Assembly: GCA_949741925.1 (NCBI GenBank)
Contig: CATJOY010000056.1
Span: 62,001-126,000, forward strand
Length of the DNA: 64,000 nucleotides
DNA from: an uncultured Desulfovibrionaceae bacterium
Lineage (GTDB): Bacteria; Desulfobacterota; Desulfovibrionia; Desulfovibrionales; Desulfovibrionaceae
Direction of reading: 5' to 3'
The position numbers and the translations under genes are program-made. Of the stretch, positions 1 through 64,000 are shown in pieces (position 1 is the stretch's first letter; each line of letters opens with the position of its first letter). The notes below the pieces were generated by a model, which was given only the letters and a program-made list of their open reading frames with translations, searched no databases and had not been told where the DNA came from.

Positions 1-117
1 CAGGCGCTCCGAGCGGCACATTTGAAGCCTGTTGTGTTCTTAGTAAACTCCGAGAGTATGCCGGCGGCCGTCCCTACAAGCAGGGGGAGCGACGTTTACG
101 CCATATACCGCCTGTAG
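1..117 (+). CDS. Possible 3' end of a gene entering from the left edge
   Basis: Reading from base 1, frame 1 stays open for 38 codons to a TAG at 115-117. The fragment contains the stretches PVVFLVNSES and SRGSDVYAIYRL. I do not recognise a family. Codon choice (TTA, GTA, AGT, ACA, AGG) is less typical of this genome than in neighbouring genes, so it may be chance. The upstream sequence would settle it. Confidence 0.3.
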   Translation, partial: QALRAAHLKPVVFLVNSESMPAAVPTSRGSDVYAIYRL

Positions 118-150
118 CTGCAACGGCAGCAGACATCCTCCCCTCTCTGA

Positions 151-193
151 CGGGCGTCTCCCGGCGGCGGAACAGGCCGTGGGGAGACGCCCG
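151..193 (-). terminator. Inverted repeat downstream of the HAD phosphatase gene
   Basis: Arms of 12 bases (about 151-162, CGGGCGTCTCCC, and 182-193, its complement) flank an 18-20 base GC-rich loop. It lies about 50 bases past the stop of the minus-strand phosphatase gene. There is no T-run on either side, so it is a stable hairpin that may stop transcription or protect a 3' end rather than a textbook intrinsic terminator. Confidence 0.4.
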
Positions 194-245
194 GGAAAGC
201 ATTGCTCCGGCATATCAATCCGGCCCGCGACAGGCTAACGCCGGG

Positions 246-908
246 TCAAACCCCCGCATCCAAGAGCGGCAGAAGATCCATGGGCTTGTCAAGCAGATAC
301 TTAGCCCCGTTATCCAGGAGTTCCTCCCGCGTGCGAAAGCCCCACAGGACGCCAACCGGCACCATTTCCGCATTGCGGGCCGTTTCCATATCCGTTTTGG
401 TATCCCCCATAAACAGTATCTCCCGAGCCGCAAGGCCAAGCTTCCCGGCCATGGATAAGGCAACGCCGGGCTCCGGCTTGGCCGGAACCAAGGGGGAGGG
501 GCTCCCTTGCACCATGGCAAAAAGTCCTGCAGGGAAAAAGCGATCCACCACAGCGCGTGTAGCCGGGTGGGGCTTATTGGAGAGCACAGCTAAAACCATC
601 CCCCTCTGCCGCAAGGCTTCCAGCAAATCATTGATGCCGTCGTAAGGGCGGGTTTTGTGATCCCAGAGGAGAGCGTACCGTTCTTGCGCCGTCTCAAGAA
701 GGCGCTGTTTCAGGGCCGGGGAAGCATCCGCGGGGGCGCTTCGCTCTACAAGCATCCCCATGCCGTTGCCCACGAAATATTTGTACTCGGCCACATCGTG
801 CACCGGCAGCCCTTCACGTTGCAAAGCAAAATTCATGGAGTCGGCAAGATCGTCGATACTGTCCAGAAGTGTTCCGTCTAGATCAAAAAACACGGCTCGA
901 AAGGGCAT
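246..908 (-). CDS. gph: HAD-family hydrolase, phosphoglycolate phosphatase-like
   Basis: Predicted cytosolic Mg-dependent phosphatase of the haloacid dehalogenase superfamily, probably removing phosphate from 2-phosphoglycolate or another small sugar phosphate. The 220-residue length fits the Gph family. Motif I is FFDLDGTLLDS at residues 7-17 (nucleophile D9, acid/base D11), motif II is around LSN at 109-111, and motif IV is GDTKTD at 168-173. A helical cap lies between about residues 18 and 85. The ATG at 908 has a strong Shine-Dalgarno (AGGAGGT) 4-5 bases upstream. It stands alone on the minus strand. A second, distinct HAD phosphatase lies at 9339-10004, so exact substrates cannot be assigned from sequence. 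Family is certain, substrate is inference. Confidence 0.85.
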   Translation of the reverse strand: MPFRAVFFDLDGTLLDSIDDLADSMNFALQREGLPVHDVAEYKYFVGNGMGMLVERSAPADASPALKQRLLETAQERYALLWDHKTRPYDGINDLLEALRQRGMVLAVLSNKPHPATRAVVDRFFPAGLFAMVQGSPSPLVPAKPEPGVALSMAGKLGLAAREILFMGDTKTDMETARNAEMVPVGVLWGFRTREELLDNGAKYLLDKPMDLLPLLDAGV

Positions 909-1421
909 GCTACCTCCTGAGGGCTGTTTCTCGATGCTTGTCCGCGCCAGAAGCGCCCGTTTCCATACGGCCGGTCACTCTAAGCCCCCGGAACCAAGCC
1001 GCCTCTCCATATGCGCTCTTCTTCCTCCGGAACCGGCTGGATTTCCGGAGAACCGGCACTCCATGGCCCTCGAAAGCCTAAGGCGACCGGCGCAAGCGTC
1101 AAACCGAGGCACGATACCGGAGAACTCCGGTCTTGTCGATGGCAAAACAGCAAGACTTCCCCCGGACCGGAAGGATTCCACAGAGCGCGGTATCCGCCTC
1201 TCGTGGCGAGGGTGAGTCTGCGAAGGCATACCCCGCCGTTGCCGGCTTCTCCATTGAATGGCGGGCTACCCGGCAAGCGGCGGCTGTTTTCTTCAGCCCC
1301 CGGAAATTCGTTGGACATCCCCCTAAAAATGTGTATGGGTACTGCCTACGTTGCCTGCAGAGCACGGTTTTTCTGCGGCGGAAAAATGACATGCCTTTCG
1401 GAAGGAGCGGCAGGTCTTAGT
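909..1421. other. Long gene-free region between divergent genes
   Basis: About 510 bases separate the HAD gene start from the DMT transporter start. The plus-strand frame of the transporter happens to stay open through most of it, but the conceptual peptide (rich in R, S and P, no hydrophobic helices) does not look like protein. It contains many short CCGG-type palindromes, for example CCGGAGAACTCCGG near 1118, and a small hairpin around 1196-1212. I see no convincing riboswitch or tRNA. Confidence 0.5.
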
Positions 1422-2327
1422 ATGGCGTACATGGGCATAGGGGAAATCGCCGCAGTGATCACGGCGCTGAGCTGGGCCGGCTCCTGCCAGATCCACACGA
1501 CAGCCGGTCGTATCTTGGGGGCTACCAACGTAACCGTGGCCCGGGTTCCGCTCTATATCATCAGCCTGGGCATGGTGGCTTTTCTGACGGGAGCGGATAC
1601 CGGCCTTCCCTCCGGAGCCTTTGTTTTCCTGCTGCTTTCAGCCCTCCTCGGCATTACCATCAGCGATACCGCCTTTTATGTAACCTGCGTCGGCATCGGC
1701 CCGCGCTTGGGCCTCCTCCTGCAATCCCTTTCCTCCAGCGTGGCAGCCCTGCTCGGCTTTCTGGTGCTGGGGGAAAACATCGGCCTCATGGGGATTTGCG
1801 GCATTCTGACCGCCACCTTTGGCGTTGCTTTCGTGTTGATGGAGGGCGGGCTTAAAACGGGCACGAATCTTGAGGGCGTACCCCGCTCCCAACTTCTGCG
1901 AGGCATCTTTTTCGGATTGATCACAGCCTTTTCCTTGGGTCTCAGCTTCCTGCTCTACCGTCAGGCCCTGCTGCTCGGCGTCTCGCCAGTTTGGGGAGCT
2001 TTTTTGCGTATCAGCATGGGAGGCATGCTGATCTGGCTCGTTGCCGGGATGCGCGGTTTGCTCGTTCCCGTTATGAAACAGGCCTGGACCGATGGCAGGG
2101 TCATAAAGCTCCTCCTCGCGGGCATGGCGGTCAGCGCCGTGGGCAACAGCCTTTCCGGCGTTGCCATGCTGAACGCTGAAACCGGCGTTGCCACCACCTT
2201 GATAGGATTGCAACCGATCTTCATCATTCCCATCGTCGCCCTCATCGAAAGAAAAATGCCAAGTTTCAGGGCCATTGTGGGCACCGGCATTGCCTTTGCC
2301 GGCTCCGCCATGTTGTTTCTACGCTGA
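1422..2327 (+). CDS. DMT-superfamily (EamA) membrane transporter
   Basis: Predicted inner-membrane permease of the drug/metabolite transporter superfamily, with about ten hydrophobic helices in two EamA-like halves; the second half starts near the segment RGIFFGLITAFSLGLSF. Substrate is unknown; relatives export amino acids, metabolites or drugs. I chose ATG 1422 (MAYMGIGEI) because the first membrane helix begins at once and GGAG lies about 15 bases upstream. ATG 1386 and ATG 1431 are alternatives, and the frame is open further upstream. The protein from 1422 is 301 residues, the usual size. It is followed by a hairpin-plus-T-run at 2526-2583, so it is probably transcribed alone. Confidence 0.8.
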   Translation: MAYMGIGEIAAVITALSWAGSCQIHTTAGRILGATNVTVARVPLYIISLGMVAFLTGADTGLPSGAFVFLLLSALLGITISDTAFYVTCVGIGPRLGLLLQSLSSSVAALLGFLVLGENIGLMGICGILTATFGVAFVLMEGGLKTGTNLEGVPRSQLLRGIFFGLITAFSLGLSFLLYRQALLLGVSPVWGAFLRISMGGMLIWLVAGMRGLLVPVMKQAWTDGRVIKLLLAGMAVSAVGNSLSGVAMLNAETGVATTLIGLQPIFIIPIVALIERKMPSFRAIVGTGIAFAGSAMLFLR

Positions 2328-2639
2328 GACCGAGCGACGCCCCCCCCCTTGTGGAACCCTCCTCTTGCCTGCCTCAATCCGGCAGGAATAGGCAAAGATG
2401 CGGCAGTATCGTAGCTACTCCTCCAGGAGGGCATAGGCTATACTCGCTTGCATAGATGGGCCTGAGGTGCTGTTTTGCAAGTCATTTCCTCTGCAAAACG
2501 ACGTATTTTCCCTCGTTGAAAAGATAAAAAAGCGATCAAAGGCGTAGACAGCATAGCCAGAGATCGATTTTTTCCGGCTGTGCTGTTCTCCAAGAATCTT
2601 CGCATGAGAGGAAGATTCTAAATTATAAAGGAATATTTC
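2328..2639. other. Intergenic region with terminator and flavodoxin leader
   Basis: This 312-base gap holds an inverted repeat GTTTTGCA/TGCAAAAC at 2472-2479 and 2492-2499, the terminator described at 2526-2583, and an AT-rich stretch just before the flavodoxin start (TTATAAAGGAATATTTC) that could include a -10 element and supplies the AGGA ribosome site. Nothing coding is seen. Confidence 0.5.
2526..2583 (+). terminator. Probable rho-independent terminator
   Basis: AAAAAAGCGATC at 2526-2537 pairs with GATCGATTTTTT at 2572-2583 with one mismatch, and the downstream arm ends in a run of six T. The loop is about 34 bases. It follows the DMT transporter gene and precedes the flavodoxin gene. 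The A/T outer arms would let it act in either direction. Confidence 0.55.
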
Positions 2640-3125
2640 ATGAAAACAACACTCGTGGCGTATTTTTCCTGTAGCGGCATAACAGAGAAGCTGGCCCGGA
2701 CACTGGCGACGGTGGCGGATGGCGATCTTTACAAAATTGAGCCTGCCGTTCCTTATACAGAGGCGGATCTCAACTGGAACAATCCCCATTCCCGTAGCTC
2801 GCTCGAGATGCGCGACAAGGCCTCCCGCCCGGCAATCGCAAACAAGGCGATCCCCATGGAACAGTATGATACCGTGTATATCGGTTTTCCCATCTGGTGG
2901 TATGTGGCCCCGACCATTATCAATACCTTTCTTGAGCACTACGATTTTTCTGGGAAAACAGTAATTCCTTTTGCCACTTCCGGCTCAAGCGGCGTGGGCG
3001 AAACCGACAGGTGGCTGCGGGCTTCCTGTTCGTCGGAAACAATTTGGCGTCCTGCCCGACGCTTCCCCGAAAATGCGCGGGCAGAGTCCCTCAAAAGCTG
3101 GATCGAGGAGCTGCACGTTGAATAA
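2640..3125 (+). CDS. Flavodoxin-family protein
   Basis: Predicted small cytosolic FMN protein of the flavodoxin family that is often found beside aldo-keto reductases. It begins MKTTLVAYFSCSGITEKLA, where SCSGITE is the phosphate-binding loop for FMN, and carries FPIWWYVAPTIINTFLEHY at about 88-106 and the ATSGSSGVG segment near 116-124, both typical of this subgroup. Length is 161 residues, normal. AAAGGAA lies about 6-12 bases before the ATG. It is 75 bases ahead of the iron-sulfur aldo-keto reductase and likely shares its transcript, suggesting an electron-transfer partner or a joint redox stress role. The C-terminal part (WRPARRF region) is somewhat divergent but in frame. Confidence 0.82.
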   Translation: MKTTLVAYFSCSGITEKLARTLATVADGDLYKIEPAVPYTEADLNWNNPHSRSSLEMRDKASRPAIANKAIPMEQYDTVYIGFPIWWYVAPTIINTFLEHYDFSGKTVIPFATSGSSGVGETDRWLRASCSSETIWRPARRFPENARAESLKSWIEELHVE

Positions 3126-3200
3126 TAACTGTACCCCTCAACAGCAGGCATGAGGGAAGACGCAATACGGCACGCATCGTTGCAAAAAGAGGGTAAGACT

Positions 3201-4319
3201 ATGACATACGTGGGTAAACAGATCAAAAAACTTGGCTTTGGTCTGATGCGTTTGCCGCAACAAGACGGCCGGATTGATATAGAAGAGACCAAGCGAATGG
3301 TAGATAGGTTTCTAGCATCAGGATTTACCTATTTTGACACAGCCTGGGCCTATCCGGGAAGCGAGGATGCCGTTCGTCAGGCTTTGGTGGAACGTTACCC
3401 ACGGGAATCGTTCCAGCTCGCCACTAAAAATGCAGCCTGGATAGACTGCAAAACCAGCGAACAGGCCCGGGATCAGTTTGCAACATCCCTCCGCCAGACC
3501 GGCACGGACTTCTTTGACTTCTACCTCCTCCATAACCTGGGCGAGAGCCGTACCCGCTTCTTTGACGAGTATGCCCTATGGGATTTTGTTCAGGAGAAAA
3601 AACGTGAAGGGCGTATCCGCCATGTCGGCTTTTCGTTCCATTCCACCCCGGAGGAATTGGATGCAATTCTAACCAAGCATCCAGAAATGGAATTTGTTCA
3701 ATTACAAATCAACTATGCGGATTGGGACTACCCAGCCATCCAGTCCCGCCGCTGTTACGAGGTAGCCCGCAAGCACGGAAAACCGGTCATTATCATGGAG
3801 CCGGTCAAGGGCGGCATGCTAGCCACGCCCCCGAAATCGGTGCAAAAAATTCTCAACGATGCGGAGCCGGAAAAAAGCATCGCCTCCTGGGCTATCCGCT
3901 TTGCCGCGGATCTGGAAGGGGTTATTACCGTGCTCTCGGGCATGAGCACCATGGACCAGATGCGGGATAACCTTTCCACCATGAAAGATTTCACCGGCCT
4001 GACCCCAAAAGAACGGGAAACCCTGCGGGCCGCTCGGGAGGAATTGGCCCGCATTCCGCTGATCCCCTGCACAACATGCAACTACTGCGCCAAGGTCTGC
4101 CCACAAAATATCGGCATCTCCGGCTCATTTACCGCCATGAATTATCTGACGCTCTATAGTGATAAGCCAGCGGCACGCCATCAGGAAGGCTGGCTGGTCG
4201 GCGGTCACGGAAAAAGCAAAGCCGGCGAATGTATCCAGTGCGGCAAATGCGAACAGGTCTGTCCCCAGCATATCGCTATTCGCCGAGAGCTGAGCAAGGC
4301 AGCGGAGGCCCTCTCTTGA
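3201..4319 (+). CDS. Aldo-keto reductase with two C-terminal 4Fe-4S sites
   Basis: Predicted oxidoreductase with an aldo-keto reductase barrel followed by a ferredoxin-like tail, 372 residues. The catalytic tetrad is visible: D46, Y51, K76 and H111 (YLLHNLG). Two cysteine motifs in the tail, C290-C293-C296-C300 and C344-C347-C350-C354, should each bind a [4Fe-4S] cluster. This architecture is common in anaerobes, where electrons may come from ferredoxin or flavodoxin rather than only NAD(P)H. ATG 3201 has GAGGG about 8 bases upstream; an in-frame ATG 51 bases earlier gives an unconserved extension. It follows the flavodoxin gene and ends in a terminator. Substrate is unknown. Confidence 0.88.
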   Translation: MTYVGKQIKKLGFGLMRLPQQDGRIDIEETKRMVDRFLASGFTYFDTAWAYPGSEDAVRQALVERYPRESFQLATKNAAWIDCKTSEQARDQFATSLRQTGTDFFDFYLLHNLGESRTRFFDEYALWDFVQEKKREGRIRHVGFSFHSTPEELDAILTKHPEMEFVQLQINYADWDYPAIQSRRCYEVARKHGKPVIIMEPVKGGMLATPPKSVQKILNDAEPEKSIASWAIRFAADLEGVITVLSGMSTMDQMRDNLSTMKDFTGLTPKERETLRAAREELARIPLIPCTTCNYCAKVCPQNIGISGSFTAMNYLTLYSDKPAARHQEGWLVGGHGKSKAGECIQCGKCEQVCPQHIAIRRELSKAAEALS

Positions 4320-4347
4320 GCAGACAGTCTGTCCCACCCCCACTCTG

Positions 4348-4514
4348 CCAGGGGCTGTTTTCCGTTCCAGTTCGTCCGCGAAAAGACGAACTTTTTCCCT
4401 GGCAAGAAAGACAAAAAAAGGCGTATTGACTCCGTCAAGATGAGTTTCTTCCGCCTGAAGCCGCCAGGGGGAAAGACGGCCTGGCGCAAAAGCGCCTTGA
4501 GGAACAGCCCCCGG
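4348..4514. repeat. Structured intergenic element with outer inverted repeat
   Basis: CCAGGGGCTGTT (4348-4359) is complementary to AACAGCCCCCGG at 4503-4514 apart from one base, so the whole 167-base segment can fold on itself. Inside are the terminator at 4369-4396, TTTTCCCTGGC versus GCCAGGGGGAAA, and GGCGCAAAAGCGCC. The piece CCCTGGCAAGAAAGACAAAA recurs with few changes near 11657. It lies between two convergent genes (aldo-keto reductase and ktrA). Confidence 0.45.
4369..4396 (+). terminator. Rho-independent terminator after the aldo-keto reductase
   Basis: AGTTCGTC (4369-4376) and GACGAACT (4385-4392) form an 8-bp stem with an 8-base loop, followed by TTTTT. It is 50 bases past the stop codon of the aldo-keto reductase. 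It sits within a larger structured intergenic element. Confidence 0.75.
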
Positions 4515-4533
4515 CGGCGCGGCTAGAACCTTT

Positions 4534-5196
4534 TTAGGGAACAAGGGCCTGTATCGCCTCAGGCCTGCCGATAAGCAACAGCGTCTCTCCCTTTTGCAGC
4601 GGCGTTCGAGGCGGAGGAACAAAGCGATACTCCTTTTCACCCACGCTTTTACAGGCCACCACCATAATCCCGTGGTTGGTGGTCAGGTTGAGGTCAGCCA
4701 AAGTTTTCCCCTCCCAGGCCTTCACCGTGACCTCCTGCAACAGAACGCCGCCGCCAAGGTTCAAAAAATCCAGCATGCCCGGATTGTTGAGCCGGTGGGC
4801 GGTTTGCACCGCTACATCAATTTCCGGCTGAACCACCGTATGCACGCCGAGGCGCAGCAGCACTTCCTTGTGCTCGCTGCTATATGCCTTGGCTACAATA
4901 TTTTTTACCCCCATGTCGTGCAGGTTAAGCGCCGCCAGAACTGAATGCTCCATAGACTTGCCCACGCTGACGGCCACAGCGTCCAAATCCTGGAAGCGCA
5001 GGCTTTCCAACACACTTCTATCCGTACCGTCGCCTCGGTAAACACGGGCTAGAAGGCTTCCGGCAGCCTTGACCCGGATATCGCTGGAATCCAGCCCAAC
5101 AACCTTATGGCCCAGATCCGTCAAGGTCAGACCGAACTGCAAGCCAAACTTGCCCAGGCCGATAATGCCCACTTCCATTTTTTTCATGGCTGTCAT
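4534..5196 (-). CDS. ktrA: Potassium uptake regulatory subunit, KtrA/TrkA type
   Basis: Cytosolic RCK protein that gates the membrane subunit encoded just upstream in response to nucleotides. The N-terminal Rossmann fold starts EVGIIGLGKFGLQFG (GxGxxG motif, about residues 8-22), with the ribose-binding acid in GLDSS; a C-terminal TrkA_C (RCK_C) domain spans about 135-215. Length of 220 residues equals a single-unit KtrA rather than the doubled E. coli TrkA. The first ATG (5196) overlaps the ktrB stop by four bases (ATGA), showing translational coupling; a second ATG at 5187 has AGGA at better spacing and may be the real start. The 3' end converges on the aldo-keto reductase gene. Confidence 0.88.
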   Translation of the reverse strand: MTAMKKMEVGIIGLGKFGLQFGLTLTDLGHKVVGLDSSDIRVKAAGSLLARVYRGDGTDRSVLESLRFQDLDAVAVSVGKSMEHSVLAALNLHDMGVKNIVAKAYSSEHKEVLLRLGVHTVVQPEIDVAVQTAHRLNNPGMLDFLNLGGGVLLQEVTVKAWEGKTLADLNLTTNHGIMVVACKSVGEKEYRFVPPPRTPLQKGETLLLIGRPEAIQALVP

Positions 5197-6611
5197 CCTA
5201 TAGAGATATCCACCTCAGGGTATTCATAAGGTCGATCATCCTGAAACTGCTGCACCATAGTGATCAGCCAGATAGGACCGAGCCTGCCCACGTACATAAG
5301 AACGCACAGCAAGAGCTTTCCCGCGTCGGTAAGCTGCGGCGTCACGCCCGTGGAAAGCCCCACGGTGAAAAAGGCGGAAAATACCTCAAAAAACAAATCC
5401 AGAGTTTCAAAGGGGGTTTTGCCGTGCGGCATGGCGCCGCTCTCGGTGAGCACCAACAGGAAGCCCCCGAAGGACAGGACGACCAAAGCGAAAATGACCA
5501 ACACAAAGGCCTGGCGCAAAGTGGCGGCCGAGACGCCCCGGCCGGCAACAACAACCTGGGATTTTCCCCGCAACGCCGCCAAGCAAAACGAAAGCAGCAC
5601 TCGGAAGGTCGTTGTTTTTATCCCGCCCGCGCACGAACCGGGAGAACCGCCGACTGCCATCAGCCCCATCAAAACGAGCAGCGAAATATCCGTCAGGCCG
5701 GCCATATTTACAGTGGCAAACCCCGCAGTCCTCGCCGTCACCGATTGAAAAAGGGAAGGCAGGATCAGACCGCCGGGGGAAGTCACATCCTCATCGTTGG
5801 CAAAATACTCCGGCAGCAGAAGCAGCAAAGCTCCAGCCACAATCAGGAAGGCCGAGGTAGCAAGCACCAAACGCGAGTGACGGCTGAGGCCAGGCGCCGC
5901 CTTATCCCTCTGACGGGCCCCGGCCGGGAGCAGAAACCGGCGCCGCCGCTGCAGCCCCGGGCTATGGGGCAGCAGACGGGATTTAAAGAAGAGCAGGCAG
6001 TCATCCAGCACATAAAAACCAAGGCCCCCCAGGACAATCAAGATCATGACCACCGCGTTCACGCCAATGCTTTCTTTCCAGCCCATAAGATTATCAGGCC
6101 AGAGAGCGATGCCAGCATTGCAAAACGCGGATACCGAAAGAAAAACCGCCTTGAACGGACCAATGGCGGCAGGTTCCATGGCATAGAGCGCCAGAGCGCC
6201 TAAAAGCTCCAACCCCACTATGGTGAGCGCCACGCGTTGTAGGAACGTACCCAGATCAAAAGAAGAATCATGCAACAGGGCCAGCCCCACGGCCAGCCTG
6301 TCGTTGAGGGTGATGCGCCGTCGCCACATATAGAAAATAAGGGTGGAATAACTCATGATGCCGAGGCCGCCCAACTGCATCAACAGGATTATCACGCTCT
6401 GTCCGAACCTGTTGAACTCCATCGATGGGTCTACGGTGGTCAACCCGGTGACGCAGACGGCCGAAGTTGCGGTAAAGAGAGCATCCACAAAAGCTACGCC
6501 CGGCCCCGCGTTGCTGGCATCCAGCCACAGCAACAAAGCGCCGATGAGAATGGTTAGGGCGAAAGCGGCTACGGGCAATATAAAGGGAGTAACGTACACG
6601 TTCCGACGCAT
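5193..6611 (-). CDS. ktrB: Potassium transporter membrane subunit, KtrB/TrkH type
   Basis: Inner-membrane potassium translocating subunit of the SKT superfamily, 472 residues, built from four M1-P-M2 repeats. The first selectivity-filter-like loop is visible as TSAVCVTGLTTVD (about residues 49-61), with later loops at ASAFCNAGI-like and TARTAGF segments and a final TVGLSTGV. It is the first gene of a two-gene operon with ktrA (four-base overlap). Such systems take up K+, often Na+- or H+-coupled, for osmotic adaptation and pH homeostasis. The start ATG at 6611 lies in a 275-base divergent region shared with the YmdB-type gene. Trk and Ktr nomenclature cannot be separated fully by eye. Confidence 0.88.
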   Translation of the reverse strand: MRRNVYVTPFILPVAAFALTILIGALLLWLDASNAGPGVAFVDALFTATSAVCVTGLTTVDPSMEFNRFGQSVIILLMQLGGLGIMSYSTLIFYMWRRRITLNDRLAVGLALLHDSSFDLGTFLQRVALTIVGLELLGALALYAMEPAAIGPFKAVFLSVSAFCNAGIALWPDNLMGWKESIGVNAVVMILIVLGGLGFYVLDDCLLFFKSRLLPHSPGLQRRRRFLLPAGARQRDKAAPGLSRHSRLVLATSAFLIVAGALLLLLPEYFANDEDVTSPGGLILPSLFQSVTARTAGFATVNMAGLTDISLLVLMGLMAVGGSPGSCAGGIKTTTFRVLLSFCLAALRGKSQVVVAGRGVSAATLRQAFVLVIFALVVLSFGGFLLVLTESGAMPHGKTPFETLDLFFEVFSAFFTVGLSTGVTPQLTDAGKLLLCVLMYVGRLGPIWLITMVQQFQDDRPYEYPEVDISIG

Positions 6612-6886
6612 CAGGGGATTGTGCCGTAAGCCGGAAAAAACTCAAGTCTGTTATTCTCCAAAATGTGCCTGCGCTCGTTGGATGAAGAGCCCTGTGCCGC
6701 GTCTGGCGGCGCGTCTGATGAACGTTCGGTGAACCGGCAGTCAATTTCTCGGAGGCCGGAAAAATATGTGCCGGGCATCTAGGGGCAACCTGACGCCAAA
6801 ATTTCATGCTGGCTGTGCCCCGAATAGGCCGGGGCTTGACCTTTGCCGTGAAACGTGGTCTGTGCCCCTTTTCAGGATACGCCGCT

Positions 6887-7714
6887 ATGGAAAAAGACAG
6901 TACAACCGTATTCCGTGCCCTGCTCCTCGGAGATATTGTGGGCCGACCGGGCAGGCAGGCCCTGGCCGAACGCCTGCCGGGCCTGCGGGAACGCCTGGCC
7001 CTGGATCTGGTGATTGCCAACGGCGAAAACGCCGCCGGAGGCATTGGCCTGACCCCGCCCACCTACCGCGAAATACGCGCCAGCGGCGTCGATATTGTTA
7101 CCTCCGGCAACCATATCTGGCGGTATGCGGATCTGTACCCCAGCCTAAACAAAGAAGCGAACCTGCTGCGCCCGGCCAACATGCCGCCGGGAACGCCGGG
7201 CCGGGGCCATACTACCCTCACCCTGCCCTGCGGCGTCCGCATTGCGGTCATCAATCTGCAGGGCAGAACATTCATGGCGGCTGTCGACTGCCCTTTTAGA
7301 GCTGTTGAAGCCATCCTCGAACGTTTGCCCGAGGATATTGACTTCTGTTTTGTGGATTTTCATGCTGAAGCTACCAGCGAAAAACGGGCCATGGCGTTTT
7401 TTCTGGATTCCAAGGTGAGCTGCCTTGTCGGCACGCATACCCACGTGCAGACGGCGGATGCCTGTATCCTGCCCAACGGTACGGCCTATATCAGCGATCT
7501 CGGCATGTGCGGAGCGGAGCGTTCCTCCGTGCTCGGCATGGAGCCGGAACCTGTGCTACGCCGCTTCTTGCACCAGCTTCCCTCACGCTTTACCCCCGCT
7601 GCCGGACCGGCCGGTCTGAACGGGCTGCTGGTGGATTTGGACCGTCGGACAGGCCTGGCCCTACGCGCCTCGATTCTGCGGGAACCCCGTGGATATTCCG
7701 CGAAGGATGATTGA
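6887..7714 (+). CDS. ymdB: YmdB-type metallophosphoesterase (TIGR00282 family)
   Basis: Predicted cytosolic dinuclear-metal phosphodiesterase, family of Bacillus YmdB, which hydrolyses 2',3'-cyclic nucleotides and influences RNA turnover and biofilm/motility choice. Visible metal ligands: LLLGDIVGRPG (D16), NGENAAGG (N45, E47, N48), SGNHIW (N75, H76), DFHAEATSEK and GTHTHVQTAD. Length from ATG 6887 is 275 residues, slightly longer than the usual 260-265. AGGA sits 10 bases upstream of that ATG; the frame extends 27 codons further upstream but without conserved sequence. tyrS follows 84 bases downstream. Cellular role here is inferred from the family only. Confidence 0.88.
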   Translation: MEKDSTTVFRALLLGDIVGRPGRQALAERLPGLRERLALDLVIANGENAAGGIGLTPPTYREIRASGVDIVTSGNHIWRYADLYPSLNKEANLLRPANMPPGTPGRGHTTLTLPCGVRIAVINLQGRTFMAAVDCPFRAVEAILERLPEDIDFCFVDFHAEATSEKRAMAFFLDSKVSCLVGTHTHVQTADACILPNGTAYISDLGMCGAERSSVLGMEPEPVLRRFLHQLPSRFTPAAGPAGLNGLLVDLDRRTGLALRASILREPRGYSAKDD

Positions 7715-7798
7715 CAGTATTTTTTTTGTAACGCACAACCAAAGGGCTTGCAGGCATGGCTGCATGCTATTTTTATTATTTTTGCGAGGTTGCATTCG

Positions 7799-9016
7799 AT
7801 GGACGTGAAACCCCTTTCGCGGGAAGAAGTGGATAACCAGCTTGCGCTGATCAAACGCGGTGTTGTTGAACTGATCGACGAAGAGGAACTGCGCAAGAAA
7901 ATTGCCAGGGGCAAGCCCCTCAACATTAAGGTCGGTTTTGACCCGACCGCCCCGGATCTGCACCTGGGGCACACGGTCATCATCCAGAAGATGCGCCACT
8001 TTCAGGATCTGGGCCATACCGTCACCTTTCTGATCGGGGATTTCACCGGCCGTATCGGCGATCCTTCCGGTCGTTCCGATACCCGCCCCCCCCTCACCCG
8101 GGAGCAGGTGCTGGAAAACGCCGAAACCTACAAAAAACAAGTCTTCAAAATCCTGGACCCCGAAAAAACCCTTGTTGAATTCAATGACCGCTGGCTCGGC
8201 AAGCTCAGCTTTGCCGACGTAATCCGGCTGGCCTCTCGCCATACCGTCGCCCGGATGATGGAACGCGATGACTTTGAAAAACGATTTACAGGAAAACTGC
8301 CCATTTCTATGCATGAGCTCCTCTACCCCCTGGCGCAGGGGTATGACTCGGTCCATCTGAAAACGGATGTGGAGATGGGCGGCACGGACCAAAAGTTTAA
8401 TTTGCTGGTCGGCCGCCATCTGCAAGCCCAATACGGCCTGGAACCCCAATGCATCCTGACCATGCCGCTTCTGGTCGGCCTTGACGGCGAACGCAAGATG
8501 TCCAAATCCCTAGGCAACTACGTGGGCATTGACGAACCCGCCAAGGAAATGTTCGGCAAGATCATGTCCATATCCGATGAACTCATGTGGCGCTACTTTG
8601 AACTCCTCTCCAGCCTGAGCATGGATACCATCGCCGGGCTGAAGCGCCATGTGGAAAGCGGCAGCGCCCATCCCAAAGCGGTTAAGGAATCCCTGGCCCT
8701 GGAACTGGTGGCTCGCTACCATGGCGAAGCCGCCGCCAAAGAAGCCCAAACCAGCTTCAACGCAGTCTTTGCCGGGGGCGCCATCCCCGACGATGTAGCC
8801 TTGTTCTGTTGTAAGCATGGGGAAGCCTCTGCGCCTGCGGTCTTTCTTGCTGATGCCGGGCTGACCGCCTCTCGGAGCGAAGCCAGACGGCTTATTGCCC
8901 AGAACGCTCTTTCCATAGATGGAACAGTGGTCAGCGACGGGCAAACCCCGCTCCCGGCCGGAGAATACACAATCAAACTCGGTAAAAAACGCTTTTTACG
9001 CCTGCGGGTCGACTAG
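7799..9016 (+). CDS. tyrS: Tyrosyl-tRNA synthetase
   Basis: Class I aminoacyl-tRNA synthetase that charges tRNA-Tyr with tyrosine. The HIGH signature is LHLGH at residues 54-58, the KMSKS loop is intact at 233-237, and an S4 RNA-binding domain occupies about the last 60 residues. [14 protein letters not shown] near 85-98 and the intact KMSKS place it in the TyrS type widespread in proteobacteria and Gram-positives. Length is 405 residues, normal. ATG 7799 has GAGG ten bases upstream; an in-frame ATG 51 bases earlier lacks a ribosome site and adds a hydrophobic leader that makes no sense for this enzyme. A good terminator follows at 9088-9132. Confidence 0.96.
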
Positions 9017-9338
9017 CGGTTCCCGAAAGGGAGGCTCCACACTCCTTTTGTTCCTGCAAAAATATTTCTCTCCGGCAAAGAAGACGGAAAAAACGAGCGA
9101 AGGCGGTAGGCATCCGCCAAGCTCGTTTTTTCTATTTGATGCCCTCAGGGGCAAAAAAGCGGCCCGGCAGCAGCAAGGTATTGGGATACTCCCTCGAGGC
9201 AACGCCTATCTCCCGGCCTCTGTTTTTTGCTGCCTGCTCCATACGCCCATCCGGCCCCGCGAGCCATCGCCCCTGTTCCCCGGCCGCATAGGGCGTATTC
9301 CCGAGGCAACGGCCTTACGCATAGGATCGAAAATCGCC
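9017..9338. other. Intergenic region between convergent tyrS and HAD gene
   Basis: 322 bases with the tyrS terminator (9088-9132) and, further on, the loosely complementary segments GGCAGCAGCAA near 9167 and TTTTTTGCTGCCTGC near 9223. No coding signal is seen. Confidence 0.5.
9088..9132 (+). terminator. tyrS rho-independent terminator
   Basis: A compound stem, AAAAAACGAGC with GCTCGTTTTTT, encloses a second stem GGCGG/CCGCC. The 3' arm runs into six T. It lies 70 bases beyond the tyrS stop, and the flanking A-run makes it potentially bidirectional for the converging HAD gene. Confidence 0.85.
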
Positions 9339-10004
9339 CTATGCCAACAAAAAGGCTCCAAGTTCCCGGACTGTCGGAATCAAAAAATCAGCTCCGGCAG
9401 CCTCAAGTTCCTTCCGGCCGCCGTAGCCGTACAGCACTCCGGCGCACGCCATGCCCACGGCATGGGCTCCTTCCACGTCATGGCTCCTGTCACCCACCAT
9501 GATGCAGGCGGCCTTATCCGGAGCGCCGACATGGGCGTGGGCGTAGCGCAGGATATCAGTCTTGCTGTTCCGTTTGCCGTTCATTTCCGCCGCGCCGACA
9601 AAGCTGAAATAGTCGGAGAGATTAAAAAGCCGCAGGATCTTATCGGCAAAGTAATCGGGCTTGGCCGTGGCCAGTATCAAGGTTTTCCCGGCCGCCTGGA
9701 GCTGCCGGAGCATTTCCGGTATCCCTTTGTAGGGCCGGTTTTCCTTATAACCAATCTTCCGGTAATAATCCCGGTAGCTTTCCACAGCCCGGGTGACGGT
9801 CTCTTCATCAAAGCCGTAGGCATTTCTGAAACAATCCCGGATGGGCGGCCCGATAAAGGCGTTTAACGCTTCGGGGTCAGCCGTGATGCCGAGAGATTGC
9901 AAAGAATACATGTAGCCATTGATAATACCTGGTTTGGAATCAGTGAGGGTACCGTCCAGGTCAAAAAAGATGTGCGTGGCGGAAAATATCTGCGCGTTGA
10001 ACAT
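9339..10004 (-). CDS. HAD-family hydrolase, phosphoglycolate phosphatase-like (second copy)
   Basis: Predicted cytosolic phosphatase of the HAD superfamily. Motif I is IFFDLDGTLTDS near residues 12-23 (nucleophile Asp), motif II ILATAKPD near 110-117, motif IV MVGDRSHDVEGA near 165-176. DLDGTLTDSKPGIINGYMYSL and GPPIRDCF resemble the PgmB/Gph subgroup often annotated as 5'-nucleotidase-like. The ATG at 10004 gives a normal 221-residue protein; the frame continues open far upstream, across the divergently transcribed dgkA, but that part is not conserved. SD is weak (GGGAAGA). It is only distantly similar to the HAD enzyme at 246-908, so it is a separate paralogue rather than a recent duplicate. 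Confidence 0.82.
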   Translation of the reverse strand: MFNAQIFSATHIFFDLDGTLTDSKPGIINGYMYSLQSLGITADPEALNAFIGPPIRDCFRNAYGFDEETVTRAVESYRDYYRKIGYKENRPYKGIPEMLRQLQAAGKTLILATAKPDYFADKILRLFNLSDYFSFVGAAEMNGKRNSKTDILRYAHAHVGAPDKAACIMVGDRSHDVEGAHAVGMACAGVLYGYGGRKELEAAGADFLIPTVRELGAFLLA

Positions 10005-10145
10005 AAAAAGTCTTCCCAAGGCCTCAGCGAGCCGGTAAAAGAGTGTCGGCGGCATTGCACCCGCCTTACAAACCAGGAAAACAGGCCCGGCGCAAGCTTT
10101 TTCCGGCAGGAACAGATCCACTGCGCGCCGCGCCCGGGAGACGTT

Positions 10146-10511
10146 ATGCTCAACTTCCGTCATCTGGCCGGAGCGACCCGGTATTCTTTTTCCGGACTCC
10201 AACGGGCCTGGAAAGGAGAACAGGCTTTTCGTCATGAAGTCCTGGTGCTGGGGTTGATCATCATACTGCTGTTCGTGCTCCGGCCCGGTCCGGCCTGGTC
10301 GGCCGGCCTTCTCGCCGCCTGGATATGCGTCATGATTGTAGAACTGCTGAACTCCGCTCTGGAAGAGGCCTTTGATCTTTCCTCGCCTGAATACAACATC
10401 CATGTCAAACACGGTAAAGATATGGCCTCGGCAGCGGTTTTTTTGGGCGTCATACTCAATATCCTGCTCTGGTTTTTCATGCTCTGGGATGGTTTCCGGA
10501 GCCAACCCTAA
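10146..10511 (+). CDS. dgkA: Diacylglycerol kinase
   Basis: Small integral-membrane kinase that phosphorylates diacylglycerol (or undecaprenol in some bacteria) with ATP, recycling lipid released during envelope glycan synthesis. The signature ELLNSALEEAFDL lies at residues 66-78 and GKDMASAAVFL at 90-100, with three membrane helices in 121 residues, the standard DgkA size. ATG 10146 is preceded by GGGAG five bases upstream. The frame is open upstream but overlaps the HAD gene in antisense. The nitroreductase gene begins 17 bases downstream, so dgkA, nitroreductase and the YbaK gene probably form one transcript. Confidence 0.92.
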   Translation: MLNFRHLAGATRYSFSGLQRAWKGEQAFRHEVLVLGLIIILLFVLRPGPAWSAGLLAAWICVMIVELLNSALEEAFDLSSPEYNIHVKHGKDMASAAVFLGVILNILLWFFMLWDGFRSQP

Positions 10512-10528
10512 CGCCAAGGAGACATATC

Positions 10529-11113
10529 ATGTCTTTCAAGGAACTTGTGGCCAAGGCGCGGACCTACCGCCGCTTTCAGGAAGAAAAAACCGTCAGCATG
10601 GATTTCTTGACAGATATTATTGATACAGTGCGTCTCGTTTCCAGCGGCCAGAACCGGCAGCCCCTGCGCTACGCGGTCTCCAACCAGCGGGCGATGAATG
10701 CCCGAATATTCGAACAGTTGGCCTGGGCGGGCCAATATAAAGATTGGAAAGGCCCCGCCGAAGGAGAACGGCCTGCCGCGTATATCGTTATTGGGGGGGA
10801 TACGGATGCGCCCCGCTTTCACCAGGTTGACCACGGCATCGCCGCCCAAACCATCCAACTTGCCCTGGCCGACGCAGGACTCGGCTGCTGCATGATTCAC
10901 AGCGTGAATGCCAAAGCTGTGCATGAGCTGGTCGGCTTTCCGGAACATATTACAGTGCTGATGGTCATAGCCATCGGCTACCCTGGCGAAACCGTTATTT
11001 TGGAAGAGATCGGAGCGGATGGCGCCACGGCCTATTGGCGCGACGCTGCAATGGGGCACCATGTGCCCAAACGGCTCTTGAATCAGGTGCTTGCGGCCAG
11101 GTTCGAGGAGTAA
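10529..11113 (+). CDS. Nitroreductase-family flavoenzyme
   Basis: Predicted cytosolic FMN-dependent oxidoreductase, 194 residues. ARTYRRFQEEK near residues 10-20 is the N-terminal FMN phosphate contact, SSGQNRQPLRYAVS at about 38-51 is the substrate/FMN loop, and GIAAQTIQLALADAGLGCC at about 108-126 is the conserved helix followed by the glycine-rich turn. AAGGAG lies about eight bases before the ATG. Members reduce nitro compounds, quinones or flavins; the physiological substrate cannot be read from sequence. It sits between dgkA and a YbaK-type deacylase with short gaps (17 and 8 bases). Confidence 0.88.
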   Translation: MSFKELVAKARTYRRFQEEKTVSMDFLTDIIDTVRLVSSGQNRQPLRYAVSNQRAMNARIFEQLAWAGQYKDWKGPAEGERPAAYIVIGGDTDAPRFHQVDHGIAAQTIQLALADAGLGCCMIHSVNAKAVHELVGFPEHITVLMVIAIGYPGETVILEEIGADGATAYWRDAAMGHHVPKRLLNQVLAARFEE

Positions 11114-11121
11114 CGGGAGCC

Positions 11122-11616
11122 ATGAAAAAGGTCCAGAAAACGAATGCCGCGCGTCTGCTCGATAGGCTGGGCGCGGCCTATGACATCGTATCGTACGAGG
11201 TGGATGAGCAGGATCTCAGCGCCACGCATTTGGCCCGCCAGCTCGACGAAGACCCCGCCAGGGTATTCAAAACCCTGGTGCTGTGCGGCGACAAAAACGG
11301 CCATCTGGTCTGCGTTATTCCGGGCGACAGCGAGCTGGATCTAAAAAAGGCAGCCGCCGTATCAGGTAACAAACGCTGCACCATGGTGCCCATGAAGGAA
11401 CTTTTTCCCTTGACGGGCTATATCCGGGGCGGCTGTTCGCCCGTGGGCATGAAAAAACACTTTCCCACCTATATTCACACGACGATTAACGAGTACCCAA
11501 CGGTATACGTCAGCGCCGGGCTCAGGGGGCTCCAACTCAAGCTGGCGCCTGTGGATCTGATGCGCGCCTGTGAGGGCACGCTCGTTGACCTGGCCTCAGA
11601 TGCTGTTTCCCCCTAG
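11122..11616 (+). CDS. ybaK: Cys-tRNA(Pro) deacylase, YbaK/EbsC family
   Basis: Predicted trans-editing enzyme that hydrolyses cysteine mischarged onto tRNA-Pro. The 164-residue protein shows the family landmarks: FKTLVLCGDKNGHLVCVIPG (about 49-68), with catalytic-lysine-region FKT, LDLKKAAAVSGNK (about 74-86), and YIRGGCSPVGMKK (about 103-115), which is the GG-SP(V/I)G signature of Cys-specific YbaK. ATG 11122 follows GAGGAG and GGGAG sites and lies eight bases after the nitroreductase stop. A second, more divergent YbaK-domain gene is at 49864-50343. Confidence 0.9.
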   Translation: MKKVQKTNAARLLDRLGAAYDIVSYEVDEQDLSATHLARQLDEDPARVFKTLVLCGDKNGHLVCVIPGDSELDLKKAAAVSGNKRCTMVPMKELFPLTGYIRGGCSPVGMKKHFPTYIHTTINEYPTVYVSAGLRGLQLKLAPVDLMRACEGTLVDLASDAVSP

Positions 11617-12258
11617 GGGGTTTGTATCGCAATACCTTACTGCGTAACAATGTTCTCCCCTGGCAAGGAAGGCCAAAAAAGAGGGCAAAGAGGTCTGGCT
11701 CTAAGCCGGCATCGGTTTTTTCGGCTGACCTTGCCAGGGAAAAAAGCTGGGCAATAAAAAGGGAGCGTAAGCAGCCCCTCGCAGTCTTCAAAGCGGAGGA
11801 ATCGCCAGACAAAAACGGTATGGCGCCTGACTCCGCTTCCTTTGTTTGCCCGTGGCCGTCTCTCACTAGAAGGATCTTCCCCTACCCCGCCGCGGGCATC
11901 CCCTCAGCTCCCGCGTGGCGGCTCAACCGGCAGCATCTGATAACCGCTTGAGAATGCAGAGACACCGTTCCCCTGCCGGGGGAAGAATCCCCAAAATTTT
12001 CCCTCCGACCCACGACCGGAATCCGGATATTTCTTGAATCCGGAATAAGAGCAGTGTATGAAGGTGTGGGATATTGAAAAATTTAACGTTCCTTTATGGT
12101 TTGAAAGCTCCCCCTTCAGGAAAAAAGGGATTGCCGGCACGGCAAAGCTGCCGAATTTCTTTTCCCTACCGCCGCGCTTCGGGGGAGGAGGAATCCGCGC
12201 GGTTCCCATCCACTGTTGCGGAGTCAATCGGCGGGAGGAGCCGACCGGGGATAAAACC
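11617..12258. other. Long intergenic region with inverted repeat related to 4348-4514
   Basis: 642 bases without a convincing gene. CCCTGGCAAGG at about 11657-11667 is complementary to CCTTGCCAGGG at about 11729-11739, enclosing AGCCG/CGGCT with an inner T6, so a large hairpin can form after the YbaK gene. The same CCCTGGCAAG plus A-rich motif occurs near 4398. Around 12019-12041, TCCGGAT and ATCCGGA flank a short AT-rich segment. The DUF2062 frame is open from 12058, but the first 67 codons look non-coding. Confidence 0.5.
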
Positions 12259-12873
12259 ATGGACAGCCAGCAATCCAAGACCACGCGCCAAACAGCCACC
12301 GCCCCGGAAGCCGCAGAGGGGGCGGGGAGCGCCTCTTTCCGCCGTCCCGGGAGCAAACCGAGCTTTCGCGAACGGCTACGCCCCGGTTCACTAAAAGAAA
12401 GCCTACAACGGTTCATCCGCTTTTGGTATCTGCGTCTTTTGCGCATCAAGGCCACGCCGCACACAATTGCCATGGGGCTTGCCGCCGGGGTTTTTGTGGG
12501 GCTTTTACCAGTGCTGCCCTTCCAAACCATTATTGCCGTGGCCCTCGCCTTTGTGGTTCGCGGCAGCAAGATCGCAGCAGCCCTCGGCACCTGGATATCC
12601 AACCCGCTCAACTGGGTGCCCCTGTACATGCTGTTTTATCATCTGGGGAAAAAGGTCATTCACCTCAATGTGCCGGCCTTTAACCCGCAGCAATTGGAAA
12701 TGGCCCAAATGCTGGATGTGGGCTGGAAGTTTTTCGCCGTCATGATGGCCGGCGGGCTGATCATTGCCCTTCCCTCGGCCATCCTCTCGTATTTTTTAGC
12801 GTATAAAGGCGTGACCTTATACCGTAGGAAAAAAGCCAAGCGGCAAGAGCGCAAACGGTTGCAACAGCCCTGA
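12259..12873 (+). CDS. DUF2062 membrane protein
   Basis: Predicted inner-membrane protein of unknown function with a DUF2062 domain. After a polar, S/T/A-rich N-terminus (about 1-55) come RLLRIKATPHTIAMGLAAG and FVGLLPVLPFQT, the conserved start of the domain, then ISNPLNWVPLYMLFY and two further hydrophobic helices (about residues 65-90, 100-130 and 160-190), ending in a very basic tail (RRKKAKRQERKR). ATG 12259 is supported by GGGGA eight bases upstream and gives 204 residues. It is 52 bases before the MFS transporter and may be co-transcribed with it. Family members sometimes neighbour glycosyltransferases; none is here. Confidence 0.8.
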   Translation: MDSQQSKTTRQTATAPEAAEGAGSASFRRPGSKPSFRERLRPGSLKESLQRFIRFWYLRLLRIKATPHTIAMGLAAGVFVGLLPVLPFQTIIAVALAFVVRGSKIAAALGTWISNPLNWVPLYMLFYHLGKKVIHLNVPAFNPQQLEMAQMLDVGWKFFAVMMAGGLIIALPSAILSYFLAYKGVTLYRRKKAKRQERKRLQQP

Positions 12874-12925
12874 GGCCATCCCGACAGGGCCTGTTCCTTT
12901 TATCAGGGAGAGACAGAGGTTCATT

Positions 12926-14191
12926 GTGCACGATACGCAAACGCTCCCGCCTCCGCCCCCGGGGAATGCCGTCCTTATTACTTCCCCTGCCGAGGTCATG
13001 GGAGACGGCAATGCCCGGAAGGCCTTATGGGGGGCCGCCATTGGCCGCATTATGGCCGGTTTCGATCTTATGGTTCTGGGATTCTTGCTCGCCCCCCTTA
13101 CACAAGGGCTTGATCTCACCCTGGCGGAAAGCGCTTCCCTGGCTACGGCAACCCTGATCGGCTCCGTGCTCGGCGGCATCGGTTTCGGCATGCTGGCTGA
13201 CCGGCGCGGCCGAATCAGCCTGCTTCCCTGGACCATTGTTCTTTTTGCTGTCTCTTCCGGTCTCTGTGCTTTGGCCCAAGGATACGGCGATCTCTTCCTC
13301 TATCGGACTATCGCCGGGTTCGGCCTTGGCGGTGAATACGGTATCGGCATGGCTCTGGTGGTTGCCTCCCGGCCGGCCGCCAAGCGCTCCACCGCCGCGC
13401 TCGATATCGGCCGGCATATCGGCCTGCTGCTCGCCGCCGCGGCGATACCGTTGTTGCTGCCCCGGCTCCGCTGGCGCTGGATGTTTGCCCTGGGCATTCT
13501 CCCTGCAATGCTTGCTTATACCCTCCGCGCTCTCTTCCACGAACCCGAAGTCTTCATGCCGAAGGTTGAGAGTACGTCCCCGGGAGCATTCCTGAAAACA
13601 GCAGGCAAGCAGATAGCCGCCGCGCGACGCCTTTGGGGTCTAGCTCTTCTCTGCTCAGTGCAATACGCCGGATACTACGGAGCGCTTCTCTGGCTGCCCG
13701 GATATCTAACACTGGAACTCGGTTTCGGCCTTGCACAAGCTGCCCTCTGGACTGCCCTCGCTATTGGAGGCATGCTCTGCGGCACCTTTGTCTTCGGGCT
13801 CTTCGCCAAAAAAGCGGGCGGCCGCCCCGCTGTGGTTTGTTCCATGGTCGGCGCGGCGGTGACAGTATCTCTTTATGCTCTGCTCTCCGACCCAGTACCC
13901 CTACTTGCTGTCGGGGCCGCTATGGGCTTCTTCATCCAGGGCATGCTCAGCGGACAAAAGTTCTTAACCCGTACGTTCTTCCCCGAGGCGGCCCACACAA
14001 CCGCTCATAATGCTCTGCTCGCCGTAGGCGCTATCACGGGCAGCTTCGGCCCGGCCATTGTGGGGGGCGTTTGCGCCTGGGTTGGGTTTTCCGCAGCCTT
14101 TGCAACCCTTGCCGCCCTTCTCCTCGTGGGGGTGATCACCACAGTGTTTCTCCTCCCCATGCCGCAAGCTGCCCCGGAGGACCATCCATAA
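12926..14191 (+). CDS. Major facilitator superfamily transporter
   Basis: Twelve-helix inner-membrane secondary transporter, 421 residues, GTG start with AGAGG six bases upstream. The loop between helices 2 and 3 carries GMLADRRGRISLLPW (MFS motif A, about residues 89-103), and GLGGEYGIGMALV near 133-145 is the GGE(Y/W) pattern of the sugar/aromatic-acid:H+ symporter branch. The central loop is short and the C-terminal half repeats the fold. Substrate is not predictable; an organic acid is the best guess from the GGEYG pattern. It follows the DUF2062 gene by 52 bases. Confidence 0.87.
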   Translation: MHDTQTLPPPPPGNAVLITSPAEVMGDGNARKALWGAAIGRIMAGFDLMVLGFLLAPLTQGLDLTLAESASLATATLIGSVLGGIGFGMLADRRGRISLLPWTIVLFAVSSGLCALAQGYGDLFLYRTIAGFGLGGEYGIGMALVVASRPAAKRSTAALDIGRHIGLLLAAAAIPLLLPRLRWRWMFALGILPAMLAYTLRALFHEPEVFMPKVESTSPGAFLKTAGKQIAAARRLWGLALLCSVQYAGYYGALLWLPGYLTLELGFGLAQAALWTALAIGGMLCGTFVFGLFAKKAGGRPAVVCSMVGAAVTVSLYALLSDPVPLLAVGAAMGFFIQGMLSGQKFLTRTFFPEAAHTTAHNALLAVGAITGSFGPAIVGGVCAWVGFSAAFATLAALLLVGVITTVFLLPMPQAAPEDHP

Positions 14192-14428
14192 GGTCCCCGA
14201 GAAAAACAACTTGACGCAGCTCCGGATTAGGGCCAAAGCTATTCGGTTCAGGCTGCACCTACGGCTGTTTCCGCCGGAATGCCCATACAGGCGCTTTCCG
14301 CCGGATTCCCGGAACTCCGTGCCCTAAGAAAGCCCTCGAACGGGAATACACGGGGCGTTGCATTGCGCCTTACCGGAGTTCGCCACGTAACCGGTTCCAA
14401 TAAGGAACCGTCATGCAAGGAGTACGGC

Positions 14429-15142
14429 ATGGTTACTTTTCCCGTCCCGGGCGACCAAACGATGATCGCCGATCAGGCGGCAAAAATGCTGCTTGAAATC
14501 AAGGCTGTTCACTTTTACCAGGAACAGCCCTTTTTTTTCACCTCCGGCTGGGCCAGCCCGGTGTATATTGACTGCCGCAAAATAATTTCCTCCCCCCGCC
14601 TGCGTTCGGCCCTGATCGATTTTGCAGCGGCAACCATCTGCCGCGAAGTAGGCTATGAATCCATCGACTATGTGGCCGGCGGAGAAACCGCCGGCATCCC
14701 CTTTGCCGCTTGGATTTCCGACCGTTTGATGCTGCCCATGCAGTACGTGCGCAAAAAGGCCAAGGGCTTTGGCCGCAATGCCCAGATCGAAGGCGAAGTG
14801 GCAAGCGGGGCCCGTACCCTGTTGGTTGAAGACTTGGCCACAGATGGCCGCAGCAAGGTCAATTTCTGCCAGGCCCTGCGCCAGGCCGGAGCCATTGTGG
14901 ACCACTGCTTTGTGCTCTTTTATTATAACATCTTCCCGCAAAGCCAGGCTCTGTTGGATGAACTCCAGGTCACGCTCCACTACCTGACCACCTGGTGGGA
15001 TGTCTTGAGAGTAGCCAAGGAAAGCGGCCACTTTGAAACCAAGGTTCTGGACGAGGTGGAAAACTTTCTGCACCATCCGGCCCAATGGTCCGCCGCACAC
15101 GGGGGCATTTCCGAATTCGGCGCTCCTGCCCAAAAGGCCTAA
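14429..15142 (+). CDS. pyrE: Orotate phosphoribosyltransferase
   Basis: Cytosolic enzyme of pyrimidine synthesis, converting orotate and PRPP to OMP. The 237-residue protein contains [17 protein letters not shown] (about residues 32-48), the usual substrate loop, and the PRPP motif [12 protein letters not shown] (about 131-142). The motif ends TDG rather than TTG, as in a known variant PyrE branch of alphaproteobacteria and relatives. A hood/loop basic segment [17 protein letters not shown] (about 106-122) precedes it. ATG 14429 has AAGGAG seven bases upstream. Other pyr genes are not in the window. The upstream gap contains several CCGG-rich inverted repeats but no clear attenuator. Confidence 0.88.
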
Positions 15143-15230
15143 GGAGGATCTGAACCCATCGGCCTGATCGCTTCTTGGGGCGGGAGCGTGGAGCATCCTG
15201 CCCCACGCCCGCCTCGGGCGAGGGGCGGGA

Positions 15231-15773
15231 TTGACCATAAGAACCCAAGCGGACATGATCGGCCCCATGGATACTCGGAAAAACCAACCTGATGCGGCAG
15301 CCCCGACATCTCGCGGTTGCTCTCGCCAGGCCCTTGGCGTAGCCGGAGAGAACGCCGCGCTTGTTTTTTTGCAAGGCAAAGGGTTTCGCCTCTTGGAGCG
15401 CAATTGGCGTCCCCAAGGCCTGGCCGCCCGGTTGGAACTCGATCTGGTGGGCGAGCTGAAGAACCTTTTGCTCTTCGTTGAGGTCAAATCCCGCACTTGC
15501 GTTGCCGGAGCCGTTGACGCCCCTACCGGGCAAGGATATTTTCCGGATAAACGGGAGCCGCGATCCGCCTTCACCCCGGCCAAACGCATGCACTTGGTCC
15601 AGGCGGCCCGACATTTTTTGACGGAACGCCGCCTCTGGAGCAAAAGCTGCCGTTTTGACCTGATCTGCGTCAACTTTTATCCGGACGGTTCCCATTACCT
15701 GGAGCATCATGAGCATGTCATCGAGCTTGACACGCCTGTGGGTGGTTGCAACGCCGCTTGGCAACCCTGGTGA
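15231..15773 (+). CDS. yraN: YraN / UPF0102 family nuclease-like protein
   Basis: Predicted cytosolic protein with an endonuclease-like fold of unknown cellular role. The core reads GVAGENAALVFLQGKGF (about 36-52), ELDLVGELKNLLLFVEVKSR (about 69-88; the E...D...VEVKSR residues match the restriction-endonuclease-like catalytic set) and the later FDLICV. The TTG at 15231 has GAGGGG five bases upstream; ATGs at 15255 and 15267 are alternatives, all before the conserved core. Length is up to 180 residues against a usual 120-135 because of a longer N-terminus and C-terminus. Its last 65 bases overlap rsmI. In many Desulfovibrionaceae this gene follows rnhB, which here lies 30 kb away. Confidence 0.85.
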   Translation: MTIRTQADMIGPMDTRKNQPDAAAPTSRGCSRQALGVAGENAALVFLQGKGFRLLERNWRPQGLAARLELDLVGELKNLLLFVEVKSRTCVAGAVDAPTGQGYFPDKREPRSAFTPAKRMHLVQAARHFLTERRLWSKSCRFDLICVNFYPDGSHYLEHHEHVIELDTPVGGCNAAWQPW

Positions 15774-16539
15774 TCTCTCCCCCCGGGCCAGAGAAATTCT
15801 GACAAGCGTTGACTTCATCCTGGCCGAAGATACCAGGCGATCGGGTCTCTTGCTCGCGACTTGCTCAATCAAGGCCAAAAAGCTTATCAGCTTTCACGAC
15901 CACAACGAGGAAAAGCGCCTGCGCGCCGTGCTTGCGGAACTCCGGGCAGGCAAGGTAGCCGCACTCATTTCGGATGCCGGAACGCCCCTCATCTCCGATC
16001 CGGGGTTCACTCTGGTGCGCGCCTGCCGGGAAGAGGGGCTCAAGGTATCGCCGGTCCCGGGGCCTTCAGCGCCCGTGGCGGCGCTCTCGGCCTCGGGCAT
16101 TGCGCCCTTACCCTATGCCTTTCTCGGCTTTCCGCCCCGCAAGCAGCATGAACTGGAATCTTTTTTCTTTCCCTTTGCGAACCTCGCGCTGACGCTGATC
16201 TTTTTTGAACGCAAGGATAGGCTGGCGGATTCCCTGGCTGCGGCCCGGCTGATTTTGGGACCTCGTAACGCCTGCATTGCCCGAGAATTGACCAAAACCT
16301 ACGAGGAATTTATCTTTTTCACCCTGGGCGAGGAACTTCCGGAGTTTCTCGGAGAAATTACCGTCATCGTCGGTCCTCCGCAGGATGTGCGGACGCCGCT
16401 TCCTGAAGTGCTCGCGTTGGCCCGCACGCTACGGGAAGGTGACGAAAAACCCCGGGAAACAGCCCGGCGTCTGCAAGCCAAGGTCCGCGGCTGGACGAGC
16501 AAAGAACTGTATGCTCTGTTGACGGAGCCCGCATCGTGA
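15709..16539 (+). CDS. rsmI: 16S rRNA (cytidine-1402 2'-O)-methyltransferase
   Basis: SAM-dependent enzyme that 2'-O-methylates C1402 in the ribosomal P site. The TP-methylase fold is clear: LWVVATPLGNPGDLSPRA (about 10-27), ILAEDTRRSG (about 37-46), ALISDAGTPLISDPG (about 85-99) and PVPGPSAPVAALSASG (about 114-129), with FFERKDRL later. Length of 276 residues is normal. ATG 15709 has GGAG five bases upstream and lies inside the yraN reading frame, so the two genes overlap by 65 bases in different frames. The stop overlaps the GTG of the EIID gene by four bases. Confidence 0.93.
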   Translation: MSMSSSLTRLWVVATPLGNPGDLSPRAREILTSVDFILAEDTRRSGLLLATCSIKAKKLISFHDHNEEKRLRAVLAELRAGKVAALISDAGTPLISDPGFTLVRACREEGLKVSPVPGPSAPVAALSASGIAPLPYAFLGFPPRKQHELESFFFPFANLALTLIFFERKDRLADSLAAARLILGPRNACIARELTKTYEEFIFFTLGEELPEFLGEITVIVGPPQDVRTPLPEVLALARTLREGDEKPRETARRLQAKVRGWTSKELYALLTEPAS

Positions 16540-17279
16540 ACGCCACGCTCTCCCCGAGCCTTCTGCTGCGTTGCTTTTTGCGCAGCTATTTCGTCTACGC
16601 GGCCTACAACTCGCGGGGGATGCAAAACATTGGCTTTACCTATGCCATCGATCCCGGTTTGCGGGCCATCCACAGATCCCCCGGGGATCTTCTGGCTGCG
16701 CGGGTCCGTTACATCAGGCATTACAACTGCCACCCCTTTTGGACTCCTCTTCTCCTCGGCGTGTTTCTGCATACGGAAGCGGCTATTGCCGCCGGACGTC
16801 TCCACCCCGCGGCCTTTACCGGCATAAAGGACGTGACGATCAACACCCTATCCGCCCTCGGCGATTCTATGTTCGGCGGCACGCTTATAGTGACCTGGGC
16901 GCTCTCCTCAGCCCTGCTTATAAGCCGGGGCCATCCCATGGTCGCCCTTAGCGTGAGCGTCTCTCTATTTATCATGCTTCAGCTTTTCAAGCTGGCGGGG
17001 TTTCTGGCCGGTCTTTCTCGGGGCCTCAGCATTCTTTTCTGGCTACGCAAAATAAATCTTATCAACTGGGCCGATATGCTGAAGCTCATCAATGCTCTTC
17101 TGCTTGTACTTTTTCTCTCACAGGCCTTGCGTCCGGAACTGCGGCCCGGCTTGTGGGTTCTCGCCATGGGGGCTATTATCCTTGCGGCATGGCTGACAAG
17201 TCGTGTACATTTCCCCCGGATTGTTATAGCACTAAGCACGTTCGCCGTGGCCCTAACCTTATATGCCTTCTCCACCTAG
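16536..17279 (+). CDS. PTS system mannose-family EIID component
   Basis: Predicted inner-membrane subunit of a mannose/fructose/sorbose-type phosphotransferase permease. Diagnostic segments are FLRSYFVYAAYNSRGMQNIG (about 14-33), HPFWTPLLLGVFLHTE (about 66-81) and INTLSALGDSMFGGTL (about 101-116, equivalent to the conserved GIGDS motif), followed by four or five hydrophobic helices. It is 247 residues, shorter than the usual 270-300. GTG overlaps the rsmI stop (GTGA). HPr and Enzyme I follow, but no EIIA, EIIB or EIIC gene is in the window; a complete mannose-type system needs them. Function is therefore uncertain: transport with subunits encoded elsewhere, or a regulatory remnant. Confidence 0.85.
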   Translation: MNATLSPSLLLRCFLRSYFVYAAYNSRGMQNIGFTYAIDPGLRAIHRSPGDLLAARVRYIRHYNCHPFWTPLLLGVFLHTEAAIAAGRLHPAAFTGIKDVTINTLSALGDSMFGGTLIVTWALSSALLISRGHPMVALSVSVSLFIMLQLFKLAGFLAGLSRGLSILFWLRKINLINWADMLKLINALLLVLFLSQALRPELRPGLWVLAMGAIILAAWLTSRVHFPRIVIALSTFAVALTLYAFST

Positions 17280-17312
17280 CGACGCCGCAGGCCAACCACA
17301 GCAAGCACTCCT

Positions 17313-17666
17313 ATGCTCGATACCAGCAATAACCGTTTCATTCTGTACGAACCCGAACCGGGCGTCTGTGAAGCCCAGGTGGCCATCGCGGACAGCCTGG
17401 GGCTGCATGCGCGCCCGGCGGCCCTGCTGGCCAGGGCCGCCCAGCAGTTTGAGGCGGAACTTTTTATCAGTGCGGCCGGACAGCGGGCTGACGCTAAAAG
17501 CATCCTGGATATTCTCTCGCTATCGGCAGGCCGCGGTACGGTGCTGTCTCTCCGCGCCGAAGGCAAAGACTGCGCTGCCGCGGTTCGGACCTTAGCCGAG
17601 CTGATTCTGACGCGCTTTCGCGAGGATGAGGATGAAGCCGCCTCTACCGCGGAGGAAGCGCTGTGA
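17313..17666 (+). CDS. ptsH: Phosphocarrier protein HPr
   Basis: Small cytosolic phosphocarrier that accepts phosphate from Enzyme I and passes it to EII proteins. The active-site loop is SLGLHARPAALLA at residues 28-40, with His32 as the phosphorylated residue, and the regulatory-serine helix is DAKSILDIL (Ser63). The 117-residue length is about 30 more than a typical HPr: about 16 extra residues at the N-terminus and an acidic, alanine-rich tail (REDEDEAASTAEEAL). ATG 17313 lies 33 bases after EIID; the stop overlaps the ptsI GTG by four bases. Confidence 0.9.
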   Translation: MLDTSNNRFILYEPEPGVCEAQVAIADSLGLHARPAALLARAAQQFEAELFISAAGQRADAKSILDILSLSAGRGTVLSLRAEGKDCAAAVRTLAELILTRFREDEDEAASTAEEAL

Positions 17667-19444
17667 AACGCAATATTTTCCACGGTATTTCCGTATCCGC
17701 CGGCATCGCCATCGGACGGGCGTTTTTTCTTGCCCGTAAATTCCCACAAGTTCAGGCCGCCCGGGAAATCTCCCCAACACAGACAGGGACCGAACTCGCC
17801 CGCCTGGACGCCGCCTTTGAGAGCACCCGGCGCGAGATAGAAGACGCTGGAAGGCGCATTCCCCCGAGCCTCAAGGATCAGACCGGCATCCTGGCTGCCC
17901 ATTTGATGATCTGCCGTGATCCCAAACTCATTCAGGCAGCCCGCCAGGCCGTCAAATCCGATTTTCTCAGCGCCGAATGGGCCTTAGAAAAAGCCGTAGC
18001 CGCCATTGCCGAATCCTTCAGCTTGATTGAAGATTCCTATATTCGCGAACGGCTCCAGGATGTTCGCGCGGTGGCCGAACGCATCATGGGGCACTTACGG
18101 GGGCGTCTTGCCTCCGCTCTCCCCCCTGATGAACCCTTTATCCTGCTGGCCCACGACATCACTCCGGCGGATACCCTGGAACTTTCCCTAAAGCAGATTA
18201 TTGCCTTTGCCACGGAAGAGGGTAGCCGCACCGCCCATACCGGGATCATGGCCCGCAGTCTGCAAATTCCCGCTGTTGTCGGGGTCGGCGCCCTGGAAGA
18301 AGCCGTGAACGACGGAGATATGCTGGTTTTGGACGCCCTTGAGGGGCTGATCCTGGTTAATCCCGATCAGGCCGTCCTTAGCCGCTACCAGACCCAGCAA
18401 AACAAATTTTCCGCCTTCCAAGCTACCTTACGCCGCAACGCAAAGCTCCCCGCCGAGCCCCCCGGCGGCTTCCGGGTTGCCGTGCGCGGCAACATTGAAA
18501 CCCCCGATGAGGTCATGGCGGTCCTCAAGGCCGGCGGCGAAGGCATCGGGCTCTACCGCACGGAATACGGCTTTATTTGCAGGGTCGAGCCTCCAAGCGA
18601 AGAGGATCTCTTTGAGGAATACCGCCGTCTTTTATCCGCCGCAGCCCCCCACAAAGTGGTTTTCCGCACCCTGGATGTAGGGGCAGATAAAATGCTCTGG
18701 GATCAAAAAATGCTGGAGGAAGCCAATCCCGCCCTGGGTCTGCGCGGCATCCGCTACTGTTTGCGCAACCAAGATGTTTTCCGCCGCCAGCTCCGAGCCA
18801 TCCTGCGCGCCAGCATGTACGGCAACGCGGCCTTGATGTTCCCCATGATCTCCGGGCCCCGCGAACTCCGCCAGGCCAAGGCCGTGCTCAACGAAGTTAA
18901 ACAGGAGTTGGATACCTCCAAGGTACCCTTTGATCGGCACATGCCCGTAGGGCTTATGATTGAGCTGCCTGCGGCCGCCATGACCGCGGATATTCTGGCC
19001 CGCGAAGTAGATTTCTTCAGTATCGGCACCAACGACCTGATCCAGTATTCCATTGCCGTGGATAGAACCAACAAACATGTTTCCAGCCTGCACCAACCGT
19101 TGCACCCCGGCATCGTGCGCACTATCAAGCTGGTTGTCGATATGGCCCACATGGCCGGAGTTCCGGTCAGCATCTGCGGCGAAATGGCTTCAGATCCGTA
19201 TTGTCTGCTGATCCTCCTGGGCATGGGCATTGACGAAATCTCCATGGCTCCCCAGGCCATCCCCGGCATCAAACATATTATCCGCCATCTTGATTTGGAC
19301 GAGTGCACCCGGCTTGCCAGGGAGGCCCACGATGCGGGCAGCATCCAGGCCGTCAACCGGCTGGTCAAGCTGACCCTGGCTCAGGCCTTTCCTGACGAGC
19401 TGCCCTTCTATATTTCCCTTTTGGATACCGGTGATTTCGCATGA
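17663..19444 (+). CDS. ptsI: PTS Enzyme I (phosphoenolpyruvate-protein phosphotransferase)
   Basis: Cytosolic enzyme that autophosphorylates from PEP and phosphorylates HPr. It has the full 593-residue length: N-terminal HPr-binding helical domain, swivel domain with EEGSRTAHTGIMAR (active His192) and C-terminal PEP barrel with the conserved GIGLYRTEYGF and DFFSIGTNDLIQYS, and CGEMASDPY near the end. GTG start overlaps the ptsH stop (GTGA), and the stop overlaps the smpB start (ATGA), so EIID-HPr-EI-SmpB are translationally coupled. All catalytic residues are present, so the phosphorelay should be active. Confidence 0.95.
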   Translation: MKRNIFHGISVSAGIAIGRAFFLARKFPQVQAAREISPTQTGTELARLDAAFESTRREIEDAGRRIPPSLKDQTGILAAHLMICRDPKLIQAARQAVKSDFLSAEWALEKAVAAIAESFSLIEDSYIRERLQDVRAVAERIMGHLRGRLASALPPDEPFILLAHDITPADTLELSLKQIIAFATEEGSRTAHTGIMARSLQIPAVVGVGALEEAVNDGDMLVLDALEGLILVNPDQAVLSRYQTQQNKFSAFQATLRRNAKLPAEPPGGFRVAVRGNIETPDEVMAVLKAGGEGIGLYRTEYGFICRVEPPSEEDLFEEYRRLLSAAAPHKVVFRTLDVGADKMLWDQKMLEEANPALGLRGIRYCLRNQDVFRRQLRAILRASMYGNAALMFPMISGPRELRQAKAVLNEVKQELDTSKVPFDRHMPVGLMIELPAAAMTADILAREVDFFSIGTNDLIQYSIAVDRTNKHVSSLHQPLHPGIVRTIKLVVDMAHMAGVPVSICGEMASDPYCLLILLGMGIDEISMAPQAIPGIKHIIRHLDLDECTRLAREAHDAGSIQAVNRLVKLTLAQAFPDELPFYISLLDTGDFA

Positions 19445-19902
19445 GCAAAAAACCTTCTCCGGCACTTATCGCATCCAATAAGAAAGCCCGGCACTATTAC
19501 GAACTTCTGGAATTCTTCGAGGCGGGGCTGGTTCTCAGCGGCTCGGAAGTAAAAAGCATCCGCGCGGGGCATGTCAGCTTTCACGATGCCTATGTGAGCT
19601 TCCGCGAGGGTCAGGCGTATCTCTCGGGCCTGCGCATCGCGCCCTATGCCAATGCAGGCTATGCCCATCATGACCCCGACAGAGATAAAAAACTTCTGTT
19701 GCATGCCGGGGAAATCACGCTGTTGACCGCCAGGGTTGAGCAAAAAGGCCTGACCATTGTGCCCGTAAATCTGCATTTCAAGGCAGGACGCATTAAGGCG
19801 GAACTGGCAGTGGCGCGCGGGAAAAAAATCCATGACCAGCGTAATGATCTCAAACAGCAAGCCGAAAAACGGGATCTGCAACGGGAGCTTGTGCGGTACT
19901 GA
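19441..19902 (+). CDS. smpB: SsrA-binding protein
   Basis: RNA-binding partner of tmRNA for ribosome rescue. The 153-residue protein starts IASNKKARHYYELLEFFEAG (about 11-30), has LVLSGSEVKSIRAGHVSFHD (about 31-50), and ends with the basic region GRIKAELAVARGKKIHDQRN and a DLKQQAEKRDLQREL helix, all typical. Its ATG overlaps the ptsI stop by four bases. The tmRNA gene itself is not seen in this window. Confidence 0.95.
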   Translation: MSKKPSPALIASNKKARHYYELLEFFEAGLVLSGSEVKSIRAGHVSFHDAYVSFREGQAYLSGLRIAPYANAGYAHHDPDRDKKLLLHAGEITLLTARVEQKGLTIVPVNLHFKAGRIKAELAVARGKKIHDQRNDLKQQAEKRDLQRELVRY

Positions 19903-19986
19903 CGGTAACGCCGCGGGCTCGACGCCCGACGCCTCCTCCCCGGCGGATTGCCGGAGGATACGCCCTAACGGAGTTATTGGTTCGCT

Positions 19987-21609
19987 ATGAATGTTCTGCT
20001 TGTCAACCTGACCCGCTTCGGGGATCTCGTGCAGACCCAGGCAGTGTTTTCCGGCCTGGCCCGGCAGGGACAGAGCACGGGGCTCTTATGCCTGGAAAAT
20101 TTTCGGGATGCCGCGCTGCTGCTCAGGGATATCAACCAGCGGTACGCCCTGCCCGGGGCGCGCTTGCTCCGCGGCCTTGAAACGGCCTGGCCCGGCGCCG
20201 TGGCCGATTTGGAACGCTGGGCAGCCCACTGCCTGCAGGATTTCCAACCGGATGTCGTCTGTAACCTCACCCCCACCTTGAGCGCCCGCCTGCTCTGCCG
20301 CTATCTGGTCCAGGAAGCCGCGAAGCTCACCGGCAAGTTGCCGCAATATACCGGGTTCTCTCTTGATGAAGCCGGTTTTGGCCGCGATTCCAGCCCTTGG
20401 GCTTCGTTCCTCATGGGGGCGACCAAGGCTCGCGGCGTAAGCCCCTTCAATATTGTTGATATCTTTCGCAAAATATCCGCAACAGACAGCATGCCCCCCC
20501 AAGCGCTGCTGGCGCGCCCCAGCGACGAGGCTCTGGCCGCCGCCGAAGAGCGGCTGCGCGCCCAGATGCCCCCGGAAGCGGCCGGGGCCACAGGATTTAT
20601 AGCCCTGCAACCAGGAGCCAGCGAAGAACGCAGGCGCTGGCCCACGGCTTCGTTTGCAGCCCTGGCCACAACGGTTTGGCGTGAGGCAGGGCTCGTGCCT
20701 CTGCTTTTGGGCAGCCAAGAAGAACGGGAACTCAGCGAAGCTGTTGCCGCCGGCATTGCCGGTCCTTCCATCAATCTGGCCGGGGAAACCAGCCTGCCGG
20801 AGCTGGCCGCGATACTCTCTCTCTGCCGCCTTCTGGTCAGCAACGATACCGGCACCATGCACCTGGCGGCAGGCCTTGATATCCCCGTGCTGGCTGTTTT
20901 TTTAGCTACGGCCCAACCCTGGGATACCGGGCCTTACCGCAGCGGCTGTTGCTCGCTGGAACCGGATCTGCCCTGTCATCCCTGCCCCTTTGGCCAAGAG
21001 TGCCCGCATGAATTTGCCTGCCGCTTCAGCGTTTCTCCGGAACTAGCCGCCGAGCTGGTTCTCGGCTATGCCCGCACAAATAGTTGGAACGCCGGGAATG
21101 CCTCTCTCGTGGGTCGGGGGGCCCGTATCTGGCAAAGCGCGCATGACGAGCACGGCCTGATGGATCTTATCTCCCTCTCCGGGCATGAAAAAGCTGACCG
21201 GACCCTTTGGTTACGGGAACAACGGCATTTTTACCGTCAATTCCTGGATAGAGACCCGGGAACAGCATTTTCACCGGATCTGCCGGTTTCCTCCCTTCCT
21301 TTTAGTGTTGACTTCACCGACCAGCTTGGTCGGGAGCTGACTACGGCCATCACCCTGCTGGATGCTTTGGAACAGCAAGGAAGTCTCCTTCTGGCAAAGC
21401 CCCTGGCTCCGATCAAGGAACGCTTTTTCTCCAGTCTGGCGCGCATGGACTCCCTGCTCCGGGAATCCCGCAGTCTTGCGGCGCTGAGCCTGCTCTGGCT
21501 GGGCGACATGCATGAAAAAGACGACCTCGGTGCGGTGGTCCATCTTGCAAGTCAATACAAAACCCTGCTCATGAGCATGCGCTCTCGGCTTCAGCGCGAG
21601 CGCCCGTAA
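19987..21609 (+). CDS. Glycosyltransferase family 9 protein with C-terminal extension
   Basis: Predicted cytoplasmic-face heptosyltransferase-like enzyme (GT9, GT-B fold), probably acting on lipopolysaccharide core or another surface glycan using ADP-heptose. MNVLLVNLTRFGDLVQTQ begins the acceptor half; the donor half has FIALQPGASEERRRWPTASF (about 199-218), LVSNDTGTMHLAAGLDIPV (about 283-301) and a PCHPCPFGQECPHEFAC cysteine-rich segment seen in several GT9 enzymes. The GT9 part ends near residue 360. About 180 further residues, mainly helical, are not a family I recognise. A strong hairpin (21630-21656) follows. The start has a weak ribosome site (GGAG is 15 or more bases away). Confidence 0.85.
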   Translation: MNVLLVNLTRFGDLVQTQAVFSGLARQGQSTGLLCLENFRDAALLLRDINQRYALPGARLLRGLETAWPGAVADLERWAAHCLQDFQPDVVCNLTPTLSARLLCRYLVQEAAKLTGKLPQYTGFSLDEAGFGRDSSPWASFLMGATKARGVSPFNIVDIFRKISATDSMPPQALLARPSDEALAAAEERLRAQMPPEAAGATGFIALQPGASEERRRWPTASFAALATTVWREAGLVPLLLGSQEERELSEAVAAGIAGPSINLAGETSLPELAAILSLCRLLVSNDTGTMHLAAGLDIPVLAVFLATAQPWDTGPYRSGCCSLEPDLPCHPCPFGQECPHEFACRFSVSPELAAELVLGYARTNSWNAGNASLVGRGARIWQSAHDEHGLMDLISLSGHEKADRTLWLREQRHFYRQFLDRDPGTAFSPDLPVSSLPFSVDFTDQLGRELTTAITLLDALEQQGSLLLAKPLAPIKERFFSSLARMDSLLRESRSLAALSLLWLGDMHEKDDLGAVVHLASQYKTLLMSMRSRLQRERP

Positions 21610-21629
21610 CGCTTTTTCCCTCTTCTTTC

Positions 21630-21656
21630 GGCTGCCGGAGCAAGGCTCCGGCAGCC
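21630..21656 (+). terminator. Perfect 12-bp hairpin after the GT9 gene
   Basis: GGCTGCCGGAGC and its complement GCTCCGGCAGCC (21630-21641 and 21645-21656) flank a 3-base loop AAG, 20 bases past the stop codon. The nearest T-run is about 15 bases downstream (GATTTTTTCG), so termination is likely though not of the strict form. Confidence 0.6.
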
Positions 21657-21699
21657 TGCCTTATGCGGATTTTTTCGAGATTCCCCTGTTCCTCTCCTA

Positions 21700-21716
21700 T
21701 TGGCCCGTTGTTTGCA
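21700..21716 (+). promoter_or_regulatory. Sigma-54 promoter
   Basis: TTGGCCCGTTGTTTGCA matches the sigma-54 consensus TTGGCACGNNNNTTGCA except for C in place of A in the -24 box. The invariant GG (21702-21703) and GC (21714-21715) are exactly ten bases apart. Transcription would start near 21727, about 45 bases before the ATG at 21771, which has its own GGAGGAG-type ribosome site. Class II/III flagellar genes commonly use sigma-54. Confidence 0.75.
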
Positions 21717-21770
21717 TATGATAAGCAGCAACTGTAAAATTTTCCCCTTTGATGGGGTAGGAGGAGCATC

Positions 21771-22370
21771 ATGATAGTTATTGACGGACGTCAAAGCACG
21801 CTCGAAATAGGCAATTTTGCCAACCTTGAGGAAGTTCTGATCAAAGTAATGGAAGACGAGGTCAAGGAAGACCATATTGTTACCGACGTGCTGGTCAATA
21901 ATGAACTTTTCAGCGAAATATACCCTCACCAGGCCGAAGATATTGACAGCAGCGAATTGCAGCGGGTTGAACTCAAGACGGTATCCATGGATGACATGGC
22001 AACCGATGTGACCGCCGAACTGCACAAGGTCATCACCTTGATGCAAACCAGTTCCAAATCTGTGGCCGTGCTTTTCCGGCAAGGCGATACTGCCGAAGCC
22101 CTCGAACTCCTCCAGGATCTGTTGGATGTGACCCGGCATTTCCTGGGAACCGTTCATGCGCTGAGCGGCCGCTTTTGTGCTGACTCCGCGGCTTTTAGCA
22201 AGGTTAGTTCCGAAATGGATGCCTTGCTGACGGAAATGGGTGACGTGATGGATGTTCAAGACTGGATTTTGCTTTCTGACCTTCTGGAATTTGAATTCCA
22301 GCCCGCCATTGAAAACTGGCAGGGCATTCTTTCGGGCCTCACCGATACCATTGCCGCGGCAAAGGAGTAA
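21771..22370 (+). CDS. Conserved hypothetical protein, putatively flagella-associated
   Basis: A 199-residue soluble protein that I do not recognise as a named family. The N-terminal third is mixed alpha/beta and acidic (VMEDEVKEDHIVTDVLVNNE), and from about residue 75 to the end it is predicted almost wholly helical. No signal peptide or membrane segment. A TAGGAGGAG ribosome site lies six or so bases before the ATG. It is the first gene behind the sigma-54 promoter and is followed after three bases by the FlgN-like gene, so a role in flagellar assembly or a similar sigma-54-controlled surface process is inferred from context only. Confidence 0.8.
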   Translation: MIVIDGRQSTLEIGNFANLEEVLIKVMEDEVKEDHIVTDVLVNNELFSEIYPHQAEDIDSSELQRVELKTVSMDDMATDVTAELHKVITLMQTSSKSVAVLFRQGDTAEALELLQDLLDVTRHFLGTVHALSGRFCADSAAFSKVSSEMDALLTEMGDVMDVQDWILLSDLLEFEFQPAIENWQGILSGLTDTIAAAKE

Positions 22371-22373
22371 CCC

Positions 22374-22721
22374 ATGCACGAGAGTTTGCGCCTGCTTGAC
22401 GAAGCGCTGGCCATCAGCAAAAAAGAGGCCGCCGCCCTGGAAGCCGCCGATGATGCGCTTCTTGAGCGCCTTTGCGGACAGCGCGCGGCCTTGCTGCAGG
22501 AAGCCTGGGAAAAACGTGAGGGATGCGATCCCCTGCACATGTCTGAAGCACTTATGGCGCTCCAGGAAATTCAACGGACCTTACGGGTTCGCACACAAAG
22601 TTTAGCGGACGAAATCAGCGCTGAACTGAAAGCCAGCCGCAAGGAAAGCACCCGTATCAAGGGCTATCACAAGACGGTTTCCAGCAGCGACCGAGCCTTT
22701 TATGTAAGCCGTCTGGGGTAA
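22374..22721 (+). CDS. FlgN/FliT-like flagellar chaperone candidate
   Basis: A 115-residue, almost entirely helical, charged protein. The pattern of alternating leucines and acids (ALAISKKEAAALEAADDA near 12-29), the central RQR-type turn, and the ending KGYHKTVSSSDRAFYV resemble FlgN, the export chaperone for hook-filament junction proteins, in length and layout. It overlaps the same transcript as the 199-residue gene upstream (three-base gap) and is closed by a strong terminator. The assignment is by shape and context, not by a diagnostic motif; FliT or an unrelated coiled coil is possible. Confidence 0.6.
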   Translation: MHESLRLLDEALAISKKEAAALEAADDALLERLCGQRAALLQEAWEKREGCDPLHMSEALMALQEIQRTLRVRTQSLADEISAELKASRKESTRIKGYHKTVSSSDRAFYVSRLG

Positions 22722-23196
22722 CCAGCCCCAAAAACTCCTCCATAAATACGCCTGGCGTATACCGCCGACAGAGAAAAATGCCTGGTATGGTTCCGCCATA
22801 GCAGGCATTTTCGTTATATCCCCACTACGCTATGGTAAGCCGCTTGCCGCAGGCAGCGCCAAGCAGAATTCGTGATCAAAAGTAAGCTGACCGGTTGACC
22901 ATGATTTTCCAACGGTGTATCAGGGAGTCTTCACTGGCGGCGTCTGTGAAAAAAACAACTCAAGGGTGGTGCGTCAATGCTGTTTGCGCGCAACTGATCA
23001 AAAGCAATCGGAACCCACGGTGTGCGGTTCTTATTGTGTGCATGGACGCGGAAAGAGTACGTGGCCTTTTGCCGCCCTTTTCCTGACGGTAGACCCAAAG
23101 GGGGGGGTTAGGCGTTCCTTCTCTTTCCCGCGTTCAGGCTGGAGCCATCAGAGTATGGTGTATCCGCTGCAACTTTTTGGGAAGGAGATGGAAAGC
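22722..23196. other. Leader region of the yedE operon
   Basis: Between the terminator at 22811 and the yedE start lie about 385 bases with no convincing gene. The yedE frame is open upstream from 22915 but the peptide is unlike the family. A run of eight G at 23098-23107 and a CTTTTTGGGAAGGAG ribosome-site region just before yedE are the only marked features. No known riboswitch was recognised. The operon promoter must lie here. Confidence 0.5.
22775..22811 (+). terminator. Rho-independent terminator after the FlgN-like gene
   Basis: AAAATGCCTG pairs with CAGGCATTTT (22775-22784, 22802-22811), and within it TATGG pairs with CCATA around a TTCCG loop. With 15 base pairs and a terminal T4, this is a strong terminator closing the sigma-54 operon. 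A smaller palindrome ATACGCCTGGCGTAT precedes it at 22746-22760. Confidence 0.8.
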
Positions 23197-24282
23197 ATGA
23201 AAAAAAATCTTTTGGCGACAACGCCGGGCATCATCGTTGTGGGGGCTGCTATCGGCCTCATTGCTGTATGGCTGCAAAAGCTCGGCAACCCGGCGAACAT
23301 GGGGATTTGCGTAGCCTGTTTTGAACGGGATATGGCCGGTGGGCTGGGCCTGCACCGCGCGGCTATTGTTCAGTATCTTCGTCCGGAAATCATGGGGCTG
23401 GTTCTCGGTTCGCTCTTCGCCGCCCTGGTCACGCGAGAATTTAAACCACGGGGCGGTTCTGCGCCTCTTGTCCGTTTTGTCCTCGGCATGATTGCCGCGA
23501 TGGGGGCTCTGGTGTTTCTGGGCTGTCCGTGGCGTGCAATCCTGCGCCTGGCCGGCGGAGATGGAAACGCCATACTCGGCATCGCGGGTTTGGCAACGGG
23601 CATCTGGGTTGGAACGCTCTTTTTCAAAAAAGGTTATTCCCTCGGCCGCAGCAACAGCCAGAGCGTTGTCTCCGGCGCTCTGTTTCCTGCCATCATTATT
23701 TGCCTGCTCCTGCTATACCTTCTCTTCCCCCAAATCCCGGGAGAACCGAAAAGCGGCCCTCTGTTTTATTCCCTAACAGGCCCCGGCTCGCAACACGCGC
23801 CGTTCATCGCCTCCTTGGGGTTAGCCTTTATCATCGGCATCATCGCCCAACGTAGCCGGTTCTGCACAATGGGAGCGTTTCGCGATCTCTTCCTGTTCCG
23901 CTATGCGCACTTATTCCTCGGTCTGGCGGCAATGTTTGCCGCTGCATCTATCGCCAATATCGCCCTGGGCGACTTCAAAATTGGCTTTGAAGGCCAGCCC
24001 GTGGCACACAGCAACTTTCTTTGGAATTACCTCGGTATGGTTACCGCCGGGCTTGCCTTTGCTTTGGCCGGCGGCTGCCCTGGCCGCCAACTGTTCATGG
24101 CTGGAGAAGGCGACAGCGACGCGGGCATCTTTGCCCTTGGCCTGCTCGTCGGCGCGGCCATGGCCCATAACCTGGGCACAGCCAGCTCAGGGGCGGGTAT
24201 CGGCGCCTACGGCATCCAGGCTACAGTCATTGGTTTCCTTGTCTGCCTGCTCATCGGCTTTGTTCATTCAAAAAAAGCGTAA
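23197..24282 (+). CDS. yedE: YedE-family (YeeE/YedE) putative selenium or thiosulfate transporter
   Basis: Predicted inner-membrane transporter of 361 residues and about ten helices, family of YedE (proposed selenium transporter) and of the thiosulfate importer YeeE/TsuA. The conserved cysteines are all visible: GICVACFERD (C38, C41), LGCPWR (C110), SRFCTMGAFRD (C223) and GGCPGRQL (C294); in TsuA such cysteines line the path of the sulfur substrate. ATG 23197 has AAGGAG nine bases upstream; ATG 23188 abuts the same site and is less likely. It heads an operon with a TusA-like carrier (12-base gap), a DUF3343 protein and a kinase-fold protein, which favours selenium or reduced-sulfur handling. 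Confidence 0.88.
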   Translation: MKKNLLATTPGIIVVGAAIGLIAVWLQKLGNPANMGICVACFERDMAGGLGLHRAAIVQYLRPEIMGLVLGSLFAALVTREFKPRGGSAPLVRFVLGMIAAMGALVFLGCPWRAILRLAGGDGNAILGIAGLATGIWVGTLFFKKGYSLGRSNSQSVVSGALFPAIIICLLLLYLLFPQIPGEPKSGPLFYSLTGPGSQHAPFIASLGLAFIIGIIAQRSRFCTMGAFRDLFLFRYAHLFLGLAAMFAAASIANIALGDFKIGFEGQPVAHSNFLWNYLGMVTAGLAFALAGGCPGRQLFMAGEGDSDAGIFALGLLVGAAMAHNLGTASSGAGIGAYGIQATVIGFLVCLLIGFVHSKKA

Positions 24283-24294
24283 GGGAGTATAGCC

Positions 24295-24507
24295 ATGCAC
24301 ACCATTGATACCCGGGGACTTTCCTGCCCCCAACCGCTGGTTCTCCTGCACCAGGCCATTGCAGAAAATACCTCCGACCCCATGGATGTGCTGGTGGATA
24401 ACCAGGCCAGCCTGGAAAACGTTACCCGTGCCGCAGAGAAAAAAGGCTGGAACGTTGCCGTTAGGGATGAAGGCGAAGGCGTTTTCCGACTGGAACTGCG
24501 CCGGTGA
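24295..24507 (+). CDS. TusA/YedF-like sulfur or selenium carrier
   Basis: A 70-residue cytosolic protein of the TusA (SirA) family. The signature DTRGLSCPQPLVLLHQAI (about residues 4-21) includes the acceptor cysteine C10 in CPxP, and the rest forms the beta-alpha-beta core (MDVLVDNQASLENVTRAA). GGGAG is about eight bases before the ATG. It sits directly after yedE and its stop overlaps the GTG of the next gene by four bases. It probably takes sulfur or selenium as a persulfide or perselenide from the transporter side and delivers it onward; E. coli YedF has the same layout. Confidence 0.9.
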   Translation: MHTIDTRGLSCPQPLVLLHQAIAENTSDPMDVLVDNQASLENVTRAAEKKGWNVAVRDEGEGVFRLELRR

Positions 24508-25082
24508 AAGCTTTCTTTTCCCGATTGGCCGGATTGACCCGGGGAAAGCCTCGCCCCAAGGTTGCCCCCGGGGCTTCCGCCGCACCTGCCGGGCAGGGTT
24601 TCCTGGTCTTTCAACAGACGGGCGAAGTCATTCGGGCAGAACTCGTGCTCCGGGAAGCGGAGTTCAGGGTCAAAGTCATGGGGCCTCCCCCGGCGCTGCG
24701 CACGGGGTGCGACATGGTCGTTGTTTTTGACTTGATGCAGGAGCCGCGTATCCACAGAACGCTGGAAGCGCACGGGCTCGAGCCGCTCAGGATCGTCCCC
24801 GTGCGCGACGCCCTCCTTGACCCTGTGTCGCTGTTTCAAGTCCGCGACTACGGCGCATGGTTTATGGTGCGGGCCGCCAACATGAAAATTACCGTGGAAC
24901 GCGCATCCGGAAAAATCGTCAATATTTCCGGGGGCGGATGCCCCGATGTGCCCTATCTTGCGGCGCTTTTGACCGGGCAAGGCATCGGGGAGGCAGAGGA
25001 GCCGCGCCTCAAGGGGCAGACGCTGTGTTCCTATTCGCTGCAACGAGCCTTTGAGGAAGCGAGGCGGCTATGGCGTGGATAA
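24504..25082 (+). CDS. DUF3343 protein with an additional C-terminal cysteine domain
   Basis: 192-residue soluble protein, GTG start overlapping the tusA-like stop (GTGA). After a basic N-terminus (1-30), residues about 32-102 fit DUF3343, a putative Se/S carrier domain: FLVFQQTGEVIRAELVLREA then VKVMGPPPALRTGCD (C69). Stand-alone DUF3343 proteins are only about 80 residues; here about 90 more follow, with a tight turn SGGGCPDVPYLAALL (C146) and TLCSY (C175). I do not recognise this second domain. Its 3' end overlaps the next gene by 13 bases. Context suggests the last carrier or an acceptor enzyme in a selenium/sulfur relay. Confidence 0.75.
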   Translation: MKAFFSRLAGLTRGKPRPKVAPGASAAPAGQGFLVFQQTGEVIRAELVLREAEFRVKVMGPPPALRTGCDMVVVFDLMQEPRIHRTLEAHGLEPLRIVPVRDALLDPVSLFQVRDYGAWFMVRAANMKITVERASGKIVNISGGGCPDVPYLAALLTGQGIGEAEEPRLKGQTLCSYSLQRAFEEARRLWRG

Positions 25083-25960
25083 TTTGCGGCACCGTGCCGG
25101 ATGCGTCATTTCCTCTTATCGAAGGATATTGGCGGTTAGACAAGGGGCAACTGCATGCACACGGCGGAAGCATTCCTCCGCTTGCAGTGCAACGAGGAAC
25201 GCCGGCTTTGCTGGCAACCGCTCTGTTAGCCTGTGAAACACTCGGCGCGGAGCCCCCCACCGCCCTGCTCGTCGGCGATACCGGCAGAGGAGAAGGAAGC
25301 CGCGCGCTCTATACGCATCTTGCGGCCTCCCTCGGAGCTTCTTCCCCGGGAGGCCTGACCTTTCACTACCTGTTCCCTGATTTAGACGGCCATAACCGCG
25401 TGCTCGCGTCTCTGGAAGAGATGCTCCCGCGCCCCTTGCTTGTTGCGGATGCCGGGTTCATGTACGCCGCTAAAATGAGCGGCTATGCCGCAACCTATGA
25501 TCTTTTTACGCCTGATGCCGGAGAACTGGCCTTCCTCGCCGATGAAAAAGCGCCCCATCCCTTTTATACCAGAGGCTTTTTACTCGCTATCGAGGAGGAT
25601 ATTCCCGACCTCGTGCAGCGGGCATACCGGCACGGAAATGCCGCTCGCTTCCTGCTTATCAAGGGGAAATGCGATTGCCTGGCCTATGACGGCCGTATCA
25701 TAGGCACAGTATCCGCGCCGCAGGTACCGGCAATGGAGCCCATTGGGGGCACAGGAGATCTTGTCACCGGCCTGGTTACCGGCCTGCTCGCCTCCGGTAT
25801 GGCGATGGAGCGCGCCTGTCTGACCGCGGCACGGGCTGCTCGACGCATCGGACTGCTGGCGAACCCGACGCCTGCCACCCAAGTGGCGGAACTGTTGCCC
25901 TTTCTCCCCCAAGCTTTGCGCCAGGGCGTGTCAGAGGCCTTTGACTGCGTCGTATCCTGA
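25070..25960 (+). CDS. Ribokinase-fold / NAD(P)HX-dehydratase-like protein
   Basis: A 296-residue soluble protein with the hallmarks of the ribokinase-like PF01256 group: LFTPDAGELAFLA (about 145-157, the TPHxGE region), FLLIKGKCDCLAYDG (about 194-208, the LKG strand) and IGGTGDLVTGLVTGLL (about 225-240, the GTGD anion hole with catalytic Asp230). The N-terminal half (CGTVPDASFPLIEGYW, then LLVGDTGRGEGSRALY) is unlike NnrD and may set substrate choice. It overlaps the DUF3343 gene by 13 bases, so it belongs to the same operon. An ATP-dependent step on a small molecule is inferred; a true NAD(P)HX repair role seems less likely because no NnrE epimerase partner is fused or adjacent. Confidence 0.72.
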   Translation: MAWIICGTVPDASFPLIEGYWRLDKGQLHAHGGSIPPLAVQRGTPALLATALLACETLGAEPPTALLVGDTGRGEGSRALYTHLAASLGASSPGGLTFHYLFPDLDGHNRVLASLEEMLPRPLLVADAGFMYAAKMSGYAATYDLFTPDAGELAFLADEKAPHPFYTRGFLLAIEEDIPDLVQRAYRHGNAARFLLIKGKCDCLAYDGRIIGTVSAPQVPAMEPIGGTGDLVTGLVTGLLASGMAMERACLTAARAARRIGLLANPTPATQVAELLPFLPQALRQGVSEAFDCVVS

Positions 25961-26187
25961 AAAAACGCTCTCTACCGTCTTCCCGCAGGGAGAGAGGGTA
26001 CATTCGGGACGAGCCGTTGGACGAAGGCAAGGCGCATGCTGCCCGAAGGCCGAGCCACAGGAAGCGCCACATCAAACCGCCGTGCCTCGCTACGCCGTTG
26101 CGCTCGCGCGGGAGCAGCGCCCATCCGACCCTCTGGATTTTTTCCCTCATCAGCCGAGAAAAAACCTCTCGTTGTGGGACAAAAGCC

Positions 26188-26215
26188 TAACCTTTCCTCT
26201 TCCCTCGGCCGAAAA
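26188..26215 (+). promoter_or_regulatory. Sigma-28 (FliA)-like promoter
   Basis: TAACCTTT (26188-26195), 12 bases, then GCCGAAAA (26208-26215). The consensus is TAAAGTTT, 11 bases, GCCGATAA, so six of eight and seven of eight positions match. Start of transcription would be near 26222, about 33 bases before the small motility-protein gene, whose own AAGGAG lies in between. Confidence 0.5.
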
Positions 26216-26254
26216 GAAGGCATGGTATCAATCCGTTGTACAAGGAGCAGGGAT

Positions 26255-26473
26255 ATGGAAGGAATCACATTTTCCGTTTCCGCAGGGGGAGCTGCCAGCG
26301 CCGCCGCCGGAGCAATCAAGGATACCACCGGAGCGCAGCTCATCACAAAGACGCTGGATCTGCTGGACACGGGCATGTCGCTGAGCGGCCCCGTGGCCAA
26401 CGCCGAGCACCAATTCCGCAAGGATGTGCTCGCCGCTGCCGGTATAGGCGGCACGCTGGATATCTCGGTATAA
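26255..26473 (+). CDS. Small putative motility protein (YjfB-like)
   Basis: A 72-residue protein, MEGITFSVSAGGAASAAAGA at the start and AAGIGGTLDISV at the end. The layout (short Ala/Gly-rich helix, LDLLDTG-type middle, GIGG-LDxS terminus) is that of the small YjfB-like putative motility proteins, which are often controlled by sigma-28 or its Gram-positive equivalent SigD. AAGGAG and GGGA sites lie 4-8 bases before ATG 26255; longer upstream starts give arginine-rich sequence not seen in the family. It is a single-gene unit between a sigma-28-like promoter and a perfect hairpin. Function is unknown. Confidence 0.7.
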   Translation: MEGITFSVSAGGAASAAAGAIKDTTGAQLITKTLDLLDTGMSLSGPVANAEHQFRKDVLAAAGIGGTLDISV

Positions 26474-26506
26474 CCCTTGCCCGGACTTTCCGCCCCGGAA
26501 TACCTG

Positions 26507-26535
26507 ACGGCCCGTTCTCCAAGAGAACGGGCCGT
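26507..26535. terminator. Perfect 13-bp hairpin between convergent genes
   Basis: ACGGCCCGTTCTC (26507-26519) and its exact complement (26523-26535) surround a 3-base loop CAA. It lies 34 bases past the small motility gene and 94 bases beyond the stop of the minus-strand ion transporter. No T-run on either side. Confidence 0.6.
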
Positions 26536-26628
26536 CGGCGTAGGAAAAGTGGCTTAGAGTGCGGGGTATGTTCTGCCCCCCCCGAGAAGCGGCGGACCGC
26601 CCCCGGGGATGAGAAGCACCGGCCCGAG

Positions 26629-28083
26629 TTACATAAAGAAGACAAAGGTAGTCAAAAGCAAGGTGGGCACCAATATGCCCACGGACCAAAGCATATACCC
26701 GAAGAAACTGGGCATGGCCACACCCTGGTTTTCGGCAATGGAGCGGACCATGAAGTTAGGCGCGTTGCCGATATAGGTATTGGCCCCCATAAAGACCGCC
26801 CCCGCAGAGATTGCCGTCAAAGTCGAGGCAAAGGTTGTGGTCAAGGTAGCGGCATCCCCGCCGGCCGTGTTGAAGAAAACAAGATATGTCGGCGCGTTAT
26901 CCAGGAAGCTGGAAAGAAGGCCGGTAATCCAGAAATAGGCGGCGTCGATGGGCTGGCCGTCAGCTCCGGTAACTGTGCTGATAACACCGGCTAGGGCGCC
27001 GTCTTTGCCGGCGCGCAAGATGGCAATGGCAGGGAGCATGCTGATAAAGATGCCGAAGAACAGCTTGGCGACTTCAAGAATCGGCTCCCAGTTGAAATCG
27101 TTGGCCTCTCGGGCTTCCTTGGGCGTAAAGCGCAGAGAAAGATACGCGATGACTAAAAGCAAAACATCCCGGAAGAGCTTAGGCAGCCCCACATGGACAT
27201 GGTAGACGGCAAAGCCGACCTCGCTCTGCCACATGCCGCTGATCAGCACAGCCGCCACAATACCCGCCAGGAAAAGGAAGTTAATCGTGCCTTCGAGACG
27301 CAGCTTTTCGTTGCTTGCGGCGGAACCGGGAGGCACGGGCCGCCCTTCCTTGGCGTAAAGGTAGCTATCAAGAAAGAAATAAATACCCAGCAAAATTACG
27401 GACACAAAGAACATAGGCAGGAACAGGTGGGTCAGCGTCCAGAAGAAATCAACCCCCTTGAGAAAGCCCAAGAACAAAGGCGGATCGCCCAGAGGCGTCA
27501 ACGAACCGCCTACGTTGGCCACCAAGAAGATAAAGAAAACCACGGTGTGTACCCGATACTTGCGGTGCGCGTTGGCCCGGAGAATGGGCCGAATAAGCAG
27601 CATGGCCGCGCCCGTGGTGCCCATCCAACTGGCAATGGCCGTGCCGATGAGCAAAATGACCAGATTGACCTTTGGCGTTCCAACAAGTCTGCCCTTGAGG
27701 CAAATGCCGCCGGCCACGGTGAACAGGGCAAAAAGCAGGATAATGAACGGCAAATATTCCTCAATAATGGCATGCAAAAACTGGTAAAGCGTAACGCTGC
27801 CGCCAAAGGCAATGAAACAGGGGATCAAAAAGGCCAAGCCCCAGCCCAAGGCGATTTTGCCGAAATGATGGTGCCAAATATGGGGTACAGTCAGCGGTAG
27901 AATGGCAATGGAAAGGAGCAGACAGGCAAAGGGGATCACCCAGGGAAGGGAAAGATCTTTGCCCGGGAGGGCGAAGCCTTCAGCGGCGGCCAGGGCGGCA
28001 GAAGGATCAAACAACAAAAAGCCTGATAGAGCCAGGAGGAATACTCCAAGGGTTACAATCCGAATACTGCGCCAACCTGCCAT
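26629..28083 (-). CDS. CitMHS/NhaD-like ion transporter
   Basis: Inner-membrane transporter of the ion-transporter superfamily, 484 residues and about twelve helices, resembling the putative sodium:proton antiporter/citrate-transport group. Conserved segments include LIGTAIASWMGTTGAAMLL (about 144-162), FLVANVGGSLTPLGDPP (about 184-200) and LSSFLDNAPTYLVFFN (about 384-399), with DNAPT and GDPP being the familiar helix-breaking motifs. The N-terminus is a hydrophobic helix ending in AALAAAEG, which could be a cleavable signal. ATG 28083 has CAAGGAGG about eight bases upstream. It stands alone on the minus strand. Whether it moves Na+/H+ or a carboxylate cannot be told by eye. Confidence 0.83.
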   Translation of the reverse strand: MAGWRSIRIVTLGVFLLALSGFLLFDPSAALAAAEGFALPGKDLSLPWVIPFACLLLSIAILPLTVPHIWHHHFGKIALGWGLAFLIPCFIAFGGSVTLYQFLHAIIEEYLPFIILLFALFTVAGGICLKGRLVGTPKVNLVILLIGTAIASWMGTTGAAMLLIRPILRANAHRKYRVHTVVFFIFLVANVGGSLTPLGDPPLFLGFLKGVDFFWTLTHLFLPMFFVSVILLGIYFFLDSYLYAKEGRPVPPGSAASNEKLRLEGTINFLFLAGIVAAVLISGMWQSEVGFAVYHVHVGLPKLFRDVLLLVIAYLSLRFTPKEAREANDFNWEPILEVAKLFFGIFISMLPAIAILRAGKDGALAGVISTVTGADGQPIDAAYFWITGLLSSFLDNAPTYLVFFNTAGGDAATLTTTFASTLTAISAGAVFMGANTYIGNAPNFMVRSIAENQGVAMPSFFGYMLWSVGILVPTLLLTTFVFFM

Positions 28084-28114
28084 TCCTGAGCCTCCTTGGG
28101 CAAAACTGTGTACT

Positions 28115-28139
28115 TCCCCCGGAACATCCTGCCGGGGGA
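28115..28139 (-). promoter_or_regulatory. Hairpin in the 5' leader of the ion transporter
   Basis: TCCCCCGG and CCGGGGGA (8 bp arms, 9-base loop) lie 32-56 bases upstream of the minus-strand transporter start, between its ribosome site and a plausible -10 (TATACA on the minus strand near 28168). It could slow or terminate transcription of the leader. Confidence 0.35.
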
Positions 28140-28263
28140 GATTGCGTGATGATTCGAATGCCTGTATACTTTTTTCTTGGATAAATCAAGACGGAGCGTA
28201 CCCCGGCGGCGTGTCGACGGAATCGCACATCGCCTTATATACACTGTACCACGGAAGAAGCGC

Positions 28264-28854
28264 ATGACCCGACCCCGAACAGCCGAACGCGAAGCCAAAA
28301 TCCGTAAGGTATTGGCCTATCGCCAAAACGATCTTGCCCTAGTGCTGGCGAATATCCACGATCCCCATAACGTTTCGGCCATCTACCGCAGTTGTGATGC
28401 CTTTGGCGTGCCCTTGGTGCATCTCTATTATACCCGAACCGCCTTTCCCCATCTGGGAGAAAAAAGTTCCGCTTCGGCCCGTAAGTGGGTTGCCTCAAAA
28501 CGCCACGCGGATGCCGCAAGCCTGAAGGCCGACTTGGAAGCGGCAGGCATGCAGATCTATGCAACAAGCTGTTCCCCAAAGGCCAAACCTCTGGGAGCAA
28601 TAGATTTTACCCTCCCTACCGCCGTCATTATGGGCAACGAGCACAGCGGGGTTGACCCGGAGCTTCTTCCCTTGGCCCATGGCGAGGTATATATTCCCAT
28701 GTACGGCATGATTCAAAGTTTCAATGTTTCCGTTGCCGCCGCCTTGATTCTCGGAGAAGCTTCCCGGCAGCGGGCCGAGGCCGGTCTGTACGATGCGCCG
28801 CGGTACGCCCCGGAGGAACTTGAGGCCCTAATCAACGAGTGGCTGGCCCGATGA
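28264..28854 (+). CDS. trmH: TrmH-family RNA 2'-O-methyltransferase
   Basis: SPOUT-class methyltransferase, probably tRNA Gm18 2'-O-methyltransferase, 196 residues. The three motifs are present: LANIHDPHNVSAIYRSCDAFG (motif 1, about 26-46, catalytic Arg in YRS), AVIMGNEHSGVDPELL (motif 2, about 119-134) and MIQSFNVSVAAALIL (motif 3, about 148-162). ATG 28264 is preceded by GGAAGAAG. The stop overlaps the YcaO gene start by four bases (ATGA), making it the first gene of the operon that continues to the ABC transporter. TrmH versus a ribosomal-RNA target is not certain. Confidence 0.86.
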   Translation: MTRPRTAEREAKIRKVLAYRQNDLALVLANIHDPHNVSAIYRSCDAFGVPLVHLYYTRTAFPHLGEKSSASARKWVASKRHADAASLKADLEAAGMQIYATSCSPKAKPLGAIDFTLPTAVIMGNEHSGVDPELLPLAHGEVYIPMYGMIQSFNVSVAAALILGEASRQRAEAGLYDAPRYAPEELEALINEWLAR

Positions 28855-30629
28855 AACTTTTCTCCTGTCCCAAAAACCCCGATTCATCCCTTGATAAATC
28901 CCTTTCCCCGGCCGCTACCGTCGAGCGGGTTCTGGCCCGTATGGAAGAACTCGGCGGCAAAGGCATCAGGCTGCTTGGGGCGTTGCGCCGGGTGGATACG
29001 GGGCGACTCGGCATCCCTGTGTTCATGAGCCTTTACGGGCCGGAAGCCCTGGCTCTGGTTCCCACTCGCAAGCAGATGGGCAAAGGAAGCACCCCGGACC
29101 AGGCCCGGGCTTCCGCCCTGATGGAACTGATGGAGCGCTTCGCCTTTTTCTCCTATTGGCAGCAAGAGCCCGCGGCCTACTGCACCTGGTCTGAAGCCCG
29201 GCAACGTTTCGGCTCTTCCCTGCTCCCTCTTACGGAGATTATCGCCTCGGTACACGACCCTCTCCCCCCTGATGCCGCCCGGCAGGCCCTGGATCTTTGG
29301 CGGTGGGAGTTCAGACCGGCTTGGCGTATCGCTGACGCAGAACAGCCCGAAAAAATTTACGCGCCCCTTTCCTGGTTTCGCCTCCTCAATGAATTCAACG
29401 GCGCATCGGCTGGAAACACCCCTGAAGAATCCTTGCTCCAAGGGACCATGGAGCTGATAGAACGCCATGTCTGTTGCCGCCTGGATCGTGAGCGCCCCCG
29501 GGTTCCGGCCATCGATGCCAACCCGCCCCGGTTGCGCCTCCTGGACCCTGTGCTGGCCGACATGGTTTCACGCTTTGCGGAACACGGTATTCGCCTACTG
29601 CTGTATGATATTTCCCTCGGCCTCCCTGTGCCCACAGTGGCCGCCCTGGCCTGGGACCCGGCCAGCTTTCCCGAGCGCTCGGAAATCGTCTTTACCGCCG
29701 GCAGCGCAACCTCCCCGGAAAAGGCCGCTCTGCGCGCTGTAACCGAAGTAGCCCAACTCGGCGGCGATTTCATCACCGCATCCTGCTATGAAGCATCCGG
29801 CCTACCCAAATTCGCTTCCTTGGAAGAAATCCGCTGGCTGACCGAAAGCGGCGGTTCCGGCCTGAATCGGGGCCTTGAAACACTCCCCCGTCTGGAGCAT
29901 GCCGATATTCGCGAGGAACTCTTCCGGGTCAGCCGCGGGTTGAACGAGAGGGGAGTTTACCTCTACGCGGCAGATACAACCACCCCCCTGACAGGCATTC
30001 CCAGCCATTATTGTTTCGCTCCCGGGTTGGAATTCCGCGAACGGGAAGCCAACGCCTCCCTGGGGCTCTTTATTGGCCGCCAGATCGCGGAACAAGAAGA
30101 AGACGGCCAGGCGGCCCTTGAAAAAATCCGCCGCCTGGATGAACTGTACGGCGGCGGACAGCACTGGGCGCCGTTCTTTCAGGGGCTGGCCCTGCTGCGC
30201 ATGGGAGAAACCGCGGCGGCGGAAGAGCGTTTCCACCGGGCAATCCCGTTGCAGCCGGATGCCCCTGCCAGGGCCTTGGCCGTTTTTTACCTGGCCTATG
30301 CCGCCTCGCTGCGCGAGGACTGGCAGCGGACGGCAGAAACACTTGATGAAGCGATTCGCCTTGATCCCGGAGTCAAGGAATACCGCAATCTACGCGGCGC
30401 GGCGTATTTCAGAATGGAACGCTTTGCCCCGGCCGCGGAGGATTTTTCCTATATCATCAAATACCTGGACAAAGGTTCGGCCGTAGATCTTGCCAACCTC
30501 GGCTTCTGCCACGCCCGCCTCGGCAATGAGGGACAGGCCCGCGAGTACCTGGAAGCCCTGCTGGAAATAGATCCGGACCACCAGAAAGCCCGGGAATGGC
30601 TTGCGCGCCACGCCCTCGGGCAGCACTGA
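28851..30629 (+). CDS. YcaO-domain protein with C-terminal TPR repeats
   Basis: 592-residue cytosolic protein. The first two thirds are a YcaO domain, an ATP-binding fold that activates amide carbonyls; visible family segments are [17 protein letters not shown] (about 84-100), [17 protein letters not shown] (about 187-203) and [16 protein letters not shown] (about 289-304). From about 420 onwards there are tetratricopeptide repeats ([31 protein letters not shown] and others). E. coli YcaO also has a TPR-like tail and is linked to RimO-dependent methylthiolation of ribosomal protein S12. No precursor peptide, dehydrogenase or TfuA partner is adjacent, so a RiPP or thioamide role is not supported. 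ATG overlaps the TrmH stop; cysD starts 11 bases after. Confidence 0.84.
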
Positions 30630-30640
30630 AAGGAAAAAGC

Positions 30641-31546
30641 ATGGCGCTGCACCCCTATCTTAAGGCTCTGGAAGCCGAAAGCATCCATATTTTCCGAGAA
30701 CTGGCGGCGGGCTTTGCCAAGCCGGTCATGCTCTATTCCATCGGCAAGGATTCTTCGGTACTGCTGCACCTGGCCCGCAAAGCCTTTTACCCGGCCAAAC
30801 TCCCTTTTCCGGTTCTGCATGTGGACACGACCTGGAAATTCAAGGATATGATTGCCTTCCGGGATCGCAAAGCCCGGGAATTGGGGCTCAATCTCCTCGT
30901 CTATACCAATCCCGCCGGCGCAGAGCGGCAGATCACGCCCTTCACCTACGGTTCTGCCCGCTATACGGATATTATGAAAACCGAGGCCTTGCGTCAGGCG
31001 CTGGATATGTACGGCTTTGATGCGGCTATAGGCGGCGCGCGCCGGGATGAGGAAAAATCCCGGGCCAAGGAGAGAATTTTTTCCGTGCGCAGCCCCGGCT
31101 ATCGCTGGGATGCCCGAAAACAACGTCCTGAAATGTGGCGGCTTTTCAACACCCGGTTGGGGCACGGTGAAACCATGCGTGTTTTTCCCCTCTCCAACTG
31201 GACCGAAATGGATGTTTGGGAATACATCCTGGCTGAAAACCTAGAGGTGGTGCCGCTGTATTTCGCCAAGGAGCGGCCTGTAGTCGAACGTCAGGGCAAC
31301 TTGATCGTAATCGATGATCCGGAAAAAATGGTCTTTGAGCCCGGCGAAACCCCTGTCATGCGCCAGGTCCGCTTCCGAACCCTTGGCTGTTGGCCCCTTT
31401 CGGGAGCCATTGAGTCCACGGCGCAAAGCATCGCGGATATTGTGGAAGAACTGCGGCTTTCCCGTTTTTCCGAGCGTCAGGGAAGGCTGATCGATTCCGA
31501 CCAGGCGGGGTCCATGGAAAAGAAAAAACAAGAAGGCTACTTCTGA
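30641..31546 (+). CDS. cysD: Sulfate adenylyltransferase small subunit
   Basis: Catalytic subunit of the CysDN ATP sulfurylase that forms APS from sulfate and ATP. The 301-residue protein has the PP-loop [13 protein letters not shown] (S33-G35-K36-D37-S38), [14 protein letters not shown] near 65-78, [20 protein letters not shown] (about 129-148) and [15 protein letters not shown] lies eight bases before ATG 30641. The stop overlaps the cysNC start by one base (TGATG). Dissimilatory sulfate reducers use a different enzyme (Sat), so this pair indicates assimilatory or PAPS-forming use of sulfate. Confidence 0.94.
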
Positions 31547-33375
31547 TGGGCCGGGAAAAAACTCTGTTGCGCTTGCTTTCCTGTGGCAGCGTTGATGACG
31601 GGAAAAGTACGCTGATCGGCCGTATTCTTTATGATTGCGGCACGCTCTATGAAGACCAGTTGACTCTGTTGGCCAAAGAAACCACCAGCGAGGGACTGCC
31701 GGATTTCTCCTGCCTGCTGGATGGTCTTTTAGCCGAACGTGAGCAGGCCATCACCATTGACGCCGCCTACCGCTCCTTCAGCACCGCAACCCGCCGCTAT
31801 CTCGTGGCCGACGCGCCGGGCCATGAGCAATATACCAGGAATATGGTCACGGCCGCCTCCCACGCCGACGCGGCTTTGATTTTGATCGACGCCCTGCGGG
31901 TTACGGGGGAACTGCTCCCCCAGACCAAGCGTCATAGTTGCATCTGTTCCATGCTGGGGATCACTGATATTGTTTTTGCCGTAAACAAGATGGATCGCTG
32001 CGCCTATTCGGAGCAGGTCTTCCGCTCTATTGAAGATAAATGCCGCGCTCTTGTTGCCCCTTTGGGCTTTCGCAACGTTTTCTGCGTCCCGGTCTCGGCC
32101 TTGCGCGGGGATACTGTCTGCTCGCGTAGCGCGCACATGCCCTGGTATACGGGGCCGACCCTTTTTGAAATTTTGGAAGGGCTTGAACCGCCGACACGAA
32201 CCGAGCAACCCTTTCGCATGCCCGTGCAGTGGGTGGCTCGAAGCACGGATTTCAGGGGGCTTTCAGGGACTATCATTGCCGGTTCCGTGGCTGCGGGCTC
32301 CCCGGTCCTGGCCCAGCCCTCGGGCGTTTACAGCCGCATCAAGGCAATCACCACCTTTGACGGCAGCCCGACTACTGCCGGGGCAGAAGATGCGGTCTGC
32401 CTCACCCTTGAAGATGACCTGGATATAGGACGCGGCGAAATTCTGGTCAGCCCTGAAGCTCCCCTGGAAACGGCCGATCATTTCGCCGCCCGGATCGTCT
32501 GGCTGGATGAAACGGAACTGCAAAACGGCCGCACCTATATCTTCCGCCTGGCAACGGCGGAGGCTCAAGCCACGCTGACAGAGATCTCTTCGGCCCTGAA
32601 TCTGCAAAGCATGGAAGAGATTCCCGCCAAATCTCTGAAAGTCAATGACATTGGCATGGTCAAGCTGAGCCTGGATCGCCCCCTGCCCTTTGCCCCGTTC
32701 AAAGAGAGTCCGGATCTCGGAGGCTTTATCCTGGTAGATCGCATCAGCGGCAATACCCTGGGCGCGGGCATGATTGAATTCGCCCTGCGCCGCAGCCACA
32801 ATATTTTCCGGCACGATTTCACCCTGGATAAGCGGGCCTACGCCGCCCAGAAGAATCAAACCGCCCGGACCCTGTGGTTCACAGGTCTTTCAGCTTCCGG
32901 CAAATCCAGCCTGGCAGATTTGGTGGCCAAGAGCCTGTTTGCGGCAGGCAAGCACGTCTATATTTTGGACGGCGACAACCTCCGCCAGGGTTTGAACCGT
33001 GACCTGGGCTTTGCCGAGCGAGACCGGGTAGAAAATATCCGCCGCGCCTCCGAAGTTGCCCGCATACTGACCGACGCCGGGCTTATTGTGCTGGGCACCT
33101 TCATCTCCCCGTACCGGGCCGACCGGCTGGCCATCCGGGACCGCTTCAATCCCGGAGAATTCTTTGAAATTTTTGTGGACACGCCGCTAGAAGAATGCAT
33201 CCGGCGCGATCCTAAAGGTCTCTATAAAAAAGCCCTTGCAGGTCATATCCCCAATTTCACGGGTATTTCCGCCCCGTTTGAAGCGCCGGAAAATCCGGAT
33301 CTGCACCTGAACGGCACAAAACCCCTGGAGGCGCTGCTGCAGGATGTGCTGCGCTTTTGGGAGAGCCTGAAGTAA
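31546..33375 (+). CDS. cysNC: Bifunctional sulfate adenylyltransferase GTPase / APS kinase
   Basis: Fusion of the CysN GTPase, which drives APS formation by CysD, with CysC, which phosphorylates APS to PAPS. GTPase motifs: GSVDDGKST (14-22), DAPGHEQYT (89-97), NKMD (147-150). After the beta-barrel domains, a second P-loop GLSASGKSS at 447-455 starts the APS kinase, followed by ILDGDNLRQGLNRDLGF and ISPYRADR, so both activities look intact. Length of 609 residues is normal for NodQ/CysNC fusions. It ends 12 bases before the substrate-binding protein gene. No cysH (PAPS reductase) or sulfotransferase is in the window. Confidence 0.94.
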   Translation: MGREKTLLRLLSCGSVDDGKSTLIGRILYDCGTLYEDQLTLLAKETTSEGLPDFSCLLDGLLAEREQAITIDAAYRSFSTATRRYLVADAPGHEQYTRNMVTAASHADAALILIDALRVTGELLPQTKRHSCICSMLGITDIVFAVNKMDRCAYSEQVFRSIEDKCRALVAPLGFRNVFCVPVSALRGDTVCSRSAHMPWYTGPTLFEILEGLEPPTRTEQPFRMPVQWVARSTDFRGLSGTIIAGSVAAGSPVLAQPSGVYSRIKAITTFDGSPTTAGAEDAVCLTLEDDLDIGRGEILVSPEAPLETADHFAARIVWLDETELQNGRTYIFRLATAEAQATLTEISSALNLQSMEEIPAKSLKVNDIGMVKLSLDRPLPFAPFKESPDLGGFILVDRISGNTLGAGMIEFALRRSHNIFRHDFTLDKRAYAAQKNQTARTLWFTGLSASGKSSLADLVAKSLFAAGKHVYILDGDNLRQGLNRDLGFAERDRVENIRRASEVARILTDAGLIVLGTFISPYRADRLAIRDRFNPGEFFEIFVDTPLEECIRRDPKGLYKKALAGHIPNFTGISAPFEAPENPDLHLNGTKPLEALLQDVLRFWESLK

Positions 33376-33387
33376 CGGAGAGCTTTG

Positions 33388-34359
33388 ATGCGTCTGATGC
33401 TCCATGCTGCATTCCTATTTTTCTGCACACTGGCTGCCTTGCCTGCTTCCTCTCAGGCCGAAACGACAGTGCGCTTAGGGTATTTTCCCAATATCACCCA
33501 TGCCCACGCGCTGATCGCCCGGAACATGGCCGCCGAGGGCAAAGGGTGGTTTGAAGAGCGCATCCCCGGCCTACGTCTGGAGTGGATCAGTTTCAACGCC
33601 GGTCCGTCCGCCATGGAAGCCCTGTTCGCCAAGACAGTAGACTTGAGCTATGTCGGCCCTAATCCGGCCTTGAACGCTCATATCCGTTCGCGGGGCGAGG
33701 AGGTGCGGGTAGTGGCCGGAGCCGTGCGCGGCGGCGCGGCCCTGGTGCGGGGCAAGAATTCCTCCCTGGCCACAGCCGGAGATTTCCGGGGCAAACGCAT
33801 TGCTACGCCCCAGCTCGGCAACACCCAAGATATCGCCTGCCGTCACTGGCTCAGCAAAGCCGGTCTCGCGGTGACCATGACCGGGGGAGAGGTTTCTGTT
33901 ATCCCCACGCCCAACGCTGCCATGCCGGCCCTACTCGCCCGGGGCGACGTAGAGGCGGCCTGGACAGTGGAACCCTGGGTTTCCCGCCTGGAGCAGGAAA
34001 GCGGCGGCACAGTGATCTTTTTTGAGCCGCCGGAGCGCTCCCTTACAACCGTCTTGGTCAGCAGCCGGAAATTTATGGAAAACGCCCCGGATCTGTTGCG
34101 GCAAATCATCAATGCCCACCGGGAGCTCAGTCTATGGATTCAAGAACATCCGGAAGAAGCGCGGCAGCGTGTGGCCGCTGAACTCACCCGTCAAACCCGG
34201 CGCACGTTTCCACTGGACCTGGTGGTTCATGCCTGGCCGCGCCTGGTCTTTGACGACGCGATCAGCACTGCCGACTTTGCATTCTCGCTGGAGGCAGCCA
34301 GAGATGCAGGCTTCATTAAAGGGAGCCCGGATATTTCCGCCCTGGTTGTTCGGCCGTGA
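33388..34359 (+). CDS. ABC transporter periplasmic binding protein, sulfonate/taurine/nitrate type
   Basis: Predicted periplasmic receptor of the SsuA/TauA/NrtA class, 323 residues. A signal peptide occupies about 1-24 (hydrophobic core LHAAFLFFCTLAALPASSQA, cleavage after A24). The mature protein starts TTVRLGYFPNITHAHALIA, followed by GAVRGGAALVRGKN, RGKRIATPQLGNTQDI and AAWTVEPWVSRLE, all characteristic of the class. CGGAG lies seven bases before ATG 33388. Gene order receptor-ATPase-permease with four-base overlaps. Placement after cysDNC makes a sulfur oxyanion or sulfonate a fair guess, but nitrate, cyanate or others are possible for this family. Confidence 0.88.
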   Translation: MRLMLHAAFLFFCTLAALPASSQAETTVRLGYFPNITHAHALIARNMAAEGKGWFEERIPGLRLEWISFNAGPSAMEALFAKTVDLSYVGPNPALNAHIRSRGEEVRVVAGAVRGGAALVRGKNSSLATAGDFRGKRIATPQLGNTQDIACRHWLSKAGLAVTMTGGEVSVIPTPNAAMPALLARGDVEAAWTVEPWVSRLEQESGGTVIFFEPPERSLTTVLVSSRKFMENAPDLLRQIINAHRELSLWIQEHPEEARQRVAAELTRQTRRTFPLDLVVHAWPRLVFDDAISTADFAFSLEAARDAGFIKGSPDISALVVRP

Positions 34360-35189
34360 GTCCGCCTCGTTTGGCCGTTGAGGGCGTTTTTAAACACTAT
34401 CCCTCCCAAGATGCCGCCCGGCCGGTAACAGCCTTAAGCGGAATCTCCTTTACGGTACGGCCCGGGGAATACGTCTGCCTGTTGGGGCGGAGCGGCTGCG
34501 GCAAATCCACCCTGCTCTCCATCCTGGCAGGTCTGGAAAAGCCGGACAGCGGCGGCGTGTTTATGGACGGCCTGCCCATTGGCGGGCCCGAGCGGCGGCG
34601 GATGCTGATGTTTCAGGATTCAGCCCTGTTCCCCTGGCTGGATGTTCTTGGCAACGTCATGTACGGGCTAAAGCTGGTGGCAACCATGACCCCGGCCCAA
34701 CGTATGGAAACGGCCGAAGCCCACCTCGCTCTGGTTGGCCTTTCCCGGTTTCGGCATTTCCGTATTCACGAACTTTCCGGCGGCATGCGCCAACGGGTGG
34801 CCTTAGCCCGGGCTTTGGCCCCGGCTCCCGAGGTGCTGCTGATGGATGAGCCGTTCAGCGCCTTAGACGCCATGACCCGAGAACAGCTCTACGCGGATAT
34901 GCAGCGTATCTGGCAAGAAACAGGTAAAACAGTAGTCATGGTTACCCATAACGCTCGCGAAGCCTCATGCCTGGGCAGCCGTATTATTCTCATGGATTCC
35001 GGCCGGATTATCGGGGATGAGCCGGTGGCCCTGCCGCGGCCGCGAACGATGAACGACATCGGCGTTACTCGGCTGGCCGCCTTTATTTCCGATGCCCTCC
35101 AACACTATGCCCCGGAACAACTCGGACCGGCTGATGTCAGGCCGCCTGATCGCCCCGATGCATCCCCTGGGGAGGAGAAGGCGTCATGA
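34356..35189 (+). CDS. ABC transporter ATPase, SsuB/TauB type
   Basis: Cytosolic nucleotide-binding subunit of the importer, 277 residues. Walker A GRSGCGKST at 44-52, Q-loop MFQDSALFPWLD (about 88-99), signature ELSGGMRQRVALARAL (about 138-153), Walker B VLLMDEPFSALDAM (about 160-173), and the H-loop VTHNAREA. The LFPWLD sequence is typical of SsuB/TauB/NrtD. GTG start overlaps the receptor-gene stop (GTGA) and the stop overlaps the permease ATG (ATGA). The C-terminal tail beyond about 250 is proline-rich and not conserved. Confidence 0.92.
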   Translation: MSPPRLAVEGVFKHYPSQDAARPVTALSGISFTVRPGEYVCLLGRSGCGKSTLLSILAGLEKPDSGGVFMDGLPIGGPERRRMLMFQDSALFPWLDVLGNVMYGLKLVATMTPAQRMETAEAHLALVGLSRFRHFRIHELSGGMRQRVALARALAPAPEVLLMDEPFSALDAMTREQLYADMQRIWQETGKTVVMVTHNAREASCLGSRIILMDSGRIIGDEPVALPRPRTMNDIGVTRLAAFISDALQHYAPEQLGPADVRPPDRPDASPGEEKAS

Positions 35190-35953
35190 AAACCCGGGTT
35201 CTGGCCTTTATTTTGTTCGCGGGCTTTCTGGCCCTGTGGCAGTATGCATCGCTTGCAGGTTGGATATCTCCAATCCTATTGCCTTCTCCCGGAGAAATCG
35301 GCAGTTATCTACTCGCCGCAACCGCGGATGGAACCCTGCCGGCAGCCCTCGGCATCACCCTGAGCCGTCTGGCTGTGGGCTATACGCTCGGGCTGACCAT
35401 CGGCATGGGGCTTGGCTTGCTGCTCCACGCGAGCCCCCTGGCCCGCGCTACTCTGGGACTTTTGGCTTTGGGGCTGCAAACCCTGCCCTCGGTCTGCTGG
35501 GCGCCGCTGTCGCTGCTCTGGTTCGGCCAGACCGAACAGGCCATGTACTTTGTCGTGGTCATGGGGTCGCTCTGGGCCATTGCCATTGCCACGGAAAACG
35601 CCATTCGCTCGGTGCCGAAACTGTATATCCAGGCAGCCCGGGTCATGGGCTCCAAGGGGCTGCACACCTGGCGCACGGTCATTTTTCCGGCTGCGCTGCC
35701 CCAACTCCTCAGCGGCGCCACATTGGGCTGGGCCTTTTCCTGGCGCTCGCTGATGGCAGCGGAAATCTACGTGACCATCATCAGCCGCCTGGGCATAGGG
35801 CAACTGCTGCATTTCGGCAGAGAACTGCATGCTATGGACCAGGCCATGGCGGTGATGGTCGTCATCGTCTTTGTGGGCTATCTATCGGATAAACTTCTGT
35901 TCTCGCCCCTGGAAAAACGTCTCCGCGCAACGCGCGGCGCGATCTGGGTCTGA
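35186..35953 (+). CDS. ABC transporter permease, SsuC/TauC type
   Basis: Inner-membrane subunit with about six helices, 255 residues. The cytoplasmic EAA loop that docks the ATPase is visible as AARVMGSKGLHTWRTVIFPAAL (about 151-172), within the BPD_transp_1 domain that starts at GITLSRLAVGYTLGL. ATG overlaps the ATPase stop by four bases. It is the last gene of the TrmH-YcaO-CysD-CysNC-ABC series; a 620-base gene-free region follows. Confidence 0.92.
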   Translation: MKTRVLAFILFAGFLALWQYASLAGWISPILLPSPGEIGSYLLAATADGTLPAALGITLSRLAVGYTLGLTIGMGLGLLLHASPLARATLGLLALGLQTLPSVCWAPLSLLWFGQTEQAMYFVVVMGSLWAIAIATENAIRSVPKLYIQAARVMGSKGLHTWRTVIFPAALPQLLSGATLGWAFSWRSLMAAEIYVTIISRLGIGQLLHFGRELHAMDQAMAVMVVIVFVGYLSDKLLFSPLEKRLRATRGAIWV

Positions 35954-36576
35954 TCCAAAAGGCAAATCCGGTGTGTACAGCGAGCCCTTTGGTCTCTCCT
36001 CTCCTGTCCTCCTCGGGCTTTGTTCCCGCATATCGTTTTTAACCAAGAAAAAGGAGTTATCCCCCTCTTCACCTCACCTTTGCAGGAAGCTCCCTCCCGC
36101 AGGAAAGATTTTTGCTGTCCTTATGCCGGTTCCCCCGACCTGCGGGGCAACTCGGAAAGTATTCTTTGCGGGTCGTTTGCCCAAAGGCGGCGGCGCGCCC
36201 CGGCGCCCCTCCTTTGCGGCAAATACTATATCTCAGAGATTCCGCCCCGTCCTTTTATATGCATTGGAAATATGCGGAAAACATATCAGATCTCTTTATC
36301 ATACTCTGGACATACGTAAATGCTTGCTTCCATCAATTACGATCTTATTTATCCTACAATGAAAGGATAACCAATCAACGCAGAAGATTGCCGATATACT
36401 TTTTTCTCTACGGTCATGGCATTCATGAAACAACCCATCCTGCGCCGTTTTCTACTTTTCATTATAAATCAGTTGGATGTGTATTATTTTTTCCCTTTAC
36501 TTTTTCTTTGTCGCTGTGCTACCTAGGTGCGCTTCATATAATGCCGCCTTTGCCTTTTGTGAGAAGGAGTTTCCTT
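35954..36576. other. Long, partly AT-rich region before dksA
   Basis: 623 bases. From about 36220 to 36540 the sequence is much richer in A and T than anything else nearby. TATAAT at 36537-36542 is a good -10 box for dksA, with only a weak -35 (CTGTGC) at proper distance. The dksA frame is open back to 36112, but the conceptual peptide has no resemblance to DksA. No terminator for the ABC operon was found. A small RNA or protein-binding region is possible. Confidence 0.45.
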
Positions 36577-36939
36577 ATGAGACAAGAAGACCTCGAATAT
36601 TTCCGTAATCTTCTCAACGGCCAACTGGCCGATGCCCTGAAACAGGGCGACCTCACCCTGGAAGATATGACGGATAACCCTGAAATATTTGCTGATCCCG
36701 CTGATCGGGCCACTATGGAATCTGACCGGGCCTTTACGCTGCGCATCAGAGACCGGGAGCGCAAACTCATAAAAAAAATTAGCGCCGCCATTGCCCGCTT
36801 GGATAACGGCACCTTCGGCATCTGCGAAGAATGCGGTGAGGAAATCGGCGTTCCCCGGCTGAAGGCCCGCCCGGTAACCCGGCTGTGCATCCACTGCAAA
36901 AGCAAACAAGAAGAAGACGAACACCTCCGCGGCGAATAG
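36577..36939 (+). CDS. dksA: RNA polymerase-binding transcription factor DksA
   Basis: 120-residue cofactor that binds the RNA polymerase secondary channel and, with ppGpp, tunes rRNA and amino-acid promoters. The coiled coil with the acidic tip DPADRA (D40, D43, A45) and the C4 zinc finger (C83, C86, C104, C107; CEECGEEIG...LCIHC) are intact. AAGGAG lies eight bases before ATG 36577. A bifunctional Rel gene (50373-52523) in the same window supplies the ppGpp. E. coli DksA is longer (151) at the N-terminus; the short form is usual in this group. Confidence 0.92.
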   Translation: MRQEDLEYFRNLLNGQLADALKQGDLTLEDMTDNPEIFADPADRATMESDRAFTLRIRDRERKLIKKISAAIARLDNGTFGICEECGEEIGVPRLKARPVTRLCIHCKSKQEEDEHLRGE

Positions 36940-36953
36940 CTGCGCTTATCAAT

Positions 36954-36986
36954 GGATGCCGCGGACTGCCCCAGGCCGCGGCATCC
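36954..36986 (+). terminator. Perfect 11-bp hairpin after dksA
   Basis: GGATGCCGCGG (36954-36964) and CCGCGGCATCC (36976-36986) enclose an 11-base loop, 14 bases past the dksA stop. It has no proper T-run and lies just before the NFACT gene start, so it may attenuate rather than end transcription. Confidence 0.5.
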
Positions 36987-36998
36987 GCCATTCCTCCT

Positions 36999-38543
36999 AT
37001 GGACGCCCATCTATTCCGCCGTTTGGCTCCCCTTCTCGCCGCCGCCCTGAGCGGGGCCCGTCTTGAACGTATTCACGAACCGTTGGCCGGCCTTTTTGCC
37101 TTGACCGTTTTTACCCGGGGCAAGAAATGCCGCCTCATGTTCAGGCCTTCACGTTCCGCGCCTCTGCTTTATCTGACAGCCTCGCCTCCGTTGCCGAATC
37201 CGGCCTTTCCCTCTGCCGCTGTCATGCGCCTGCGCAAATACGCCGAAGGGAGAAGACTCGGGGCTATGCGCCTTGATTGGGTAAAGCGTCGTATGGCCCT
37301 AGCCCTGCCCGGCCCCGCCGGAGAAGCAACGCCCTTCCCGGAAACCTGGCTCCTGCTGGATCTTAAGACCGGGCCGGATATCCTTTTTGCCCTTCCCGAA
37401 GATTTCGGCCAAGCCCCCCCTTGGCCGGGCCGACAGGTTCTCGAACACCTGTTACGCCATCCCGACGACGACGGACCACTGGCCCCATGGCGGGACTATC
37501 CCATCTTGACCCCTGCCTTACGGAAAACCCTGCTCCGTATGGATGAAGCCGATGCCGCCGCATTGTTGGTGGATTTGGAAAGCGCAAAAGGGGACATTTT
37601 TGCCTATGAGCAGCCAGGAGCCCCCGTATTGAGCGCCTGGCCGCTTCTTGATCCCCCCGGACCGGAAACCGTTCCGGAAGCCGCTCTGCTGCTGGAGGCC
37701 GTACGCCGTTCCCAGGAACCCCGGCTCCTGGAAAAAGCAGTAGAGACCTGGCGGAATCCGGCAAAGCGCACAAAAGAAGAAAAAAAGCGCCTTGCCCTGC
37801 GCGGACGTTTGCAACGGGAAAAGGAGCGCCTTGCCGGGCTGATCCGCAGGCAGGAGGAAGGGCGGCTGCTTCAGGCCAACTTGTGGCGGTTTCCTCGAGA
37901 TACCCGGCTGGCTCGGCTGACGCTTACAGATACGACGGGAGCCGAGGTGACCTTGTCGCTCGACCCGTTGCTCACCCTCACCGAAAATATGGCCGCGATC
38001 TTCCATCTGGCCTCCCGAGCCCGCCGGGGGCTGGTCCGGCTGGATGAGCGCCTGGAGGCTCTCGAACGCCTCTCCCGGGAAACAACCGCAAAAGCCCCGG
38101 GCTGCAACAAGACACAGGCCTCGCGGGGTAAACAAGCGACCTTGAAGGATACCGGCGCAGCCCATCCCTGGGCCGAATTTCTCAGCTCGGATGGGTTTCT
38201 CATGCTGCGCGGCAAAAGTGCCCGGGGCAACCACGCCATCCTCAAAGAGGCCCGGCCGTTTGACCTCTGGTTCCACGGAGAAGATGGTCCGAGCGCCCAC
38301 CTCATCTTGAAAAAACTTCATGCCGGCCAGGAGATCCCCCAGCGTACCTTGGAAGAGGCCGCCGTTCTGACCGCCCTAAAAAGTGCCGCCCGCAACGATG
38401 CACGGGCCGGCATCATCTGCGCCTTGGCAAAAAACGTTCACCCCCTCAAGGGCGCAGCTCCGGGCACAGTAACCGTACGGGCAGTAGAATTTTCCCTGCG
38501 CGTAACGCCCGATCCTGCAGTAGAAGCGAGACTGCGTCGCTGA
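36999..38543 (+). CDS. NFACT-family protein (Rqc2/FbpA-like)
   Basis: 514-residue cytosolic protein of the NFACT family, members of which act in ribosome-associated quality control (RqcH) or as fibronectin-binding proteins. MDAHLFRRLAPLLAAALSGA is the usual start, LMFRPSRSAPLLYLT follows, a charged helical middle spans about 260-390, and the C-terminal NFACT-R-like domain has SSDGFLMLRGKSARGNHAIL and FDLWFHGEDGPSAHLIL (about 404-455). The canonical GR-N-x-QN-D motif is replaced by GKSARGNH, so tRNA or nucleotide handling may differ from RqcH. The ribosome site before ATG 36999 is poor; longer in-frame starts exist but look non-coding. Confidence 0.8.
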   Translation: MDAHLFRRLAPLLAAALSGARLERIHEPLAGLFALTVFTRGKKCRLMFRPSRSAPLLYLTASPPLPNPAFPSAAVMRLRKYAEGRRLGAMRLDWVKRRMALALPGPAGEATPFPETWLLLDLKTGPDILFALPEDFGQAPPWPGRQVLEHLLRHPDDDGPLAPWRDYPILTPALRKTLLRMDEADAAALLVDLESAKGDIFAYEQPGAPVLSAWPLLDPPGPETVPEAALLLEAVRRSQEPRLLEKAVETWRNPAKRTKEEKKRLALRGRLQREKERLAGLIRRQEEGRLLQANLWRFPRDTRLARLTLTDTTGAEVTLSLDPLLTLTENMAAIFHLASRARRGLVRLDERLEALERLSRETTAKAPGCNKTQASRGKQATLKDTGAAHPWAEFLSSDGFLMLRGKSARGNHAILKEARPFDLWFHGEDGPSAHLILKKLHAGQEIPQRTLEEAAVLTALKSAARNDARAGIICALAKNVHPLKGAAPGTVTVRAVEFSLRVTPDPAVEARLRR

Positions 38544-38691
38544 CCAGACGCGATCCGCAGAGCGCTGGAAGAGGGGACGCCCCGCCGGAGAAGGCCGAGA
38601 AAGTTTCCTCTAGGAACATTGGGGCAAGCCGCTCCTCAAGATATAACGCGACGGCCTTGCAGCTCGAAAAAAATGATTTATTCTGTTGGGT

Positions 38692-39507
38692 ATGCGTACC
38701 ATTATTTCAAGCTGCGGTTCCGGGTATCCGGAATCCGCATTTCGTCGTATCCCTCTGGTCCTTTTTTTCTTCTCGTTTTTCCTTGCCCTGCTACTCCTCC
38801 CCGCCAGCGGAGAGACGGCAAGCCAGAAAAGCCTCCCCGGGCAACGAAAAAGCACGCCCGCAAAACAAGTTTCGGCTGCGAAATCCTCTGCCACAACCGG
38901 GGCCCGGCCCAAGAAAGCCTCGGCCCTGCCGGCAGCCCGAAAGGACAAATCCGCCTCCCGGAGTTCGGCCGCGCGGAGCACTCAGGCGCGACAGTCGCGT
39001 GCCGAGGAAAAACGAAAAGCACTGCGCGAGCGGGGGATTTATTCCGGCTATGGCCCGCGATCCCTGAGCAAATCCGGCAAGGTGACCCGTTTCCATAAAG
39101 GAGTGGATATTTCCGCGCCTACCGGCTCCAAAATCCTGGCATTCAATGACGGTGTAGTCGTTTCCAGCGAACGCCACAGGAATTACGGCATCAATGTTGT
39201 AGTCCGCCAGCTCGACGGCCGCTACGCCCGCTATGCGCATATGTCCAAAAGTCTGGTCAAGGCAGGGCAGAAGGTCATCCGAGGCGAACATATCGGGGCG
39301 GTGGGACGCACAGGAAGGGCCACCGGACCACACCTGCACTTTGAGCTCTTTGAGGAAGGGGGTCACCACATGGACCCGGCCGAACACTTCTGGCTGGGCT
39401 CAGAATTGGTTATCGACCCCCATGATCAGGAGCCTTACAAAGATGCCCCCAGTCTTCGTACGGCGTCTATTGAGCTTCTTAAAGACGGGAAGACATACAC
39501 CGAATGA
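38692..39507 (+). CDS. M23-family (LytM) peptidase
   Basis: Predicted exported murein hydrolase or EnvC/NlpD-like activator, 271 residues. A hydrophobic segment at about 22-42 (VLFFFSFFLALLLLPASG) serves as signal peptide or anchor. A basic, alanine/serine/lysine-rich linker runs to about 120, then the M23 domain: FHKGVDISAPTGSKI (metal ligands H and D) and TGPHLHFELFEEG (HxH). The zinc ligands are complete, so it should be catalytically active. The start is uncertain because no strong ribosome site precedes ATG 38692; a TTG two codons earlier is possible. Confidence 0.85.
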   Translation: MRTIISSCGSGYPESAFRRIPLVLFFFSFFLALLLLPASGETASQKSLPGQRKSTPAKQVSAAKSSATTGARPKKASALPAARKDKSASRSSAARSTQARQSRAEEKRKALRERGIYSGYGPRSLSKSGKVTRFHKGVDISAPTGSKILAFNDGVVVSSERHRNYGINVVVRQLDGRYARYAHMSKSLVKAGQKVIRGEHIGAVGRTGRATGPHLHFELFEEGGHHMDPAEHFWLGSELVIDPHDQEPYKDAPSLRTASIELLKDGKTYTE

Positions 39508-39572
39508 GGCATTATACAAAAAACGTTGTCTGTTCAGCGAAATAACAACAAATACTATCCTGTGGCCAATCC

Positions 39573-39599
39573 CCCCCGGCAACATGGCGTTGCCGGGGG
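39573..39599. terminator. 11-bp hairpin between convergent peptidase and rubrerythrin genes
   Basis: CCCCCGGCAAC (39573-39583) and GTTGCCGGGGG (39589-39599) with a 5-base loop. It lies 65 bases past the M23 stop and 21 bases past the rubrerythrin stop on the other strand; it could serve both. Confidence 0.6.
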
Positions 39600-39620
39600 C
39601 CGCAGGAGAGAGGGAGCGCC

Positions 39621-40115
39621 TTAGTCCGCTTTAACAAAGGCCGTAGCCGCAGCGCTGCAGACCGGACAGGGGCCGTTGTGCGGCCCTTCATGGGTATAGC
39701 CGCAGACCGTACAGATGTAATAGTCGGTTTCCGCCGCTTTGCCGCCGGCTTCAAGAGCTTTTTTATAGAGGTTGGCATGTACTTCCTCAACGGCATTAAC
39801 CCATTTGAAGTACTGCAGCACGTTTTTCCTTTCCTCAGCTTCGGCTTCCTTGATCATTTCAGGGTACATTTTAGTGAACTCGTGGGTTTCACCGTTAATG
39901 GCATCCTGCAAATTCTCCAAGGTGGAACCGATTTTTCCGGCCATGCGCAAATGAGCGTGGGCATGGATGGTCTCAGCCTGGGCAGCGGCGCGGAACAGTT
40001 TGGCCGCCTGAGGGAAACCCTCCTTATCTGCTTTGGCAGCATAGGCAAGATACTTGCGGTTGGCCTGGGATTCGCCGGCAAAGGCATCCATAAGATTCTG
40101 ATCGGTTTTCGACAT
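39621..40115 (-). CDS. rbr: Rubrerythrin
   Basis: Cytosolic non-haem iron peroxidase that reduces hydrogen peroxide in anaerobes, taking electrons from rubredoxin-type partners. The ferritin-like diiron domain carries EXXH-type ligands (GES at 14-16, AETIH at 47-51, EAEER at 92-96, EEVHA at 110-114), and the C-terminal rubredoxin-like domain has YICTVCGY (C135, C138) and GPCPVC (C150, C153). Length of 164 residues is short of the classic 190 but normal for the compact type. A strong AAGGAG ribosome site precedes ATG 40115. An AT-rich dyad upstream is a candidate operator. Confidence 0.95.
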   Translation of the reverse strand: MSKTDQNLMDAFAGESQANRKYLAYAAKADKEGFPQAAKLFRAAAQAETIHAHAHLRMAGKIGSTLENLQDAINGETHEFTKMYPEMIKEAEAEERKNVLQYFKWVNAVEEVHANLYKKALEAGGKAAETDYYICTVCGYTHEGPHNGPCPVCSAAATAFVKAD

Positions 40116-40515
40116 TGTCTCACTCCTTAATGTGTGTAATTAATAGTAACAATTCCTATTTATGGAATATCATCTCTCATGTAAAGAAAAAAATGTATTT
40201 CCCCTGGAAACCCATATACACAGCGCCCTCAGCAGGCAGCAGGCCAGCTTGAATAGTTTGGCTGTTTGCTCCCCATTTTCCAAGGAAGAATTATTCCCTG
40301 CCCCAAGGCGCAACCGGACTGCGAGCCGGCCGAAAATCGGGGAAGTTCGGAAAGGCGTATCTTCCTGAGGGAATATGGGGCAGCGTCTGACGCCCGAAGC
40401 GAGCAGCGGCAGAGGACCCTGCTCCCCTGTGGTGAGATGCCTTGACTTCGGCGGGTAGATTAGGTAACGCTTCCCCTCTTGCGGGCTATAACGCATTTTT
40501 ACGGCGGTACACTCC
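40116..40515. other. Divergent region between rubrerythrin and ffh
   Basis: 400 bases holding the rubrerythrin promoter/operator region (AT-rich, near 40120-40200) and the ffh leader. The remainder contains short direct repeats (GCAGGCAGCAGGCC near 40231) but no gene I can support. Confidence 0.5.
40142..40160 (-). promoter_or_regulatory. Candidate operator dyad upstream of rubrerythrin
   Basis: AATAG and CTATT are inverted and separated by nine bases (40142-40146 and 40156-40160), 27-45 bases upstream of the rubrerythrin start. Fur-family repressors such as PerR use AT-rich inverted sites near rubrerythrin genes in related bacteria. The match is short, so this is tentative. Confidence 0.3.
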
Positions 40516-41982
40516 ATGTTTGAAAGCCTCTCAGATCGTCTGGGTTCTGCGCTTCGCTCCCTTGGCGGACGCGCTACGCTTGATGAAAAAAATATTCAGG
40601 ATGCCTTGCGCGAAGTGCGCCTGGCCCTCCTGGAAGCCGACGTGCACGTCAAAGTGGTCAAGGAATTCACGGATACTGTCCGTGAGCGAGCCCTGGGCCT
40701 GGATGTCGCAAAAAACCTCAGCCCCGCACAGCAGGTTCTGAGCGTCGTTCGAGAAGAACTGATCAATATTTTGGGGGGTGAAACTGCCCCGCTGAACCTT
40801 GACGGCAAGGGCCCCCATGCTGTCATGATGGTCGGTCTTCAAGGATCCGGCAAAACAACTTCTACCGCCAAAATTGCCAACTACCTGCGAGACAAGGGAC
40901 AAAAGCCCTTCCTTGTGCCCGCGGACGTATACCGTCCCGCCGCCATCGATCAGTTGACCACGCTGGCCGGGCAGTTAGGCCTGCCGGTTTTTGCCTCCAC
41001 CACAGACATGAACCCGGTGGATATCGCCCAAAAGGCCATGCGCGAGGCCGCCGAATTCGGTTACGATGTGGTGCTCCTGGATACGGCGGGCCGTCTGCAC
41101 GTAGATGCGCCGCTGATGCAGGAGCTGGCCTCCATCAAAGAGAAGGTTGCCCCGCGGGAAATTTTGTTTGTAGCCGACGCCATGACCGGCCAAGATGCTG
41201 TCGCCGTTGCCGAAGCCTTCAATGAGGCCATCGCTGTTACCGGTGTGGTCCTGACCAAAATGGACGGCGATGCCCGTGGCGGAGCAGCGTTATCCATTAA
41301 ATCCGTCACCGGCGCCAATGTTAAGTTCGTAGGTACCGGCGAAAAAGTAGACGAACTGGAACTCTTCCACCCCGACCGCATCGCGGGCCGCATTCTGGGC
41401 ATGGGTGACATGCTCACCCTCATCGAAAAGGCCCAAGCTTCTATTGCGGAAGAGGAAGCGGAAGAGCTGGCCAGAAAAATGGAACGGGCGGAGTTCAATC
41501 TGGAGGACTTTCGCACGCAGATGAGGCGTCTCAAGGGGCTCGGGTCGCTGGAAGGCCTGCTGAAGTTGATTCCCGGCCTCGGCGGCCTGAGCCAAAAGCT
41601 CGGCGGTGCAGGCGTGCCGGAAAAAGAAATGGCCCGCACCGAGGCCATCATCAACTCGATGACGCCCCAGGAGCGCCGGAATCCAAAAATCATCAACGCC
41701 AGCCGCCGCCAACGCATTGCCAACGGTAGCGGCGTCCCTGTAGCGCAGGTGAACCAATTGCTCAAGCAATTTGAAGCCATGCGCGCAATAATGAAAAAAG
41801 GTCTGGGCAAGGGCCGTATGCCTGCGCTGCCAGGCCTGGGCGGCCTGGGCGGAAGCCTGGGAGGGTTCCCCGGTATGTCCGGCATGGCAGGCGCGCCGGC
41901 AGGCGGCCTTTCCAAGGCGGCTCTCAAGAAAAAACGGGAGCAACGCAAGGCAGAAAGACAGAGGAAAAAGAAAAAGCGATAA
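40516..41982 (+). CDS. ffh: Signal recognition particle protein Ffh
   Basis: GTPase of the signal recognition particle that delivers membrane and secreted proteins co-translationally to FtsY. The N domain (FESLSDRLGSALRSLGG) is followed by the GTP site GLQGSGKTT (107-115), DTAGRLHVD, and TKMDGDARGG. The M domain has RMKGLGS-like MRRLKGLGSLEGLLKLIPG and a methionine- and glycine-rich end (GMSGMAG) with a basic tail. Length of 488 residues is normal. It heads the cluster with rpsP, a KH protein, rimM, trmD, rplS and rnhB. Confidence 0.97.
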   Translation: MFESLSDRLGSALRSLGGRATLDEKNIQDALREVRLALLEADVHVKVVKEFTDTVRERALGLDVAKNLSPAQQVLSVVREELINILGGETAPLNLDGKGPHAVMMVGLQGSGKTTSTAKIANYLRDKGQKPFLVPADVYRPAAIDQLTTLAGQLGLPVFASTTDMNPVDIAQKAMREAAEFGYDVVLLDTAGRLHVDAPLMQELASIKEKVAPREILFVADAMTGQDAVAVAEAFNEAIAVTGVVLTKMDGDARGGAALSIKSVTGANVKFVGTGEKVDELELFHPDRIAGRILGMGDMLTLIEKAQASIAEEEAEELARKMERAEFNLEDFRTQMRRLKGLGSLEGLLKLIPGLGGLSQKLGGAGVPEKEMARTEAIINSMTPQERRNPKIINASRRQRIANGSGVPVAQVNQLLKQFEAMRAIMKKGLGKGRMPALPGLGGLGGSLGGFPGMSGMAGAPAGGLSKAALKKKREQRKAERQRKKKKR

Positions 41983-42078
41983 CTACGTCACTTTTTCCCC
42001 AAATTGGTATCGTCACATTGTTATTTTTTGAGCCTTGCGGATTCCAAAAGGCTGATTATTCCAAAACAGGAGCAGATC

Positions 42079-42315
42079 ATGGCCATTACGCTGAGACTTA
42101 CCCGTACGGGAACCAAAAAACGTCCTTTTTACCGTATCGTTGCTACTGAAAGTGCAACTCGTAGAGATGGAAGGCCGTTGGAATTTATCGGGTACTACAA
42201 TCCGATGACCAACCCCGCCGAAGTGAAATTCGACGCCGAAAAAGTAAAGAAGTGGCTCGACCTGGGTGCCGAACCCTCTGATACGGTGAAAAGCCTGTTA
42301 AAAAAAGGACAATAG
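42079..42315 (+). CDS. rpsP: 30S ribosomal protein S16
   Basis: Ribosomal protein of 78 residues. [20 protein letters not shown] and [15 protein letters not shown] are diagnostic. AGGAG is six bases before ATG 42079; in-frame starts further upstream are not conserved. It lies 96 bases after ffh and is followed by an unusually long 525-base gap before the next gene of the cluster. Confidence 0.97.
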
Positions 42316-42840
42316 CGCCTTTTTCAGGCCTGCCCGCCGTTCCCGACCTTAAGCGGGCGTAAAGCATTCCCCTCCCGGAGCGCTGCTACAGCGGCTTCAA
42401 GAGGTACTTATCTTGTGATAACAGCAAGTTCCGGCCGAAAGGCCGGGCAGGCTGTTCTCAGGGGATAGTACGCCTGCGATACAGAGCCTGGGAGATGGTG
42501 CGATGGTCGTTCTATCTCTTTAATTAAAGATAGCTTCTGAATGTATTTCGTCCGTAAAAAGCCGAAGCGTTTCCCCTGACAAAGGAGGCGGAAAAATCGG
42601 ACGAAGAGCTATTCGATAGATTTGCATCGTTTGTGCCGGCTGAGGCCGCCAGAGGAAAAAGGCGGCTTTGCGGCAACAACGCATTTGCTCCCTTCGAGAG
42701 CAGGCGCCGTGTGGGGCGCTCCCGCAGGCCTGAGGGCGAAACAGATTTCGCCTATGCCCTGGGCGGGCGGCGGGAAGCACTGCTCAAGCGTTGCGTTCTT
42801 TCAAGAGCCGGTACTCCACGAGTGCCGGAGAGGTTTTTGC
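42316..42840. other. 525-base non-coding region inside the ribosomal cluster
   Basis: It contains GCCCGC/GCGGGC around 42333-42358, CGGCCGAAAGGCCG near 42432, an AT-rich perfect palindrome TCTTTAATTAAAGA at 42517-42530, and TTCGTCCG (42547-42554) complementary to CGGACGAA (42598-42605). No open frame looks real on either strand. Possibly a structured RNA or attenuator separating rpsP from khpA. Confidence 0.45.
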
Positions 42841-43074
42841 ATGGTAAAAGAACTGATCACGTATGTTGCGCAGTCCTTGGTGGATAACCCTGAGGCGGTC
42901 AGCATTGCCGAGGTTGAAGGCGAACATACCAGCGTTCTGGAATTGCGGGTCGCCAAGGAAGATCTTGGCAAGGTTATCGGTAAACAGGGGCGCACCGCCC
43001 GCGCAATCCGTACTCTTCTGGCCGCCGCATCCGGCAAGGCCGGAAAACGCACGGTTCTGGAAATCCTGGATTGA
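42841..43074 (+). CDS. khpA: KH-domain RNA-binding protein KhpA
   Basis: 77-residue single-KH protein. [20 protein letters not shown] starts the fold and [18 protein letters not shown] carries the GxxG RNA-binding loop. In other bacteria KhpA pairs with KhpB/EloR and binds many RNAs; position between rpsP and rimM is conserved widely. GGAGAGG is about eight bases before ATG 42841. Confidence 0.93.
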
Positions 43075-43160
43075 GTTCGCCTTCCGGCCTATCCCCAACG
43101 CGCGGGTCCAGGACCCGACCTGCCCGGCAGGAACAGCCTCCGGCCTCTCGAGGAGTAGTG

Positions 43161-43703
43161 ATGCAGGAAGAGACTCCGTGCTTGCCGTTGCTGCCTGTGG
43201 GCACGATAACAAAAGCACACGGCATTCGTGGGGAAGTCTGCGTGATGTATTACGCAGATTCCCCGCATCTTCTGGACGGCCCCCTCTATCTGGAAAGCGC
43301 CTCCGGTGCTACAACGCCGATTGCCGCAACTTCGTGGCGCGTTGATCGTGACCGCCTGCTGCTTCGTCTTGAGGGAATAGAGGAACGAAATGCGGCGGAA
43401 AAACTCCGCGGTTGCCGTCTGCTTATCCCGGAAACCAGCCTGCCCCCGCCGAATGAAGGGGAAGTGTATTTGCACAGCCTGATGCAGGCTGCCGTTTTCA
43501 GCCTTGAGGAAGGAGAAAAAAAGGCAATCGGCAAACTCACCGCCGTTAGCTTTCCTGCCGGGCAAGAAATCTGGACTATCACCACGCCGGAAGGCAAAGA
43601 AATTCTTTTTCCTGCCGTGGCTGACTTTGTGCTGGATATGGACCCCGCAGCCGGGACTATTTTGATCAGCCCGCCGCCCGGTCTTCTGGAACTGTATCTC
43701 TAA
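43161..43703 (+). CDS. rimM: Ribosome maturation factor RimM
   Basis: 180-residue 30S assembly factor that binds S19 and the 16S 3' domain. The N-terminal beta-barrel starts LPVGTITKAHGIRGEVCV (about 11-28), and the C-terminal PRC-barrel has GKEILFPAVADFVLDMD (about 148-164). AGGAG lies about six bases before ATG 43161. trmD begins 13 bases after the stop. It follows khpA by 86 bases. Confidence 0.93.
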   Translation: MQEETPCLPLLPVGTITKAHGIRGEVCVMYYADSPHLLDGPLYLESASGATTPIAATSWRVDRDRLLLRLEGIEERNAAEKLRGCRLLIPETSLPPPNEGEVYLHSLMQAAVFSLEEGEKKAIGKLTAVSFPAGQEIWTITTPEGKEILFPAVADFVLDMDPAAGTILISPPPGLLELYL

Positions 43704-43716
43704 ATCGGGCAGTTTC

Positions 43717-45021
43717 ATGCGCATCAACATCGTCACCCTCTTCCCGGAATTTTTTGCTTCTCCCCTGGCGGCCGGACTGCTCGGCAGGGCCAGAGAAGCA
43801 GGGATTTTAAATATTCATCTCACCAATCCCCGTGATTTCACCACAGACAAGCACCGAACCGTAGACGACCGCCCCTATGGCGGCGGCCCCGGCATGGTGA
43901 TGTTGCCCGAGCCCTTAAGCAGGGCTCTGCAGAGCCTCGGCCATGAAGTGGGAAAACCCGCCCCCCCCTCCGCTCCCCGGCTCGTCTATCTTACCCCTAA
44001 GGGCCGCCCGTTAACCCAAATGGAGGCCCGCAACCTGGCGCAAGAGCAAGCCCTGACCCTGATTTGCGGCCGCTATGAGGGCATTGACGCCCGCCTGGAG
44101 GAGCTTTTTCCTCTTGAAGGCATTTCCCTTGGCGACTTCGTGCTCAACGGCGGCGAAACAGCCGCGCTGGCCCTTATTGAAGCTGTGGGACGTCTGCTGC
44201 CTGGCTTCATGGGGCACGAGGAATCCGGCACAGAGGAAAGTTTTTCTGCCTCTCTCCTTGAATACCCCCATTTCACCCGGCCGGAAATTTTTGAACGCCT
44301 TGCGGTGCCCGAGGTGCTCCGTTCGGGCGACCATGCCCGCATCCAGACCTGGCGACGCCGCCAAGCCCTGGCCGCAACCCTGAACATCCGGCCCGATCTG
44401 TTGGACGGCGTTGCGCTTTCCCCCGCCGAAACCGACTTTCTGAACGCTCTCCCCAGGCATCTGCCCGGCCGAAACCTGTACCTGGGCCTGGTTCACTTTC
44501 CTGTTTTGGATAAAGAAGGCCGCTCCGTGGCCGTCTCCCTAACCAACCTCGATATCCATGATATAGCCCGGGCAGCCAAAAGCTATGGTATTGGAGGCTT
44601 CCACCCCATCACCCCGCTGGCGGACCAGAGAGCCCTCCTCAACACCCTTCTTTATCATTGGACACAGGGCCCAGGGAGTCGCTCCAACCCGGATAGGGCG
44701 GCCGCCCTTGGCCTGGCCCGTCCCGCTTCTTCCCTGGAGGAGGCCGCCACGGCCGTGGAAAACCTCTGCGGCCAGCCGCCCTGGATTGTGGGCACCGGGG
44801 CCAGGAGCACGCCGACCATAAGCATAAAGGCCCTGCGTTCTTTGTTGCAAAGCCGGCCGGTGCTGCTGCTGCTCGGCACGGGCCAGGGGCTGGCGCCTGA
44901 AATTTTGGAATGCTGCAACGACCTGTTGCCGCCCATCAGACCCCTGGGGCGGTATAACCATCTCTCGGTCCGCTCGGCAGCAGCAATTTTTCTGGACAGA
45001 ATTCTTGGAGACTGGTATTAG
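43717..45021 (+). CDS. trmD: tRNA (guanine-37 N1)-methyltransferase fused to a second SPOUT-like methyltransferase domain
   Basis: TrmD methylates G37 of tRNAs with a purine at 36, preventing frameshifts. The first 235 residues are a full TrmD: RINIVTLFPEFF at the start, DRPYGGGPGMVM, LICGRYEGIDARL and the knot ISLGDFVLNGGETAALALI (about 142-160). From about 245 a second domain follows (YLGLVHFPVLDKEGRSVAVS, LTNLDIHDIARAAKSYGI, LLLLGTGQGLAPEIL, YNHLSVRSAAAIFLDRIL), which fits the PF09936 family of predicted SAM-dependent RNA methyltransferases. Total 434 residues, nearly double a normal TrmD. This fusion is known in Desulfovibrionaceae; the target of the second domain is unknown. Confidence 0.92.
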   Translation: MRINIVTLFPEFFASPLAAGLLGRAREAGILNIHLTNPRDFTTDKHRTVDDRPYGGGPGMVMLPEPLSRALQSLGHEVGKPAPPSAPRLVYLTPKGRPLTQMEARNLAQEQALTLICGRYEGIDARLEELFPLEGISLGDFVLNGGETAALALIEAVGRLLPGFMGHEESGTEESFSASLLEYPHFTRPEIFERLAVPEVLRSGDHARIQTWRRRQALAATLNIRPDLLDGVALSPAETDFLNALPRHLPGRNLYLGLVHFPVLDKEGRSVAVSLTNLDIHDIARAAKSYGIGGFHPITPLADQRALLNTLLYHWTQGPGSRSNPDRAAALGLARPASSLEEAATAVENLCGQPPWIVGTGARSTPTISIKALRSLLQSRPVLLLLGTGQGLAPEILECCNDLLPPIRPLGRYNHLSVRSAAAIFLDRILGDWY

Positions 45022-45096
45022 GCTTAGCTCTCCTGGAGATAATCCTGGAAGGCCACAAAATTTATTGCCGCATTGTCACGGCACGGAGATCATGCC

Positions 45097-45444
45097 ATGA
45101 ATATCATCAAGCACATTGAAAGCGACCATCTGCGCATGGACCTGCCGCAGTTCAAGTCCGGCGATACCGTCAAGGTACACCTGCGCATTGTCGAAGGTGA
45201 AAAGGAACGCATCCAGGTGTTCCAGGGCGCGGTGATCCGGATGCATCAGGGCTCTTCCAACGCTACCTTCACCGTGCGGAAAGTTTCTGACGGTGTGGGG
45301 GTGGAGCGTATCTTCCCTATGCATTCTCCCTTTATCGAACGTGTCGAGCTCGTCACCCAAGGCCGGGTGCGCCGTTCCCGCCTTTACTACCTGCGCAACC
45401 TCAAAGGAAAGGCTGCGCGTATCAAGCCCAAGGCCACCTGGTAA
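45097..45444 (+). CDS. rplS: 50S ribosomal protein L19
   Basis: 115-residue ribosomal protein at the subunit interface. [20 protein letters not shown] and the ending [14 protein letters not shown] are diagnostic. GGAG lies nine bases before ATG 45097; an in-frame start eight codons earlier is less likely. A hairpin terminator follows at 45518. Confidence 0.97.
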
Positions 45445-45517
45445 CAGCCCAATCCCAGCCAGAGCGACGCGTGGCGTTTCTCATGCCGGCGAAGCGGCTC
45501 TCTCCGGAATATCACGC

Positions 45518-45549
45518 ACACCCCGCCCTTTTTCAAGGGTGGGGTGTTT
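45518..45549 (+). terminator. Terminator-like hairpin after rplS
   Basis: ACACCCC plus CCCTT pair with AAGGG plus GGGGTGT (45518-45530 and 45535-45547) around a TTTC loop, ending in TTT. It separates rplS from rnhB, which may then have its own promoter or depend on read-through. Confidence 0.6.
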
Positions 45550-45594
45550 GGCGTAGAATCCATACTGTTCAAGTGAAGAACTCCCGGAAAAATT

Positions 45595-46299
45595 ATGGCA
45601 CGCACCTATCCCTCTTGGTGTATTCCCTACGGCGCTCCGCTGCCCGCCGCTATTGAAGAACGGCATATCGGTGTAGATGAGGCGGGGCGCGGTTGCCTAG
45701 CCGGTCCCGTTGTCGCCGCCGCCGTGATCTTACCGGAGACGTTGGATGTGAACGCCGTCCTACCGGGGTTGGACGACTCTAAAAAGCTTTCCGCCCGCGA
45801 GCGGGCAACACTCGCTCCCCTCGTGCGAAGCCAAGCTCTGGCTTGGGGAATCGGGCTTTCCTGGCCCTGTGAAATCGACAAAATCAATATCCTGAACGCC
45901 ACGTTCCGGGCCATGAGCCGGGCTGTGCTCTGCCTCGGGGCTTCTCCTCTCCAGATTTTTATCGACGGCAATCAGATCATTCGGGAAAGCGAATGGCGCG
46001 CCGCCCGCAACCATGTTCCCGTCCTGCCCCGGCAGACCGCAATCATTAAAGGAGACGCCCGAGTTCCGTCCATTGCGGCGGCCTCAATTTTGGCTAAGGT
46101 ATTCCGGGATTCGCTTATGGCGGCTCTTGACAAGCGGTATCCCGGCTACGATTTTGCCACCCACAAGGGTTACGGCAGCGCAAAGCATCTCGCCGCCCTC
46201 GCAGCCTTGGGCAGTTGCGCCATGCATCGGCGTTCCTTTCGCAGGACGGGAGGGAATGAGGATTTGCCACAGATAGCCCTGCCGGGCATCAATGCGTAG
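45595..46299 (+). CDS. rnhB: Ribonuclease HII
   Basis: Cytosolic endonuclease that removes ribonucleotides and RNA from DNA duplexes. [16 protein letters not shown] (about 24-39) carries the catalytic D28 and E29, LDDSKKLS is the next block, IFIDGN supplies the third acid, and [14 protein letters not shown] and [14 protein letters not shown] complete the family pattern. Length of 234 residues is normal. It is the last gene of the ribosome/tRNA cluster; yraN and rsmI, often found next, are at 15.2-16.5 kb instead. Confidence 0.95.
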
Positions 46300-46393
46300 C
46301 ACTCGTGAACAATACATCTTCTTTTAGAGGGGCCAAGGGAGCCCTTCGCTGTACCCCTCCCGAAAACGCTGCAAGCAGCCATCTCCCCTGTGA

Positions 46394-46418
46394 GGTACAG
46401 GAAGGAGATTCCTGTACC
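46394..46418. terminator. 10-bp perfect hairpin between rnhB and agmatinase
   Basis: GGTACAGGAA and TTCCTGTACC with a 5-base loop, between convergent rnhB and speB. No T-run. A second small hairpin GGCGAC/GTCGCC lies at 46484-46500, just past the speB stop. Confidence 0.5.
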
Positions 46419-46517
46419 CTTACGCGAGAGAACCAAAAGCCCCCTATCGGGCGGGCAGAAGAAATTATTCCCCCCAGGGGCTAGGGCGACGCCCGTCGCC
46501 AGAGATACGAGGAAGTG

Positions 46518-47435
46518 TTACAAGACCTGCAAACTCTCGCCCATCAATTCATAAACCAGGCGGGCCGCCAGAAAGGATGGCGCGTGCATGCCCCTAATGG
46601 GAGCCAATTCCACGACATCAAAGCCGATAAGACGCCTTCCGGCCAGGGCGCGGCGGGCCAGCAACAAGGCCTCCCACCAAAAGAGCCCTCCCGGTTCCGG
46701 CGTGCCCGTGGCCGGCATTAGAGAGGAATCGAACGCATCCACATCAAAGGAGAGATACACTGTTTCGGGAAACTCCGAGGGCAGTAAGGAGCCGATTCCG
46801 CGCAAAACAACGCCCGGGCCGCCCTGCTCCGCCATCTCCCGAGCATCCAAGTGCCCGATACCGCGCGCTTCGCGGTAGGCAACCTCCGGCCCGGATAGAC
46901 TGCGAACACCGATCTGAAAAAGGGCCAACCCCAGATCATCCACGGCGCGACGCATGACACAGGCATGGCTGAAACGGCTGCCTTCGTAGCTCTCCCGAAG
47001 ATCAGCATGCGCGTCGAAGTGAATGACGCCAAAACGGCCATAGCGTTTTTTCAAGGCCCGCAAGGCCCCCAGAGTGACAGTGTGTTCTCCGCCGAGCAAC
47101 ACAGGCAACGTCTGTTGCGCTCCTCCCTTTTTCCCAACCCCTCCATCCAGCGCCGCCTCCACGGCCTGTTCGATGCGCTCCAACACCTCTTCCGGCGTAC
47201 CGGAGCAAGGCACCGCGGGCCAGGTATAGATGCCCCGCTCAGCAGGAACGCAAGCCCCGGTCCAGAGTTCCAGTTGGCTCGAGGCTTCGAGAATGGCCGC
47301 CGGGCCGTGCTCCGTGCCGCCCCCGTAAGAGACCGTAGCCTCAAAGGGCACAGGAATAACCTGAAAAAGACAATCCTTCGGAGCGGCCGGGGGCAGCTCC
47401 GAAGCCAGAAACCGGAAGGTATCGACAGTCCGCAT
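46518..47435 (-). CDS. speB: Agmatinase
   Basis: Manganese ureohydrolase converting agmatine to putrescine and urea. Metal-binding motifs are complete: GGEHTVTLG (about 113-121), HFDAHADLRES (about 138-148) and SFDVDAFDSSLMPATGTPEP (about 225-244). 305 residues, normal. ATG 47435 has AGGA eight bases upstream; a GTG five codons earlier lacks one. It follows nspC by 52 bases on the minus strand, so the two polyamine genes form an operon. An arginase or guanidinobutyrase specificity cannot be excluded. Confidence 0.9.
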   Translation of the reverse strand: MRTVDTFRFLASELPPAAPKDCLFQVIPVPFEATVSYGGGTEHGPAAILEASSQLELWTGACVPAERGIYTWPAVPCSGTPEEVLERIEQAVEAALDGGVGKKGGAQQTLPVLLGGEHTVTLGALRALKKRYGRFGVIHFDAHADLRESYEGSRFSHACVMRRAVDDLGLALFQIGVRSLSGPEVAYREARGIGHLDAREMAEQGGPGVVLRGIGSLLPSEFPETVYLSFDVDAFDSSLMPATGTPEPGGLFWWEALLLARRALAGRRLIGFDVVELAPIRGMHAPSFLAARLVYELMGESLQVL

Positions 47436-47487
47436 GGGAATATCCTGCACAGAGGATGGTTATAATCGTTCGGACAAGACAGAAGGC

Positions 47488-48699
47488 TCACAGTCTGCGG
47501 TAGAACTCCTCGTACCCGAAACTACGTTCCACAACCGGCTTGCCATCAACGGTGATTCGGGCGATAGCCGGAAGTTCCAACCCGTTAAAAGTGGTTGTCT
47601 TGACCATGGTATAGTGGGCCATATCCAGAAACAGCAGCGTATCGCCCACATGCAAAGGAGCCGCAAAGGAATAGACGCCGAGAGCATCCCCGGCCAGGCA
47701 GGATTTTCCGGCCAGGCGACAGGTAAAGGCCTTTTCTCCGGCTCCGCCCGCCGGGGTATAATCCGGGCCAAGCACCGCCGGGGTATAGGGCATTTCCAGC
47801 ACATCCGGCATATGCGCGGCAGCCGAGGTATCTAAAATGACCACGGGCATATCCGCTTCCACGGTATCAAGCACAGTACACTTGAGAACACCGGCGTTGA
47901 GAGCCACAGCCTCGCCGGGCTCGATAATGATCTGGGCGCCGTAGCGCTGATGTAACCCCGAAAGTAGACGGCAGAGGAGATCCACATCGTAACCGGGCCG
48001 GGTAATGTGGTGGCCGCCGCCGCAATTGATCCATGCCAGGCCGGGCAAATAGGCCCCGAAGGCTCGTTCCACGGCGGTCAGAGTGCGCTCCAGCGCGTCT
48101 GCGCCCTGTTCGCATAAAGTATGGAAATGCAGGCCGCTCATGCCCTGCAACGCCCCTGCCGCAGCTTCGAGGGCAAACGTTTTAGGCCGTACCCCCAAAC
48201 GAGAGGAGGGCGAACAGGGGTTGTAGAGATCTACCGCGCCCTCGGAGTGCTCGGGGTTAATCCTGATGCCGCAGTCAAGAACTCTCCCCTTGCGCTTTTC
48301 CTCCTCCACCAGCGGAGCAAAGCGGCGGTACTGAGCAAAGGAATTAAAGACGATATGGTCGGAATAGCGAAGCAATTCCCGGATATCCGCGGCACTATAG
48401 CCCGCCGCGAAGCTGTGCACGATACCGCCGAACGCTTCCCGACCCAAGCGGGCTTCATGGGGAGAACTGGCACAGGTTCCAGCCAACACGGTTTTCAGCA
48501 GGGGGAAGGTGCTGGGCATAGCAAAACCCTTAAGAGCCAGAAGCACCTTAGCCCCGGTACGCCGCTGCACGGAATCCAGAATGCTGATATTAGCGGCCAG
48601 GCGGGATTCATCCACGATGAAACACGGCGAGGGCAGAGCCGCCAGGGGCAGCTCGGACCACGGCCGGGGAGCGGCAAAGCCGGAGAACGATGAGGCCAT
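47488..48699 (-). CDS. nspC: Carboxynorspermidine/carboxyspermidine decarboxylase
   Basis: PLP-dependent decarboxylase (alanine-racemase fold) producing spermidine or norspermidine from the carboxylated precursor. 403 residues; VLLALKGFAMPSTFP (about 51-65) contains the PLP lysine, GIRINPEHSE and INCGGGHHITRPGYD (about 225-239) match the family, and CFIVDESRL starts the barrel. AAGGAAG is about four bases before ATG 48699. The usual partner, carboxy(nor)spermidine dehydrogenase, and arginine decarboxylase are not next to it, unlike in several relatives. Divergently transcribed from the SDR gene. Confidence 0.93.
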   Translation of the reverse strand: MASSFSGFAAPRPWSELPLAALPSPCFIVDESRLAANISILDSVQRRTGAKVLLALKGFAMPSTFPLLKTVLAGTCASSPHEARLGREAFGGIVHSFAAGYSAADIRELLRYSDHIVFNSFAQYRRFAPLVEEEKRKGRVLDCGIRINPEHSEGAVDLYNPCSPSSRLGVRPKTFALEAAAGALQGMSGLHFHTLCEQGADALERTLTAVERAFGAYLPGLAWINCGGGHHITRPGYDVDLLCRLLSGLHQRYGAQIIIEPGEAVALNAGVLKCTVLDTVEADMPVVILDTSAAAHMPDVLEMPYTPAVLGPDYTPAGGAGEKAFTCRLAGKSCLAGDALGVYSFAAPLHVGDTLLFLDMAHYTMVKTTTFNGLELPAIARITVDGKPVVERSFGYEEFYRRL

Positions 48700-48859
48700 A
48701 CTCTTCCTTTTGTTGGGCTACGGATGGGAACCCCCCTACTCTATACCCGGAAACAGCAAACGGCAAGCTTGTCTTGCCTGAGTAAGGCGTGTATCATCCC
48801 CAAAGAAGTATCTTGGATGGCCTTGGGCTGCGGTTTTCAAATTTTGAAGGAGTTTTCCC

Positions 48860-49615
48860 ATGAGCAAAGTCATCTGCATTACCGGCGCTACTGCGGGCAT
48901 AGGCCGGGCCACAGCCCTTCGGTTTATCCGTGAAGGCTGGAAGGTTATTGCTACCGGCCGCCGCAGCGACCGTCTTGACGAACTGGCGCGTGAAGCCGGA
49001 GCCAACTGCTTTCCCATCACGATGGACGTGCGCGACGAAAACTCTGTAAAAGCAGGTTTCGCCGCTCTGCCCGAAGCCTTCAAGCCCATTGACGTGCTGC
49101 TGAACAACGCCGGGCTGGCCCTGGGCCTGGGCCCCTCTCAAGAAGCTGACATGGCGGATTGGGAACAGATGATCGACACCAACATCAAAGGCCTGCTCTA
49201 CTGCACCCGAATCGTTCTGCCGGAAATGGTCAAACGCGGCTCCGGCTACATCATCAATATCGGCTCTATCGCCGGGAATCACCCCTATAAGGGTGGCAAC
49301 GTCTACGGCGCAACAAAGGCCTTTGTGGCCCAACTTTCTAAAAACCTGCGCTGCGACGTGCATGGCAGCGGCGTGCGGGTGACCAACGTGGAGCCCGGCA
49401 TGCTCAAGAGCGAGTTTTCCCTGGTTCGCTTCAAAGGCGATGCAGACAAGGCAGACCAGGTTTACGAACAGAGCGATTACCTCACCCCCGAAGATCTCGC
49501 GGACGTCATCTTCTCTCTGGCGAGCCTCCCCGAACGGGTGAACGTCAACCATATCCAGATCATGCCCACCTGCCAGTCAGATGGAGGCCCGATCGTGGCC
49601 CGAAAAAAGAACTGA
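48860..49615 (+). CDS. Short-chain dehydrogenase/reductase, YdfG-like
   Basis: NAD(P)H-dependent oxidoreductase, 251 residues. The cofactor site is CITGATAGIGRATA (about 6-19) with ATGRRSDRL following, which suggests NADP(H); NNAG and the catalytic S, Y and K in SIAGNHPYKGGNVYGATKA (YGATK) are present. The ending NVNHIQIMPTCQ is typical of YdfG, which reduces 3-hydroxy acids, serine and malonic semialdehyde. AAGGAG is eight bases before the ATG. A long hairpin follows at 49631. Confidence 0.9.
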   Translation: MSKVICITGATAGIGRATALRFIREGWKVIATGRRSDRLDELAREAGANCFPITMDVRDENSVKAGFAALPEAFKPIDVLLNNAGLALGLGPSQEADMADWEQMIDTNIKGLLYCTRIVLPEMVKRGSGYIINIGSIAGNHPYKGGNVYGATKAFVAQLSKNLRCDVHGSGVRVTNVEPGMLKSEFSLVRFKGDADKADQVYEQSDYLTPEDLADVIFSLASLPERVNVNHIQIMPTCQSDGGPIVARKKN

Positions 49616-49630
49616 CAGCTCTTTGCGCAT

Positions 49631-49666
49631 CCCGGATAGAGGGCGTCGCCTCGCCCTTTATCCGGG
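49631..49666 (+). terminator. 15-bp hairpin after the SDR gene
   Basis: CCCGGATAGAGGGCG pairs with CGCCCTTTATCCGGG (one G-U pair) around a TCGCCT loop, 15 bases past the stop. No T-run follows; still a strong 3'-end structure. Confidence 0.6.
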
Positions 49667-49863
49667 GTCAACGTGGCCGGGTTGAGCGAAAGAACGCCGC
49701 CGGGTCGGTTTCCGAAACATATACGCTTTTATTCCCCCTCTTTTGATACAACCATAGCCTTGTGAAACGGCATTTCACCAGGCCGGCGAGAGGTTCCCGG
49801 GCGGGCTTTGCCCGTTGTTATGCAGAAATCAACAGGCGCACACTACACTCTAAAGGCAACTCT

Positions 49864-50343
49864 ATGTCTCTTGAAAGCGCGAAAAACCACCTGGCCCGTT
49901 GGGGACGGGACGGCGATGTTCTTGAATTCGAGGTCTCAAGCGCCACCGTGGACTTGGCGGCCAAGGCGCTTAGGGTGGAACCGGCGCGCATAGCCAAAAG
50001 TTTGGGCTTCAAAGCCCCGGAAGGCGCCCTCATACTGGTCACGGCCGGGGATACTCGGGTGGATAACAAGGCCTTCAAAGCGACTTTCGGCTTTAAGGCC
50101 AAACTGTTAAGCCCCGAGGAAACCCTGGCGGCAACCGGCCATGCGGTGGGCGGGGTCTGCCCCTTCGGGCTGCCGGAAACCGGGCTTACAGTCTACCTGG
50201 ATGCATCCATGCGCCGCTTCAGGACCGTGTTCCCGGCTTGCGGCAGCGCGAATTCAGCCATTGAACTAACCTGCGACGATCTCTTCGCCTACGCCGGCGC
50301 CACGGCCTGGGTTACGGTCTGCACCATGCCGAAAGAGCCCTGA
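49864..50343 (+). CDS. YbaK/aminoacyl-tRNA deacylase-domain protein, second copy
   Basis: 159-residue predicted trans-editing factor. KNHLARWGRDGDVLEFEVSS starts the fold; EPARIAKSLGFKAP (about 40-53) has the substrate lysine region, and GHAVGGVCPFGLPE (about 96-109) is the GGVxPFG signature typical of the YeaK/ProX-like branch rather than the GGxSP-G of Cys-specific YbaK at 11122-11616. It therefore probably edits a different mischarged tRNA. AAAGG is about eight bases before ATG 49864; the upstream in-frame extension is unconserved. It converges on rel. Confidence 0.85.
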   Translation: MSLESAKNHLARWGRDGDVLEFEVSSATVDLAAKALRVEPARIAKSLGFKAPEGALILVTAGDTRVDNKAFKATFGFKAKLLSPEETLAATGHAVGGVCPFGLPETGLTVYLDASMRRFRTVFPACGSANSAIELTCDDLFAYAGATAWVTVCTMPKEP

Positions 50344-50372
50344 GGGCCAAGCTGTGCCTTGAACAACAGCCC

Positions 50373-52523
50373 TTAACAATGGCGGCCGTCTACCGGCACA
50401 TGGGCTCGATTGGCCTCCTGAACGATATCCATGCCCCGTAGATGGTCGAGAATTTTGTAGAGATGGGCGGCATCAAGCACCTCAACCACAAAATCCATCT
50501 CCGAAAAGTTATCCGTGGTGCTGCGCACGATAGCCGACTCGATGTTGGCGTTGGACTCGGCCAGGGTCATGGCGATTTTGCCTAAGGTACCCTTCTGGTT
50601 GCGGGTGATTACCCGAATCCGAGCCGGATAGGGCAAGGCCTCTTCGGCGCCTTCCCACTGCACGGCAATAAGCCTCTCGGGCTCCATGTTTTCAATGGTC
50701 GGACAATCCGCAGTGTGCACGGTAACACCCCGGCCCCGGCTGATATACCCGACAATAGGATCGCCGGGCACCGGGTTGCAGCATTTGGCGAAGCGGACCA
50801 TAACATCATTGAGCCCCTGAATAAGCACGCCATCGGTCTTCTTGGGCCGGGTTTCCTTTTTAGGCGCATCCTCATCGTCGCCCGGGGCTTTGGGCAGAAG
50901 AGCCCGCAGAACCTTTTGCGGCGTAATTCTGGCATAGCCAACGGCAGAAAAAAGCTCATCCACAGTGGGGCAACCAAGTTCAGGCAAGGCCGCCGCAAGT
51001 TCCCCCTCCTTGGCCATTTTCTGAATATTCAGCCCAAGCCGACGGCCCTGCTTTTCCAACATTTCCTTGCCCAGAGAGATGCTGCGCGTTCTCTCCTCGG
51101 TCCGCAGATAGTGCTGGATTCTGGTCCTGGCCTTGGCCGTCTTGACGAATTTCAACCAATCGCGGCTGGGGCGACGGCTAGGATCGGAAATGATCTCTAT
51201 GGTATCACCGCTGCGCAAGGGAGTGCTCAAGGGAACCAGGCGGCCGTTGACCTTGGCTCCGACGCAGCGGTTTCCAACCTCCGTATGGATCTGATAGGCA
51301 AAGTCCACCGGAGTTGCCCCTTCGGGCAATTCCTTCACCGCGCCTTTCGGTGTAAACACATAAATTTCGTCTTTAAAAAGATCAAAACGCAGGGAACGGA
51401 GAAACTCGCGCGAGTTGCTCTCCATTTTCTGCCAATCAAGCATCTCGCGCAGCCAGGTGAACTGACGTACATCCTTGGCCTTGACCCTGCCTCCCTCCTT
51501 ATACAGCCAGTGAGAGGCCAGGCCGTGCTCGGCCAAACGATCCATTTCCCGGGTGCGCATTTGAATTTCCATACGTTCGCCCCGAGGGCCGATGACCGTC
51601 GTATGGAGGCTCTGGTACATGTTGGCCTTGGGCATGGAAATATAGTCTTTGAACCTGCCCGGCACAGGACGCCAGGTGGAGTGCACCAACCCGAGAACAG
51701 CATAGCAATCCTTAAGGTCATCCACGATGACCCGGAAGGCGATGATATCGTGCATCTCATCCATGCGCAGATTCTGGGCGACCATTTTATGATAAATGCT
51801 ATAGGCGTGCTTGATGCGGCCCTTGACCTCCCCGCGGATGCCGCTGGCTCCGAGAATCTCCCTGAGTTTGGCAATGACGGTTTGGATATATTCCTCATCA
51901 TCGCTTTTATGCTTTTCCAGCCAATCCACAATATGGGCATAGGCGTCCGGCCTGATGTACCGAAACGAGAGATCCTCGAGTTCCAGCTTGACCCGGTGCA
52001 GCCCCAAACGGTTGGCCAGGGGCGCGTAAATATCCATAGTTTCCTGGGCAATAAGCTTCTTTTTATGAGGCTTCTGGAAATCCAGGGTGCGCATGTTGTG
52101 GAGCCGATCGGCCAGCTTGACGATCAGCACCCGGATATCCTCGCTCATAGCCAGGATCATTTTACGAATGTTTTCCGCCTGCTGCTCTTCTTTGCTGTCA
52201 AAGGTCATCAGGCTGATCTTGGTGACCCCGTCCACGATATCCGCAACTTCTTCGCCGAAATTCTCCTCGATTTCTTCGATGGTAGCCTTGGTATCCTCCA
52301 CCGTATCATGCAGCAGGCCGGCCACAACGGCCGACTCATCCATGTGCATTCCGGCCAAGGTGTAGGCTACGGCCAGAGGGTGCGAGAGATAGGGCTCTCC
52401 CGAAAGGCGGGTCTGCCCCTCATGGGCCGCCGCTGCGTAGACATAGGCTTTCTGCACAAGCTCAAGATCTGCCTCGGGGTTATTGGCGGCCAAGGTATCA
52501 AGAATTTGTTGAATGCGGATCAT
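50373..52523 (-). CDS. rel: Bifunctional (p)ppGpp synthetase/hydrolase
   Basis: Stringent-response enzyme of 716 residues with complete domains: HD hydrolase with GLLHDTVEDT (H72, D73) near the N-terminus, synthetase with VPGRFKDYISMPKANMYQSL (the RFKD form that marks bifunctional enzymes), a TGS domain beginning DEIYVFTPKGAVKELPEG, a helical linker, CNPVPGDPIVGYISRGRG zinc-finger-type segment and a C-terminal ACT domain. GGAGCG lies just before ATG 52523. With DksA at 36.6 kb it forms the stringent-response pair. A single long RSH of this type is usual in deltaproteobacteria. Confidence 0.96.
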   Translation of the reverse strand: MIRIQQILDTLAANNPEADLELVQKAYVYAAAAHEGQTRLSGEPYLSHPLAVAYTLAGMHMDESAVVAGLLHDTVEDTKATIEEIEENFGEEVADIVDGVTKISLMTFDSKEEQQAENIRKMILAMSEDIRVLIVKLADRLHNMRTLDFQKPHKKKLIAQETMDIYAPLANRLGLHRVKLELEDLSFRYIRPDAYAHIVDWLEKHKSDDEEYIQTVIAKLREILGASGIRGEVKGRIKHAYSIYHKMVAQNLRMDEMHDIIAFRVIVDDLKDCYAVLGLVHSTWRPVPGRFKDYISMPKANMYQSLHTTVIGPRGERMEIQMRTREMDRLAEHGLASHWLYKEGGRVKAKDVRQFTWLREMLDWQKMESNSREFLRSLRFDLFKDEIYVFTPKGAVKELPEGATPVDFAYQIHTEVGNRCVGAKVNGRLVPLSTPLRSGDTIEIISDPSRRPSRDWLKFVKTAKARTRIQHYLRTEERTRSISLGKEMLEKQGRRLGLNIQKMAKEGELAAALPELGCPTVDELFSAVGYARITPQKVLRALLPKAPGDDEDAPKKETRPKKTDGVLIQGLNDVMVRFAKCCNPVPGDPIVGYISRGRGVTVHTADCPTIENMEPERLIAVQWEGAEEALPYPARIRVITRNQKGTLGKIAMTLAESNANIESAIVRSTTDNFSEMDFVVEVLDAAHLYKILDHLRGMDIVQEANRAHVPVDGRHC

Positions 52524-52763
52524 GCTCGCTCCATCGGGTCAACAGGACAGACCACCCACCTGATGCGGGATTATCGCCGGAGAGTTAATGCTATCAGGGT
52601 CGCGGTATTTTGTATAGCTGAGCGGAGTGAAGAAACGCCCGAAACCGCCCGCGCGGCAAGGGGGGCACGCAGATAAAGCATACTCCTGCCGGGCCTGGGG
52701 AAACCATAGAAGGGGCGTTATACGAACAGCCTGAGGGCAAGCCGCGAGAGAGGAAAAAGAACC

Positions 52764-53855
52764 TCAGGCCATGTGGCGCGGCACGGAACTTGTATCTCCC
52801 ACAATCAGCTTACTGTGCAGGCAGCGCCGGTACGGCGCGCTCAACTCGCCGCGAGCGCATTTTTTCAGGAAATCTACAGTTAGCTCAGCCACTTCGTCGC
52901 CCGGCACCCGGGTCGTGGTCAGCCGTTGCGGCAAACGGTTGCCAAAGGCATACTCCCGGGTGCTGACAAGAGAAAAATCCCGGGGCACGGCAAGCCCGGC
53001 CGCCTGCACGGCCAACATACCGCCGAGGGCAAAAGGATCAGCGGCAAAAACCATGGCTGTAGGCCGATTTTTCAGGGCGAGCATCCGTTCCATCAGCATA
53101 TACCCAAGCAGGAGGTGATCCTCCTCGGCGGGCTCCAGCCCGGCCTCCGTGCGCGCCACCAATTCCGGGATAAACTCCAGCCCGGCGGCTTCCAGAGCGC
53201 GTCGGTAGCCGCGCAGCCGCGAGGCAGCCCGGCAGGAGCGTTCCTCCGGCCCGCACTGAAAGGCGATTCTCCGGTGACCAAGCGCCGTCAGGTGCAGCAC
53301 GGCTTCCCGGCAGCTTTCCGCCAAATCATAGCCGATGCTGTGGCATCGCTCGTTCTCAACAAAATCTCCCGCCAAAACTATGGGCACAGATGAAGCCGCA
53401 AGACGCTCACAATACCGGTCCATAAGGCCGCAGGTGACCCCATAGAGGACAATGCCCCCGGAGCGGAGCTGAGTATATTGATCGATCAGCCCCAGCTCTG
53501 TTTGCGTATCCAGGGCGGTGAGCCCTAACAGAGCCTGCAATCCCTCACGGGAAAGCGCTTCCTGGGTGGCCCTGATGATGCTGAGGAACTGGGAATCATT
53601 GGGAACCGGAGCGATGAGCCCGAAAAACTGCTTGGAACCGCTACGAAACGTTCGGGCAATGACATTATACGTATACTCCATTTCCCGGGCCGCTTCAAGA
53701 ATGCGCAGGCGCGTAGGCTCCCGAACCAAGTGCGGTGATGCCATGGCCCGGGAAACGGTAATTGTTGAAACATTACAACGCCGGGCTATATCCTGCATAG
53801 TCACCCGATTTTTATGTGCTTTTGCAGAGCGCGCCGGGGGCGTTGCGTGGCTCAT
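52764..53855 (-). CDS. LacI-family transcriptional regulator
   Basis: DNA-binding repressor of 363 residues. The helix-turn-helix VTMQDIARRCNVSTITVSRA lies at about 18-37, followed by the hinge EMEYTYNVIARTFR and a periplasmic-binding-protein-like ligand domain from about 75 to 350 (GLIAPVPNDSQF, LGHRRIAFQCGP, RPTAMVFAADPFALGG). ATG 53855 overlaps the tctA stop by four bases (ATGA), so the regulator is the last gene of the TTT operon. The paired palindromes upstream of tctC are its probable operators. The ligand is unknown but likely the transported acid. Confidence 0.88.
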   Translation of the reverse strand: MSHATPPARSAKAHKNRVTMQDIARRCNVSTITVSRAMASPHLVREPTRLRILEAAREMEYTYNVIARTFRSGSKQFFGLIAPVPNDSQFLSIIRATQEALSREGLQALLGLTALDTQTELGLIDQYTQLRSGGIVLYGVTCGLMDRYCERLAASSVPIVLAGDFVENERCHSIGYDLAESCREAVLHLTALGHRRIAFQCGPEERSCRAASRLRGYRRALEAAGLEFIPELVARTEAGLEPAEEDHLLLGYMLMERMLALKNRPTAMVFAADPFALGGMLAVQAAGLAVPRDFSLVSTREYAFGNRLPQRLTTTRVPGDEVAELTVDFLKKCARGELSAPYRRCLHSKLIVGDTSSVPRHMA

Positions 53856-55363
53856 GATGTATGCGCATCGGATGCCATGCGCCGGGAGAGCTTCATCTGT
53901 TGCCACAGAGGCAGCACCAGGATAACCAGAGACAGGATCAGGAATACAACGGAAACCGGGTCTGTAAACAGCAAGGTAATATCTCCTCGGCTGTAGGTCA
54001 GGCCCCGACGGAGTTGCAGCTCGGCCGGCGGCCCGAGAATGAAGCCCAGCACGAACGGCGCCATGGGATAGCCAAACTTTTCCAAAACAAATCCGAAAAT
54101 GCCGAAGCCCACCAAAACCCAAACATCGACCATAGTGTTGTTGGACATAAAGGCGCCGATAGTGCAAAAAGCCAGGATAGGCGGTATTAAAAGGTAACGC
54201 GGCAGCTTCAGCACCTGGGCGAACGGTTTGATAAAAGCCAGCATCAGAAAAAACATGCTCAGGTTTGCCAGCATGAAGGCCAAGAAAAAGCCATAGACGA
54301 TATCCGCATTATTGGAAAACAGAGCCGGGCCGGGCTGAAGATCCTTGATGATCAAGCCGCTGAGCAGCAGGGCCGCCACCGGACAGCCGGGTATGCCAAG
54401 GGTCAGCAAGGGAATCATGGCGCCGCCGGACACCGCGTTATTGGCGGCTTCCGGCGCCAGAATGCCTTCCTTAACTCCCGTGCCGAACTTCTCCGGCGTC
54501 TTCGCGGTAGCCTTAGCCTGGTTATAGGCCACTATGGCCGAGCTGGAAGCCCCCACCCCCGGGATAATGCCGATACCTGTGCCGATAAGAGCCGAACGGA
54601 GCAAAAGGCCCGCGCTTTCCCTCAGTTCAACCAGCTTGGGAATGATGTTCCGGTAGGTGACCGTAAAGTGAGGGCAACGCAGATCTACGTTTTTCATATC
54701 CGAAAGCAGTTGAGGAATGGCAAAAACACCAATCAACACCGAGGCTTCGGTAAAACCGGCGCTGAGATGGTACACGTCAAAGGTCAGCCGGTAGGAGGCA
54801 TCAATGGGATCTTGGCCGACCAGGCCGGCGAGCATACCGATGCAGCCGGCGGCCAAGGCCTTGAACATGGAGCCCTGGCTGGAATCCGCAATCATGACCA
54901 TCGCGCACATGATAATAGAAAAGATGCTGAAATAGTTCAGCTTAAGAGCAAGGTTGGCTATCGCCGGAGCCAGAAACAAAAGGCAAAGATAACTAAAGCC
55001 GCCTCCTAAGAACGAGGCGGTAATGCCGTAACCGAGCGCCCTGCCCGGCTCGCCGCGCATGGACATCGGATATCCGTCAAAGGTAGTGGCGATGTTGCCT
55101 GGCGTCCCCGGGATGTTCAGCAGCATGGCCGAAATCAGCCCGCCGGTCATGCCCCCGACATATATGGAAATCAGCAAGGCCAGCCCGGACATGGTTTCCA
55201 TAGAAAAGGTCATCGGTATAGCCAGGGCCACGGCCATAGTTGCGGTCAGGCCGGGGATAACCCCGACCATAATGCCGAGGGTGGTTCCGAGAATAACAAT
55301 GCTCAAAATTTTCAGATTGCAGATCAGATCCAGACCGCTTGCAATATTGCCTAAAATATCCAT
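53852..55363 (-). CDS. tctA: Tripartite tricarboxylate transporter large membrane subunit
   Basis: Inner-membrane permease of the TTT family, 503 residues with about twelve helices. The signature TLGIMVGVIPGLTATMAVAL near 29-48 and its repeat GTGIGIIPGVGASSSAIVAY in the second half are present, as is LNIPGTPGNIATTFDG (about 84-99). GGGGGA precedes ATG 55363. It starts 33 bases after tctB and overlaps the LacI gene. Substrate class is carboxylates (citrate, tartrate and others in studied systems), not determinable here. Confidence 0.94.
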   Translation of the reverse strand: MDILGNIASGLDLICNLKILSIVILGTTLGIMVGVIPGLTATMAVALAIPMTFSMETMSGLALLISIYVGGMTGGLISAMLLNIPGTPGNIATTFDGYPMSMRGEPGRALGYGITASFLGGGFSYLCLLFLAPAIANLALKLNYFSIFSIIMCAMVMIADSSQGSMFKALAAGCIGMLAGLVGQDPIDASYRLTFDVYHLSAGFTEASVLIGVFAIPQLLSDMKNVDLRCPHFTVTYRNIIPKLVELRESAGLLLRSALIGTGIGIIPGVGASSSAIVAYNQAKATAKTPEKFGTGVKEGILAPEAANNAVSGGAMIPLLTLGIPGCPVAALLLSGLIIKDLQPGPALFSNNADIVYGFFLAFMLANLSMFFLMLAFIKPFAQVLKLPRYLLIPPILAFCTIGAFMSNNTMVDVWVLVGFGIFGFVLEKFGYPMAPFVLGFILGPPAELQLRRGLTYSRGDITLLFTDPVSVVFLILSLVILVLPLWQQMKLSRRMASDAHTS

Positions 55364-55396
55364 TGATCCCCCGATAGAGACCGGCGCTCGCGCGCG

Positions 55397-55870
55397 TTAT
55401 GGGAAAAAGGACTGCAACACCACGCCGAAAATAAAATATATCAGAGCGGTAATCCCTAACCCTACGATAAGTGCCAACACCAACGCGCGCCTGCCGCAAT
55501 GCCCCAGGTACCAACACTCGGCGGCGATAAACAAAAAGGTCAACAGCAAATAGGAGATATCCGTAAAATCAAGCAAAAGAAGATAGAACAGAAAACCCGA
55601 AAGGCAGATCAGAGTTCTGCGTGTGGAGGCAGGGTCGTTCCCCTCCCGCGCTTTTTCTCCGGCAGCAGCCGTGTTCCCGCCCAGACCGCGGCAAAGCATA
55701 TCTAGTAAAGTCAAACCGATAATGGCTCCCAACACTATTTTGGGGAACAAGGCTGGTCCCATCGGTTCAAAACGGGGCAACGGCAGTTCTCCAAGCGCAA
55801 ACCAGAAAAACACGCAGGCAACGATAATGATCAGTGGGGGCAGAAAGCCGAGGACGCAATCTTTTCTCAT
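55397..55870 (-). CDS. tctB: Tripartite tricarboxylate transporter small membrane subunit
   Basis: Four-helix membrane subunit of 157 residues that works with TctA. Hydrophobic stretches at about 8-26 (LPPLIIIVACVFFWFALG), 45-60, 90-125 and 135-155 and the ALFPKIVLGAIIGLTLLDML segment fit the TctB family, which is weakly conserved. Context between tctC and tctA makes the call safe. Confidence 0.9.
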   Translation of the reverse strand: MRKDCVLGFLPPLIIIVACVFFWFALGELPLPRFEPMGPALFPKIVLGAIIGLTLLDMLCRGLGGNTAAAGEKAREGNDPASTRRTLICLSGFLFYLLLLDFTDISYLLLTFLFIAAECWYLGHCGRRALVLALIVGLGITALIYFIFGVVLQSFFP

Positions 55871-55950
55871 GCTTCACCTCGCATTCAGGCGTCAAAAAGG
55901 GAAGAAAGCTGGAGACCCCGGCGGCAAAAACGCAGGGTCTCCCGGCTCCG

Positions 55951-56922
55951 TCAGATCTTTTGTCTAGGGATAAGGCCGCCCTGCCGCGCGAACATGTAGA
56001 GATCCGCATCAAGCTTAAGCAAATGCTTTTTAAAGGTCTCCTGATCCATATAAGCCGGGTCCATAGCCAATTTGGCCAGGCCTTCGATAAATTCAGGATT
56101 CTTCATGATTTTCGCCATGGCCGCGTTGAGTGTGGCCACGATTGCGGCGGGCAAGCCCGGAGGGCCGTACAGAGAGGGTTCATAAACAAAGGTGAGATCA
56201 ATACCCTCTTCTTGATAGGTCGGAACATCCGGAAGAGAAGGTAGACGCTTTTCCGTGGAAGTAGCCAAAGCACGGATACGGCCGTCTTCCTTGTACTGGT
56301 TGACAATCTGCGGGCTCGGCGTGCAAACGTCAATCCTGCCGCCCAGAAGGGCGTTGATCTGGTCCGCCTCGCCTTCGCCGGCTACGTAGTGGAATTTGGT
56401 ATCGGTCATGGTTTCAAAGCCCAGGGCCTCAAAATGCAGCCCCGCGCCGATGTTCACGCCCCAATTGATGGCATCGGGTTTCTTCTGGGCCTCGGCGATG
56501 AACTCTTTGAGATTGTTCCAGGGCGCGTCTCCTCTGACCACCAGGGCTTTATAAAACCGCACTCCGTTGCAAATCGGCGTCAGCGAATCCCAAGTAAAAC
56601 GCGAGGCCCCGGTATGGTATGCCGTAAGGAGCGAAAGGTGGTTCCAGAGAAGCGTATACCCATCGGGTTTGGCCTTGAGTACCTGCGTCGAGCCAATGGT
56701 GCCCGCTGCGCCGACCACATTGACCACAGCGACACCGGTTTTCAATTCTTGTTCCAGGAATTTGGCCAGAAGCCTCGCGGCGGCATCAGTGGCATTGCCG
56801 GCGCCGTAGGGAACCACCAGCTTAATGGGTTTAGAGGGGTAGGCATCCGCCGCGGAAGCCGGGCCGGCAAGACCGAAAACCATACAGAACAGCAGGGTCA
56901 AAAAGCCCGTGAGCATACGCAT
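55951..56922 (-). CDS. tctC: Tripartite tricarboxylate transporter substrate-binding protein
   Basis: Periplasmic Bug-type receptor, 323 residues. Signal peptide about 1-24 (LTLLFCMVFGLAGPASA then ADAYPSKPIKLVVPYGAG, the standard mature start). NVVGAAGTIGSTQVLKAKPD (about 69-88) is the conserved carboxylate-binding loop, and GYTLLWN, LPSLPDVPTYQEEG follow. AGGAG lies six bases before ATG 56922. First gene of tctC-tctB-tctA-lacI. One palindromic operator sits 25-40 bases upstream of the start and another about 160 bases upstream. Confidence 0.94.
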   Translation of the reverse strand: MRMLTGFLTLLFCMVFGLAGPASAADAYPSKPIKLVVPYGAGNATDAAARLLAKFLEQELKTGVAVVNVVGAAGTIGSTQVLKAKPDGYTLLWNHLSLLTAYHTGASRFTWDSLTPICNGVRFYKALVVRGDAPWNNLKEFIAEAQKKPDAINWGVNIGAGLHFEALGFETMTDTKFHYVAGEGEADQINALLGGRIDVCTPSPQIVNQYKEDGRIRALATSTEKRLPSLPDVPTYQEEGIDLTFVYEPSLYGPPGLPAAIVATLNAAMAKIMKNPEFIEGLAKLAMDPAYMDQETFKKHLLKLDADLYMFARQGGLIPRQKI

Positions 56923-56946
56923 AGTTGTCTCCTGTGCGCGAGTAAA

Positions 56947-56962
56947 ATGTTATCGGTACCAT
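56947..56962 (-). promoter_or_regulatory. LacI-family operator, proximal
   Basis: ATGTTATCGGTACCAT, an imperfect palindrome with central CG, matching the consensus ATGNTANCGNTANCAT. It overlaps the tctC leader 25-40 bases upstream of the ATG. Confidence 0.65.
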
Positions 56963-57078
56963 ATCCTGTTGCCAAAAAGCCGCAAAAAAACGGCTGAAAG
57001 CACTGTATCCGGCCTGGCATGGGGAAGCATGTGATACCCTCCCCCTGCTCTCCTTTTTCAAGCACCGGAATAAAAAGA

Positions 57079-57094
57079 TGTTATCGATATCATT
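57079..57094 (-). promoter_or_regulatory. LacI-family operator, distal
   Basis: ATGTTATCGATATCAT, a palindrome in 14 of 16 positions with central CG, nearly identical to the proximal site and exactly 132 bases from it. Identity of the left half (ATGTTATCG) in both sites supports one repressor binding both. Confidence 0.7.
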
Positions 57095-57530
57095 TATTGC
57101 CGGGAAACAACGCAGCTAACCGAGAGTATGCGCGCTACCGCACCTACCGATCAGCGCCTTTATATATTATATAGCCAAATTAGATGTACCTAAATTGATT
57201 TATTTTGTCAAGAAACTGCGCGATTGCCGGGGGCTGCTTCACCGCGATTACCGCTATCAAGCCGCCTTTTTTCTCCGGCAGTGTCAGCCGGAAAACAACA
57301 AGCCCGGCCTCTCCGCATACGCCGGGCCCCCACCTGAGAGGACAGCAAAATCCGAGGAGGCAGTATATACCTCTGCGGGGTATGAGGCGCGCCCCACATC
57401 ACTCTGATTCCGCAATAAACGCGAGGGGACGGTTCTGCTCAGGGCAAAGAGAGATCTGCCGCCAAACAAGGCGCAGCTTAAGGAAGATGCTCTCAGACTA
57501 CAGTATTTACTGGGGGCAATCCGGCCTTGT

Positions 57531-57986
57531 TTAGCGCGGTTCTTTTTTTCTGCCGAAAAAAAGCCGCGAGCCCAATGGCGCCGCCTCAGCCGTGTCAACG
57601 TTAGCAGCGCCGGGCTCCGGAATGGTGTATTTGAGGATAAAACCGCTGGTTCCGTAGAAGATGAGCACAATGCCGTCGAGCAGCGTCTCTTGGAACAGCG
57701 AAAGGCCCACGGCGCACAGGGCGGCCTGAAGGCAACCAAGTATAGCGATGCCGAAGGGAACCTTGCCCGCTACATAGCCGATGAATACCAACGAACCGCA
57801 ACAGGCAAAGGCCAGTGTCAGGTACGAGGCGAAAAAGACGAAATCCCCGGTGCCGACACTGACAAAATACTCAAAGTGCCTGACCAGGTTGAACATGCAG
57901 TAAAGAGCGGCAAAACCGTGAAGCACCCCCAGGATTCGGGCGATCCTTCGGGCATGCGGAATAATGTCTTTGCGTGTCAGCATCAT
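57531..57986 (-). CDS. Small hypothetical membrane protein
   Basis: 151-residue protein with four predicted membrane helices (about 17-35, 45-68, 72-95 and 100-120) and a polar C-terminus. I do not recognise the family. Its ATG overlaps the stop of the upstream solute-binding-protein gene (ATGA), so the two are translated together. The last codons form an inverted repeat (CGCGGC with AACCGCG around A/T-rich loop), which could act as a 3' structure. A helper of the binding protein, or an unrelated passenger, are both possible. Confidence 0.7.
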   Translation of the reverse strand: MMLTRKDIIPHARRIARILGVLHGFAALYCMFNLVRHFEYFVSVGTGDFVFFASYLTLAFACCGSLVFIGYVAGKVPFGIAILGCLQAALCAVGLSLFQETLLDGIVLIFYGTSGFILKYTIPEPGAANVDTAEAAPLGSRLFFGRKKEPR

Positions 57987-59611
57987 TGCCCCAGGCTGTA
58001 GCGTTGCTGGGCGGGAGGAACCCACCATGTGTCGATATTCCAATCAAGGCCTGCCGGAGCGATTTCCACACCCCGAAACCGCTTCTGAACGATAGGCAGC
58101 GAATAAGGAACGTAAAGAAAGCAGTATGGCTGCTCCTCGTGCAGTATTTCTTGAACCCGGTCGTACATGGCTTTGCGGGCTTGGAGATCAAAGGTTTCCC
58201 TGGCCTTGACCACCAGTTCGTCAACCTCGGCGTTGCGGTAGCGCATGAAATTGAGGCCTGGCGGTTCAATGCGCGAAGAGTGCCACACATCAAACAGATC
58301 AGGATCCAGCGGCGTGGTCCAGGCCATGACGACGGCATCATACCTGCCCGGATGCAGAAAACGGGAGAGAAACACCGCCCATTCAACTGTGCGCACCCTG
58401 GCTTCAATCCCTACCCGCGCCAGTTGGCTTTGGATGATCACCGCCGCCTTCATACGCTGTTCATTGCCCTGGTTGGTCAGGATGGTAAACCTAAAGGGCT
58501 CGCCGCGGGCGTTGCGCATCACGCCCCGGGAATCCTGCCGCCAACCGGCCTTGGCCAAGAGATCCCGCGCCTTGTCCAGATCCACTTCATAGGGCTTGAT
58601 GTCCGTATTGTAAACCCAGGAGGTGGGCACATACGGGGCGTTGACGGGAACCCCCTGCCCCAGCAAGGCCCCGGTGATGACTTCCTTTTTATCGATGATG
58701 TGGGCCAAAGCCTGGCGCACGCGTTTATCGCGAAACAAGGGCCGCTCGAGATTATAGCCGAGATAGGTATAGGAATAGTTCAGGTAGCGGAACTTGTTGA
58801 ATGCATCCCGAATTTCCGGGCTCTCCGTCTGGTAGATATACTGCTGTGGCGTCAAGCCCATTAAATCCACGCTTCCGGCCTTGAGCTCCAGAAACATTGT
58901 AGTAAGATCGGGAATGATCTGAAAAACCAAACCATCCAGATAGGGCCGCCCACGAAAATAGCCGGGGTTGGCCGTTAGGGTGACGCGCGTGCCCCGTTCC
59001 CAGGCTTTGAACCGAAACGGCCCGTTGCCCACGGGCTTGTGCGCGTAAGGAGTCTGCGTCAGATCTGTGCCCTCCAGAAGATGCCGGGGCATGATGGCGC
59101 TGGCCCAGGTGACCAAAGCCCGGGCAAACGGCTTGTCATACCTGACGATCACCGTATACCTATCCGGCGTTTCCAGGGAGGAGATCATGCGAAAGGCGCC
59201 GCCATAAGCCGTGGGCGTTTTGGGGTCAATCATCATCCGGTAGGTGTAGGCCACATCCTCGGCCGTCATTTCCACCCCATCTTCCCAGTAAATTCCCTTG
59301 CGCAGGATGAACCGCAGAGTGAGCCCGCCATCCAGCACCTCGTAAGATTCCGCTGCATAGGGCACCAGATTCAGATCCTTATCGTACTGCAACAGACTGA
59401 CAAATAAAAATTTGCTGACCTCGCTGGAAGCACTGTCTGAAGAGAGCGGCGGCAACAAATTGGAAGGTTCTCCAATGGTTCCCATGATGAGTGCTCCCCC
59501 ATCTGACGGAGATTCCGGAACGGCCTTTGCGCAAACCTCTTGCCCTGCCGCCCCCACAAAAAGCGTTAGCAATAGAACCGCAGCCGATATGCAAAAACTG
59601 CCTTTATGCAT
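57983..59611 (-). CDS. Extracellular solute-binding protein, family 5 (peptide/nickel type)
   Basis: Periplasmic receptor of dipeptide/oligopeptide/nickel ABC importers (SBP_bac_5), 542 residues. Signal peptide about 1-30 (ISAAVLLLTLFVGAAGQEVC; a lipobox is not evident). Mature part has IGEPSNLLPPLSSDSAS, GLTLRFILRKGIYWEDG (about 95-111), VGNGPFRFKAWERGT and YNLERPLFRDKRVRQAL, all typical. ATG 59611 is preceded by AAGGAT. No permease or ATPase gene is adjacent; only the small membrane protein follows. It may serve a transporter encoded elsewhere. Confidence 0.92.
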   Translation of the reverse strand: MHKGSFCISAAVLLLTLFVGAAGQEVCAKAVPESPSDGGALIMGTIGEPSNLLPPLSSDSASSEVSKFLFVSLLQYDKDLNLVPYAAESYEVLDGGLTLRFILRKGIYWEDGVEMTAEDVAYTYRMMIDPKTPTAYGGAFRMISSLETPDRYTVIVRYDKPFARALVTWASAIMPRHLLEGTDLTQTPYAHKPVGNGPFRFKAWERGTRVTLTANPGYFRGRPYLDGLVFQIIPDLTTMFLELKAGSVDLMGLTPQQYIYQTESPEIRDAFNKFRYLNYSYTYLGYNLERPLFRDKRVRQALAHIIDKKEVITGALLGQGVPVNAPYVPTSWVYNTDIKPYEVDLDKARDLLAKAGWRQDSRGVMRNARGEPFRFTILTNQGNEQRMKAAVIIQSQLARVGIEARVRTVEWAVFLSRFLHPGRYDAVVMAWTTPLDPDLFDVWHSSRIEPPGLNFMRYRNAEVDELVVKARETFDLQARKAMYDRVQEILHEEQPYCFLYVPYSLPIVQKRFRGVEIAPAGLDWNIDTWWVPPAQQRYSLGQ

Positions 59612-59806
59612 AGTATTTTAGTATCCTTAAAACGTTACAAAGCGCTTTCCTGCTGAAAATTGTTGCTATCAGATTTATTATTTGTTGAAAACATTTCCTG
59701 TCTGGCATAAGGTAGTTTGTTATAGGCATGCCGCTGCATCGGTACGGCCCAAGCCCTCGGACGGGCAGGGATCCGTTTTTTTTACTTTAAGACAGACCCG
59801 AATCTC

Positions 59807-62800
59807 ATGAACAGCACTGAAGAACACCGAGCCGCCTCCCTTGTACGCGACTACCTCGCGGACTCTGTTCCCGATTATATCCAGGAAAGGGCCATCCCTC
59901 TCCTGGAGGGGCATGTTCAAAAACTCGGCCTGAAAAAAGGCGGCGCATACTGGGAGGTAGAGGGCTCCGTCCAGGGCGACGCACTGCAAACCTACAGCCC
60001 CAAACTCTCCATTTCCCTTAGCGAAGGCAGCGTCAACAGCCTCTGCAACTGCCAGGATTCCTTTTCCGGAGTCTGCCACCATGTGGCCGCCGTTATTATG
60101 AAGCTGCTGGCAAGCCTGGAAAACGACCGGGAAGAAATGCCCGCCGTTGCCGCTGCGGCTCATGCTGAATGGCGCCACACCTTCCGCCCTTTTTTCAGCA
60201 CGGAAATAGACCCTGAACCCGGCCGCCATTACCTTATTTTCCGCTTCTACGCCGAGCCCGGCAGGCTTCAGGTAGCCTTTTTCCGCGCCCGACAGAACAA
60301 ATCCGGTCTCTCCCAGGTCCACAACGAGATAACCCTGGCCCAGATCATCGATACCCCCGAGTGGTGCGATCTTTCACCGCAACTGCCCCAAGTGGCCCGG
60401 CTTATCGCCAGGCACAATGAATACAGCGGCCACCGCGTGGATATTCCCGACGGGCTCCTTAACTGGTTCATCTGGGCCATCCGTAACGAGTACTATCTCT
60501 TCTGGCAGGATACGGATTCGCCCTGCACCATTGAAAAACGCACTATGCACCTCAAAATCCGGCCGGATTTCGAGGAAGGCAAAGGGCTTTTCTTTACCCT
60601 GCTTTTCCACCGCGATGGAACAGCGCCGATTCCCGTCAGCGGTTCAAATATCAGCTTTCACGGCCAAATGCCCCTCTGGCTCTGCCTCAAGCGCAGTTTT
60701 TACCCGGTGCATACCGATCTCACCCGACAGCTTTTGCGGGAGCTGCTTGACCACCCTCCCGTGGTGCCCCAAGAAGACATTCCCGAATTTTTGGATCGCG
60801 TCTGGACGCGGCTGCCCGCCTCCAGCCTCTTCGGCCAGGAAGATTTTCTCGAGCGCATGGCCCCTATCTTTGTACCGGGCACATACGCGCCCAAGCTCTA
60901 CCTGGATGAGGAAGGGAGCCTCCTGACCGTCAGCATTCAGAACATCTATGAAACGCCGCACGGCGAATTCCTGCTCCCCGGCCCCAACCCGGAATTCCAG
61001 ACCGGCAGCTATGCCTATGAAGGCAGCACCTACCTGGTGCGCCGTAACCGCGAAGAAGAAGCCGCTCTCCTTTCCTTGCTTACGGAAATGAAATTCCAAT
61101 CACGGAATGCCCGTCTGTGGTTCTTAGAGCCGGAAGAGGCCGTGAATTTCCTGCTGGACGCGTATCCCCAACTGGTCCAGAAATACCGTACCTACGGCGA
61201 AAAGGCCTTATCCCGCTACAAGGTCCGTCTTTCCCAGCCGGTTATTAACGCCGTGCTGACCAGCAACGAAAAGGAAAAGTGGTTCGACCTCGATATTACT
61301 GTACACTACGATGATCAGAGCATCGCCCTGCAAAAGGTTTGGGAAGCCTGGGTTCAGGGCAAACGCTATGTACAGCTCAAAGACGGCTCCTACACTTCGC
61401 TTCCCGAATCCTGGCTGGAAAGCGTAGCCCACAAGCTCCAGGCCTTGGGGTTGGATCCGGCAAGCCCGCCCAAAGAGCGCTTTCAGCAGTTTGAGGCCCC
61501 TGTTGTGGATAGCCTGCTGGATGATCTGCCCGCCGCGCAGACAGATGCCTTTTGGAACATCCTGCGCGAAAAAATCCATAATTTCGAGGGCATCAACGAA
61601 GTGGCGGCCCCGCCCGGGCTCAACGCCACGCTGCGGCCTTACCAACTGCAAGGCCTTTCCTATCTCAACTTTCTTCAGGAATACGGCTTCGGCGGTATCC
61701 TTGCTGATGAAATGGGCCTCGGCAAAACCGTACAGACGCTCTCTTTCATCCAACATATGGTGGATAAGGGCCTGCGCGGTCCCAACCTCATCATGGTGCC
61801 GACCTCGGTGCTGCCCAACTGGGAACGTGAGGCCGCCAAGTTTGTACCCGGCCTCACCCGATTGGTCATCTACGGTACCCGGCGCGAATCCATGTTTAAA
61901 AAGATTAGCGAGTCGGATCTGGTCATCACCACCTACGCCTTGCTCCGCCGTGATCTGGAAGAACTGGAAAAATACGAGTTCAACGCCGTTATCCTTGACG
62001 AAGCCCAGAACATTAAGAACCCCAACACCATTACCGCCAGGGCCGTACGCCGCATTAAGGCTGACATGCGCCTCTGCCTCTCGGGCACGCCTATCGAAAA
62101 CAGCCTTTTTGAACTCTGGTCCCTGTTCGAGTTTCTCATGCCCGGCTTTCTCGGCGCGCAGCACGCCTTTCAGCGCGGGGTTATCAAGCCCATCAAGGAC
62201 GGCGACAACGAAACCCTGGATTTTCTCCGGGCCCGGGTCCGCCCCTTTATTCTCCGCCGGACCAAAGCCGAGGTGGCCAGAGATCTGCCGCCCAAGATCG
62301 AAAGCACGTATTACTGCGCCCTGACTGAAGAACAAGCCGAGCTTTACGCCATGCTGGCCAGAAAGCTCCGTGAACAAGTTCTGGCCGATGTGGATTCCAA
62401 GGGACTTGCCAAAAGCCAGATTTCCATTCTGGACGCCCTCCTCAAGCTCCGCCAGATCTGCTGCCACCCCCGGCTGCTCAAGCTCAACTTCCCCGGCGTG
62501 GATACCAACCTCCCCTCAGGCAAGTTCGATGCCTTTAAAGACATGATCACCGATATCGTCGAGGAAGGGCACAAGGTGCTGGTCTTTTCTCAGTTCGTCC
62601 AGATGCTGCATATCATCCGTTCCTGGCTGCATATCAATGATATTCCTTTCTGCTATCTGGATGGGACCAGCAAGGACCGTTTCGACCAGGTGGATGCCTT
62701 CAACAATACCCCGGAAATCCCCATTTTCCTCATTTCTCTCAAGGCCGGCGGCACCGGCCTCAACCTGACCAGCGCTGATTACGTCATCCATTACGACCCC

Positions 62801-63022
62801 TGGTGGAACCCGGCCGTGGAAAGCCAGGCCACCGACCGGACCCACCGGATCGGTCAAACCCGGCAAGTCTTCTCTTACAAGCTCATCTGCCAGCATACCG
62901 TGGAGGAAAAAATCCTCCAGCTCCAGGAAAGCAAACGCGGTATTGCCGAAGCCGTTATCCCCGGGAAGGAAATATGGAAATCCCTCACCCGGGATGATCT
63001 GGAAATGTTGTTTGAGGTGTAG
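59807..63022 (+). CDS. SNF2-family helicase with SWIM zinc finger
   Basis: 1071-residue DNA translocase. N-terminal SWIM finger CNCQDSFSGVCHHVAA (about 75-90), a long SNF2-associated middle (about 120-590), then the two RecA-like lobes: LRPYQLQGLSYLNFLQ, ADEMGLGKTVQTL (Walker A, about 634-646), VILDEAQNIKN (DEAQ box, about 728-738), SGTPIENS, LVFSQFVQML, LKAGGTGLNLTSADYVIHYD and ATDRTHRIGQTRQV (motif VI). All helicase motifs are intact. It is a single gene with no adjacent nuclease, methylase or other defence partner. The role in chromosome maintenance or transcription recycling (as for RapA relatives) is inferred. Confidence 0.93.
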   Translation: MNSTEEHRAASLVRDYLADSVPDYIQERAIPLLEGHVQKLGLKKGGAYWEVEGSVQGDALQTYSPKLSISLSEGSVNSLCNCQDSFSGVCHHVAAVIMKLLASLENDREEMPAVAAAAHAEWRHTFRPFFSTEIDPEPGRHYLIFRFYAEPGRLQVAFFRARQNKSGLSQVHNEITLAQIIDTPEWCDLSPQLPQVARLIARHNEYSGHRVDIPDGLLNWFIWAIRNEYYLFWQDTDSPCTIEKRTMHLKIRPDFEEGKGLFFTLLFHRDGTAPIPVSGSNISFHGQMPLWLCLKRSFYPVHTDLTRQLLRELLDHPPVVPQEDIPEFLDRVWTRLPASSLFGQEDFLERMAPIFVPGTYAPKLYLDEEGSLLTVSIQNIYETPHGEFLLPGPNPEFQTGSYAYEGSTYLVRRNREEEAALLSLLTEMKFQSRNARLWFLEPEEAVNFLLDAYPQLVQKYRTYGEKALSRYKVRLSQPVINAVLTSNEKEKWFDLDITVHYDDQSIALQKVWEAWVQGKRYVQLKDGSYTSLPESWLESVAHKLQALGLDPASPPKERFQQFEAPVVDSLLDDLPAAQTDAFWNILREKIHNFEGINEVAAPPGLNATLRPYQLQGLSYLNFLQEYGFGGILADEMGLGKTVQTLSFIQHMVDKGLRGPNLIMVPTSVLPNWEREAAKFVPGLTRLVIYGTRRESMFKKISESDLVITTYALLRRDLEELEKYEFNAVILDEAQNIKNPNTITARAVRRIKADMRLCLSGTPIENSLFELWSLFEFLMPGFLGAQHAFQRGVIKPIKDGDNETLDFLRARVRPFILRRTKAEVARDLPPKIESTYYCALTEEQAELYAMLARKLREQVLADVDSKGLAKSQISILDALLKLRQICCHPRLLKLNFPGVDTNLPSGKFDAFKDMITDIVEEGHKVLVFSQFVQMLHIIRSWLHINDIPFCYLDGTSKDRFDQVDAFNNTPEIPIFLISLKAGGTGLNLTSADYVIHYDPWWNPAVESQATDRTHRIGQTRQVFSYKLICQHTVEEKILQLQESKRGIAEAVIPGKEIWKSLTRDDLEMLFEV

Positions 63023-63303
63023 CGTGCCGCCTCTTCCGGCGTGCATCAGCCGTCGGCTGCCGGGCCCGGCGGGGCAGGATGTGTCGTTTCCCTGAAGCGA
63101 TGCTCCGGCAGGGTTGTTCTTGGGGAGTAAAGGGCACTACCAGCCGTATCCGGCAGGAACGTATTCCCTCACTCGACTTTGGAATAGGGCATTTGTACCA
63201 GAGGAGCGCCACCGAGGCCGTCCGGAGGTTCCGGACCCGGATGTTCTGGGCAGGGAACCTCCATTTTGGATATCCCGGGGAGCCCGGCGGAGGCAAATCC
63301 GCC

Positions 63304-64000
63304 TCAGCGATCCCCTTGCTGAGACTGTATTCCGGAAATTTTCGGCGTGGCCGGCGTCTCCTGCGGCGTACCGGGCGGCGCTGAGGCGGCTGGCATTTTG
63401 ACCGTAATCTCCTTGGGTTCCACTGTATCCAGCGAGGCAAATTCCGGTAGGATGACGTGCACCGGCAAATTCAGTTCCCCGCCGGCAATGAATCTCCCCG
63501 GTAGGGTCGCCGTGGCGATAATACCTTCCAGCACCTGCTCGTCGTTAGCCTGCGATTCCGGAACCTCCACGCTGACCGTAACCTTGGCAGGCTGGATAGA
63601 CTCTATAGCGACCCCCTCCTCCGCGGCAACGCGTACATCCCGGGTGACGCGAACGGTTTTAGTACGAACCCCCACCTCCAAATCCACCACCACCTGCTGG
63701 GGCGTAACCGTCACCCCGTCCGGCACGTTGACAAACTCCCGCATTTCCAGCGGCCCGGGCCGCATAGCCTCGGTCAGGGCAATGGGCACAAAGACCCGCT
63801 CCAGCACACTGACCAGCGTTTCCGGACCACGCAAATGGGCATTCTGCGGGGTGATGCGCAGCGACCGAACATAAAAATCCTTGGCCAGATGCCCGGTAAC
63901 GGCGGCTTCCATGGGAACCTCCCGAAGCTCCAGGGCATCCGCGACAATAGCAATGCGAGAAGGTGATATTTCCAGCACTTCAAAGGCATCTGTAAAAGGC
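63304..64000 (-). CDS. YbbR-domain protein (CdaR-like), 5' end cut by the window
   Basis: Reading frame open from the right edge to the stop at 63304-63306, so the N-terminus lies beyond base 64000. The 230 or so visible residues contain repeated YbbR-type beta-rich units (VEPKEITVKMP, VPDGVTVTPQQVVVDLEVG, AIESIQPAKVTVSVEVPE), ending in a proline/alanine-rich tail. YbbR/CdaR proteins usually follow the diadenylate cyclase gene cdaA and precede glmM and modulate c-di-AMP synthesis at the membrane. A hairpin GGCGGA/TCCGCC at 63286-63303 directly follows the stop. Confidence 0.85.
   Translation of the reverse strand, partial: PFTDAFEVLEISPSRIAIVADALELREVPMEAAVTGHLAKDFYVRSLRITPQNAHLRGPETLVSVLERVFVPIALTEAMRPGPLEMREFVNVPDGVTVTPQQVVVDLEVGVRTKTVRVTRDVRVAAEEGVAIESIQPAKVTVSVEVPESQANDEQVLEGIIATATLPGRFIAGGELNLPVHVILPEFASLDTVEPKEITVKMPAASAPPGTPQETPATPKISGIQSQQGDR

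Follow-up and report, generated by a model that had tools for sequence, protein, structure and literature searches.

A YedE operon with a ribokinase-fold partner and a UGA-containing leader: a probable selenium uptake and hand-over module in a Desulfovibrionaceae bacterium

A four-gene operon of an uncultured Desulfovibrionaceae bacterium probably encodes a selenium uptake and hand-over module that feeds SelD and that, in the lineage studied here, is controlled by Sec-tRNA status. The operon lies within a window of 64,000 nucleotides, the whole stretch of DNA that was analyzed, and comprises on the plus strand yedE (23197..24282), a tusA-like gene (24295..24507), a DUF3343 gene (24504..25082), and a gene for a ribokinase-fold protein (25070..25960). 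The four open reading frames and their spacings (a 12-nt gap, a 4-nt overlap, and a 13-nt overlap in gene order), as given in the first-pass annotation, were confirmed. The start of the unit was not: 23197, and not 22775, is the earliest coding start that has a ribosome-binding site. The four-gene arrangement is far beyond chance, being seen in nearly all of the ∼140 kinase-bearing loci examined.

YedE is a full member of the TIGR04112 family of putative selenium transporters, with a score of 459.6 bits against a curated cut-off of 200. TsuA models score the same protein at 26–37 bits, far under cut-off. Residues Cys-38, Cys-41, Cys-110, Cys-223, and Cys-294 are kept in every aligned relative. 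We predict that the protein transports a selenium species. In Methanococcus maripaludis the yedE transcript goes up under selenium depletion, and a yedE deletion gave no clear selenium-uptake defect (PMC11097638). At four loci (L153, L155, L156, and L158) the full YedE is replaced by two half-size Sulf_transp proteins beside DUF3343 and the kinase, with an altered gene order. The second operon protein is a lone TusA/SirA-like domain of 70 amino acids (PF01206, E = 4e-16) whose Cys-11 is found in 146/146 relatives. It had been annotated as YedF/TusA. The TusA domain stands, but full YedF does not: the TIGR03527 score of 53.5 bits lies under the cut-off of 110, the match is limited to model positions 1–67 of 194, and there is no DsrE part. 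True YedF with both domains is present in the clusters of relatives.

The third protein belongs to DUF3343, now named Se_S_carrier (PF11823, 52.1 bits against a cut-off of 25). The PF11823 match covers only residues 33–98 of 192, and the C-terminal domain of this two-domain protein is unclassified. Three cysteines, Cys-69, Cys-146 (within GGGCPDVP), and Cys-175 (within TLC), are invariant in all 158–159 aligned relatives. An AlphaFold2 model of the protein has a pLDDT of 86.7; a solved relative was sought by fold and by sequence, and none was found.

The fourth protein is, as judged from its sequence, a divergent relative of ThiM and NnrD. It scores narrowly over the cut-off for PF01256 (Carb_kinase), at 28.9 bits against 27, with an intact GGTGD motif. 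Its place in the ribokinase-like superfamily (Carb_kinase clan) is indicated by a Foldseek E value of ∼1e-7 to ribokinase-fold enzymes and by the invariance of GGTGD. The AlphaFold2 model, of good confidence (pLDDT 89.8), falls in the ribokinase superfamily with no clear subfamily (query TM 0.47–0.58), and the nearest solved sequence is the ThiM-type kinase 3dzv (E = 2e-7). An alignment of 20 sequences has 71 invariant columns. The catalytic motifs, with Glu-152 (TPDxGE), Lys-198 (KG), and Asp-230 (GGTGD), are invariant, and so are two family-specific stretches, FLADxxAPHPxYTRGF and TFHYxxPD. The kinase has no invariant cysteine and is therefore not a selenium carrier. A text search of the literature, with most subscription journals outside its coverage, did not find a ribokinase or YjeF-type enzyme together with YedE and selenium.

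DUF3343 and the kinase form one cassette, as is evident from their co-occurrence, adjacency, 13-nt overlap, fusion, and joint-loss scars. Among 150 genomes of the order, both the kinase and the two-domain DUF3343 are present in 73 and neither in 75, the remaining two being a contig-edge case and a decayed remnant. Strong kinase matches were found in 74 of these genomes and YedE over cut-off in 79, with 73 common to both; the sole kinase without YedE is a broken gene, from a genome of 1.6 Mb. The two-domain DUF3343 profile is likewise found in 74 genomes, 73 of them shared with the kinase, and in the exception (G048) the DUF3343 gene lies 92 bases from the contig end, where the kinase would come next. 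A total of 352 relatives were found in GTDB. In all 80 of the loci inspected (Desulfobacterota and Nitrospirota) the kinase directly follows DUF3343, with yedE and tusA nearly always immediately upstream where there is enough flanking sequence. The commonest overlap of the two genes is exactly 13 nt (94 loci). In two lineages they are fused into one chain of 521–537 amino acids, the fusions being 57% identical to each other. Joint loss has left a scar between tusA and selD that retains the beginning of the DUF3343 gene and the tail of the kinase gene (L166, 1937–2140), and at another locus the cassette is lost and a DUF3343 stub remains between the same two genes (L170, 3170–3470). The fourth gene thus belongs to the operon, as first annotated, and most relatives do not carry it on its own or beside nnrE. 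Across the phylum sample YedE is present in 94/100 kinase-positive and 86/295 kinase-negative genomes. Directly 3′ of the kinase, at L109 (1654–1902) and ∼17 other loci, lies a gene for a DUF1858-like protein of 77–82 amino acids with a CICC motif. Confinement of the kinase to sulfidogens was considered and is weakly supported; it fails for the host genome (G000), which has no dsrA match, though family relatives have dsrA.

The neighborhood of the cassette ties it to selenium. At loci with 2.5 kb of downstream sequence, selD lies within 2 kb downstream on the same strand in 16/60 unselected cases, and a genome search found the same linkage in members of several families. Genes for YedF, SelB, HAD-like, and DUF1858-like proteins are near the cassette in some clusters. 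The host has selA, and its selD carries an in-frame UGA; selA is absent from 3/38 kinase-positive family representatives. SelD is present in 346/395 genomes of the phylum sample (88%), specifically in 95/100 kinase-positive and 251/295 kinase-negative genomes (p = 0.008), which is a weak test of whether the operon occurs equally in genomes without selenium use because SelD is near universal in the phylum. In genus g3, loss of the kinase is accompanied by loss of SelD: SelD is missing in 4/5 kinase-negative and 1/20 kinase-positive genomes (p = 0.002, the genomes being related and not independent). The selenium part of the originally proposed selenium or sulfur trafficking operon is therefore strengthened by adjacency to selD, yedF, and selB and by the UGA and SECIS-like leader described below, and import, relay, and activation with ATP stand as a proposal. 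At five loci (L110, L111, L116, L124, and L130) a small HAD-like hydrolase gene lies between the kinase and selD, mostly with yedF; such a kinase-phosphatase pair could point to a phosphorylated intermediate. Selenocysteine within the four operon proteins was sought in relatives and none was found, stop codons occurring only at the kinase C terminus or at YedE splits.

The leader of yedE, which was absent from the first-pass annotation, is the strongest new lead. It contains a short open reading frame on the plus strand (22977..22997) composed of an ATG, five codons, and an in-frame UGA (MLFARN-U), and a Shine-Dalgarno-like AGGG precedes the ATG. A hairpin follows on the same strand (23010..23030, GGAACC-CAC-GGU-GUG-C-GGUUC) with a GGU triloop at 23019–23021. 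The leader has the geometry of a bacterial SECIS, in which a hairpin whose apical loop contains a conserved G(G)U closely follows an in-frame UGA. The GGU triloop is at +22 from the UGA, and the SECIS of the host selD has a GGC triloop at +21. We regard the SECIS-like hairpin as a candidate site for SelB binding and Sec insertion. The full leader pattern occurs once in the window, with 0.01 occurrences expected. The read-through frame stops at a TAG (23109–23111) 85 nt 5′ of yedE. Neither a σ70 promoter nor a convincing terminator was seen.

In the 13 leaders aligned across relatives the ATG and TGA are invariant, with an identical spacing of 15 nt. A scan of 129 leaders for the hairpin core gave 14 (type A) in which the ATG, 15 nt, the TGA, 17–19 nt, and the core follow in that layout; core-like matches without the ATG-TGA layout were only six, all degenerate. 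In four sequences a C-G pair of the stem has become U-A through a double change, and type A covariation is not above that of shuffles on most measures, partly through alignment register shifts. RNAalifold on a MAFFT alignment of the leaders returned no consensus structure because sub-clades pair in different registers, and a count of the named structure was used in its place. Taken singly, the window leader folds with an unremarkable minimum free energy (z = −0.25), and the case accordingly consists of conservation and geometry. A type B leader at several Desulfobacterales-type loci encodes MYQFFGFT-U and has a strong Shine-Dalgarno sequence, its own hairpin, and an outer stem. A third leader type is found in clusters without the kinase. 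The same layout in two or three unrelated leader types means that it recurs in unrelated sequences. The leader is not universal, with one clear case among 38 further yedE leaders, and an internal-control scan of 92 leaders comparing UGA with UAA/UAG was marginal (24/67 versus 4/28, p = 0.048). Type B UGA leaders were also seen before selB (L092, 686) and at a site that is not before yedE (L136, 14159).

The short open reading frame and its UGA might instead be incidental, the conserved RNA being a riboswitch or a protein-binding element. This reading, which concerns the leader alone and would fit the proposed function of the operon, is rather unlikely. A riboswitch-like outer stem encloses the UGA in both main leader types, and type A leaders show no conservation of the peptide. 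However, the in-frame stop of the 14 type A leaders is UGA in every case and never UAA or UAG (0/14), its spacing to the GGU/GGC loop is fixed, the geometry is that of a genuine selD SECIS with a Shine-Dalgarno sequence 5′ of the ATG, the layout is common to three unrelated sequence types, and neither the window nor the leader has a match to a known RNA in Rfam.

Among alternatives for the operon itself, uptake of thiosulfate or sulfane sulfur of the YeeE-YeeD (TsuA-TsuB) type, with selenium associated by neighborhood only, is unlikely. YeeE requires a TusA-like, thiosulfate-decomposing YeeD (PMC11073785), half-size Sulf_transp pairs replace full YedE in some lineages, and dsrA is present in 25/39 kinase-positive versus 11/33 other families (p = 0.017, uncorrected for relatedness). 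Against this stand the TIGR04112 and TsuA scores of the window YedE, the selD, yedF, and selB neighbors, the UGA and SECIS-like leader, and the lack of a dsrA match in the host. Lin et al. raised YedE as a possible exporter (PMC5322559), but a module that rids the cell of excess selenium or tellurium by export or detoxification, with no role in supply, seems distinctly improbable, since the selD linkage, the ATP-using step, and the Sec-status leader suit supply better and the M. maripaludis yedE transcript rises on selenium depletion (PMC11097638). Least credible is that the fourth gene encodes the NAD(P)H-hydrate dehydratase NnrD, a metabolite repair enzyme carried as an operon passenger. The PF01256 match, a profile alignment to the NnrD of the host, and structural similarity to TM0922 all suit that identity; yet the protein reaches 22.3 bits with TIGR00196 against a cut-off of 129.85. 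A full canonical NnrDE encoded elsewhere in the host scores 177 bits, over cut-off, and makes the fourth gene dispensable as the NAD(P)HX repair enzyme of the cell. Obligate pairing and fusion with DUF3343 and the family-specific invariant motifs also argue against a passenger.

For the preferred selenium uptake and hand-over module, we infer the direction of transport and the order of the relay. YedE would move a selenium species across the membrane, and the TusA-like protein would be loaded with selenium on its single cysteine, as YeeD/TsuB is with thiosulfate. The two-domain DUF3343 protein would then relay selenium via its three invariant cysteines toward SelD, the enzyme that produces selenophosphate. 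The kinase would be complexed with DUF3343 and would use ATP during the hand-over; this ATP-using step is inferred from its motifs and pairing. The exact form of the step is a guess and a doubtful one, most likely either phosphorylation of a small acceptor or gating of release so that selenium and not sulfur reaches SelD. In the lineage of the window, Sec read-through versus stop at the seventh-codon UGA would report the supply of Sec-tRNA, with induction expected under selenium scarcity. Tentatively, the leader UGA may be a Sec codon serving as an attenuator set by Sec-tRNA supply while the kinase spends ATP to favor selenium over sulfur in the hand-over.

YedE, YedF, and DUF3343 were put forward as selenium genes from genome context by Lin et al. 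in 2015, with no kinase partner mentioned (PMC5322559). These three are thus already published as candidate selenium genes, and the UGA leader is new here. The operon shares with those clusters (TIGR04112, TIGR03527, PF11823) the transporter family, a TusA-like protein, DUF3343, and linkage to selD and yedF. It differs in its obligate ribokinase-fold partner, a TusA protein without DsrE, the UGA leader, and a second DUF3343 domain that adds two invariant cysteines. YeeE-YeeD (PMC11073785) similarly encodes a membrane protein of the same superfamily beside a TusA-like cysteine protein, but the operon's transporter is of another subfamily by score and has two more soluble partners and a selenium context. 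With NnrD, the ADP/ATP-dependent NAD(P)H-hydrate dehydratase, and the thiazole kinase ThiM, the operon kinase shares the ribokinase fold and the TPxxGE, KG, and GGTGD motifs. Unlike NnrD, it falls under the family cut-off, has Asp in place of the His of TPHxGE, and carries FLADxxAPHPxYTRGF and TFHYxxPD as unique stretches. In 2002, Thanbichler and Bock reportedly described a SECIS-like element in the leader of E. coli selAB. That element and ours are both SECIS-like hairpins in the 5′ leader of a selenium operon, but here the hairpin lies 12 nt after the in-frame UGA of a short open reading frame, 5′ of a transporter and carrier operon. A specific high-affinity selenium transport system has not been identified in prokaryotes according to a 2026 review (PMC13188914), and the operon offers a defined set of proteins for testing selenium transport. 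If the proposal is true, it would bring an enzyme family into selenium metabolism and provide a leader RNA whose Sec codon itself senses selenium.

Elsewhere in the window, a CitMHS_2 transporter gene on the minus strand (26629–28083) is convergent with the operon and apparently unrelated to it. Further downstream, an open reading frame that by eye is YcaO-like with C-terminal repeats (28839–30629) overlaps one that by eye encodes a CysD-like ATP sulfurylase subunit (30596–31546).
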